Positions 1-36,653 of a DNA stretch of 36,653 bases are shown piece by piece. The stretch spans positions 1-36,653 of the forward strand of contig CAIXLI010000099.1 in the NCBI GenBank assembly GCA_903920205.1. The letters are read 5' to 3'. The notes below the pieces were generated by a model. It saw only the letters and a program-made list of their open reading frames with translations. It was not told the origin of the DNA and searched no databases. Numbering within the stretch: the first letter of the stretch is position 1; each line of letters starts with the position of its first letter. The translations under genes were made by a program, and so were the position numbers. This DNA comes from an uncultured Pseudomonadota bacterium. GTDB taxonomy: Bacteria > Pseudomonadota > Alphaproteobacteria > UBA9219.

Positions 1-175
1 CTTGCTTACTTATCTCCTGTCCCGCCATAGCCACCCCCTTTTTTGTTGGTTGTGGCTTAATGAATCATACCCAGCTTAAAAAAGGAATCCCCCAGATTCA
101 TCTCGGTCAGGGATTGGTATTAGCTTTAGCTCGCTGAAGTTTGTTAAATAGCAGGCTGTTTTGACAAGGACAAAT
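1..175. other. Window edge without a recognisable gene
   Basis: No convincing reading frame, RNA or repeat is visible here. It lies downstream of the minus-strand permease gene, so it should carry that operon's terminator. The only candidate is a weak GCCAC/GTGGC pairing around 25-56, which I would not call. Confidence 0.4.
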
Positions 176-928
176 TTATGCTTTACTCCTCGGAGAAAAG
201 CGGTGAGCTATGGCGTCGGCTAGGGTTGTGAGGGCTAGAGCCATGAGGCAGAGCAGAAGGACGCCGAACCAGACGCGGGGGACATCGTAGATACCGCTGG
301 CTTTGAAGATGTAATGGCCTAGGCCGGATTCGGCGCTGATGAATTCGCCTATCAGGACGCCTAGGATCGCAAAGCCGATATTCATCTTCACGCCCGCCAA
401 GACCCAGCGCAGGGCACCCGGGAAAATGATGTGCCAGAGGACACGGCCTCCGCTGGCTTTCAAACTGTGGGCATAGCCGAGATAAAGTTTTTCCGCAGCC
501 GCCGCGCCGCTGCTAGCTTGTTGCAAAGCGACAAAACAGGTGGCAAGCGCGGCCATCGCCACTTTTGCTTCCCAACCGATGCCAAACCAGATGATGAGCA
601 AGGGCGCGATGGTGAATATCTGGATCGAACCGAAGAAGACAAGATAGGGGCGCGAGATTTTGCGGATCAGGGGATGCAAGGCGAGGACGAGGCCGCCTGT
701 TGTGCCAGCCAAGGTTCCCAGCCCCAGTCCCGCCAGCAAGGCGGATAGTGTCATACCCATGTCGTGCCAGATGGCGGCATGGGGAAGTTCTTCACGGGCG
801 ACTTGAAAAATTTGCAAAGGCGAGCCGAAGAGAAACAGTCTTGAAGGAACGCCAGCCACGAATTCTTGCCACAAGACCAGCAACAGAATTGCAGGAAGCG
901 GCAACAAAATGAGAGAGAGCTTTTTCAT
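176..928 (-). CDS. ABC transporter permease, SsuC/TauC/ThiX-like
   Basis: Inner-membrane permease of a binding-protein-dependent importer of the nitrate/sulfonate/taurine/pyrimidine superfamily. The 250-residue protein starts with a hydrophobic segment (about residues 4-24), followed by further membrane segments and the BPD_transp_1 region. The cytoplasmic EAA-like loop that contacts the ATPase is around residues 160-195 and contains FPGALRWVLAGVKMNIG. Length is normal for the family. Its start codon overlaps the stop of the upstream ATPase gene (ATGA, 925-928), so the two are translationally coupled. It is the last gene of the XRE / binding protein / ATPase / permease operon. Substrate cannot be read from the sequence: sulfonates, taurine, nitrate and thiamine precursors are all possible for this family. 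Confidence 0.9.
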   Translation of the reverse strand: MKKLSLILLPLPAILLLVLWQEFVAGVPSRLFLFGSPLQIFQVAREELPHAAIWHDMGMTLSALLAGLGLGTLAGTTGGLVLALHPLIRKISRPYLVFFGSIQIFTIAPLLIIWFGIGWEAKVAMAALATCFVALQQASSGAAAAEKLYLGYAHSLKASGGRVLWHIIFPGALRWVLAGVKMNIGFAILGVLIGEFISAESGLGHYIFKASGIYDVPRVWFGVLLLCLMALALTTLADAIAHRFSPRSKA

Positions 929-1653
929 GCGCCCTCCCCTTCTGGCCTGACGACGGCATTCGCCAAAGTCTCGCTGAGCGCCATGAAGGCGTCGCGGCGC
1001 GACACGGGCGTGTCGAGACTATAAACATCCAGCACACGCGTCGGTTTGTCGCTGAGGGTGACGATGCGGTCGGCGAGGTGAACGGCTTCGTCCAGTTGGT
1101 GCGTGACGATCAAGGCCGTTGCCTTGTTTTCAGCGACATAGCGACGGAGAACTTGTGCCGCCTTTAAGCGCAGCACCGCATCCAGATGCCCTAAAGGCTC
1201 GTCGAGCAGCAAGAGGCGTGGGTTGGCAATGAGCGTGCGGATCAAGGCGAGGCGTTGCCTTTGTCCTCCCGACATTTCATGCGGATAGGCATGTTTGCAG
1301 CCGGAAAGATTCAAGTGATCGAACAAAGCTCCCATATGCACTTTGTCCGGCGGCGCTATGGCGGGGTGCAAGGAGGAAGCCAGCGCGGCGTTTTTCTCGG
1401 CTGTCAGCCACGGCAGAAGATCGCTGTCTTGGGTCACATAGCCAAGCGCAGGCCCGGGGCGTTCGATATCCGAGGTGATTTCGCCCTGTTGCGGCGGTAC
1501 CAAACCCGCCAAAAGCGAGAGCAACGTCGTCTTGCCGCAACCGCTGGGCCCGAGAAGGCAAGTGATTTTGCCTTCTTCGAGCGCCAGATCGACATCCTCC
1601 AGCACAGGGCTTCCAGCGTGGTAGCTGTAGCGCAGATGGGATGCCTTCAGCAT
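925..1653 (-). CDS. ABC transporter ATP-binding protein, SsuB/TauB-like
   Basis: Cytoplasmic ATPase that powers the neighbouring permease. The 242-residue protein has all expected motifs: Walker A GPSGCGKTT near residue 35, the Q-loop region near residue 75 (VTQDSDLLPW), the signature MSGGQRQRLAL near residue 128, Walker B LLLLDEPLGHLD, and the H-loop in VTHQLDEA. The glutamine after VT and the LDAVLR ending are typical of the SsuB/TauB/NrtD group. It sits 5 bases downstream of the binding-protein gene and overlaps the permease by 4 bases, so the three form one transport operon. The assignment as an ATPase is firm; the transported compound is unknown. Confidence 0.93.
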   Translation of the reverse strand: MLKASHLRYSYHAGSPVLEDVDLALEEGKITCLLGPSGCGKTTLLSLLAGLVPPQQGEITSDIERPGPALGYVTQDSDLLPWLTAEKNAALASSLHPAIAPPDKVHMGALFDHLNLSGCKHAYPHEMSGGQRQRLALIRTLIANPRLLLLDEPLGHLDAVLRLKAAQVLRRYVAENKATALIVTHQLDEAVHLADRIVTLSDKPTRVLDVYSLDTPVSRRDAFMALSETLANAVVRPEGEGA

Positions 1654-1658
1654 GGGTT

Positions 1659-2654
1659 TTACTTTCCGTACTTGGCAAAAGCCGCTTCGGCGAAGTGATT
1701 ATCCACGGCGGTTGTGGTCGCTTGCGGATGTTTTAATTCGCCGCTGTCGAGGCGCGATTGCAAGCTGCGCTGCCAAAATTCTTCCGGCACGACAACCGAG
1801 GCCGGATACATGGCGTCTTTCAGCATATGCGCGACAGCGCGTTGGATGGTCGCTTCGCCCAGGCTGGGGAAAAGCTTTTGCGCTGTGCGAACCGCAACGG
1901 CAGGGTCGCGGTACATCGTCGCTATCGCTTGTTGCAAAGCGTTGACCATGCGCTGAGTCCTGTCGGCGCGTTGGGTGACGGTGTCTTGCCTTGCGATCAG
2001 CCCCGTGACGGCTTGCGGTTGCGTGAATTTATTCATGTTCAACACAACGCGATAGCCTCGGCTTTCCGCTTGCGACACCGCTGGTTCCAGATCGACGGCG
2101 ATGTCGGTCTTTCCGGCTTCGAGCAACGCCAGTTGCGTGCCCATCGCGCCTTGAACGATTTGTGTCGTCGCCATCGCGGGCGTGTGGGCTTTTAATCCGT
2201 TGAGCACGGTATAGGTGGTGGAAGGTTCGGGGAACGAGCCGATGCGCCATCCCGCCAATTGCTCGGGCTTTTCAATCACGGGAATGGCGGCGTTGTTCGT
2301 ATAGCCTGCCAAGGCCAGATTGGTGATAAGCATGGCGACGGTTTTGGCCTCGCCCCCTTTTTCGGCGGCAATTGCCGTGAAGACGGGGTCGCCCATGCCG
2401 TAATCCACGCTGCCCGACATGACGGCGGCAAAGATTTGATCGTCGTTGCCGCCAAATTTGACATCGACATCCAAGCCTTGCTGCGCGAAGAAGCCTTCTT
2501 CTTGGGCAACATAAAGCGGTAAATAGAGCAAGAATTTCGATTGACCGAATTGCGCCAGCTTAACCTTGTCCAACGCGGCGGCTTGCGCGGGAGAGGCATT
2601 CAAGGAGCCCAGAAACAAAACGGCCATCATTATCAAACTGCGTAGAGCGAACAT
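1659..2654 (-). CDS. Periplasmic substrate-binding protein, NMT1/SsuA-like
   Basis: Periplasmic binding component of the ABC importer. The 331-residue precursor has a classical signal peptide: positive start, hydrophobic core, and SPAQA ending near residue 25, after which mature LDKVKLAQFGQ begins. The fold markers of the NMT1/THI5-like group are visible: LPLYVAQEEGFFAQQGLDV near residue 43, GMGDPVF near residue 85, and GSFPEPSTTYT near residue 140. It lies 16 bases downstream of the XRE regulator gene and 5 bases upstream of the ATPase gene, all on the minus strand. It is clearly paralogous to the divergent gene at 3068, sharing GDPVF, GSFP-x-PST-x-YT and LEP-x-VS. The substrate is not identifiable. 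Confidence 0.88.
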   Translation of the reverse strand: MFALRSLIMMAVLFLGSLNASPAQAAALDKVKLAQFGQSKFLLYLPLYVAQEEGFFAQQGLDVDVKFGGNDDQIFAAVMSGSVDYGMGDPVFTAIAAEKGGEAKTVAMLITNLALAGYTNNAAIPVIEKPEQLAGWRIGSFPEPSTTYTVLNGLKAHTPAMATTQIVQGAMGTQLALLEAGKTDIAVDLEPAVSQAESRGYRVVLNMNKFTQPQAVTGLIARQDTVTQRADRTQRMVNALQQAIATMYRDPAVAVRTAQKLFPSLGEATIQRAVAHMLKDAMYPASVVVPEEFWQRSLQSRLDSGELKHPQATTTAVDNHFAEAAFAKYGK

Positions 2655-2670
2655 GGTATCTTCCTTTCCG

Positions 2671-2943
2671 TTAGTCGTTTAAAAAAATCTGGAGGCGTTT
2701 TCCTAAAATTTGTGCGGCGTTTTCCATCGTCTGCAGTGTGACCGAGTCGTTGTCAGGATCAAGGAGCCTGTTTAACGCGGCGCGGCTTGTGCCCATTAAT
2801 TCCGCCATCCGCGCACGGGTCATCCCCTGCCTCGCCATTTCTCGTTCTACCTGATAAGACAGCATCCGCTTGACCGAGGAGGCAAAGCCTGCAGGCCAAG
2901 GGGTTTGGAAGTCTTTATCTTGTTGAATGTCCTTTTTCTTCAT
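2671..2943 (-). CDS. XRE-family helix-turn-helix regulator
   Basis: Small (90-residue) DNA-binding protein. Residues about 33-85 form an XRE/HigA-type domain: helices around EMARQGMTRARMAELMG, the recognition helix region SRAALNRLLDP, then SVTLQTMENAAQILG. This domain type is common in antitoxin-like regulators, but no RelE/HigB/HicA-sized toxin gene is adjacent. It is the first gene of the minus-strand transporter operon, 16 bases before the binding-protein gene. It faces a divergent binding-protein paralogue across a short region with phased half-sites. I infer that it controls the importer and itself in response to substrate or need; that inference rests on context only. The start is fixed by the ATG at 2943 in the divergent intergenic region. 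Confidence 0.82.
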   Translation of the reverse strand: MKKKDIQQDKDFQTPWPAGFASSVKRMLSYQVEREMARQGMTRARMAELMGTSRAALNRLLDPDNDSVTLQTMENAAQILGKRLQIFLND

Positions 2944-2965
2944 GGCGTTTACTCATTCTTTAATA

Positions 2966-2993
2966 GTATCTATTATGATACCTATATGTATCA
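2966..2993. promoter_or_regulatory. Candidate operator: three phased GTATC/GATAC half-sites
   Basis: GTATC (2966-2970), GATAC (2977-2981) and GTATC (2988-2992) are spaced exactly 11 bases apart with 6-base gaps, giving two overlapping inverted repeats. The second is 6+6 perfect: TGATAC-N6-GTATCA at 2976-2993. They lie 23-50 bases upstream of the XRE gene start and between it and the divergent gene at 3068. One helical turn between half-sites suits cooperative dimer binding by the adjacent regulator. The binding protein is inferred, not shown. Confidence 0.6.
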
Positions 2994-3067
2994 CAAATGG
3001 TATGTTTTGCAAGCATAAAATTACAATCATCTTTCGTTTCAGTACGTTAGCGGTATATGGTAACACT

Positions 3068-3973
3068 ATGGACAGCATCAAAATCGCAAAATGGGCGGGG
3101 CGACATATTGCCTATATGCCGCTTTTTCTCGCGGATAGGATAGGTCTGTTCGCGGCGCAGGATTTGGATGTCAGGATTTACGATGCGGGCAACGACAACG
3201 ATATTTTCTCGGAAATTGCCAAAGGCCGTGCTCACTTCGGCGTAGGCGATCCAGTTTTCGTCGCGTTGGGGCAGCAGCAAGGCCATGACACGCGTGTTGT
3301 CGCCAGCATTGTTGGAAACGTGCCTATGTGGGGCATTACGCATCACAGCGAGATCAAACCTTTTACGCAGATTTCGGATTTTGTCGGTTTGCGCGTCGGC
3401 TCATTTCCCAAGCCTTCGACCGCCTATACGATGCTCAGCGCGTTGAAGGCGCGGAACCCTCGGCTTTTGAAATCGATGCGGATTATCGAAACGGAAATCG
3501 GGCAGCAGGCTTATCTTCTGGCCTCCGACCAAGTTGATTTGATTTTAGAATTGGAGCCTCTGGTCAGTATGACTCAAAGGCAGGGTTTGCGCGTTGTCTG
3601 CAGCATGAGCGATTTTTATCCCGATTTCCTGATGACGGGATTAATGACCTCGGCATCTATGATCGCCGCCTCGCCGGATGTTGTCGGGAAGGTTGTGCGC
3701 GGGATACAACAAGCTTTGACAATCATCCATGCCCAACCGGATAAAGCCGCCGCTATCGGCTGCGAACTCTTTCCTTCGATCAATGCAAATATCATGAACG
3801 AAGCGGTGCAGCGCATGATCGCGTCGCACGCATGGCCAGAACAAGCCGTGATCTCGCCACAAGGATGGGCGAACACACTGAAGATGCGGCAGGATGTGGG
3901 GGAGCTGACCGCCCTGCCCCCGTTCGATTCCGTGGTCGATCAACGTTTCGCCTATGCGGTGTTAGAGACTTGA
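3068..3973 (+). CDS. Signal-less NMT1-type binding-protein paralogue
   Basis: This 301-residue protein has the NMT1/SsuA periplasmic-binding fold but no export signal: from the ATG at 3068 it begins directly with MDSIKIAKWAG, the first strand of the fold. An upstream in-frame ATG at 2927 would add 47 residues, but it lies inside the divergent regulator gene and operator and gives no convincing signal peptide, so I reject it. Markers shared with the importer's own binding protein include GVGDPVF near residue 60, GSFPKPSTAYT near residue 115, and LELEPLVS near residue 160. It probably acts in the cytoplasm, as a ligand sensor, carrier or enzyme of the imported compound; this is inference. Its last bases overlap the convergent trmL gene by 12. 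Confidence 0.75.
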   Translation: MDSIKIAKWAGRHIAYMPLFLADRIGLFAAQDLDVRIYDAGNDNDIFSEIAKGRAHFGVGDPVFVALGQQQGHDTRVVASIVGNVPMWGITHHSEIKPFTQISDFVGLRVGSFPKPSTAYTMLSALKARNPRLLKSMRIIETEIGQQAYLLASDQVDLILELEPLVSMTQRQGLRVVCSMSDFYPDFLMTGLMTSASMIAASPDVVGKVVRGIQQALTIIHAQPDKAAAIGCELFPSINANIMNEAVQRMIASHAWPEQAVISPQGWANTLKMRQDVGELTALPPFDSVVDQRFAYAVLET

Positions 3974-4411
3974 CGGGCATTGCCTTATCGCTTCGCTCAA
4001 CGCAATGGCGGCGCTAATCGCTACGTTCAAGGAGCGCAAAGGCGGGCGGAGGGGGATGACGATACGCGCATCTGCTCGGTTATGCACATCGTCCGGCACG
4101 CCTGCGCTTTCGCGCCCGACCATCAGAATATCATCGGTGCGATAGGCAAAGTCGGTATAAGGAACGGCACCCTTGGTCGTGAGCAACACCAGCCTGCGCG
4201 TTCCTGTTTGCGCGAGGAAATCTTCCCATGAACGGTGGCGCGTGTAATCGAGGTGGTCGATGTAATCCATCGCCGCACGGCGCAGCCGCGTATCGTCTAA
4301 AGGAAAGCCGCAAGGCTCTATAATATCCATCCCCACGCCCAAGCACGCGCAGAGGCGCATCATTGTTCCTGTATTGGGGGGCATATCCGGTTGATAAAGG
4401 GCGAGGCGCAT
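3962..4411 (-). CDS. trmL: tRNA (cytidine/uridine-34 2'-O)-methyltransferase TrmL
   Basis: SPOUT-class methyltransferase that 2'-O-methylates the wobble base of some leucine tRNAs. At 149 residues it has the usual length of minimal TrmL/YibK proteins. It shows the family signatures: LALYQPDMPPNTGTMMRLCA at the N-terminus, GRESAGVP near residue 97 and IPLRPPLRSLNVAISAAI near residue 118, which form the knotted SAM-binding region. It is transcribed away from the bc1 genes and its 3' end overlaps the convergent binding-protein paralogue. In several alphaproteobacteria trmL neighbours the petABC genes, which fits. Confidence 0.93.
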   Translation of the reverse strand: MRLALYQPDMPPNTGTMMRLCACLGVGMDIIEPCGFPLDDTRLRRAAMDYIDHLDYTRHRSWEDFLAQTGTRRLVLLTTKGAVPYTDFAYRTDDILMVGRESAGVPDDVHNRADARIVIPLRPPLRSLNVAISAAIALSEAIRQCPSSL

Positions 4412-4464
4412 GGCGTTAGGATTCGATTGTGTTACGGACTATTCATAATGCCCATAATGAGAAG

Positions 4465-4478
4465 AGAATCCAGATTCT
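4465..4478. promoter_or_regulatory. Inverted repeat in the trmL/petA intergenic region
   Basis: AGAATC-CA-GATTCT is a perfect 6+6 inverted repeat with a 2-base centre, about 65 bases upstream of the Rieske gene start. A TTGAC at 4486-4490 could serve as a -35 element, but no clear -10 follows. A direct repeat of CATAATG (4444 and 4453) lies just upstream. It may be an operator for the bc1 operon; the evidence is weak. Confidence 0.3.
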
Positions 4479-4543
4479 TTCAAAATTGACTTCCCCTTAT
4501 CTTTGGTTAAGGTCAATCGTTCCCTCACCTGTGGAGTTATTAC

Positions 4544-5155
4544 ATGGCGTCGTCTTCCGATGAACAAGGTTGTTGCGGTCATTGCGCTTGCTCGGCTGGG
4601 CAAGGCGAGGACAAGGACGGAAAGAGCCGCCGCGAGTTTCTGGCTTATACAGCAGGAGCCATGGGCGCGGTGGGCGCGGGGGCTGCGGCTTGGACATTGA
4701 TCGACTCGATGAATCCGGCGGCGGATACTTTGGCGCTTTCGACGACCGAGGTTGATGTTTCGGCGCTTAAAGAGGGTGAATCTCTCACGGCATTATGGCG
4801 CGGCAAGCCTGTTTTCATTCGCCGCCGCACCACCAAGGAAGTCGAAGAGGCCCGTGCCGTTGCCCTAACCGATTTACGCGATCCGCAGACAGACCAAGAC
4901 CGCGTCAAGCAATCCGTCATTAATGGCAAGGAATCGCCAGAATGGCTAGTTGTGGTGGGCGTTTGCACGCATTTGGGTTGCGTGCCGCTGGGGCAAAAGC
5001 CGACAGATCCGCATGGCGAGTTTGACGGATGGTTCTGCCCTTGCCACGGGGCGCAATACGATAGCTCGGCGCGCATTCGCAAAGGCCCTGCCCCTAAAAA
5101 TCTGGAAGTCCCGCCTTATCAGTTTATCGACGCAACGCGCATTAAGATCGGATAA
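4544..5155 (+). CDS. petA: Rieske iron-sulfur subunit of cytochrome bc1
   Basis: [2Fe-2S] subunit that takes an electron from quinol and passes it to cytochrome c1. The 203-residue protein has both cluster boxes, CTHLGC (C141, H143, C146) and CPCH (C165, C167, H168), with the expected two ligands each plus the disulfide pair. A twin-arginine motif (R29-R30 in SRREFL) precedes one hydrophobic anchor at about residues 34-52, as expected for Tat-dependent insertion. The start has a GGAG 7 bases upstream. The region before the twin arginines is unusual: residues 10-16 read CCGHCAC. It lies 3 bases upstream of the fused cytochrome b-c1 gene and is certainly in the same operon. Confidence 0.96.
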   Translation: MASSSDEQGCCGHCACSAGQGEDKDGKSRREFLAYTAGAMGAVGAGAAAWTLIDSMNPAADTLALSTTEVDVSALKEGESLTALWRGKPVFIRRRTTKEVEEARAVALTDLRDPQTDQDRVKQSVINGKESPEWLVVVGVCTHLGCVPLGQKPTDPHGEFDGWFCPCHGAQYDSSARIRKGPAPKNLEVPPYQFIDATRIKIG

Positions 5156-5158
5156 TCC

Positions 5159-7189
5159 ATGGCCCACGACGAACGCGCTCCCTTTAAAAACCCCGTCATC
5201 GCGTGGATCGACGCGAGGCTTCCTATCTTTAGCTTTATGAACAAGGAATACGGGCAGAATCCAACGCCGCGCAATTTCAATATTTGGTGGAATTTTGGCG
5301 CGTTGTCTTTGGCGATGCTGATTATTATGGCTGTGACGGGCATTTTTCTGGCGATGAATTACACGCCTTCCACCGATCACGCCTTCGCCTCTGTCGAGCG
5401 CATTATGCGCGATGTGAAGGGCGGGTGGCTGTTGCGGTATTTGCATGCCAACGGCGCGTCGATGTTCTTTATCGTCGTCTATATTCACACGTTTCGTGGA
5501 CTCTTCTACGGCTCTTATAAAGCGCCGCGTGAATTGCTGTGGCTTTTCGGCGTCGCTATATTTCTATTGATGATGGCGACCGCTTTTACCGGCTATGTTT
5601 TGCCTTGGGGGCAGATGAGCTTTTGGGGCGCGACGGTGATTACCAATTTGTTTTCCGCCATTCCTTTAATTGGCGACGCGGTTGTGACATGGCTGTGGGG
5701 TGGATTCTCTGTCGATAATCCGACGCTGAACCGCTTCTTTGTGCTGCACTTCCTGTTGCCCTTTGTGTTGTTCGGCATTGTGGGGCTGCATGTCGCGGCG
5801 CTGCATGTAACGGGCTCCAACAATCCTTCGGGGGTCGAGCCGAAGAGCGGGAAGGATACCGTCCCCTTTCACCCCTATTACACGGTCAAGGATTTGCTGG
5901 GGATTGCTTTGTTTTTGGCTCTTTACGCGGCAGTCGTTTTTTATGCGCCGAATTTTTTGGGGCATCCCGACAATTATATTCCCGCCAATCCTTTGGCGAC
6001 GCCCGCCCATATCATGCCAGAATGGTACTTTCTGCCCTTCTATGCGATTTTACGCGCTGTGACAGTCGATATCACCGTGCCATTTACCAACATCGTTTTG
6101 ATTTCGTCTAAACTCGGCGGCGTGATTTTAATGTTTGGGGCAACGGGCGTGTTGATGGTTTTGCCGTGGCTTGATCGTTCACCCGTGCGCAGCGGAGCCT
6201 ATCGCCCATGGTTTCGAGTGTTTTTCTGGGTCTTGGTGGTCGATTGCCTGACGCTGGGGTTGATGGGGGCGAAGCCGGTCGAAGAGCCCTTTACGACCAT
6301 CGCGCAACTGGCGACTTTCTATTACTTCTTCCACTTTCTCGCTGTTCTGCCTTTGCTGGCGAAGTTTGAGAAGACGCTGCCGCTGCCCTCTAGCATCGCG
6401 GAATCTTTGTCCGTCAAGAAGACGTTGAGAGTTCTGTTGCCTGTCCTCTTTTTGATCGGCTTGGCGATGCAGGCTCAAGCGGCGGAATCGGACGCTTTTC
6501 CACCGCACCGACCGACAGCAGGATGGGCGCAAGAGGGAATCCTGGGGCGTTACGACCAAGCCGCCTTGCGTCGCGGGTTTCAGGTTTATAAGCAAAATTG
6601 TTCGAGCTGCCACAGTTTGAAATATCTATCCTATCGGCATCTGGCAGCGCTGGGCTACAGCGCAAGAGAAGTTGCGGCGATAGCGGCGGGCAACAACGTC
6701 GCCGACGGCCCCAACGATCAGGGCGAGATGTTTCAACGTCCCGCTCGGCCCTCGGACGCCTTTGTCAAACCGTTTGCGAACGATCAGGCTGCACGCGCCG
6801 CGAATAACGGTGCTCTGCCACCCGATCTGTCTTTGATCGTCAAAGCGCGTCACGGACATGAAGATTATGTCTATTCCCTTCTAACAGGCTTCGATCAAAC
6901 ACCGCCGGAGGGAGAAAAGATTGCGGCGGGGATGAGCTATAACCCCTATTTTCCCGGGCATCAGATCGCCATGTTCGCGCCGTTGCAAGAGGACTCGGTG
7001 ACCTATACCGACGGCACCAAGGCTACGGTCGATCAGGAAGCCCGCGATATTACGGAATTCCTTGCTTGGGCTGCTGAACCGGAAATGGAAACGCGCAAGA
7101 AAACCGGCGTATGGGTTGTGGCGTTCCTTGTCGCTTTGGCGGGCGTTTTATCTTTGCTGAAGCGCGAAGTTTGGAAGAAGCTGGATTAA
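5159..7189 (+). CDS. fbcH: Cytochrome b / cytochrome c1 fusion polyprotein
   Basis: One uninterrupted 676-residue frame encodes both haem subunits of the bc1 complex. Residues 1 to about 410 are cytochrome b: haem ligands H96/H110 and H197/H211, and the quinol-site PEWY at 287-290. Residues about 419-441 look like an internal signal peptide ending AMQAQA. Residues about 442-676 are cytochrome c1, with haem motif CSSCH at 481-485, the axial methionine M605 in a [10 protein letters not shown] context, and a C-terminal membrane anchor at about 650-667. In Bradyrhizobium japonicum fbcH is built the same way and the precursor is cleaved into b and c1. By analogy, signal peptidase should cut after residue 441 here. 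The gene follows petA by 3 bases. Confidence 0.95.
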
Positions 7190-7218
7190 GTCACTTCAAT
7201 GTTTTGTAGAGGTTTCCT

Positions 7219-8187
7219 GTGCTGACTGTTTATTCTCTTGATCAAGGGCTTATTGCCCAAACTTTTGACAACGTATCCGTGGATATGTTGCCGAGGCATG
7301 CGGTCTGGCTTGATCTTCTCAACCCGACAAGGCTTGAAGAAAGAACAGTTGAAAGACTTTTATCTCTTGAAGTTCCCACGCCGGAAGAAATGCAGGAGAT
7401 CGAGGCTTCTAGTCGTCTATACGTCGACAACGGGGCGATCGTTATGACTCTTCCCGTTATCAACCGCACGGCGACGACCCAACCGGAAATCGCTGCGGTA
7501 ACCTTTATTCTAACCGAACATCGCTTAATTACTTTGCGTTACGCAGACCCATCTCCTTTTTCCGCCTTTATTCAACGGGTCAACCGTCAGCCCGGGCTGA
7601 TCGATTCCGGCGAGTATATTTTGCTGGGGCTTTTGGAACAGATTGCGGATCGTCTGGCCGATATTTTGGAAGGCGCGGTGGCCGAGGTAGAAAAAATCTC
7701 CCGCGAAATTTTCCAAAACAGCGATGACTCCAACATTAACCCCGACTTCAAACATGTCTTAAGGCGCATCGGCTACGCGGGAGATTTAGCAACCAAAGCC
7801 AAGGATAGTTTGTTGGGGCTGAACCGGTTGATCCTGTTCTTTTCCGCCCAGACCAGCATTAAGAAAGAGGCTGGCATTCGGCTTGAAACCTTGTCGCGTG
7901 ACGTCAGTTCCATCGACGAACATGCGCGATTCCTGTCCGAAAAAGTCGGCTTTCTTCTCAACGCGACGCTCGGCATGTTGAATATCGAACAGAATAATAT
8001 CATCAAGATATTTTCAGTCGCCGCCGTCGCTTTTATGCCGCCGACTTTGATCGCCAGCATCTATGGCATGAATTTCCATCAAATCCCCGAACTCAGCTGG
8101 GCTTTCGGATATCCGTTGGCGGTTCTGATGATGGTTGCATCGGCTGTTGTGCCTTTATGGCAATTCAAACGCAAGAAGTGGCTGTAA
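7219..8187 (+). CDS. corA: CorA-family divalent cation transporter
   Basis: Inner-membrane channel for magnesium or related divalent cations. The 322-residue protein has the long cytoplasmic helical domain, then two C-terminal membrane helices. The first ends in the diagnostic GMN triplet at residues 283-285 (YGMNFHQIPE), and the protein ends in the basic tail QFKRKKWL. The start is a GTG at 7219, preceded by AGAGG with good spacing. It lies 29 bases after the bc1 gene and may be read through from it. A bidirectional hairpin follows its stop. Confidence 0.94.
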   Translation: MLTVYSLDQGLIAQTFDNVSVDMLPRHAVWLDLLNPTRLEERTVERLLSLEVPTPEEMQEIEASSRLYVDNGAIVMTLPVINRTATTQPEIAAVTFILTEHRLITLRYADPSPFSAFIQRVNRQPGLIDSGEYILLGLLEQIADRLADILEGAVAEVEKISREIFQNSDDSNINPDFKHVLRRIGYAGDLATKAKDSLLGLNRLILFFSAQTSIKKEAGIRLETLSRDVSSIDEHARFLSEKVGFLLNATLGMLNIEQNNIIKIFSVAAVAFMPPTLIASIYGMNFHQIPELSWAFGYPLAVLMMVASAVVPLWQFKRKKWL

Positions 8188-8197
8188 GCCCATAAAA

Positions 8198-8225
8198 AAA
8201 GCGGGAGGATTTCTCCCCCCGCTTT
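8198..8225. terminator. Bidirectional terminator between corA and rpsD
   Basis: AAAGCGGG (8198-8205) pairs with CCCGCTTT (8218-8225). It is flanked by an A-run on the left, so both corA (plus) and rpsD (minus) transcripts end in a GC stem followed by U-rich sequence. The minus-strand form, with its seven-base U tract, is the stronger. Confidence 0.75.
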
Positions 8226-8249
8226 CCGATGCTTGCGACACTCTGTCGA

Positions 8250-8864
8250 TTAGCGCGAATAGTATTCGATGACGAGGTTAGGTTCCATCTGCACAGGATA
8301 GGGAACATCGCCCAGCGAAGGCGTGCGGACGAAGGTGCCCTTCATTTCCTTGTGATCGACGGTGACGTAATCGGGAACGTCGCGTTCAGCCAAAGCGACC
8401 GCAGCCAGAACGGGAACGAACTGCTTGGCTTTGCCGCGCACTTCGATCGTGTCGCCGTCCTTAACTTGGTAGGACGAGATGTTGACCTTCTTGCCGTTGA
8501 CCAGAATGTGGCCGTGGTTGACGATCTGACGCGCCGCGAAAACGGTAGCGGCGAATTTCATACGATAGACGACAGCATCCAAGCGGCGTTCCAGCAATTG
8601 GATCAGGATTTCGCCGTTGTTGCCCTTGCGGCGCATGGCTTCCTGATAATAGCGGTGGAATTGGCGTTCGCCGATATTGCCGTAATAGCCGCGCAGCTTT
8701 TGCTTCGCGTGCAACTGAACGCCGTAATCGGAAAGCTTGGTGCGGCGTTGGCCGTGTTGACCAGGGCGATAATCGCGCTTGTTCAGCGGGCTCTTGGGGC
8801 GGCCCCAGATGTTGGCGCCAAGGCGGCGGTCGATTTTATGTTTGGATTCAAGGCGTTTCGTCAT
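8250..8864 (-). CDS. rpsD: 30S ribosomal protein S4
   Basis: Primary 16S rRNA-binding protein that nucleates 30S assembly. The 204-residue protein has the S4 N-terminal domain ([14 protein letters not shown]) and the S4 RNA-binding fold around residues 94-155 ([15 protein letters not shown], then [14 protein letters not shown]). It lacks the N-terminal zinc cysteines of some bacterial S4 proteins. As in other alphaproteobacteria it stands alone rather than in the alpha ribosomal operon. An AAGGA motif sits a few bases before the ATG at 8864. It has its own promoter and a palindromic leader. Confidence 0.98.
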
Positions 8865-8889
8865 GTCTTATCCTTTTTGTTATGTTTGT

Positions 8890-8922
8890 CCCGATAGTTT
8901 TCCGATACGTATCGGAAACGGG
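8890..8922 (-). promoter_or_regulatory. Palindromic hairpin in the rpsD leader
   Basis: A perfect 20-base palindrome (8899-8918, centred on ACGT) lies 35-54 bases upstream of the rpsD ATG. CCCG (8890-8893) and CGGG (8919-8922) extend the stem past a 5-base bulge. If transcription starts just below the predicted promoter, the RNA would fold an 8-bp stem with an ACGU loop plus a 4-bp base stem. It could be a feedback site for S4 or a protein operator on DNA; neither is shown. Confidence 0.55.
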
Positions 8923-8966
8923 TTAACGCCCAAAGGCTTTAACCGCTTTCTCGGGAAGAGGCGCTG

Positions 8967-8996
8967 CTTATAGGCGAAATCAGGGGAAAGAGTCAA
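8967..8996 (-). promoter_or_regulatory. Probable rpsD promoter
   Basis: On the minus strand, TTGACT (8996-8991) and TATAAG (8972-8967) are separated by 18 bases. Both match the sigma-70 consensus well, as expected for a ribosomal protein gene. The implied leader is about 95 bases. Confidence 0.65.
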
Positions 8997-9301
8997 ATAG
9001 ACTCAAAAAGGAAAGCCACAACTCAAGCGTGCGAAGGATTGTTGAAAACGCGCCATGATAGACATCAAGAGAGAAGGCTATATTTTTTAAGAAGATTTGA
9101 GGACATAACTTACTGAAAATACGCGATTTAGCCCCAATCGTTCAAAAATCGAACTAATCTGTGCACACTTTATTGACATAATATCTAATTGTTCTTTATG
9201 GCAAAAACAGAATGACGTTTATCTTTCTTTAAGTCTTGTCAACTATTATCGAATCATCCGAACCTAGAGGTTCACTGTCATTCTATTGAGGAGGAAACAC
9301 G
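8997..9301. other. Gene-free spacer with possible flp promoter
   Basis: AT-rich spacer between rpsD and flp with no supportable reading frame. Possible flp promoter: TTGACA (9173-9178), 17 bases, then the poor -10 TTATGG (9196-9201). Two short symmetric motifs lie just upstream: GTTC-N7-GAAC (9140-9154) and TGTGCACA (9160-9167). They may be regulator sites for pilus expression. A strong ribosome site, GAGGAGG (9289-9295), precedes flp. Confidence 0.4.
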
Positions 9302-9463
9302 ATGCGTAACATAGTCTCTCGTCTGATGAAGAGCGAAAAGGGCGCTACAGCCATTGAATACGGTCTGATTGCTGGTTTAATTTCGGTTGTTATTATCGTT
9401 GCCTTGACGACGATAGGCTCCAAACTGAATACCGTCTTCACGTCGATCGGAAACTCCATCTAA
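9302..9463 (+). CDS. flp: Flp/Fap-type major pilin
   Basis: Small 53-residue prepilin that is processed and polymerised into the Flp (Tad) pilus. The short basic leader ends at G14 in EKGATAIEY. Cleavage after this glycine by the CpaA peptidase would expose ATAIEYGLIAG, with the conserved Glu-Tyr of Flp pilins at mature positions 5-6, followed by a single hydrophobic helix. The length is typical. GAGGAGG is well placed before the ATG. It is first in the Tad cluster and separated from cpaA by a strong terminator, which would allow the pilin to be made in excess of the export machinery. Confidence 0.95.
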   Translation: MRNIVSRLMKSEKGATAIEYGLIAGLISVVIIVALTTIGSKLNTVFTSIGNSI

Positions 9464-9492
9464 TATCTTTTCCCGCAAAGGGTTAGGAAGAC

Positions 9493-9523
9493 GATGCCGG
9501 CGCAAGCGCCGGCATCTCTTTTT
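9493..9523 (+). terminator. Strong intrinsic terminator after flp
   Basis: GATGCCGGCG (9493-9502) and CGCCGGCATC (9507-9516) form a perfect 10-bp stem with a CAAG loop, followed directly by TCTTTTT. It is a textbook terminator 30 bases after the flp stop. Confidence 0.92.
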
Positions 9524-9674
9524 GAAATGCAGATTGTTTGCCGTTTCCGGCAACTTTCGTTTCTTGTGCGGAACGATTTTATTCACTCATCCTTAATCAT
9601 AGCTCGCGTATAGCCATTCTATAAAGAAGCATTACCCCCATGGGTTTGCAGTCGACTTTAAGGAATTCGCGCTA

Positions 9675-10175
9675 ATGGCTTTGACACTGACCACCATACA
9701 CATAGCGATTATGTTCGTGGCTGCTGCCGTCTTTGTCGTAACGGCGGTGAGCGATATTCGTACATATCGCATTCCAAACCTCATGTGCGGGTTGCTTTTT
9801 TTTATGTTTCCACTCTTTGTGGCTACATCGCCGCACACTATTCAATGGGCCCAAAATACCGTTGTATTCGCCGTAGTATCCCTCGCAGGATTTGCTCTTT
9901 TTCTAAGCAAGGGGATAGGAGCCGGAGACATTAAGCTTCTATCTGTTACAAGCCTGTGGGCGGGACCTGACCTGATTGCGGTCCTTCTCCTCGTTACAAC
10001 CTTTATCGGTGGGATTGAATCGATTATCATGGGAATCGCTTTGTATCTGAAACGTCCTAAGATTGGCGCGCCTTGGAATCCACTTCAAGAACAGGTTCCC
10101 TATGGTGTCGCTATCGCAACGGGCGGGTTGGTTATGTTAGGCAAGATGGCGCAACCTTTTTGGTTGCCCGGTTGA
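9675..10175 (+). CDS. cpaA: Prepilin peptidase CpaA/TadV
   Basis: Membrane aspartic protease that removes the leader peptide from the Flp prepilin. The 166-residue protein has several membrane helices and the two catalytic aspartates: D27 in AVSDIRTYRIPN, and D85 in the GxGD motif GAGDIKLL. It belongs to the short TadV class, without the methylase domain of PilD. AAGGA sits about 9 bases before the ATG. It starts the export-machinery operon, 10 bases ahead of cpaB. Confidence 0.94.
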   Translation: MALTLTTIHIAIMFVAAAVFVVTAVSDIRTYRIPNLMCGLLFFMFPLFVATSPHTIQWAQNTVVFAVVSLAGFALFLSKGIGAGDIKLLSVTSLWAGPDLIAVLLLVTTFIGGIESIIMGIALYLKRPKIGAPWNPLQEQVPYGVAIATGGLVMLGKMAQPFWLPG

Positions 10176-10185
10176 GAGGTTTATT

Positions 10186-11058
10186 ATGGCTTCACGAAAG
10201 ATAACTTTACTTCTTGCCGCCGCGATTGTCGCGCTGAGCACCGTCTTCGTCGTACGCACAATGATGACGCCGGAAACCGCTGCTCCTTCCCAAGAGCCCG
10301 TGGTACAACTTCCTGAGATTGCAGCCGCCACGCGCGACTTGCCGACAGGAACCATTTTGAAAGAATCCGATCTAAAGTGGGTTCCATGGGCGGCAAACGC
10401 GGATACCGGCGCTTTGCTGGTCAAAGGGAAGACATCTCTTGCCGATGCTACAGGGGCTGTGGTGCGCGATGGGTTTCGTTCAGGAGAGCCGATTATCTCC
10501 GCCCGCATTGCGCATCCGCGCGACCAAGGGTTTCTTGCCGCAGTGTTGACTCCCGGTATGCGCGCCATATCCGTATCCTTGTCGCCGACCGCCGAAGTCG
10601 CGGGCTTTATTTTCCCGGGCGACCGCGTCGACGTTATCTTGACTCACAGCTTCAGCCGCAAGGACATTCCAGATCTTGCCGAACGCCGCGTCAGCGAAAC
10701 GATTTTGCAAAATGTCCGCGTTCTCGCTCTTGACCAGCGCAGCGACAACCAAACAACGGATCCGAAAGTGGCGCAACTTGCGACGGTAGAAGTTAGCGAA
10801 AAAGACGCCGAAAAGATGGCGATGGCCATCGATATGACGTCCAACCAATCCGGCAACAGAGCCTCCCTCTCCCTTGTTTTGCGCAGCCTCGCCTTCGACG
10901 ACCAATCGCTTACCGACGGCAAACGACCAACGCCGACATGGGACAGCGACGTAAGTCGCGCTTTTCCCACCGTCAACGGCGAAGACGGCTTGATCCAACG
11001 CGTCCAAGTCATGCGCGGCAAGACGATTACCGAAAACACCTTCGAACGGCATAGGTAG
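10186..11058 (+). CDS. cpaB: Flp pilus assembly protein CpaB/RcpC
   Basis: Periplasmic Tad component thought to link the inner-membrane platform to the secretin. The 290-residue protein has an N-terminal membrane anchor (about residues 6-26). A SAF domain follows around residues 45-110, with IAAATRDLPTGTILKESDL and SGEPIISARI. The RcpC C-terminal domain then contains GMRAISVSLSPTAEVAGFI and GDRVDVILTH. Length and order are typical. It is 4 bases from cpaC and plainly co-transcribed. Confidence 0.93.
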   Translation: MASRKITLLLAAAIVALSTVFVVRTMMTPETAAPSQEPVVQLPEIAAATRDLPTGTILKESDLKWVPWAANADTGALLVKGKTSLADATGAVVRDGFRSGEPIISARIAHPRDQGFLAAVLTPGMRAISVSLSPTAEVAGFIFPGDRVDVILTHSFSRKDIPDLAERRVSETILQNVRVLALDQRSDNQTTDPKVAQLATVEVSEKDAEKMAMAIDMTSNQSGNRASLSLVLRSLAFDDQSLTDGKRPTPTWDSDVSRAFPTVNGEDGLIQRVQVMRGKTITENTFERHR

Positions 11059-11062
11059 CCTG

Positions 11063-12568
11063 ATGAAACATCTCACCCTCCCTCTTGTGTGCCTTTTTCT
11101 CCTGACCTCTGTATCGGCGATGGCAAAGCCAACGGTTTTGTCTTTAACGGTCGATCACGGGATACCCTTGACGTTAAACGGGTCAGCCTCTTCCGTGTTT
11201 ATTGCCAACCCCGAAATCGCTGATGTGCAAGTTCTGTCTCCGACTCAGGTGATGCTTTTCGGCAAGCGCACAGGGGAAACCTCGTTTATCGCCACCGACA
11301 GCAAAGGCACGACCCTAGCTGAACGCACCGTTATTGTGTCGCAGGATTTGACGGAACTGCGCGAACAATTCAATTCCGCAATTCCCGGCAATTCGATCAA
11401 GGTCAAACCTATTCCCGGTGGCCTTGTCTTGACAGGCGAAGCCAAAGATCCCGCCTCCGTCGCCGATGCCTATAAAATGGCGATGCGCTTTTTGCCCGCG
11501 GGCGGCGATATCATCAACCGCATTCAAGTCTCTGGAAGCAATCAGATTCAAATCCGCGTGCGCTTCGCCGAGGTTCAGCGCAATATTGACAATACGCTTG
11601 GTTTTAATTGGCAAAACGCCATAACAGGCAGCAGCAATCTTGTTATCGGCCTTGCAACTGGCAACGGCGTCAACATGGTTGGCACAGGCATGTTCAATTC
11701 TGGCGGAGCCAACAACACAGGTCTTTTCCCGCGCCCCAACAATTCATCAATCAGCTCGCCCAACGATGTTCTAGGCATTTCCGCTGCCAATGGAACCATC
11801 AACGGAATGATCGACGCCCTGGCGCAAGACGGCCTCGTTACCATTCTTGCCGAACCGAATTTAACGGCGATGTCGGGCGAAACCGCCAACTTTCTGGCGG
11901 GCGGCGAATTCCCTATTCCCATTCCGCAGGGCAACGGCACCATCAGTATTACATTTAAATCTTACGGCATTTCGCTGGATTTTACCCCGACCCTGCTCAG
12001 CGGCAACCGCATCAGCCTTCATGTGCGTCCTGAAGTCAGCCAATTATCGGATACAGGCACCGTTACGGTGGGCCAGATTGTGGTGCCAGCTTTGATTACA
12101 CGCAAAGCCGAAACGACGGTCGAAGTCGCCAGCGGCGAAAGTTTTGCCATCGCTGGCTTGATGGACAACAGTCAAACTCAATCGGTCAACAAGTTCCCGA
12201 TGTTGGGCGATTTGCCTGTTTTAGGAGCGCTCTTTCGTTCCAATCATTTCCAGAACGGACAGACAGAATTGGTCGTGATTATCACGCCCTATGTCGTCAA
12301 GCCTTCGGGAGGAAGACTGGCCTTACCTACCGATGGTTTTTCGCCTCCGACGGAAAATGAACGTGTTGTGGGTATGCGCTATAGCAACGGCGATCCGCTT
12401 GCACGTCCCATAAGCGGCGACCCGACAGCCGTTATGACGGCACCGGCTTCTTCTCCGGTTACGCCTGTCACGACAACGTCGGATCATGAAAAAATTACGA
12501 CGCCACCGCTGGTTTTGTCCTCTCCAAGCGACAAGGGCAAGCGCGGCGGCGGGCTTCTAGTGGAGTAA
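11063..12568 (+). CDS. cpaC: Outer-membrane secretin CpaC/RcpA
   Basis: Forms the outer-membrane channel for the Flp pilus. The 501-residue precursor has a signal peptide (hydrophobic residues about 4-20, ending AMA). The secretin N-terminal domain follows (PLTLNGSASSVFIANPEIADV), then a BON-like segment at about residues 90-150. The secretin core is at about residues 240-420, with the hallmarks TILAEPNLTAMSGETANFLAG, IPVPQ-like IPIPQGNGTISI and the C-terminal VVIITPYVVKP. The last 80 residues are Pro/Ser/Thr-rich and low in complexity, as is common here. It precedes cpaD by 3 bases. Confidence 0.95.
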   Translation: MKHLTLPLVCLFLLTSVSAMAKPTVLSLTVDHGIPLTLNGSASSVFIANPEIADVQVLSPTQVMLFGKRTGETSFIATDSKGTTLAERTVIVSQDLTELREQFNSAIPGNSIKVKPIPGGLVLTGEAKDPASVADAYKMAMRFLPAGGDIINRIQVSGSNQIQIRVRFAEVQRNIDNTLGFNWQNAITGSSNLVIGLATGNGVNMVGTGMFNSGGANNTGLFPRPNNSSISSPNDVLGISAANGTINGMIDALAQDGLVTILAEPNLTAMSGETANFLAGGEFPIPIPQGNGTISITFKSYGISLDFTPTLLSGNRISLHVRPEVSQLSDTGTVTVGQIVVPALITRKAETTVEVASGESFAIAGLMDNSQTQSVNKFPMLGDLPVLGALFRSNHFQNGQTELVVIITPYVVKPSGGRLALPTDGFSPPTENERVVGMRYSNGDPLARPISGDPTAVMTAPASSPVTPVTTTSDHEKITTPPLVLSSPSDKGKRGGGLLVE

Positions 12569-12571
12569 GCG

Positions 12572-13051
12572 ATGAACAAAGCATATCTTGTCTTTTCTTT
12601 TCTCAGCCTTATGGCTTTGACGGCCTGCGTCGATCCTTATGAGTCGACTTTGCGCCCCGATTACGTGATCCGCGTTACGCCGACAGAGCAACACGGGAAG
12701 AGCGTAGCAACGCCTCCGGCATGTCCGAGCTGGAATACAGACGTAACGGACCCCTTTGATAGTCAGCCCCTGCCCCAATTCGGCTGCGCCCATGCGCGCA
12801 ATCTCGCCAGCATGGTCGAGAATCCGAACGACCTTGTCGAAGGACGCCCTCTGGCTAACGCGCGTGGCGTAACATCTGTTGGCGCGGTACGCCGTTATGA
12901 CAACAATCAACCTCGCGGGCTGATTACACCGGATTCCGAGACAAGCCAACAGGCTGTGACGACAGCGCCAACGGCTACGTCCCCCATGACCGGAGACGTT
13001 ACAGGCGGAGCGGGCTCAGCATCATCGGCAACATCATCAGCAGCGCCATGA
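12572..13051 (+). CDS. cpaD: CpaD-family pilus assembly lipoprotein (short)
   Basis: Outer-membrane lipoprotein that assists the CpaC secretin. The lipobox LTAC puts the lipidated cysteine at residue 19. The conserved CpaD C-terminal motif is clear: PLPQFGCAHARNLASMVENP followed by DLVEGRPL at about residues 67-95. At 159 residues it is shorter than typical CpaD proteins because much of the N-terminal domain is missing: the conserved motif begins only about 50 residues after the lipidated cysteine. The last 40 residues are a Thr/Ser/Ala-rich tail. Its stop overlaps the cpaE start (ATGA, 13048-13051). Confidence 0.85.
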   Translation: MNKAYLVFSFLSLMALTACVDPYESTLRPDYVIRVTPTEQHGKSVATPPACPSWNTDVTDPFDSQPLPQFGCAHARNLASMVENPNDLVEGRPLANARGVTSVGAVRRYDNNQPRGLITPDSETSQQAVTTAPTATSPMTGDVTGGAGSASSATSSAAP

Positions 13052-14322
13052 GTAGTGTTTTTTCTTTCGGCCACGGTGACGATGCCGTCATGCACGGCGA
13101 ATTCATGGGATTTGCTCTTGATGACGAATCCCTTATGTCTTTGCGCGGATGGGTAGAACGACAAGGCTATCCTCAAGCCGCCGTGCAACAAGGCGGTCCC
13201 GATATATTTGCGCAAATGCTGGAATCGACTGCGCCACCGAAAATGGCGATAGTCGATATCGACGGACAGGTCGATGCCGCCGCCATCACGACGCGCATCG
13301 TCAGCCTGTGCGGCGGTGAATGCCGTTTAGTCGTCATCGGTTCGACTAACGATGTTACCCTTTATCGCCGCATCTTAAATGCGGGGGCGGTTGATTATCT
13401 CGTTAAACCCCTTTCACCTACCCTTCTTAATCAGGCCCTAGCCACTGCCCTGCGCGAACCTATCGGCGGCAACAAACCCGAGTCCAAGGAAGCTAATGTC
13501 GTCGTCTTTATCGGCACGCGCGGAGGCGCGGGAACAAGCACGATAGCCTTGAATTCCGGTTGGCTGATGGCGCATGAGTTTGATCAAAACGTCGCCCTAT
13601 TCGATCTCGACTTGCAATTCGGCACAAGCTCTCTGGCGCTTGACCTTGAACCAGGGCGTGGATTGCGCGATATTGTCAGTTCACCCAACCGCGTTGACGG
13701 ATTGATGATTGCCAGTTCTATCGTTCCCGAAAGCGAGCGATTTTCGATCCTTGGCGCAGAAGAGGCAGTGGACGAGGTTGTGCCCATCGACGGCAGCGCG
13801 ATTACCGCCTTGCTCAAAGAGATGAAGGGCAATTTTGACGTCATCATTATTGATTTGCCGCGCCATATGCTCGCTACCCACAAAAGGCTTATGGCGGCGG
13901 CGCATGAAGTTGTCCTTGTCTCCGACCTTACACTTGCCGGAATCCGCGATACATTAAGGATTAAAAGCGCCCTGACCAGCCTTGGCTGCGCGGCGCGTCT
14001 TACTATTGCCGTCTCGCGCACCAATGCTTCTGGCGCAGGGCATATTTCGCAGGCCGTTTTTGAGAAAGGCGCGCAAGCCCACATCAATACAGTCATTCCC
14101 GACGATGCCGTTTCACTGACTTTGGCCTCCAATAAAGGAAAATCCTTAGGAGAGACAGCACCGCGTGCGACAATAACCAACGCCCTGCGGGAACTTTCGC
14201 TAAGATTGATGAATACCGATGAACAAGCGCGTGGAAAAAAACCTTCCTTCTTTGGGCAGTTTGTCGACAAAATAAAAGGCGATGGCAAAGGAAAGAGCGA
14301 CAGGCGGAGTAAACCGTTATGA
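13048..14322 (+). CDS. cpaE: Pilus localisation ATPase CpaE/TadZ
   Basis: MinD/ParA-related protein that positions the Tad apparatus. The 424-residue protein has an N-terminal receiver-like domain (residues about 15-135), with AIVDIDG near 68 and DYLVKPLSP at 116-124. It then has a ParA-fold ATPase beginning at about 150. The Walker A is the degenerate CpaE form GTRGGAGTSTIA (156-167), lacking the usual lysine, while FDLDLQFGTSSLALDL (185-200) matches the family. The C-terminal 30 residues are basic. It overlaps both cpaD and cpaF by 4 bases. Confidence 0.93.
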   Translation: MSSVFSFGHGDDAVMHGEFMGFALDDESLMSLRGWVERQGYPQAAVQQGGPDIFAQMLESTAPPKMAIVDIDGQVDAAAITTRIVSLCGGECRLVVIGSTNDVTLYRRILNAGAVDYLVKPLSPTLLNQALATALREPIGGNKPESKEANVVVFIGTRGGAGTSTIALNSGWLMAHEFDQNVALFDLDLQFGTSSLALDLEPGRGLRDIVSSPNRVDGLMIASSIVPESERFSILGAEEAVDEVVPIDGSAITALLKEMKGNFDVIIIDLPRHMLATHKRLMAAAHEVVLVSDLTLAGIRDTLRIKSALTSLGCAARLTIAVSRTNASGAGHISQAVFEKGAQAHINTVIPDDAVSLTLASNKGKSLGETAPRATITNALRELSLRLMNTDEQARGKKPSFFGQFVDKIKGDGKGKSDRRSKPL

Positions 14323-15935
14323 CAAGCAGCGGTCTCTCGCCGGACACCACGATTGCCGCGCTACGTGATCGGCTTATGCCTGCGCTGAAGATAAAAATTC
14401 CGGCGGAAAAAGTTAAATGGACTCCACGCGCGGCCGTTGCACGCGAAGCCAAGATCGTTGTCGGGGAATTTTTGGATTCAAGCCGCCTGGAACTCAATCT
14501 GCTTGATCAGCGCGATCTCGTTACCGCTTTGATTAATGGCTTTACCTCCGGCAATAGTGACAGTGCGCCGCAACCCTCTGTTTCTGTTCAAAATTCGCAA
14601 CCTTTTGCGCCACAGACGCCTGACGACGAAAAGGACAGCGCATCCGTCGACCCTTATGCCCGCAACCCAAGCCGTGCCAGCGTCGAGCAAGCCAAGCTGA
14701 AACTTCAACCCATTGTTTTGGATCGCATCGATACCTCTGCCGCCGCTAAATTACCGCGCGAGGAATTATCGCGTGATCTGACAAGCCTGATTGCCGACTT
14801 ATTAACAGAAACAAAAATTCAGCTTAACGCCGCCGAACGCGCCGATCTGGTCAAGCAACTGCTCGACGATATGCTGGGGCTCGGCCCCTTGGAACCATTG
14901 CTTTCCGACGAAAGCATATCGGAAATTATGGTCAACGGCGCCAAGCGCGTCTTTGTCGAAAACCATGGAAAGCTGACCCTTTCCGACGTGCAATTCCGCG
15001 ACAATGCGCATGTGTTGTCGGTCGCCACCCGCATCGTCACCGCCATTGGTCGGCGCATTGATGAAAGCTCGCCTTTGTGCGACGCGCGTCTGGCAGATGG
15101 CAGCCGCGTGAATATCATCATTCCTCCTCTGGCTATCGACGGCGCGACGATCACTATTCGTAAATTCTCTAAAAAGAAGATTACGCTTGATACAATGCTG
15201 AAATTTGGCAGCCTTTCCCCCGCCATGGCAAAATTGCTGCGCATCGCTGGACGGGCACGTCTGAATATTCTGATTTCCGGCGGCACAGGTTCGGGCAAAA
15301 CAACGCTTTTGAACGCTTTGTCTCAAATGATCGATCACGGGGAACGCGTCGTCACGATTGAAGATGCCGCCGAATTGCAACTGCAACAGCCGCATGTCGT
15401 CCGCCTTGAAACCCGCCCCCCCAATCTAGAGGGCAACGGCGAAGTTACCATGCGCGATCTTGTCAAAAACGCTTTGCGTATGCGCCCCGACCGCATCATC
15501 GTCGGCGAAACGCGCGGCGGCGAGGCTTTGGATATGTTGCAAGCGATGAATACGGGCCATGATGGGTCCATGTCCACCGTTCACGCCAACCGCCCGCGCG
15601 AAGCGATCATGCGTCTTGAAAACCTTGTCGGCATGGCAAGCGCCAATCTTTCGCCACGCGCCATACGGCAACAGATCGCCTCCGCCATCGATATGATTAT
15701 TCAGGTTAGCCGTATGCGCGACGGGTCGCGCCGCATCGCCTACATCACCGAAGTCACGGGCATGGAAGACGACGTCCTTACCATGCAAGATTTGTACACA
15801 TGCGAAGTGACAGGTGAAACGCCCGACGGCAAATTATCGGTCGATTTCAAGAACCATGGCTTACGCCCCCACTGCTTGCCCAAAGCAGCCTATTTCGGTC
15901 TCGACAAGCAATTGATGGAGACGATGGACTCATGA
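14319..15935 (+). CDS. cpaF: Secretion ATPase CpaF/TadA with N-terminal extension
   Basis: Hexameric motor that drives pilin assembly. The 538-residue protein carries the usual N1 helical region at about residues 145-190 and the LGPLEPLL segment. The GspE-type ATPase core follows: Walker [10 protein letters not shown] near residue 325, the Asp box near 345, and Walker B region [16 protein letters not shown] near 390, followed by [11 protein letters not shown]. It is longer than most CpaF proteins because of about 110 extra N-terminal residues. Residues 38-75 of this extension resemble residues 148-186, apparently an old internal duplication, joined by a Ser/Pro/Gln-rich linker. It overlaps cpaE and tadB by ATGA junctions. 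Confidence 0.95.
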
Positions 15936-16918
15936 CCATAAGCGCAAACGGAATGTATATGATTCTGGGCATCGGCATTTTCGCCGTTGCGGCACTGATC
16001 GTCTTAGCGCTTTCAGGGGATTCCTCGGATATCGACTCCCGTCTTGCACGCGTCGGGGCTCAAGGGAATGGAGTCAATACCAAGGGCGCCAACCGCATTG
16101 CGCCGAACAGCGTGCGTTCGACCAAAGACAGCGCAATCCCCCTGCTCGATCAGCTTGTAAAAGCGCTTCCTAATCCGGAAAAGCTGCGCATCCGCCTGGC
16201 TAGCACAGGGAAAAACGTCGCGCTCGGCGAGTATTTGTTGATGAACGCGCTTTCGATCTTGCTCTTTTATCTGACGCTGACCCTTATCAATTGGAGCAAA
16301 ATTACCGCGTTACCAGCATCCGTGATGCTGGGGCTTGGTCTGCTTCATGCGATCACCGGATTTCTTATCTCGCGTCGCCTCAAGAAGTTTCTCGCCAATT
16401 TTCCCGAAGCAATCGACACGATGTGCCGGGGCATACGGTCGGGCTTACCGATCACGGAATCCTTCAACGCGGTCGGGCGCGAAATGCCGGACCCTATCGG
16501 CATCGAATTCCGCCGCATCAGCGCGGGTGTGCGCATGGGGCAAAGTTTGGAAGCCTCGATGTGGGAGGTAGCGCGACGCATCGACACGCCGGAGTTCCGT
16601 TTTCTTATTATCGCAATGACCATCCAGAAAGAAACGGGCGGAAATTTAGCGGAAACGTTAGGCAATCTTGGGGAGCTGATCCGCAAGCGACGTCAATTAC
16701 GGTTGAAGATCAAAGCGATGTCTTCGGAAGCCAAAGCCAGCGCGATGATTATCGGCTCGCTGCCCTTCATTATGTTTGGGATTCTCATGCTGGTCAGCCG
16801 CGAGTATGTGATGGTTTTGTTTGACCGCTCAAGCGGCAGAATGATGCTTGGCATCGGCATGTTTTGGATGGCGCTTGGATGTGGCGTGATGGCGAAGATG
16901 ATTCATTTTGAACTTTAG
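15932..16918 (+). CDS. tadB: Inner-membrane platform protein TadB
   Basis: One of the two GspF-like platform proteins of the Tad system. The 328-residue protein has an N-terminal membrane helix at about 9-28, a further hydrophobic pair at about 100-145, and the T2SSF domain at about 160-290. The domain includes FPEAIDTMCRGIRSGLPITE and the typical ETGGNLAETLGNLGELIRKR. Two C-terminal helices follow. Its start overlaps cpaF and tadC follows after 9 bases. Confidence 0.95.
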   Translation: MTISANGMYMILGIGIFAVAALIVLALSGDSSDIDSRLARVGAQGNGVNTKGANRIAPNSVRSTKDSAIPLLDQLVKALPNPEKLRIRLASTGKNVALGEYLLMNALSILLFYLTLTLINWSKITALPASVMLGLGLLHAITGFLISRRLKKFLANFPEAIDTMCRGIRSGLPITESFNAVGREMPDPIGIEFRRISAGVRMGQSLEASMWEVARRIDTPEFRFLIIAMTIQKETGGNLAETLGNLGELIRKRRQLRLKIKAMSSEAKASAMIIGSLPFIMFGILMLVSREYVMVLFDRSSGRMMLGIGMFWMALGCGVMAKMIHFEL

Positions 16919-16927
16919 GGGCGGACG

Positions 16928-17887
16928 ATGACGCTCGACCACGCTTTGCACGATCCTAACGTCCTATCCGCCTTGTGCGGCATGGGCGCTTTTTTTGTTG
17001 TTGTTTTGATCTGGATGGCGTTGATCGAAACGGACAACTTGTCCGACCGTCTGAAAAACATCAGCGATCGCCGCAACGAATTGAGCGATATCGAACGCAA
17101 CAAAAAAAGAACGCGGCGCGAAAATATTGTAAGCCCCGACTTTATCAGCAGCATTGTGCAAAAGCTTAAGCTGGAGCAAGGGAAACAAACCAATGAAATT
17201 CGCCTAAAACTGGCGCGCGCAGGCTATCGTTCGCGCGAAGCTTTTCTTGGCTATTTGTTGATACGTCTTGTAGCGCCAATAGCCATAGGATTTTTGGCCT
17301 TCTTTTTGATCTTTGTCGTGCAGGCCTTTAAAATGACGGGGATGCTAAAGATCCTTTCCGTCATTATTTCGATTCTCGTCGGCCTAGCTTTTCCTGATAC
17401 GTTTCTTAAGAATTTGGGACAAAGACGCGCAGCTCTTTTGCGCAAATCGATGCCTGACGCACTAGATCTTTTGGTGATCTGCGCCGAAGCAGGCTTAAGC
17501 CTTGACTCGGCGCTGGATCGTGTCAGCAAAGAATTAGAGCCTTCCTGCCCCGGATTGGCGGAAGAAATAGGCCTGACAGGCGTGGAAATGGGTTTCTTTC
17601 CCGACCGTAGTCAGGCGTTGAGAAACTTTGCCGAGCGCGTGCCTATTCAAGGCGTTGTCGGGCTCACCAACACGCTCATCCAAACGGAAAAATACGGAAC
17701 GCCGTTGGCTCAGGCCTTACGCGTTTTATCGGCGGAAATGCGCAATGAGCGCGTTATGGCGGCGGAAGCGAAAGCAGCCAAACTTCCGGCGTTGCTAACG
17801 GTGCCGATGATCTTGTTCATCTTGCCCCCTCTTTTCATCGTCTTGTTGGGCCCAGCGATTTTAAAAGTAACAGAGATGACCAAATAA
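16928..17887 (+). CDS. tadC: Inner-membrane platform protein TadC
   Basis: Second GspF-like platform protein, partner of TadB. In this 319-residue protein the T2SSF domain is at about 175-300, with [20 protein letters not shown] and [20 protein letters not shown]. It is bracketed by hydrophobic helices at about 95-155 and 280-310. It is the last Tad gene here. The TPR protein TadD and pseudopilins TadE/F/G that often follow are absent, since cysK begins 86 bases later. Confidence 0.95.
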
Positions 17888-17920
17888 TCTTCAGTCTTCC
17901 CCCTCCCTTGTGAAAAAAAC

Positions 17921-17941
17921 GGAAAGCATGTTACGCTTTCC
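17921..17941 (+). terminator. Possible terminator after tadC
   Basis: GGAAAGC (17921-17927) and GCTTTCC (17935-17941) form a 7-bp stem with a 7-base loop between tadC and cysK. A C/T-rich run with six T's comes about 10 bases later, so the hairpin is plausible but not a clean terminator. Confidence 0.4.
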
Positions 17942-17972
17942 ACGGTTTCACCCTTTTTTCACGAGGTTTTCC

Positions 17973-18977
17973 ATGCCGATTTATGATTCCATTCTCGACA
18001 CCGTTGGTAAGACGCCTTTAATTCGTGCGCCCAAGATTACGGCGGGATTGGGGGCTGATGTTCTTTTGAAGCTGGAGTTTTTTAATCCGCTTGGCAGCGT
18101 CAAGGATCGTATCGGCAAGGCGATGATCGAGGACGCCGAAGCCAAGGGTTTGCTGAAACCCGACACGCATGTCATCGAACCGACCTCGGGCAATACTGGC
18201 ATAGCACTGGCCTTTATCTGCGCCGCCAAAGGGTACAAGCTGACTCTGGTCATGCCGGAAACCATGTCTGCCGAGCGTCGCACGTTGCTTTTGCTGTTGG
18301 GCGCAGAATTGATTTTAACGCCCGGCGCTTTGGGCATGAAGGGTGCTGTTGCCAAGGCATTAGAATTGGCGTCAAACACGCCCAACTCGTTTATCCCCGC
18401 GCAATTCGACAATCTCGCCAATCCTGCCATTCATGAAAAAACGACCGCGCTAGAAATTTGGGAAGACACAAATGGCAAGGTCGATATCGTCGTCTCGGGC
18501 GTCGGAACCGGCGGCACGCTTTCGGGCGTGGGCAAGGCTTTAAAAGCCCGCAAGCCTTCCGTGAGAATGATCGCGGTCGAACCAGAGGAATCTCCCGTCA
18601 TTTCCGGTGGCAAAGGCGGCCCGCATAAAATTCAGGGCATCGGCGCTGGCTTTATTCCCAACACGCTGGATAAGTCACAAATTGACGCGATTGAAAAAGT
18701 AAGCAGCGCCGAAGCCTTAGCCGAAGCACGTCGCGTAATCAAAACCGAAGGCATCCCCGTCGGCATCAGCAGCGGCGCCTCCATCGTCGCCGCGTTGCGT
18801 CAGGCCAAACTGCCGGAAAACAAGGGCAAGACTATCGTCGTGATTATCCCCAGCTACACAGAACGCTATCTCTCTACGCTTCTTGCCGAAGAAGAACGCG
18901 CTTTGGCGGGGCAGATCGTTACGTCCGTACCAGAAGAACGCTTCCTGCAGGAAGCCGGTAAGAAGTACGGGCTATAA
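17973..18977 (+). CDS. cysK: Cysteine synthase A (O-acetylserine sulfhydrylase)
   Basis: Makes cysteine from O-acetylserine and sulfide with pyridoxal phosphate. In this 334-residue protein the PLP lysine is K44 in NPLGSVKDR. Substrate loop PTSGNTGIA, phosphate loop GTGGTLSG and GISSGAS are all present. I chose the ATG at 17973 because [17 protein letters not shown] matches the normal CysK N-terminus and CACGAGG precedes it; an in-frame start at 17910 would add 21 unlikely residues. It ends about 25 residues beyond the usual ERYLST motif, with a tail reading [14 protein letters not shown]. Confidence 0.95.
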
Positions 18978-19003
18978 AGCACCTACTCTTCGGGTAAGAA
19001 CGG

Positions 19004-19564
19004 TTACTTGAAACGCGCCGCCAGCGTGGCTACACGCTTGCCCAGATGTTCGGCGGTTTTCAGGTCGCTGGCGGTCGGGCCTTGATCGGGGCCTTGGTCG
19101 GTGTTCGACTGCGCCATAGCGCCCAGATAACTGCCTATGCGGTTCAAATCCTCGGGCGAGCCTTTGCTGCTGTTATTACCCGGCATCAAGCCAAGCCCGA
19201 CCCAGATCATGCCGTGTTGTGCGGCGAAGACGGCTAGGGTTTGAAGCGTATTCAGCTTGTCGCCGCTTTGGCTGCCGGAATTGGTGAAGCCCGCAGCAAG
19301 CTTGTCTTTCCATTTTTGTTCAAACCAAGGCTTGGAGCTGTCGTCCATGAATTTTTTGAACGGTGCGCTGACGGTGCCCATATAGGTCGGGCTACCAAAG
19401 ATAATCGCATCGGCTTTTTCCAACTCGCCCCACGGCACGTCGCCTTCCGCGACCGAAATTACTTGTGCGTCCGTCCCCGCGACCGATTGAGCGCCACGCG
19501 CGACAGACTTGGCTTGCTCTGCTGTATGTCCATAGCCACTGTGATAAACGATTGCCACTTTCAT
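19004..19564 (-). CDS. WrbA-like NAD(P)H:quinone oxidoreductase / flavodoxin
   Basis: FMN-binding protein of the flavodoxin-like WrbA group, which reduces quinones by two electrons. The 186-residue protein has the FMN phosphate loop YHSGYGHTAEQA (residues 7-18), FGSPTYMGTVSAPFKKFMD at about 56-74, and FTNSGSQSGDKLNTLQTL at about 93-110. It is slightly shorter than E. coli WrbA, so I leave the gene symbol open. It lies 61 bases downstream of bamE on the same strand and may share its transcript. Confidence 0.85.
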   Translation of the reverse strand: MKVAIVYHSGYGHTAEQAKSVARGAQSVAGTDAQVISVAEGDVPWGELEKADAIIFGSPTYMGTVSAPFKKFMDDSSKPWFEQKWKDKLAAGFTNSGSQSGDKLNTLQTLAVFAAQHGMIWVGLGLMPGNNSSKGSPEDLNRIGSYLGAMAQSNTDQGPDQGPTASDLKTAEHLGKRVATLAARFK

Positions 19565-19625
19565 TGTCGCCTCCCTGTAAAAGAGTTAAGCTCCATTATC
19601 ACGGGACGGACGAAAGAAAGATGCT

Positions 19626-20081
19626 CTATGTCCCGCTGCCGCGCTGATTCTTCATGCTAGGCATGGGATGGCTGAGATCGCCCAGCAATTCGCGCAACAG
19701 GGTGTTCTTCTGACCAAAGGTCGGGGTCGAACGATCAACGGGTTCGGCATCCGCCGCCCGCGACAGATCGAGATTCTTCGCCGCCGTAACGATTCCCTTG
19801 TCGTCAAAATCAATTTCAATCGCTTGTTGCTTAAGCACTTCGGGTGTCAGGAAGGAGTATTGCTCCGTCTGTCGCCCGACATAGTACCAAACCTTTTCAT
19901 CGAACGTACTAACCGAGGTGGGGGTGCCGAGTTTGGTCGCCACCTCTTCACGCGTCGTTGTGCCTGGCTTGATCTGGGTGAGCGTATCGGAATCAATAAT
20001 ATTGCCCCGATTAGCAACAGTCGGCGCACAAGCCGCAAGCGCGACGAAGACCGACAAAAGAAGGGTGCGTGTATTTTTCAT
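19626..20081 (-). CDS. bamE: Outer membrane assembly lipoprotein BamE (SmpA/OmlA)
   Basis: Small lipoprotein of the BAM complex that inserts beta-barrel proteins. The 151-residue protein has a signal peptide with lipobox LAAC (cysteine 18). The SmpA/OmlA domain is at about residues 35-105: QIKPGTTTREEVATKLGTP and KVWYYVGRQTEQYSFLTPEV, then IDFDDKGIV. The C-terminal tail of about 35 residues is disordered-looking. It is usually found divergent to yceD-plsX in alphaproteobacteria, as here, except that a binding-protein gene has come between. Confidence 0.92.
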   Translation of the reverse strand: MKNTRTLLLSVFVALAACAPTVANRGNIIDSDTLTQIKPGTTTREEVATKLGTPTSVSTFDEKVWYYVGRQTEQYSFLTPEVLKQQAIEIDFDDKGIVTAAKNLDLSRAADAEPVDRSTPTFGQKNTLLRELLGDLSHPMPSMKNQRGSGT

Positions 20082-20175
20082 GTCACAAAGGAAGAAAGAC
20101 TTTCAAAACGAACCTCATTCCGTCACAAAAGCATGCCTCGGTCAAGAGGTATACACAAAAACCATTCCACCAATA

Positions 20176-20193
20176 AAGACAACCGCTTGTCTT
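20176..20193 (-). terminator. Possible terminator after the binding-protein pseudogene
   Basis: AAGACAA (20176-20182) and TTGTCTT (20187-20193) form a perfect 7-bp stem with a 4-base loop, 3 bases past the minus-strand stop. The following minus-strand sequence, TATTGG, is only weakly T-rich. Confidence 0.4.
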
Positions 20194-20195
20194 CC

Positions 20196-21382
20196 TTAGT
20201 GCGACAAGGTTGTTTTTGCTGTGTTGCTGTCCTCAAGATACTGGCTCGCATCCTTATATTCCCAATCGACCAGATCGGCTCCGTCACTGGTTGGTTGCAA
20301 GCGACCAAGCCATATCCCGAAGTTAGAACGGTGGTTTTGAGGGTTCATGTGGAGAGGCCCCATAGGGGTATTAACTTCGACTTGTTCAAGAGCCTTGGCG
20401 ATTTTGTCCGGGTCGGTCGATCCGGCTTTCTCGATAGCGGCAAAGATAAATTGGTAAACCAGATATCCAGCATTGGTATACATCTCTGGATCTGAACCAA
20501 ATTGCTTGCGATAGTCTGCAAAGAATGTAGATGCTGGGTCTTTGGCATTCTCGCTGGGGTCACCAGCAGCGTACCAGGTTCCCTTCAATTCCTTTCCGAT
20601 CACGCGTGTATAGGCTTTTTGCCCTGCTTCCAGAGCTACGATGGTCTTGCCGTCAAACAAGTTGCGACGATTACCAGCCCTGACGAAACCCGAAAGGTCT
20701 GAGGAAAAAAGACTTGAGAATATGGCATCAGGTTCCGAGTGTGCCAGCACGGAGACTTCGCTTAGTGCATCAATTTTGCTTACGGTTGGCCAATGCTCTC
20801 CGACGAATTCTACATCAGGGCGTAGTTTTTTCAGGCGATCCTTGAACAATTGGACTAACAGGCGACCATAGGCAAAATTCGGCGCAATCGTCGCCCACTT
20901 CTTGGCCTTAAGCTTTGCAGCAAAATCAGCGGCTGCCATAGCCTGACTTTCGGTCGACATTACCGAGAACATATAATCGTTCTGTTTGCCTTCAGACGCG
21001 GGCATTGTATTCCACAGGCTGACCATAGGAAATTTCTTGTTGCCTGTGTAATTGGCAATAGCGTTCGTGATGTTGGCAAGTATAGTGCCCGCAAGAACAT
21101 CCACGTGTTCGCGTTCAATCAATTCCTGCGCGACGAGAATGCCTTGCTGCGGCGTGTCGCCATAATCGCGAGAAATTACTTCTACCGGCCTTCCCAAGAG
21201 GCCTCCTTTTGCGTTAATCTCACGAACGGCTTGTGTTCCCACCCCTTTCGGTACAACACGCCCTCAGATGCCAATGCCGTATAGGCAAACATGTCGCCGA
21301 TTTTCACAGGCTTAGTTTCTGCTTGCGCTGGCGCAAAAACAAAAAGAGACAGCAAACAAGTAAGCAGGGTTTTTCTGAACAT
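20196..21382 (-). pseudogene. Frameshifted LivJ-type ABC substrate-binding protein
   Basis: Periplasmic binding protein of the Leu/Ile/Val-amide family (Peripla_BP_6), broken by a frameshift. Frame 1 from the ATG at 21382 gives a good signal peptide (MFRKTLLTCLLSLFVFAPAQA), then VKIGDMFAYTALASEG and YRKGWE. The frame then goes wrong at about 21234. The downstream frame (20196-21242) continues exactly as expected with QAVREINAKGG, then GRPVEVISRDYGDTPQQG, and runs to a normal C-terminus. An extra CA within GAACACAAG (21238-21230) would explain the shift. No permease or ATPase gene is nearby. It could be a real pseudogene or a sequencing error; the rest of the frame is intact. Confidence 0.8.
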
Positions 21383-21551
21383 GGGGGTGTTCCTATTGCT
21401 GATCATTCGGGTTCCACTGACTGATTTTGCATTGTTGTTCGGAAGCAATCTCTATACATAAAATACGCTCCTTCTTCAACCAAAACACTGGCGGCGAGGG
21501 AAACAACCGTTATACTGCGTTCGCCTTTATATTTTCTTGTGGTACCAAAAC

Positions 21552-22100
21552 ATGCCCCCCCCTGCCCCCGAGTTTTCTCGTATTGTCAGCGTTACACGCA
21601 TCTCCCCCAAAGGCATTGAAGAGCAAGTGGAATGTAGACCTGCGGAACGTGCCGCTTTGGCTAAGCGTTTTGACTTGGTCGATCTTTCTTCGCTGAAGGC
21701 CGAGCTGACTCTGACGCCCGAATCGCAAAACGTTTTAGTCACGGGAAGCATTGAGGCCGATCTCGTACAACGCTGCGTTGTGACTTTGGAGCCTATTACC
21801 AGCCACTTCGATCTGAACGTAGATGTGCTTTTTATCCCCGCCGAGGAAAACAAGACCGGCGCGGGGTCGCCCGAACCGGACGATATGGACAACGAATTCG
21901 AGCTTTTTTCCGGCGGCAAGATCGATATTGGCGAGATGGTAGCTCAACAATTTGGCGTCAACATCGATCCCTATCCACGCAAAGCCAACGCCGCCCTGCC
22001 CGCCACGGAATTCGGCACGAAAATCGAAGAAATCCACCCCTTTGCTGCGCTTGCTCAGGCCGTTGAAAACAAGAAAAACAACGCTAAAACAGAAGATTAG
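21552..22100 (+). CDS. yceD: DUF177/YceD family protein
   Basis: Conserved protein usually encoded just before rpmF, implicated by family knowledge in 23S rRNA accumulation. It is 182 residues from the ATG at 21552 (an alternative start at 21537 adds 5). The YceD core is at about 60-150: VTGSIEADLVQRCVVTLEPI near 65 and a conserved acidic DNEFELFSGGKIDIGEMV near 110. It ends with DPYPRKANA and a short Lys/Asn-rich tail. No clear ribosome-binding sequence is seen. It begins the yceD-rpmF-plsX-fabH series. Confidence 0.88.
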   Translation: MPPPAPEFSRIVSVTRISPKGIEEQVECRPAERAALAKRFDLVDLSSLKAELTLTPESQNVLVTGSIEADLVQRCVVTLEPITSHFDLNVDVLFIPAEENKTGAGSPEPDDMDNEFELFSGGKIDIGEMVAQQFGVNIDPYPRKANAALPATEFGTKIEEIHPFAALAQAVENKKNNAKTED

Positions 22101-22159
22101 GCATTCCTTTAGCTTTGCCGCTTGCATCGCGGGGAAAAAGGCATTAAGTAGAGGTCGTC

Positions 22160-22199
22160 GCGCGTCGTCCGAAAGGGTCGGAACGCGCTTTATTATTCG
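22160..22199 (+). terminator. Hairpin with U-rich tail before rpmF
   Basis: GCGCGT (22160-22165) pairs with ACGCGC (22183-22188) and TCCG (22168-22171) with CGGA (22179-22182), leaving a 2-base bulge and an AAAGGGT loop. TTTATTATT follows. It ends only 31 bases before the rpmF ATG, so it may be a yceD terminator or an rpmF leader attenuator. Confidence 0.55.
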
Positions 22200-22219
22200 C
22201 TTTTTTGTGAGTTGAGACT

Positions 22220-22405
22220 ATGGCCGTTCCTAAACGTAAAACCTCGAAATCCGTGCGCAACATGCGCCGTTCGCATCATGCTCTGGCAGCCACCAATTCG
22301 GTAGAATGCCCCAATTGCGGCGAACCCAAGCTTCCGCACCATGTCTGCTCCGCTTGCGGTCATTATGACGGTCGCTCTGTTGTTAAGTCGAAGAAATCGG
22401 CTTAA
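22220..22405 (+). CDS. rpmF: 50S ribosomal protein L32
   Basis: Small zinc-binding large-subunit protein. The 61 residues start [20 protein letters not shown], the canonical L32 N-terminus, and contain the zinc pair CPNC and CSAC (about residues 30-33 and 43-46). Length is normal. It sits between yceD and plsX, the widespread bacterial order linking ribosome and lipid synthesis genes. Confidence 0.97.
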
Positions 22406-22500
22406 TCAGCCGCACACGTTATGCCTCGCAGACTCAGCGCGCAGGATCTCTAGCCCCTGAGCCTTGGAACCATGTCAGCTTTTGATTTGCGAGTCCCTCT

Positions 22501-23580
22501 ATGACGATGACCGCCCCTTTGAAAGCTGTAAACTCTTCCGTCCTTGCGCTGGATGCGATGGGTGGCGACCATGCCCCCGCTATCGTTATCGACGGCGCGG
22601 TTTTGGCGCGTGAGCGCTATCCCGAGATTAAATATATTTTTGTTGGCGACGAAGCAATCATTGCGCCCATGATCGCGGCGCATCCTTCGCTGAAGGATTG
22701 CAGTGAAGTACGCCACACCACTGAAATTATCTCTCCCGACATGAAACCCTCACTGGCTTTGCGTCAAGGGCGTAAATCCAGCATGCGTCTGGCGATTAAC
22801 GCCGTCGCGGAAGGTCATGCCAGCAGCGTCGTTTCCGCAGGCAATACCGGCGCACTGATGGCCATGGCTAAATTCGTCCTCAGAACCCTGCCCGGCATCG
22901 ATCGTCCTGCTATCGCAAGCGTTATCCCGACCCAAAGCGGAGAAACGGTTATGCTGGACCTCGGCGCGAATATCGAATGCGACGCCGAGAATCTGGTTCA
23001 GTTCGCCTTGATGGGCGCGATTTTCTGCCGCACCGTTTTGGGGCGCAGCGAGCCATCCATTGGACTTTTAAACATTGGCACCGAAGAGCTGAAAGGCCAC
23101 GACGAAATTCGCATCGCCGCATCCATCTTGCGCGAACGCCCCATCCCCGGGCGTTTGTTCGGCTTTATCGAAGGCAACGACATTACAGCCGGAACGGTTG
23201 ATGTCGTCGTCACCGACGGGTTCAGCGGCAACATCGCGCTGAAATCAATCGAAGGCACGTCGCATCTATTCTCCCATTTCCTCCGTCAGGCCTTTGCCTC
23301 GTCGCTGCTCGCCAAATTGGGTTATCTACTGTCACGCGGCGCCTTGAACCGCTTGAAAAAACGCGTCGATCCGCGCCGCTATAACGGAGCGATGTTTTTG
23401 GGATTGCAGGGCGTTTGCGTTAAAAGCCATGGCGGCACCGATGCCGAAGGGTTCGCCAATGCCATTGGCGTCGCACATGATCTTGTTGCGCGGGGATTTA
23501 AAGAACGTATTGCGGAAGAACTGGCAGTTCAATACGGCCTTGGCGGCTCAACGCCAGAGCCTGAGGGCGAACCGCTATGA
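22501..23580 (+). CDS. plsX: Phosphate acyltransferase PlsX
   Basis: Converts acyl-ACP to acyl-phosphate at the start of phospholipid synthesis. The 359-residue protein has the diagnostic [19 protein letters not shown] near residue 16, [20 protein letters not shown] near 95, and [14 protein letters not shown] near 195. Later it has [18 protein letters not shown] near 233 and [15 protein letters not shown] near 300. The ATG at 22501 has no obvious ribosome site; a second ATG two codons on is equally possible. Its last 4 bases overlap fabH. Confidence 0.95.
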
Positions 23581-24533
23581 TCCGCTCGGTCGTTCTTGGC
23601 TGCGGTTCGTATCTTCCCGCGCAAGCCCTGACCAACGATGCGTTGATTGAGGCGCGAAAAATCGACAGTTCCGACGAGTGGATTCAACGCCGCACTGGAA
23701 TCAAGCAACGCCATATAGCTGCGGAAGGTGAAAAGACATCCGATTTAGCCACGCAGGCGGCGCGGGCGGCTTTGTCCGACGCCAAGCTGACGATTGTCGA
23801 TATTGACATGATCGTGTTGGCGACGACTTCGCCCGACGACGCCCTGCCCGCCACCGCCGCCAAAGTACAAGCCAATTTAGGCATGGATCACGGATTTGCG
23901 TTCGATGTGCAGGCGGTTTGTTCGGGTTTCGTCTATGCCCTGACGATTGCCGATAATTTTATTCGTTTGGGTCAGGCGCGGCATGCGCTTGTTATCGGGG
24001 CGGAGACTTTTTCGCGCCTGATGGACTGGAATGACCGCACGACAAGCGTTTTGTTCGGCGACGGCGCTGGTGCTGTCGTGATTGGCGCACGCGAGGGCCA
24101 AGGCACCAACGACGACCAAGGCATTCTTTCAACCCATTTGCACTCCGACGGCCGGCAATACGATCTGCTGCACACCGACGAGTCGCGCTGTGTCCGCATG
24201 AATGGCAAGGAAGTTTTCCGTCATGCCGTTATCAATCTGGCTTCGGTCGTAGACGAAGCCTTGGAAGCCACGGGATTCAAGCCGGAAGAAATCGACTGGC
24301 TGGTGCCGCACCAAGCCAACCAACGCATTATCGACGGCACCGGCAAAAAGCTTGGCCTGCCCGCCGAACGCGTGATTTCTACCGTAGCCCTTCACGCCAA
24401 CACCTCGGCAGCCTCTATCCCCCTCGCCCTCGCCACCGCCGTGCTTGACGGGCGCATCAAGCGCGGGCAAATCGTTTTGCTTGACGCCATGGGCGCAGGA
24501 TTTACATGGGGCGCCGCCGTTATCCGGTGGTAA
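23577..24533 (+). CDS. fabH: Beta-ketoacyl-ACP synthase III
   Basis: Starts fatty-acid synthesis by condensing acetyl-CoA with malonyl-ACP. In this 318-residue protein the catalytic triad is visible: C115 in [11 protein letters not shown]245 in VPHQANQR, and N275 in HANTSAAS. The C-terminal [13 protein letters not shown] is typical. It is coupled to plsX by an ATGA overlap. In many alphaproteobacteria ihfA and a MerR regulator follow; here the next gene is fumC on the other strand. Confidence 0.97.
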
Positions 24534-24571
24534 GCTTTATTGTCCGTCAGTTTTTAGAAAAACGATGAAGT

Positions 24572-24596
24572 CGGAGAAACTATACCATTTCCTCCG
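24572..24596 (-). terminator. Possible fumC terminator overlapping its stop codon
   Basis: On the minus strand CGGAGGAAA pairs with TTTCTCCG around a loop that contains the fumC stop codon, with one bulged base. A T-run (GTTTTT) comes several bases later, beyond ACTTCATC. Plausible but imperfect. Confidence 0.35.
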
Positions 24597-25968
24597 GCTT
24601 AATCAGTCGGTCAAAACCTTCCGCGGTTAGAAGCCCCAACGCGACAGCGGATTCTTTAAGCGTAAGTCCTTCATGATGGGCTTTCTTGGCGATCTTGGCG
24701 GCGTTGTCATAGCCGACATGGGGGTTCAGGGCCGTAACCAACATCAAAGATTCCCCGACCAGTTTCTTAATACGGGCCGTGTTGGGTTCGATGCCGACGA
24801 CGCAATTATCGGTGAAGCTTCGCGCCGCGTCGCCCAAAAGACGGATCGATTGCAGCAGATTATGGATAATGACGGGCTTAAAGACATTCAATTCGAAATG
24901 CCCGTTTGAACCGGCAATCGTCACCGCCACATGATTGCCCATGACCTGCGCCGCAATCATCGTCATCGCTTCGGATTGCGTCGGATTGACTTTGCCCGGC
25001 ATGATCGAAGAGCCAGGTTCGTTTTCCGGCAAAGATATCTCGCCAATGCCACAACGCGGCCCCGAGCCTAGCAATCGAATATCATTGGCGATCTTCATAA
25101 ACCCGACCGCGAGCGTGTTCAACATGCCCGAGGCCTCCACCATTGCATCGTGGCTTGCAAGGGCTTCAAACTTGTTCGGCGCAGTGACAAAGGGCTTGCC
25201 CGTGTGCGCGGCGACTTGCGCGGCGAAGGCTTCGGCAAAACCTTTGGGGGCGTTCAGCCCCGTTCCAACCGCGGTACCTCCTTGCGCCAACGGATACAAA
25301 CGCGGCAACACATCGTGGGCGCGATTGATTCCCAGACGCAGTTGTTCGGCATAACCTGAAAATTCCTGTCCCAAAGTTAAAGGCACGGCGTCTTGTAAAT
25401 GAGTGCGCCCGATTTTTACGATGTCCTTAAACTGCTCCGCCTTTACGGCAAGCGCTGCGCGGAAATGTTCCAGTGCGGGGATAAGAAAATCGCTGATTTC
25501 CTGCACCGCCGCGATATGCATTGCTGTCGGAAAGCTGTCGTTCGAGCTCTGCCCCCTATTGACATGATCGTTCGGATGTACGGGCTTTTTGCTGCCCTTA
25601 ATCCCGCCCAGAATTTCGATAGCGCGGTTCGAGATTACCTCGTTCGCGTTCATATTCGTTTGCGTGCCGGACCCCGTTTGCCAGACAACAAGCGGAAATT
25701 CGTCATCCCATCTGCCGATGGCGACTTCTTCGGCGGCTTGGGCAATCGCGCTGCCAAGATCGGCGTCAAGTGCCCCCAGTTTTACATTCACCTGCGCTGC
25801 TGCTTTTTTCAACACGCCCAAAGCACGGATCAGCGGCACCGGCATTTTCTGTCCGCCGATTTTGAAATTCCGCAAACTACGCGCCGTCTGTGCCCCCCAA
25901 TAACGGTCGGCAGGAACATCAATAGCGCCGAAAGAATCGGTTTCGGTGCGAAAAGAGTCTTTTGACAT
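24580..25968 (-). CDS. fumC: Class II fumarate hydratase
   Basis: Iron-independent TCA-cycle enzyme that interconverts fumarate and malate. It is 462 residues from the ATG at 25968, preceded by AGGATAA, which matches the usual FumC length. An upstream in-frame start at 26064 adds 32 implausible residues. Family motifs are complete: [18 protein letters not shown] at the N-terminus, [13 protein letters not shown] near 96, NDSFPTAMH near 138 and the signature [16 protein letters not shown] near 317. The TQSEA context and length favour FumC over aspartase. It diverges from recA, with a 209-base AT-rich gap between. Confidence 0.96.
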
Positions 25969-26068
25969 GGGCTTATCCTGAAAAAAAAGAAAAGAAGCGG
26001 GAAGAACCAAAGGCATAGATAAGGCATAGCTCCTACTTTTGGAAACCAAAAACTGAAAAAACAAAAAA

Positions 26069-26083
26069 GAACAAAAAAAGAAC
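26069..26083. promoter_or_regulatory. LexA-type SOS box upstream of recA
   Basis: GAAC (26069-26072), seven A's, GAAC (26080-26083): an exact match to the direct-repeat LexA box of alphaproteobacteria (GAAC/GTTC-N7). It lies 95 bases before the recA start. A possible promoter, TTGCGA (26084-26089), 17 bases, TAAAAG (26107-26112), abuts it, so LexA bound here would block recA. Confidence 0.75.
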
Positions 26084-26177
26084 TTGCGAGTCGCAAAAAA
26101 GACATGTAAAAGAACAAAACATAAACATTATGATGCTTCCTCGCCCTTCCCTTTCCTGCTAACCAAAGGAGCTTTCC

Positions 26178-27275
26178 ATGAGCACACCCCGCAATGCCAA
26201 CCTCCGTATCGTTGAAAAAGAAGGCAAGGAAATGAACACCGAACGCCAAAAAGCCCTTGATGCCGCCCTGAGCCAGATCGAACGCGCCTTTGGCAAAGGC
26301 TCGGTGATGAAACTCGGAGCTAAAGCCGCCGCCACGGAAATCGAAACCATATCGACGGGTTCGCTTGGCCTTGATATCGCGCTGGGCATTGGCGGATTGC
26401 CGCGTGGGCGCATTATCGAAATTTATGGACCTGAAAGCTCAGGCAAAACCACGCTTGCACTGCATGTCATCGCGCAGGCGCAAAAGAATGGTGGGACTTG
26501 TGCCTTTGTCGACGCTGAACATGCGCTCGACCCTATCTATGCCCGCAAATTGGGCGTTGAGATTGAAGACTTGCTGATCTCCCAGCCTGACGCGGGCGAA
26601 CAGGCCTTGGAAATTGCCGATACTTTGGTGCGTTCTGGCGGTATTGACGTTTTAGTCGTCGATTCAGTCGCAGCTCTTGTGCCACGCGCCGAACTCGAAG
26701 GCGAAATGGGCGACAGTCATATGGGATTGCAAGCGCGGCTGATGAGCCAAGCGCTGCGCAAACTTACCGGTTCCATTTCTAAATCGCGCTGCATGGTTAT
26801 CTTCATCAACCAAATTCGCATGAAGATTGGCGTGATGTTTGGAAACCCCGAAACTACGACGGGCGGCAATGCATTGAAATTCTATGCCTCGGTGCGTCTC
26901 GACATTCGCCGCATCGGCGCAATCAAAGACCGTGAAACCGTTGTTGGCAACCAAACCCGCGTCAAGGTCGTGAAAAACAAGCTTGCCCCGCCTTTCCGCA
27001 CGGTGGAATTCGATATTATGTATGGTGAAGGCATTTCTAAAACGGGCGAATTGATTGATCTCGGTTCACAAGCTGGCGTGGTTGAAAAGTCGGGTGCGTG
27101 GTTCTCCTATGACGGGCAACGCATCGGGCAAGGCCGCGAGAATGCGAAACAGTTCATGCGCGACAATCCCGAAATGGCCGCCACCATCGAACAAAAAGTT
27201 CGCGCCAACGCCGGACTCGTCGCCAACGCCATGATGGGCGCAGCCGCAAGCGAAGATGCGGAGGAAGAAGAATAA
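26178..27275 (+). CDS. recA: Recombinase RecA
   Basis: ATP-dependent strand-exchange protein and co-protease for LexA. The 365-residue protein has Walker [13 protein letters not shown] near residue 83, the RecA signature [14 protein letters not shown] near 231, and an acidic C-terminus EDAEEEE. AAAGGAG sits 8 bases before the ATG at 26178, favouring this start over the internal ATG at 26232. A LexA-type box upstream indicates SOS control. A strong terminator follows and overlaps the end of the converging acetyltransferase gene. Confidence 0.98.
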
Positions 27276-27303
27276 GCGTCGCACAATAAAAACAAAAAAG
27301 AAG

Positions 27304-27341
27304 CGGCTCCTTTCTAACCCAAAGGAGCCGTTTCCTTTTTT
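27304..27341 (+). terminator. recA terminator
   Basis: CGGCTCCTTT (27304-27313) and AAAGGAGCCG (27321-27330) form a perfect 10-bp stem with a 7-base loop, followed by TTTCCTTTTTT. The loop and right arm are also the last codons and stop of the convergent acetyltransferase gene. Confidence 0.9.
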
Positions 27342-27946
27342 AACAAAGGATTGTTCTTGCCCCACAGCAAGTGATCTTCGCGCTTGCCGTTAATTTGCAG
27401 ATAGGCTTTGGCATACCCCTCCTGATCAAAGCCACAACGGCGCAGGACGGCTTTGCTTGGCTCGTTACGAGGAAGGCAGCTGGCTTCGACGCGCTGCAAA
27501 TTGAGCCGGGTAAAGGCGAAATCGCATACAAGGCCGACCGCCTCTGTCATATAGCCCTGCCCTGCATGGGGTTGGCCTATCCAGTAGCCTAATGTGCCTT
27601 TTTGCGCATAGGAAAGCTGAACATCCGCAAGCGTAATGCCGCCAAGAAAAACGGGGCGTGGCCCATTATGCTGAAGGACAGCGAAGGCATAAGCTTTGCC
27701 GCTACGCCAATCACGCCACTGGCGACGCAACAGAGAGCAATAATACCCATAAGTAAGGGCATAAGAAGGCCACTCGGGCTCCCAAGGGGTCAAATAGTCA
27801 CGGCTCATCTCACGAAGCGCATGCCACGCTCGCCAATCCTCGCTTTCGGGCATGCGCAATGTTACCCTTGGCCCGATCAACTGCGTATCGAGGGGCGGTT
27901 GAGACCGCGCGGGCGGCATACGGAAAAATGACGCGATAAAGTCCAT
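27314..27946 (-). CDS. GNAT acetyltransferase, RimJ/RimL-like
   Basis: Acetyl-CoA-dependent N-acetyltransferase related to the ribosomal protein acetylases RimJ/RimL. In this 210-residue protein, the RimJ-like start is TQLIGPRVTLRMPESEDW (about 21-38). Acetyl-CoA-binding motif A follows (GYWIGQPHAGQGYMTEAV, about 121-138), then NEPSKAVLRRCGFDQEGYAK (about 162-181). The target protein is unknown. Its start shares one base with the M16 protease stop (TGATG), so it is translationally coupled as the last gene of the MFS-prmA-aminopeptidase-protease run. Confidence 0.88.
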   Translation of the reverse strand: MDFIASFFRMPPARSQPPLDTQLIGPRVTLRMPESEDWRAWHALREMSRDYLTPWEPEWPSYALTYGYYCSLLRRQWRDWRSGKAYAFAVLQHNGPRPVFLGGITLADVQLSYAQKGTLGYWIGQPHAGQGYMTEAVGLVCDFAFTRLNLQRVEASCLPRNEPSKAVLRRCGFDQEGYAKAYLQINGKREDHLLWGKNNPLLKKETAPLG

Positions 27947-29208
27947 CAGTCGGCTAGTCTCGCTGAGATTTTCTTATAATCTTCCAACTCATCTAAAGGA
28001 CCAAGTGCGGTAAGAATGGGTTTCCGCGCAAAAAGTTTCTGCGCCTCGTTTTGAATGTCGTCGGTCGAAATCGACAACAACCGCTGCAAAATCTTTTCCG
28101 CCGGAATAGGCTTGCCGTGGGCGAGTATCTGGTGCCCCATGACTTCTGCACGTCGCATGACGCTTTCCTTGCCCATCAAAAGATCGGCGCGGATTTGCGC
28201 TTGGGCGCGCACCAATTCACCGCGCGTTACTTTCTGTCTAATATCGCCCAGTTCTTCACATACAACGGGGATCAGTTCCCGTAAACGCTTAGGGTCTGTT
28301 CCGGCATAGATCTGGAAAATTCCGGCGTCGCTAAAACTGGAATGCGCCGAGCTAATCGTATATACGAGGCCTCTTTTTTCCCGAACTTTTTGAAACAAGC
28401 GCGACGATGCGCTTCCCCCCAAAATTAACGACAAAAGTTGTGTCGCGTAATAAGACGTCCTCGCATGATAACCAGGCCCCGCAAAACCAAGGATCAGATG
28501 AACCTGTTCGATCTCTTTCGGCGACAGTTTCACGCCAAAAGAAATGCGGGTCTTTTCCTCGACCGGTTTCTTGCCGCGCGGCAAAGTGCCAAAGCGTTTT
28601 TTAACCATAGAAACAAAGGCGTCATGCGTAATGTTGCCAGAGGCAACCAACACCATATTCGCGCCCACATAATAACGTGCGACATAGTCCGTAATCACGG
28701 AACGCGATAACTTGGCAATAGTATCGGCAGAACCCAAAATTGACCGACCGATTTTCTGGTCCGGCATCGCCAGTTTGTGCATCAGGTCGAAGGTATAATC
28801 TTCCGGCGAGTCCAGGTCGCGCCCAATTTCCTGAATCACAACCTGACGCTCGCGATCCAATTCCTTGGGTGCAAAAACGGAATGACGAAGCATGTCTGCT
28901 ATCACATCAATCGCGGTTTCCGTTTCTTCCGGCAAGACGCGAGCGTAATACGCCGTTTCCTCGCGCGAGGTGTGGGCGTTCATGCCTCCGCCCTTGTTTT
29001 CGATCGCGGCGGACAACGCATAGGACGAACGTGTTTTCGTGCCTTTGAACATCATATGCTCGACCAGATGCGCGACGCCGTTGGCTTTCCACGGCTCGTG
29101 CCGTGTTCCAACGCCGACCCACGCACCTACAACAACGCTTTCCGCATCGCTCATCGTATCGGTTGCTACGCGCAAACCGTTATCAAGTTCCGTAATTTTT
29201 ATGACCAT
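27946..29208 (-). CDS. M16 family zinc metallopeptidase
   Basis: Protease of the mitochondrial processing peptidase / pitrilysin family. It is 420 residues from the ATG at 29208, chosen over a TTG six codons upstream; GGGGAT lies before it. The inverted zinc motif HLVEH is at 47-51 and the distal glutamate is E127 in QEIGRD. This shows that it is a catalytic, beta-MPP-like subunit. The second half holds the inactive-type M16_C domain, with the RLFQKVREKRGLVYTI region near 270. It is probably cytoplasmic, as no signal peptide is seen. It follows the Xaa-Pro aminopeptidase by 29 bases. Confidence 0.92.
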   Translation of the reverse strand: MVIKITELDNGLRVATDTMSDAESVVVGAWVGVGTRHEPWKANGVAHLVEHMMFKGTKTRSSYALSAAIENKGGGMNAHTSREETAYYARVLPEETETAIDVIADMLRHSVFAPKELDRERQVVIQEIGRDLDSPEDYTFDLMHKLAMPDQKIGRSILGSADTIAKLSRSVITDYVARYYVGANMVLVASGNITHDAFVSMVKKRFGTLPRGKKPVEEKTRISFGVKLSPKEIEQVHLILGFAGPGYHARTSYYATQLLSLILGGSASSRLFQKVREKRGLVYTISSAHSSFSDAGIFQIYAGTDPKRLRELIPVVCEELGDIRQKVTRGELVRAQAQIRADLLMGKESVMRRAEVMGHQILAHGKPIPAEKILQRLLSISTDDIQNEAQKLFARKPILTALGPLDELEDYKKISARLAD

Positions 29209-29237
29209 AGTATTTTCAATCCCCAATCAATAAAAAA

Positions 29238-31034
29238 TTATTTATCAAACGGCTGTGTCGCGGCTTCCAGCCACGGCATCGTCGCTTCGTCGATCATCGA
29301 GCGCAACACTTGCCATACGCGCAGATGATAGGCGTTAATCCATTTCACCTCGGCCTCTGTCAGCATCGCAACGTCAATTAGGCTGCGGTCGAAGGGCACC
29401 AGAGTCAGCGTTTCAAAGCCAAGCACTTTGCGTTCGCTATCCGCCAGCCCAAGAATATCAACGACCGTTTGAAGGTTTTCGATGCGAATGCCGTAATGCC
29501 CCGCTTTGTAAAAACCAGGCTCATTCGACACGACCATGCCGGATTTCAACGGCGTTTTGTTGCGTTTAGAGATCGACTGCGGCCCTTCGTGGACGCCCAA
29601 ATAACAACCGACACCATGACCGGTGCCGTGACCGTAATCGCGCCCGACCGCCCATAAATACTGCCGCGCCAAAACATCAAGATCGGCCCCCGTCGTACCT
29701 TCAGGAAAGCGAATCAAAGCCAGCGCAATATGCCCTTTCAGCACGCGCGTATAATTCTCACGCATTTCAACAAGCGGCGCCCCCAAGGCTATTGTGCGCG
29801 TAATATCCGTTGTACCGTCCAGATATTGTCCGCCACTGTCGAGCAGATAAAGCTGTCCCGAGATCAGCGGCGCATTGGATTCTGCCGTGGCACGGTAATG
29901 AACGATGGCTCCATGTTCGCCTGCGGCGGATATGGTGTCAAAGCTGGAGCCGCGATAATGGTTGTTGGCGCTGCGGAAAGTCGCCAGTTTGCGTTCGGCG
30001 TCCAGCTCGGTTAGACGATCTTTCTCCCAATGCTGGTCAAGCCATGCAAGGAAGCGTATCACCGCAGCGCCGTCGCGGCGATGCGCGGCGCGGATACCAT
30101 CCAACTCGACGCTGTTCTTAATGGCGCGAGGCAATTCGCAAGGATCTTCGCCGAATTCAATCTTGCCGTTGGCGGCGCGAAGATAATCGACAATCCAGCT
30201 TGGCGCGTTTGCCGGATCGACCAAAACGGGTTTGCCCGCTTGCGCCAATTGATTAAGCGAGGCAGAAAAATCTTCTGGCGGCAGTACTTCTACGTCCGCG
30301 CCAAGATAGGGGGGCAACGACTCCGTCACTTTACGCTGATCGACGAACCACTGCACAGCACCATCATCTTTGATAATAGCGCGGCTTAGCGGCAACGGCG
30401 TGTTGGCGACATCGCCGCCACGCACATTCAAAAGCCACGCGACGGAAGATGGGTCGGTAATGACTGCTGCCGCATAATTTTTTGCTTTCAGCGCATCCGA
30501 GATTTCCTGCCTTTTGACCTCGGCGCTTTTTCCGGCATAGGCAAGGTCGTACGGCACGACGGGTGCGACGGGTAGCGCGGGACGATCTTCCCAAATAATG
30601 TCCACAAGGTTGCGGGCAACGGGCACAACAACGGAATCTCCCTTGGCGAGAGATTTTTTCAACCTATCGACGCTCTCTGTGGAATGCAGCCAAGGGTCAT
30701 AGGCGATTTTCGCGCCTTTACATGCATTTTCTTCAAGCCATAGCAGGGGCGATTTTTCTGCAGAGTCAAAAATAGTGAATAAATCTTTGGAAACCTGCTG
30801 CGCCGCTTGCAAGGTGTAGCGCCCATCCGTAAAAAACGCGGCTTTATCTTTCAAGACAATAAGCGTCGCCGCCGAGCCCGTAAAACCAGAAAGAAACGCG
30901 ACGCGCTGCGCGCAAGGCGGGACATATTCGCTTTGATAGTCGTCGGTCATCGGCACGAGGAAACCGTCGAATCCGGCGGTCGCTATCTCGCGGCGAAGGG
31001 AGGAAAGTCGTTCGGAAAAGTCTGTGTTTGTCAT
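29238..31034 (-). CDS. pepP: Xaa-Pro aminopeptidase (M24B)
   Basis: Metalloprotease that removes N-terminal residues preceding proline. It is 598 residues from the ATG at 31034 (MTNTDFSERL). An upstream in-frame start would run back into prmA, so I reject it. It is the long XPNPEP1-like type: two creatinase-like N-terminal domains, then the pita-bread catalytic domain. Dimetal ligands are visible: DSGGQYLDGTTDITRT supplies two Asp, the histidine lies in HGVGCYLGVHEG, and the glutamates follow in SNEPGFYKAG and RIENL. It starts 7 bases after the prmA stop. Confidence 0.92.
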   Translation of the reverse strand: MTNTDFSERLSSLRREIATAGFDGFLVPMTDDYQSEYVPPCAQRVAFLSGFTGSAATLIVLKDKAAFFTDGRYTLQAAQQVSKDLFTIFDSAEKSPLLWLEENACKGAKIAYDPWLHSTESVDRLKKSLAKGDSVVVPVARNLVDIIWEDRPALPVAPVVPYDLAYAGKSAEVKRQEISDALKAKNYAAAVITDPSSVAWLLNVRGGDVANTPLPLSRAIIKDDGAVQWFVDQRKVTESLPPYLGADVEVLPPEDFSASLNQLAQAGKPVLVDPANAPSWIVDYLRAANGKIEFGEDPCELPRAIKNSVELDGIRAAHRRDGAAVIRFLAWLDQHWEKDRLTELDAERKLATFRSANNHYRGSSFDTISAAGEHGAIVHYRATAESNAPLISGQLYLLDSGGQYLDGTTDITRTIALGAPLVEMRENYTRVLKGHIALALIRFPEGTTGADLDVLARQYLWAVGRDYGHGTGHGVGCYLGVHEGPQSISKRNKTPLKSGMVVSNEPGFYKAGHYGIRIENLQTVVDILGLADSERKVLGFETLTLVPFDRSLIDVAMLTEAEVKWINAYHLRVWQVLRSMIDEATMPWLEAATQPFDK

Positions 31035-31041
31035 AACCCCA

Positions 31042-31935
31042 TCATGCCCTGTCGGGCCGTATGAGCGCAAGTACAGACCATTCGCCAAGTTTTTTGTGTT
31101 CCATCAAGGCCATCCCCTGTCCTCGATGCGCCGCGATCACCATATTGGCCTGAACCGTCAGCAAGCCGGAGAGAATCGCCACGCCCCCCGGACGCAGATT
31201 GTTTTTCAAATCCTTCGCCATCTGGCTTAAAGGACGAGCAAAAATATTCGCCATGATTAGATCATAAGGTGCAGAGCGCCGCACCAGCGATGCCGCATAG
31301 CCGCGCCCAAGCCCAACACGAATTTTTGCCCCCAACCCGTTGGCGCGAACATTGCCCAAGGCGATTTGCACAGAATCCGGATCAAGATCAACCGCAACCG
31401 CGTGGCTTCGCGCCCCTTGAACGCAGCCCATCGCCAGAATGCCAGAACCGCAACCAATATCGGCCATACGGCGCGGACGAAATCCGCTTTTCACTATTTT
31501 ATCGAGCATCAACAAACAGCCTCGCGTCGTCGGATGTTCGCCCGTGCCAAAGGCGTTAGTCGCGTCGATTTGCATAGCGTACAAACGATTGGGGACTTTG
31601 TTCCGATGCAAAGCGCCATGTACAGTCCAACGCGCAATTTTCAAAGGCGGAAAATCCTCCGCCACTTTTTTTAGCCAATCAAGATTGGGTGCTGGACGAA
31701 TAGTAAAAACGAGCGGAGGCAGATCGAACACGGAAGCGAGGACCGCAAGCTTCGCCGTCATGGCAGCGGGATCGGGCTCATGGTCATAGATCGCTTCGAT
31801 TTGCGCGTGCTCATGACGCGGCGGGGCGAGAACCGTCACGGCAACGGCGTCATCGCCCAAAGAGTCGCCTATAAATTCCGCCGCCTGTGCAGAAAGGGAG
31901 AAGGTAAGGAGCCATAAATTTTGTCGCACGCGCAT
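31042..31935 (-). CDS. prmA: Ribosomal protein L11 methyltransferase
   Basis: SAM-dependent enzyme that methylates L11. The 297-residue protein has the PrmA hallmarks: DATNAFGTGEHPTTRGCL near residue 124, SAM-binding motif I ADIGCGSGILAMG near 158, VDLDPDSVQIALGNVRANG near 181, and MANIFARPL near 229 in place of the usual NILA. Length matches E. coli PrmA. It is 21 bases downstream of the MFS gene and 7 bases before the aminopeptidase. Confidence 0.94.
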   Translation of the reverse strand: MRVRQNLWLLTFSLSAQAAEFIGDSLGDDAVAVTVLAPPRHEHAQIEAIYDHEPDPAAMTAKLAVLASVFDLPPLVFTIRPAPNLDWLKKVAEDFPPLKIARWTVHGALHRNKVPNRLYAMQIDATNAFGTGEHPTTRGCLLMLDKIVKSGFRPRRMADIGCGSGILAMGCVQGARSHAVAVDLDPDSVQIALGNVRANGLGAKIRVGLGRGYAASLVRRSAPYDLIMANIFARPLSQMAKDLKNNLRPGGVAILSGLLTVQANMVIAAHRGQGMALMEHKKLGEWSVLALIRPDRA

Positions 31936-31956
31936 TCAATGGTCTTTCAAAAAAAT

Positions 31957-33180
31957 TCAGGCATCACGATGCTTCATAGAGATAAACCGCGCCAAGGCAA
32001 TGCTGATTGTTGCCGAAAGCAAATAAAACGCTATCAGGGTGGTCAGGCATTGCCGGAAAGATAAATCCATACCGCCACAAACCAGCAATAAAACGGCGAC
32101 TCCCATACGCGCCGTAAGAAAAAATAGCTCAGCAAGAACAAGCGCTTGATTTTTTCCGAAATGCCCCCATTCGCGCTCGATAACCTGCGAGGAGAAAGAA
32201 AACCAAATGGCATTGTAATTCACGCGGCAAAGCGCATAAGCCGCACCCGCAATCAAAAGCGTTTCAAACCTGAAAGACAGATCAAAACCTGCAAAGCCGA
32301 AGCCTATGCCCACAAGACAAACGCCAAGAATAACCCATCGCCGCCCAAGCAACCGGACCCGGTGGGACAAAGCAAGCGAGGCGAAAGCCAGCGCCGTTAT
32401 CAAGGCCGAAAACCAACCGACTTCGACCACCTTACCCAAAAGCGCGAAAGAAGAAAGAAGCAGCAGCGGATACATCAGGCATTCGCAAAAAATCGTAAAA
32501 AAGAACAAGCCTATCGCCGGAACATGATGCGCCTCGGCAACCGCCTTGAGAGGAAGCGCGATATTGCAAGGCAAGGGCGCATGGGGCATGCGCCGGATGA
32601 CGGGAATGGCAAAAAGAACGCAGAGCGCAAACGTCAAGAAGGTCGGAAAAAAGGCGTTGTGCAAGCCAAGGCGCGTGCCGACATAAAGCGTGCCCACCCC
32701 CAGCAATGGAGCCGCCAAAGCGAGGCTTTGCTGAATCAACCCGTTGACGGTCGCGTATCCATCACGCGCCCTGTCATCAATCCCGTTCAGACTTTTCAGC
32801 ATAAAAACGGCATAGAACATCCCCAATCCAAAACCGGCGGAGAGCGCAACACAAATTGGATGAATAAAAGCTGCGCAGATAAACCCGACTGCATGAATGA
32901 TAAACACCGCATACAAAACGGTTTCCGACTTCAACCCCCAAACAGCCCCATAGCGGCAAACGGCGGCATAGCCCACAAACGTCGCCATCGCATTCAGCGC
33001 GACATAAACCGCAAGCCCCGAAATCCCATGCAGAAAGGTCGCGCCGCTAAGAATAGCCAGCATCCCAAAAATCGCCGCCCCATTCAAAGCCATCCCCGAA
33101 AGGCCATTAACAAGGGCAAGCAAAACAAGATCCCGAGGAATCTCGTGCAGGCGGAGTTTGCGAGAAAGAAATGAAAACAT
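31957..33180 (-). CDS. MFS-type transporter of unknown substrate
   Basis: Integral membrane protein of 407 residues with about 12 hydrophobic segments and a short C-terminal tail, consistent with the major facilitator superfamily. The loop after segment 2 (CRYGAVWGLKSETVL) resembles the MFS motif A position but is poorly conserved. I cannot assign a substrate. I chose the ATG at 33180 over an adjacent TTG; AGGGG lies before it. It heads a minus-strand run with prmA, aminopeptidase, M16 protease and GNAT genes, although its function does not obviously connect. A 342-codon open frame runs antisense through it and is not a gene. Confidence 0.75.
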   Translation of the reverse strand: MFSFLSRKLRLHEIPRDLVLLALVNGLSGMALNGAAIFGMLAILSGATFLHGISGLAVYVALNAMATFVGYAAVCRYGAVWGLKSETVLYAVFIIHAVGFICAAFIHPICVALSAGFGLGMFYAVFMLKSLNGIDDRARDGYATVNGLIQQSLALAAPLLGVGTLYVGTRLGLHNAFFPTFLTFALCVLFAIPVIRRMPHAPLPCNIALPLKAVAEAHHVPAIGLFFFTIFCECLMYPLLLLSSFALLGKVVEVGWFSALITALAFASLALSHRVRLLGRRWVILGVCLVGIGFGFAGFDLSFRFETLLIAGAAYALCRVNYNAIWFSFSSQVIEREWGHFGKNQALVLAELFFLTARMGVAVLLLVCGGMDLSFRQCLTTLIAFYLLSATISIALARFISMKHRDA

Positions 33181-33474
33181 CAACTACCCCTACCACACTT
33201 TGACGCGACGTGTGATGCTATCGATGATCTACCTTAGCCCTGCCTACCATGTATTTTTGGTTAAGTCTTTGAAAAGCGTGGTGATGCAACAGGAATCAAA
33301 CATGTGTCCAAAGATTGGATTGTGGACACCAATGCCCCGACTTCCGATGATTGTGGAAATATCTGCGCACAGATCCAGTGTTCATATATCAGGCAGCCGA
33401 TAGCCCACGACTCATCCGCAGGGTTTGAACCTTCGTTATTTTCTGTTATAAAATCCGTATGTTGGGGGAAATTA
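33181..33474. promoter_or_regulatory. Divergent intergenic region with promoter for the TerD-like gene
   Basis: A good plus-strand promoter is visible: TTGAAC (33425-33430), 16 bases, TATAAA (33447-33452). The start of transcription would fall near 33459, leaving a short leader with GGGGGA before the ATG at 33475. CACAC (33191-33195) and GTGTG (33206-33210) could pair in the upstream part. Nothing else is recognisable. Confidence 0.6.
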
Positions 33475-34284
33475 ATGGCAACGCTACGCAGTTATACAAT
33501 CGACGCAACAAAGCAAGCGCGTATACGCGCCGGCATTAAATGGGATCCACTAGAGAGAGATGATATAGATGAACTCCACGCCTTCGGATCTGCAAAAGCC
33601 GCGCGGAAGAAATTAGCCTCCACACGCAGACACCTTGCTCGATTATCCCTGTTCGCACGGTTTCTTCACAAAATATCTTTGTTTAACCGTTGGGGCCGCA
33701 GAATCGACAGAATGCGTCAGCACAAACTGGCCGAAAAAAAGGCGCTGGAAACAACTTTGGCGCAGGAAAAACTGCATTCTTACGACTTAGATTTATGCTG
33801 TTTTTGTTACGACAAGGCAGGGAAACTAGTCGGGTTCGCGCTGCCGGATTTCACGGAAATGCACGGAAAGGCGGAATGGCAATCGTCGTTTCTCCATTCC
33901 GGAGACGATACTACGGGCACGGGCGACGCGTTTGACGAAGAACTGCTGATCAATCTGCATACTGCTGACAAGACGATTCACACAATTTTTCTCGTTGTCC
34001 TCTCTATCCATCATGGCTTTGATGAAATTAATGGCGGCTTTTGGTCTGTCGTCCACACGATGGGTGAAAAAGAGCTTATGTCGGCATTTCTAAAAACTAC
34101 GGAAAAACACAGAACCCATGTGATAGCCGCACTGACGCGCGACGAGAATTCATGGACTGTAAAAGAAATTGCAGAGTATTGCCCGATCGAAAACAATGAA
34201 AAAAATTCTTTGCAAAAGCGGATCGATCAGATGCTTAGATCGCGCTATCCGGTAATGGCCTGTGGGTCCAAGGACGACAGATGA
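33475..34284 (+). CDS. TerD-fold protein with basic insertion
   Basis: This 269-residue protein has a TerD (tellurite/stress) fold, split in two. Residues 15-25 (ARIRAGIKWDP) match the first strands and GWDP turn. The domain resumes at YDLDLCCFCYD (103-113). The calcium-site block follows at about 142-155 (SGDDTTGTGDAFDEE), then LLINLHTADKTIHTIFLVVLSI. The intervening 77 residues form a Lys/Arg-rich, probably helical insertion instead of the usual short loop. A promoter ending just upstream and GGGGGA fix the start at 33475; an earlier GTG at 33304 lies before that promoter. TerD proteins bind calcium and act in membrane or envelope stress. Its exact role here is unknown. It converges on the type I secretion exporter. 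Confidence 0.72.
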   Translation: MATLRSYTIDATKQARIRAGIKWDPLERDDIDELHAFGSAKAARKKLASTRRHLARLSLFARFLHKISLFNRWGRRIDRMRQHKLAEKKALETTLAQEKLHSYDLDLCCFCYDKAGKLVGFALPDFTEMHGKAEWQSSFLHSGDDTTGTGDAFDEELLINLHTADKTIHTIFLVVLSIHHGFDEINGGFWSVVHTMGEKELMSAFLKTTEKHRTHVIAALTRDENSWTVKEIAEYCPIENNEKNSLQKRIDQMLRSRYPVMACGSKDDR

Positions 34285-34354
34285 ACTTAGCGTACTCATA
34301 TCCAAACTTGGCGCTGAAGTGTCCAGAATGGAATACACGGCACCATAAATAGCG

Positions 34355-36424
34355 CTAAACAAGGATTTTATCGCGAGGCCCGTCTGCAAGAATTCGCGAT
34401 TGCCCAACAACAATAATGCGATCACAGACAGCCAAGATGCTCCGGCTGTGTGTGCTCACAAGGATTGTTGACATTCCTCGCATTTGCGACAACTGCTCTG
34501 ATAAATGGTTTTCAAGGGCCGCATCAAGGCCGTTTGTCGGCTCATCAAGGAGAATAAGCGGCGGCCGGGTTAACAACGCTCGCGCCAAAGAAACCATTTG
34601 ACGCTGTCCTCCTGAAAGGCTGCCTCCACGCCCACCAACCTCTGTCATCCAATGTAAAGCGTTCTCATTGAATGCGCGCGAAAGCCCTGACGTTGTCAAA
34701 ACGTCACGCCGCATTTCAGTAGTCATTTGAGGGCGTCCAGCGCGAACATTGTCCTCAATCGTACCGTCGAGCAAACAGAAATCCTGAGGCTTAAAACCGA
34801 TGTTAAGAGAAATATCGTCTAGAGAAAGCCTTTCCAAAGGAATATTATCAAACAATATTCGTCCTTCATCTGGCTCAATAAGCCCCGCGATCAAACGTAA
34901 CAATGTTGTTTTTCCGGCACCCGGTGCTCCGGCAATACCAACCAACTCTCCTGGATTTATATTAAGACAGATACTGTTGAGAACAGGCGTTTCGTTCTGG
35001 CGCAAGCGGCAGGTAACATTATCTAAACGCAACGCCCCTTGTAACCTGCCATGCCTCTTTGTCGTCGGGGCGCGAACGGCTGCAGGAATGAGCTGATTTA
35101 ATTCGCGCAATGCGGTGCGAAACTCACGATAACGCAAAAGCAACGTATTAACAGAAGAGAAAGCCCCCATCGTCCGTGATGTTAATAACGAGGCAGCCAA
35201 CAAACCTCCGGAAGTCAGGCTGCGCTCCTCAACCATATAGACACCGCCGACAAGAACACCGATAAACGACAGATAAGAAATACTACTGGTAATCGTCATC
35301 CCCATCCCTCGCCAGTAGCGCGCCTTGCTTGCGGACTGAACCGAAGAGACGCTCGCCTGACGCCAACGTTCGGCAAGTTTATTGCGCAGGGCGCTACCAA
35401 TGACGGCTTCACGTGAGGTAATAAGGTCTGTCATCAGCCCAAAACGACGCGCACTCGCGTCGCGTGATTGTCGATCATAATCAAGCACAGGCTTGACCAT
35501 AATCACGCTCGAAACCAGCATCAATCCACCGCAAACAAGCGAAACAAGAACTAGGGGGCCAGACGCGACAGCAATAGCCAACAAGAACAAAAGTAGAAAA
35601 GGAAGATCTGCTAGCGCCAAAATATAAGACGATGACAAAAAATCACGGAAAGAAAGGATTTGCTTATATTTCTCAAGCAGCCCTCCGATTGTCGGCATTT
35701 TGTTCGCGCGCGTATCAAGCAGATTGTGAAAAGTCGCACAGTCGATTTCGACCTCGCTGCTAACGGCAAACCGCTCGGCAACATTGATGCGAATGATGCG
35801 AACACAAAATTCGATACAGACAACGATCCCAAGCCCAATGACTAGAGCCCATAAGGTTTCGAGGATGCCATTCCCCAATATCTTATCGTAGACAAAACTG
35901 CTGAACAGCGGCAGCGTGAGGCCGAAGATGTTGACGACAACTGCGGCAATAAACAAATCGCCGAAGTGCGTTCTATAGCGCTGAAAAAAGGGCGCGATTG
36001 CCCCCAAGCTCATGATGGATTCGTTCAGAACCCATGAACTAACGGCAGCGCCAAGAAGCGCCTCATCACAAATCCCGTCAGCCTGCCCCGTTTCAGAAAG
36101 AACAACAGCTTCCTCGTTCCCACCCAAAAGAGCGGCCCAACCTCCGTCGCCAAATTCCAAAAGGCATCCTATACGATCATTTGTCGAAGGAATGATGCCG
36201 TTAACAAGGGCAACTTTCTTTAATTCAAAACCGCTCCCTCGCAGCAAGTCCGCGAGAGCGGCAAGGGAATCCACGGCGGATATATCATCGATATATCCGA
36301 CCGCACTGAGCAAAACGCGCGCAGCGCTATGCCAATCCATATCGGCACAAACGGCATCATCGTCGTGTACGCCGACATCTCCGTTTTGAATTTGCTTGAG
36401 GCGCTGAAAAACTTGAATGGTCAT
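34355..36424 (-). CDS. Type I secretion ABC exporter (LapB/HlyB-like)
   Basis: Inner-membrane ABC transporter that exports proteins directly through a HlyD- and TolC-type channel. The 689-residue protein has three parts. Residues about 30-130 form a degenerate C39-like domain without an evident catalytic cysteine (LLSAVGYIDDISAVDSLAAL, then GDGGWAALLGG). Residues about 145-430 form the membrane domain. The nucleotide-binding domain carries Walker A GAPGAGKT (499-506), signature LSGGQ (603-607) and Walker B LILLDE (623-628). The inactive C39 region points to substrates with C-terminal signals, as in RTX adhesins, not to leader-peptide bacteriocins. It starts 6 bases after the upstream gene's stop, so the two are in one operon. 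The adaptor subunit gene is not in the window. Confidence 0.92.
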   Translation of the reverse strand: MTIQVFQRLKQIQNGDVGVHDDDAVCADMDWHSAARVLLSAVGYIDDISAVDSLAALADLLRGSGFELKKVALVNGIIPSTNDRIGCLLEFGDGGWAALLGGNEEAVVLSETGQADGICDEALLGAAVSSWVLNESIMSLGAIAPFFQRYRTHFGDLFIAAVVVNIFGLTLPLFSSFVYDKILGNGILETLWALVIGLGIVVCIEFCVRIIRINVAERFAVSSEVEIDCATFHNLLDTRANKMPTIGGLLEKYKQILSFRDFLSSSYILALADLPFLLLFLLAIAVASGPLVLVSLVCGGLMLVSSVIMVKPVLDYDRQSRDASARRFGLMTDLITSREAVIGSALRNKLAERWRQASVSSVQSASKARYWRGMGMTITSSISYLSFIGVLVGGVYMVEERSLTSGGLLAASLLTSRTMGAFSSVNTLLLRYREFRTALRELNQLIPAAVRAPTTKRHGRLQGALRLDNVTCRLRQNETPVLNSICLNINPGELVGIAGAPGAGKTTLLRLIAGLIEPDEGRILFDNIPLERLSLDDISLNIGFKPQDFCLLDGTIEDNVRAGRPQMTTEMRRDVLTTSGLSRAFNENALHWMTEVGGRGGSLSGGQRQMVSLARALLTRPPLILLDEPTNGLDAALENHLSEQLSQMRGMSTILVSTHSRSILAVCDRIIVVGQSRILADGPRDKILV

Positions 36425-36430
36425 AAAAAC

Positions 36431-36653
36431 CTAGCCGGAGCCGTAATGGATATTGAGATGCGCATTGTTGGCGGCGTTGTAAACAATCACATCGCTAAAG
36501 TAACTGGCCGCATTGTGCGTATCCGTCGCGATGAGATATGGCGCGGTATGCGTGTGGCTGTTGTAGTAGGATATCGTGTTGCCGACAGTTACGGCATCCA
36601 CCGTTCCCGTAGGCTGAAACAGTTCGCCGTTGTCGAGCTTGAGTGTCAAGGTC
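36431..36653 (-). CDS. C-terminal end of a possible type I secreted protein (partial)
   Basis: The frame is open to the window edge and encodes at least 74 residues of a C-terminus. It includes TLTLKLDNGELFQPTGTVDA and VTVGNTISYYNSHTHTAPYL, and ends in NAHLNIHYGSG. It is rich in Asn, Thr, Ser, Tyr and His with no Cys, like the beta-rich ends of large surface or secreted proteins. Its stop lies 6 bases before the exporter's ATG, so it is the preceding gene of the operon. I infer that it is the exporter's substrate. The 5' part lies outside the window and no RTX repeats are visible in this fragment. Confidence 0.6.
   Translation of the reverse strand, partial: TLTLKLDNGELFQPTGTVDAVTVGNTISYYNSHTHTAPYLIATDTHNAASYFSDVIVYNAANNAHLNIHYGSG

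Follow-up and report, generated by a model that had tools for sequence, protein, structure and literature searches.

A signal-less NMT1-fold protein paired with a sensorless XRE regulator: a candidate cytosolic ligand receptor related to an ABC-importer binding protein

Results

The locus and its proteins

The window, i.e. the whole stretch of 36,653 nucleotides analysed here, belongs to a genome of 2.32 Mb that is 96% complete (G000). Four of its genes form a tight minus-strand operon running from 2943 to 176. The first encodes an XRE-type HTH regulator of 90 residues without a sensing domain (2671–2943; HTH_37, 22.8 bits, below the cut-off of 27), and it is followed by the importer's periplasmic binding protein P0002, which has a signal peptide (1659–2654; Pfam, BLASTP and N-terminus proxy), the ATPase P0004 of 242 residues (925–1653) and the permease (176–928), the last two assigned by Pfam and neighbourhood. 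The gene under study (3068–3973, plus strand) is transcribed divergently from this operon and encodes P0006, a protein of 301 residues.

P0006 belongs to the NMT1/THI5-like family (PF09084), scoring 72.4 bits against a Pfam cut-off of 20.5. BLASTP aligned it with P0002 over 300 positions with 98 identities (33%, 189 bits) and two gap positions, and the alignment contains the motifs GDPVF, GSFP-x-PST-x-YT and LEP-x-VS in both proteins. The two are each other's only company in the window genome at E ≤ 0.001. The original prediction that the gene encodes a signal-less paralogue of the importer's binding protein is thus borne out by the open reading frame, the family score, the identity and all three motifs. 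Pfam found no HTH in P0006, and no clear Shine-Dalgarno sequence was seen by eye before 3068.

The gene is under purifying selection, with dN 0.133 and dS 1.196 (dN/dS about 0.11) between G000 and a related genome, G014; the exported binding protein gives a similar ratio for the same pair (0.185/1.64), and synonymous values against a third genome, G017, were saturated. AlphaFold2 run with four sequences gave weak models (pLDDT 49 for the cytosolic and 61 for the exported protein), whose fold matches repeat the family assignment; the CmpBCD structures 9uai, 9uak and 9u9z and an entry titled DszB C27S are among them. When cytosolic and exported proteins were compared in the three importer-linked pairs, the loops after strands were 40–45% conserved versus 31–36% elsewhere. 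This difference is small, and we do not claim a ligand common to both proteins.

The XREs of the loci described here are 90–100 residues long and consist of the HTH only, with no sensing domain, and a TSRAAL-x-RLLD stretch is identical across them. Many plasmids carry HTH genes similar to the window XRE, with at most 59% identity (a Picosynechococcus PCC 7002 plasmid), and on sequence grounds this XRE may be a domesticated antitoxin-type regulator. No toxin gene lies beside the XRE in any of the four loci, the immediate neighbours being binding proteins, importer genes or metabolic enzymes. The window has no Rfam matches. Further along (5159–7189), cytochrome b and cytochrome c1 appear by eye to be fused in a single ORF of 676 residues, following a Rieske-like gene.

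Start site and signal peptide

The reading frame of P0006 is open upstream to 2927, which would yield 348 residues, and the starts at 2927 and 2942 both produce a hydrophobic N-terminus (best ten-residue Kyte-Doolittle mean 2.87), as would be expected if P0006 were exported after all. However, 2927 falls within the XRE coding region, both extensions run across the putative operators described below, and the codon composition of the extension is wrong (GC by codon position 0.21/0.36/0.36 versus 0.57/0.41/0.62 for the gene). The frame is closed four codons before the homologous methionine in G014, and the open upstream frame of G017 is neither hydrophobic nor similar to the extension in the window. 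Export from either upstream start is thus barely credible.

Measured from homologous starts, the four cytosolic orthologues score 0.93–1.57 for hydrophobicity and none has a signal peptide, whereas the ten exported binding proteins whose N-terminus is complete all score 2.29–3.41 and have cleavage-like motifs; these calls rest on Kyte-Doolittle hydrophobicity, a crude proxy, and the binding protein of G008, cut at a contig end, was left out. By the same proxy P0006 lacks the export signal or lipobox of an ABC-importer substrate-binding protein. Hence the absence of a signal peptide, which an upstream start or secreted orthologues could have overturned, stands: none of the upstream starts checked is both conserved and signal-encoding, and no signal is seen in any of the four orthologues. 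Inspection by eye of ten more distant homologues found a Sec- or Tat-like start in nine. The tenth, a distant NMT1 homologue in another genome (L013 of G043, around 1501–2370; 22% identity), also appears by eye to be without a signal peptide.

Distribution of the cytosolic protein and its co-occurrence with the XRE

Searches with an alignment of the cytosolic proteins (A1) found a cytosolic member in four of the 24 family genomes, namely G000, G014, G017 and G007, and in none of the other nine among the 33 genomes of the order. The best match elsewhere, among sampled genomes of the class (385) and the phylum (398) and with the window genome's own two genes set aside, scored 158 bits versus 507–571 within the clade. 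A tree of 15 sequences joins the four as one clade (support 100/98), with a long branch to G007 and without resolving how the clade relates to the order's exported proteins. Viral contigs with matches were not found, tblastn against plasmids returned 27 records, every one below 30% identity, and a scan of genome contigs returned a single locus, L025, which is the G014 contig (80% match).

At E ≤ 1e-6, XRE relatives are present in these four of the 33 order genomes and in no others. Counting alone makes this one of 40,920 possible sets of four, a figure that is not a probability in view of the kinship of the genomes; with common ancestry among close relatives, co-occurrence counts overstate independence. 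G000, G014 and G017 have one and the same arrangement, in which the cytosolic gene is divergent from an operon with the order XRE-binding protein-ATPase-permease. The neighbourhood survey thus confirmed the suspected grouping of XRE, signal-less NMT1 protein and importer in one divergent unit in these three genomes. Five order genomes carry the importer without the XRE or the cytosolic copy, with G029 contributed by the order-wide search as an importer-only case.

The fourth genome, G007, has the pair without the importer. Its cytosolic gene (179–1075 of L033, minus strand) is divergent from a plus-strand operon in which an MDH-like, a pyrE-like and a pyrD-like gene are followed by the XRE as the last gene (1255–4051, contig G007:C118; the first three match their families below NCBIfam cut-offs). 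G007, a draft genome that is 99% complete with 4% contamination, gave neither a further NMT1 match at E ≤ 0.001 nor an importer permease match at E ≤ 1e-5. The cytosolic copy is divergent (31–32% identity) and lies near a contig end. Since G007 keeps the pair without a binding-protein or permease homologue, the conserved unit is the XRE plus the cytosolic binding fold, rather than the binding fold plus the importer.

These patterns bear on two of the possible roles of P0006. As a free-standing transporter regulator, it would dock on the importer ATPases from the cytosol and gate transport by the internal ligand level, an analogy with a direct precedent in the binding-protein-like C-terminal domain of NrtC/CmpC and in keeping with the cytosolic gene adjoining the importer in three of the four genomes. 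However, P0006 has a gene of its own that is read in the direction away from the importer, the five importer-bearing genomes manage without a cytosolic copy, and G007, with its orthologue and XRE, argues against the transporter as the sole partner of P0006. We regard this role as quite unlikely. Still more doubtful is a cytosolic carrier or buffer that would store the imported compound for later use, as had also been suggested. The fold and motifs common to P0006 and the exported protein fit such a carrier, but its predicted dependence on the importer is broken by G007, and neither the persistence without an importer nor the strict co-occurrence with the XRE is explained by it.

The G007 operon and the question of catalysis

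The MDH-like gene of G007 has no close relative within the order, and DHO_dh is matched in this genome by the pyrD-like gene alone. A second pyrD-like gene is present in G014 (L081, G014:C11, 3232–5354), 66% identical to that of G007, after a gene that by eye resembles dihydroorotase, and an ordinary pyrD lies elsewhere in the G014 genome. Because the pyrD-like gene is the only DHO_dh match in G007 and its relative in G014 adjoins the dihydroorotase-like gene, we have weakened our reading of the operon as a specialised pathway cluster to possibly the ordinary pyrimidine genes of G007.

The position of the G007 copy beside these three metabolic genes is one argument for an enzymatic P0006, in which the NMT1 fold would have been adopted for acting catalytically on the compound that is imported. 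The other is that the fold relatives include THI5 and the desulfurization enzyme DszB. In DszB, Cys27 is the nucleophile. P0006 has cysteines only at 178 and 232, neither of them kept in the G007 copy, and therefore has no N-terminal nucleophile of this kind. According to the papers that jointly inform our account of THI5 and of CmpC/NrtC (PMC11349869, PMC6603209, PMC10848271, PMC13249358), Lys62 of THI5 forms the PLP imine and His66 is consumed. The aligned residues in P0006 are Gly60 and Phe64, which contradicts the suggested catalytic role as far as the THI5 type is concerned, and an enzymatic role in general we consider unlikely.

ThiC and the imported substrate

Among the 33 order genomes, the five of family f2 all have ThiC and those of families f1 and f3 all lack it, which suggests that thiamin-pyrimidine synthesis was lost in f1 and f3. 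Every genome with the cytosolic gene or the importer binding protein is ThiC-less, but only nine of the 28 ThiC-less genomes carry either of them. Thiamin-pyrimidine is thus a possible substrate of the importer, as judged from gene content.

Paired operator-like sites between the divergent genes

The shared regulatory region between the divergent genes (2944–3067) contains an exact GTATC-N6-GATAC palindrome (putative operator 1, 2966–2981) and an imperfect copy that starts 22 bp from it (putative operator 2, 2988–3003). Two sites of this type with starts exactly 22 bp apart occur in all three importer-linked loci: at offsets 22/44 in the window (10 and 8 of 10 letters), 35/57 in G014 (10 and 7) and 81/103 in G017 (8 and 9, with a third stretch that scores 7). 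Each of the regions contains the 6-mer GTATCA two or more times, with seven occurrences in total, which none of 500 shuffles matched. Taken alone, the site in the window is not significant (one palindrome with at most one mismatch versus 0.30 expected), and the argument for an operator is carried by the conserved pairing and spacing, not by a single site.

G007 has one such site, GGATC-N6-GATAC (9 of 10 letters), in the region between its cytosolic and MDH-like genes, and no second copy. A promoter-like TTGACT-17-TAAATT, a match near the chance level, precedes it by 5 bp, and scanning the regions of the window, G007 and G014 for promoters gave results at or near chance throughout. Genome-wide, matches to the operator with one mismatch are near the control level (three versus three in G000, five versus three in G014), and further targets of a wider regulon are not claimed.

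Discussion

A candidate two-protein switch

P0006 is real, conserved and probably regulatory, the last to be read from genomic context. The XRE is without a sensing domain, and the pair and an operator-like site are found in all four genomes; for these reasons we read the binding fold as the XRE's sensor, P0006 being a cytosolic ligand receptor that would work with the XRE as a local two-protein switch. We put the chances of this at about even. The XRE of the window would bind the paired GTATC-N6-GATAC sites and thereby repress the operon to which it belongs, and P0006 would bind a small molecule that is imported by the operon or, in G007, made or consumed by it. Depending on its ligand occupancy, P0006 would then contact the XRE, and repression would be released or strengthened. 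The net design would be a split LysR, with the DNA-binding and the type II binding-fold halves on separate proteins and the sensing half presumably copied from the importer's binding-protein family. As for the ligand, the pyrE-like and pyrD-like genes of G007, the absence of ThiC and the THI5 and HMP-binding relatives allow a weak guess at a pyrimidine-like heterocycle.

The role of ligand sensor for the XRE, one of those originally proposed, has gained support from G007, which lacks the importer and yet retains both partners and an operator-like site, albeit the ligand and the contact between the two proteins are inferred. On the other hand, the XRE may by itself control the genes on both sides, the XRE family is widespread, including the plasmid XREs of up to 59% identity, and G007 contributes a divergent copy near a contig end and an operator with one mismatch and no partner. 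More tentatively, the pair can be seen as a regulatory cassette moved between operons, made up of a sensorless XRE repressor and a free receptor descended from ABC-importer binding proteins, and put in charge of the importer in three genomes and of pyrimidine-type enzymes in the fourth.

LysR and LacI regulators have binding-fold domains similar to the binding proteins of importers, and we know of no intermediate that still has its receptor as a free protein. If the sensor reading is true, the XRE and P0006 would be such an intermediate between importer binding protein and fused sensor domain, caught in place, and transport proteins could become sensors of transcription factors as separate subunits. 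The pair would also provide a compact sensor that lends itself to testing, complete with a candidate operator, and would be a warning that annotated signal-less 'ABC substrate-binding proteins' may be regulators. An NMT1-XRE pair was not found described in titles or abstracts of the open-licence PMC literature, outside which most subscription papers lie.

Comparison with known systems

P0006 shares its family and fold with periplasmic NMT1 binding proteins (SsuA/TauA/ThiY-like, PqqT) and differs from them in having no signal peptide. With the HMP-P synthase THI5 it has in common the signal-less NMT1 architecture and a weak sequence match, but Lys62 and His66 are replaced as described above, and it does not qualify as a member of that enzyme type. 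In LysR-type regulators an HTH and a type II binding-fold effector domain are joined in one chain. The XRE and P0006 combine the same two elements, except that these are encoded by two genes, the HTH is of the XRE type and the putative sensor is derived from NMT1 binding proteins.

The nearest described relative in concept is the C-terminal domain of CmpC/NrtC, which, in the papers cited above, is a cytosolic binding-protein homologue with a regulatory role in cyanobacterial bicarbonate/nitrate ABC importers; a review among the sources reports that the CmpC domain senses nitrate and that nitrate binding frees the ATPases. P0006 is likewise a cytosolic homologue of its importer's binding protein (33% over 300 residues) with a type II binding fold. 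Unlike that domain, which is fused to the importer ATPase, P0006 is free and divergently encoded, and the ATPase P0004 has only 242 residues; its family is moreover tied to the XRE, with the importer present in three of the four genomes and missing in G007. By analogy, the CmpC/NrtC domain would support a regulatory role for P0006 but points at the transporter. Since the ligand of the CmpC domain differs, in that account, from the compound transported, the ligand of P0006 may also differ from the substrate of its importer.

Follow-up and report, generated by a model that had tools for sequence, protein, structure and literature searches.

A TerD-domain protein with a predicted helical arm rooted between its two sets of calcium-site residues

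The 36,653-nucleotide stretch of DNA analysed here, which comes from an uncultured alphaproteobacterium and is referred to as the window, contains a gene whose product shows the TerD pattern interrupted by 77 residues, and this raises the question of what such an insertion is and what it could do on a TerD domain. On what TerD and its calcium do biochemically, a passage of PMC8123226 states that little is known of the activities of TerB to TerE, and an excerpt of PMC7159879 mentions that TerD possibly recognises specialised nucleotide derivatives. The Micavibrio passages of PMC3189940 do not mention tellurium. A natural arm variant could help to reveal what this poorly understood family touches in cells.

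The gene encodes 269 residues with no internal stop, and the two closest orthologues begin at the residue equivalent to its ATG at position 33475 (Table 1). The protein matches Pfam PF02342 with 44.5 bits (cut-off 25.3, E = 1.5e-11) over residues 94-234 only; when residues 26-102 are removed, the match reaches the N-terminal strand, extending over profile positions 18-174 (30-174 with the insertion in place) with 46.5 bits. A phmmer search retrieves the solved TerDs 2KXT (E = 7e-06) and 3IBZ (E = 1.1e-05) over residues 102-232, PHROG 5698, the function of which is unknown, covers residues 15-241, and NCBIfam returned no match for the protein. By every available test, namely profile, fold and calcium-site residues, the protein is a TerD, as the preliminary description had proposed from the pattern on both sides of the insertion. 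It is the single TerD of the genome assembly (2.3 Mb, 228 contigs).

Table 1. Coordinates of the features of the TerD gene in the window
Feature	Position	Strand	Basis or remark
TerD-domain gene with predicted helical-arm insertion	33475..34284	+	Open frame; PF02342; full-length orthologues 49% and 48% identical
Probable ribosome-binding site GGGGGA, separated from the ATG by 5 bases	33464..33469	+	Sequence; putative
KWDP (residues 22-25), end of the N-terminal strand	33538..33549	+	W23 aligns with Klebsiella TerD Ca2-site residue 29
77-residue insertion (residues 26-102)	33550..33780	+	Predicted helices 29-38, 40-60 and 67-100
Long arm helix, residues 67-100	33673..33774	+	Predicted; matching helix 71-102 in the L008 model
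D104-L105-D106	33784..33792	+	Aligned with Klebsiella TerD Ca1-site residues 40-42, as listed in an excerpt of PMC8779313
D144-E155 loop: D144, D145, E155 (Ca1); G148, G150, D154 (Ca2)	33904..33939	+	Alignment to the sites listed in the same excerpt

Since KWDP and YDLDL (residues 103-107) delimit it on the two sides, the insertion comprises the 77 residues 26-102, which confirms its extent, and the block SGDDTTGTGDAFDEE follows at residues 142-156. The AlphaFold2 model, computed from an alignment of the protein itself, two orthologues and 28 viral TerDs, has a mean pLDDT of 82.1 and shows the TerD sandwich with three predicted helices in the insertion. The long helix is predicted with block pLDDT values of 90 and 92 for residues 71-90 and of 77 for residues 91-100, and the first arm helices are of low confidence (49-72). 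The model of the orthologue L008, the arm of which differs in sequence (mean pLDDT 86.1), also predicts helices at residues 28-35, 40-55, 62-66 and 71-102, the two models being not fully independent because they have alignment rows in common. The helical character first suggested for the insertion is thus upheld by prediction in both proteins. In VIA-align, the window model aligns to the solved TerDs with Z-scores of 18.0 (2qng), 17.9 (3ibz), 17.8 (2qz7) and 15.5 (2kxt), at rmsd values of 2.5-3.7 over 161-180 aligned residues; the other high rows are 9a6r_B (Z 17.8) and 7jtk_A (Z 14.4), and the next rows have a Z of 4.3. We rejected the possibility that the insertion is a separate standard domain, because searches with the insertion on its own found nothing in Pfam or the PHROGs at E up to 1 and chance-level matches only among PDB sequences (E = 0.25 and 0.44).

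An excerpt of PMC8779313, which credits Pan 2011 for them, lists the calcium-site residues of Klebsiella TerD as 40, 41, 42, 78, 79 and 89 (Ca1) and 29, 82, 84 and 88 (Ca2). Transferred with a viral TerD as the numbering reference, these positions correspond to D104, L105, D106, D144, D145 and E155 for Ca1 and to W23, G148, G150 and D154 for Ca2, so that nine of the ten listed positions are identical in the window protein and the remaining one, N79, is replaced by Asp. On this mapping the site residues are intact, in keeping with the calcium-binding block recognised earlier, and the insertion is flanked by W23 of Ca2 on its N-terminal side and by D104-D106 of Ca1 on its C-terminal side. From these residues the protein would be expected to bind calcium. 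In addition, F153 occupies position 87, at which all 52 other proteobacterial domains have Asp; we rejected a loss of the calcium site through this residue, since position 87 is not among the ligands listed in that excerpt.

Compared with the solved PF02342 TerDs (Klebsiella 2KXT; Streptomyces 3IBZ and 2QZ7; 2QNG), the window protein is therefore alike in profile, beta-sandwich and both sets of calcium residues, and it differs by the predicted helical arm in the inter-site loop, by DLDLCC in place of DLDAS, and by the Phe in place of Asp at position 87. With length counted from WD to the residue preceding DLD, this loop has 5-24 residues in 90 other TerD domains (52 proteobacterial and 38 viral), against 77-81 in the window family with its four copies. 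In the TerZ-type TerD proteins of Proteobacteria, the same loop exceeds that of TerD (12-20 residues) and is often KK..GLFGF-like; it is about four times shorter than the window arm, and these proteins belong to a different clade. The novelty lies in how large the arm is and where it sits, the inter-site loop being enlarged about four- to tenfold in one clade, and we found no TerD subfamily of such a form described in the open-licence literature, which agrees with the earlier impression.

Further close counterparts are long-loop TerDs with a DLDLxC signature from another alphaproteobacterial order, that of genome G348 (loci L091-L094 and L130-L147), which have the signature and the insertion site of the window protein. 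L091-L094 carry an arm of 78-81 residues and fall into one clade with the window protein, while many of L130-L147 have membrane-like hydrophobic loops that cannot be related in sequence to the window arm. Trees were built on the core only, with the arm excluded, so that the loop cannot drive the topology. The eight arm-bearing proteins form one clade, with support of 100/99 in the tree of 97 rows and 100/100 in that of 65 rows; it consists of four window-family proteins and four from the other order, with the window family nested within the latter. The arm thus has a single origin in the eight known proteins. A neighbouring group (99/96) consists of further long-loop proteins. In the 65-row tree 25 long-loop proteins lie on one side of a branch supported by 94/81, and on the other side are the remaining 40 rows, which include the outgroup and the long-loop L143 and L144. 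L018, with a 40-residue loop, was missed by the pattern and added to the tree by hand, where it is an outlier on a very long branch. Among the eight, the Ca1 residues are nearly intact (Asn or His at D40 in three, Met at L41 in one), and of the four Ca2 residues the second G005 copy has two altered and G775 has one.

In the order of the window, a TerD was found in three of 33 genomes (G000, G005 and G015), with the orthologue profile and Pfam in agreement, and all are of the inserted form; the orthologue profile adds a second inserted copy in G005, and a scan of genome contigs returned the G015 and G005 orthologues only. TerD matches occur in 12 of 385 genomes of the class and 36 of 398 of the phylum, the only full-length match being that of the window itself. 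In the order of G348 they occur in 125 of 142 genomes and are nearly full-length in four (G894, G891, G902 and G775); the search counted one TGA inside the G902 match, the open frame of which reads 269 residues. No inserted TerD was found in viral contigs with the orthologue profile, nor in plasmids or phages, where one Deinococcus plasmid TerD matches the core of the window protein only; a mobile or viral origin was rejected, as these sets hold nothing homologous to the protein over its full length. The patchy presence in the order of the window, together with the low GC of the TerD gene (0.477, against 0.530 for the window), fits acquisition by transfer, which is only suggestive because the secretion gene next to it likewise has a low GC (0.500). 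In the order of G348, gatB adjoins the long-loop genes L097, L107 and L109 as well as the short-loop genes L013 and L108 (tblastn), a pattern that growth of the loop in situ would produce. In that order, 16 of 37 short loci and three of ten longer ones have a gatB homologue next to the TerD gene.

We tentatively propose, with a confidence that falls a little short of even, that the window protein carries a calcium-positioned interaction arm that docks on a membrane or on a protein. Occupancy of Ca2, at W23 before the arm, and of Ca1, at D104-D106 after it, would fix both roots, and the orientation of the arm would then be set by calcium. The arm could subsequently dock on a surface, for which the cytoplasmic side of the inner membrane or a protein in that membrane is the most likely candidate. 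The protein would then serve as a tether or adaptor that depends on calcium or stress, by analogy with C2 domains. Of the steps in this scheme, docking on a particular target is the least certain, and it is mainly this step that keeps our confidence low.

The lead towards the membrane comes from the related loops. On hydropathy scales (octanol, KD19), ten of the 21 other long loops have a Wimley-White octanol sum no higher than -7.6, and for nine of these ten the clustering p is < 0.05; in 11 of 21 the hydrophobic stretch is more clustered than in shuffles (p < 0.05), for which the Fisher value of 2e-9 is overstated because the rows include near-copies. Several loops, such as those of L131, L135, L136, L139 and L140, have octanol sums of -12 to -14 and read as transmembrane-like in sequence, and those of L143, L144, L015 and L142 are plainly polar. 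In the window arm the hydrophobic stretch does not differ from shuffles (p = 0.31) and its KD19 value of 0.58 is lower than in the core, so that a hydrophobic tip was rejected as not significant; the best amphipathic stretch has a moment of 0.67 (p = 0.09). None of the eight clade members has a clustering p < 0.05 (Fisher p = 0.20). Homology between the window arm and the hydrophobic loops was likewise rejected, as profile comparison with hhalign detected no relation (probability < 1). For the window protein, membrane docking is thus a lead from kinship and position and not a result. Proteins in the range L131-L140 with transmembrane-like stretches at the calcium pole may be monotopic membrane proteins.

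A second reading dispenses with the membrane: the arm would dock on a specific soluble protein, or dimerise through its long helix, with the TerD domain providing calcium control. The long, regular predicted helices, a length that is constrained while the sequence is free, and the only weakly hydrophobic character of the arm would all suit such an interface. The sequence comparison within the window family is less favourable. Identity to G015, G005a and G005b is 77, 73 and 47 of 138 residues in the core (103-240) and 18, 17 and 13 of 60 in the arm (35-94), and such rapid divergence of the arm relative to the core would be surprising in a conserved interface. In addition, no conserved neighbour names a partner, at the window locus or in the loci of the relatives, and the related loops are often membrane-like. 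We regard this reading as rather unlikely.

The low identity of the arm also fits a simpler explanation, in which the loop is an insertion-tolerant site and the arm a spacer that itself contributes little to function. Loops in the order of G348 vary widely, from 6 to 84 residues; most have 6-24, and longer ones have 50, 55 and 61 or 66 and 49 residues, with 40-84 in the measured members of 20 loci. The finding of no TerD in 30 of the 33 genomes of the window's own order points in the same direction. However, the arm keeps a length of 77-81 residues in eight of eight clade members from two orders despite its divergence in sequence, its proximal root (26-34) is conserved (7, 6 and 4 of 9 identical to G015, G005a and G005b), and the four window-family copies have no internal stop. 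The arm is thus constrained in length and free in sequence, and we consider a mere spacer unlikely.

The basic character of the arm, which had been suggested to serve binding of nucleic acid among other targets, holds for the window protein, in which the insertion has 19 Lys/Arg and 9 Asp/Glu (net +10); in the eight neighbouring genes, 23 of 2897 segments of 77 residues attain this charge. It does not extend to the clade, where the window family has net charges of +10, +3, +4 and +7 and the relatives G894, G891, G902 and G775 have +1, +3, +1 and +9, and several other long loops are negative; "basic" is therefore largely a trait of the window protein itself. Binding of RNA or DNA by the arm is accordingly improbable, since a charge that is not kept in orthologues or relatives counts against an ancestral role of this kind and the arm matches no known nucleic-acid-binding family.

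Returning to the calcium-positioned docking arm, a broader possibility is that TerD docks on membranes or other targets through its calcium pole, and that in one alphaproteobacterial lineage the loop there was enlarged into docking elements that range from membrane-like hydrophobic hairpins to the amphipathic basic arm of the window protein. TerD would then be the bacterial counterpart of a C2 domain, with an arm switched by calcium, an idea that we consider speculative and more probably wrong than right by a wide measure. C2 domains are beta-sandwiches with calcium sites at one pole, where their loops reach the membrane. The likeness is by analogy only. In a Foldseek search of the PDB with the window model, C2-containing chains appear as weak rows (E of about 0.4-1.0). 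A natural lineage that has enlarged exactly the inter-site loop, with membrane-like loops in some members, makes the contacts of the calcium pole directly testable.

The surroundings of the gene do not assign it to a known system. Unlike known ter-operon TerDs, it lies outside any ter operon (terZABCDE), with neither terB nor terC beside it; the TerC and TerB-domain genes of this genome are on other contigs (C139, C209), and in G715 they are on contig C34 together with its TerD genes. The survey of homologues revealed no shared neighbourhood. By eye, we take the neighbours of the relatives to be NifU-like (overlapping) in G005, UbiA-like beside the second G005 copy, uvrB in G015 and enolase in G902, and a function derived from an operon was rejected because the neighbours differ in each relative. 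A defence system was also rejected, as PADLOC gave no match. The upstream neighbour, on the opposite strand, is a membrane protein that looks by eye like an MFS member; this 408-residue product of 31957-33183 (-) has a multi-span transporter look and is matched by neither Pfam nor NCBIfam at E up to 0.1. The downstream neighbour at 34355-36424 (-) is type I secretion ATPase-like (best NCBIfam TIGR03375, 472 bits, below the cut-off of 693), and its GC3 of 0.496 is low, as in the TerD gene, so that the DNA at this end of the window may have been acquired.

TerD domains of related type also occur in multiple arrangements. L099, L102, L104 and L117 are frames of 408-429 residues, each with a tandem pair of DLDLxC-type domains, and at L132, L137, L138 and L139 two different TerD domains lie side by side, mostly both with long loops.
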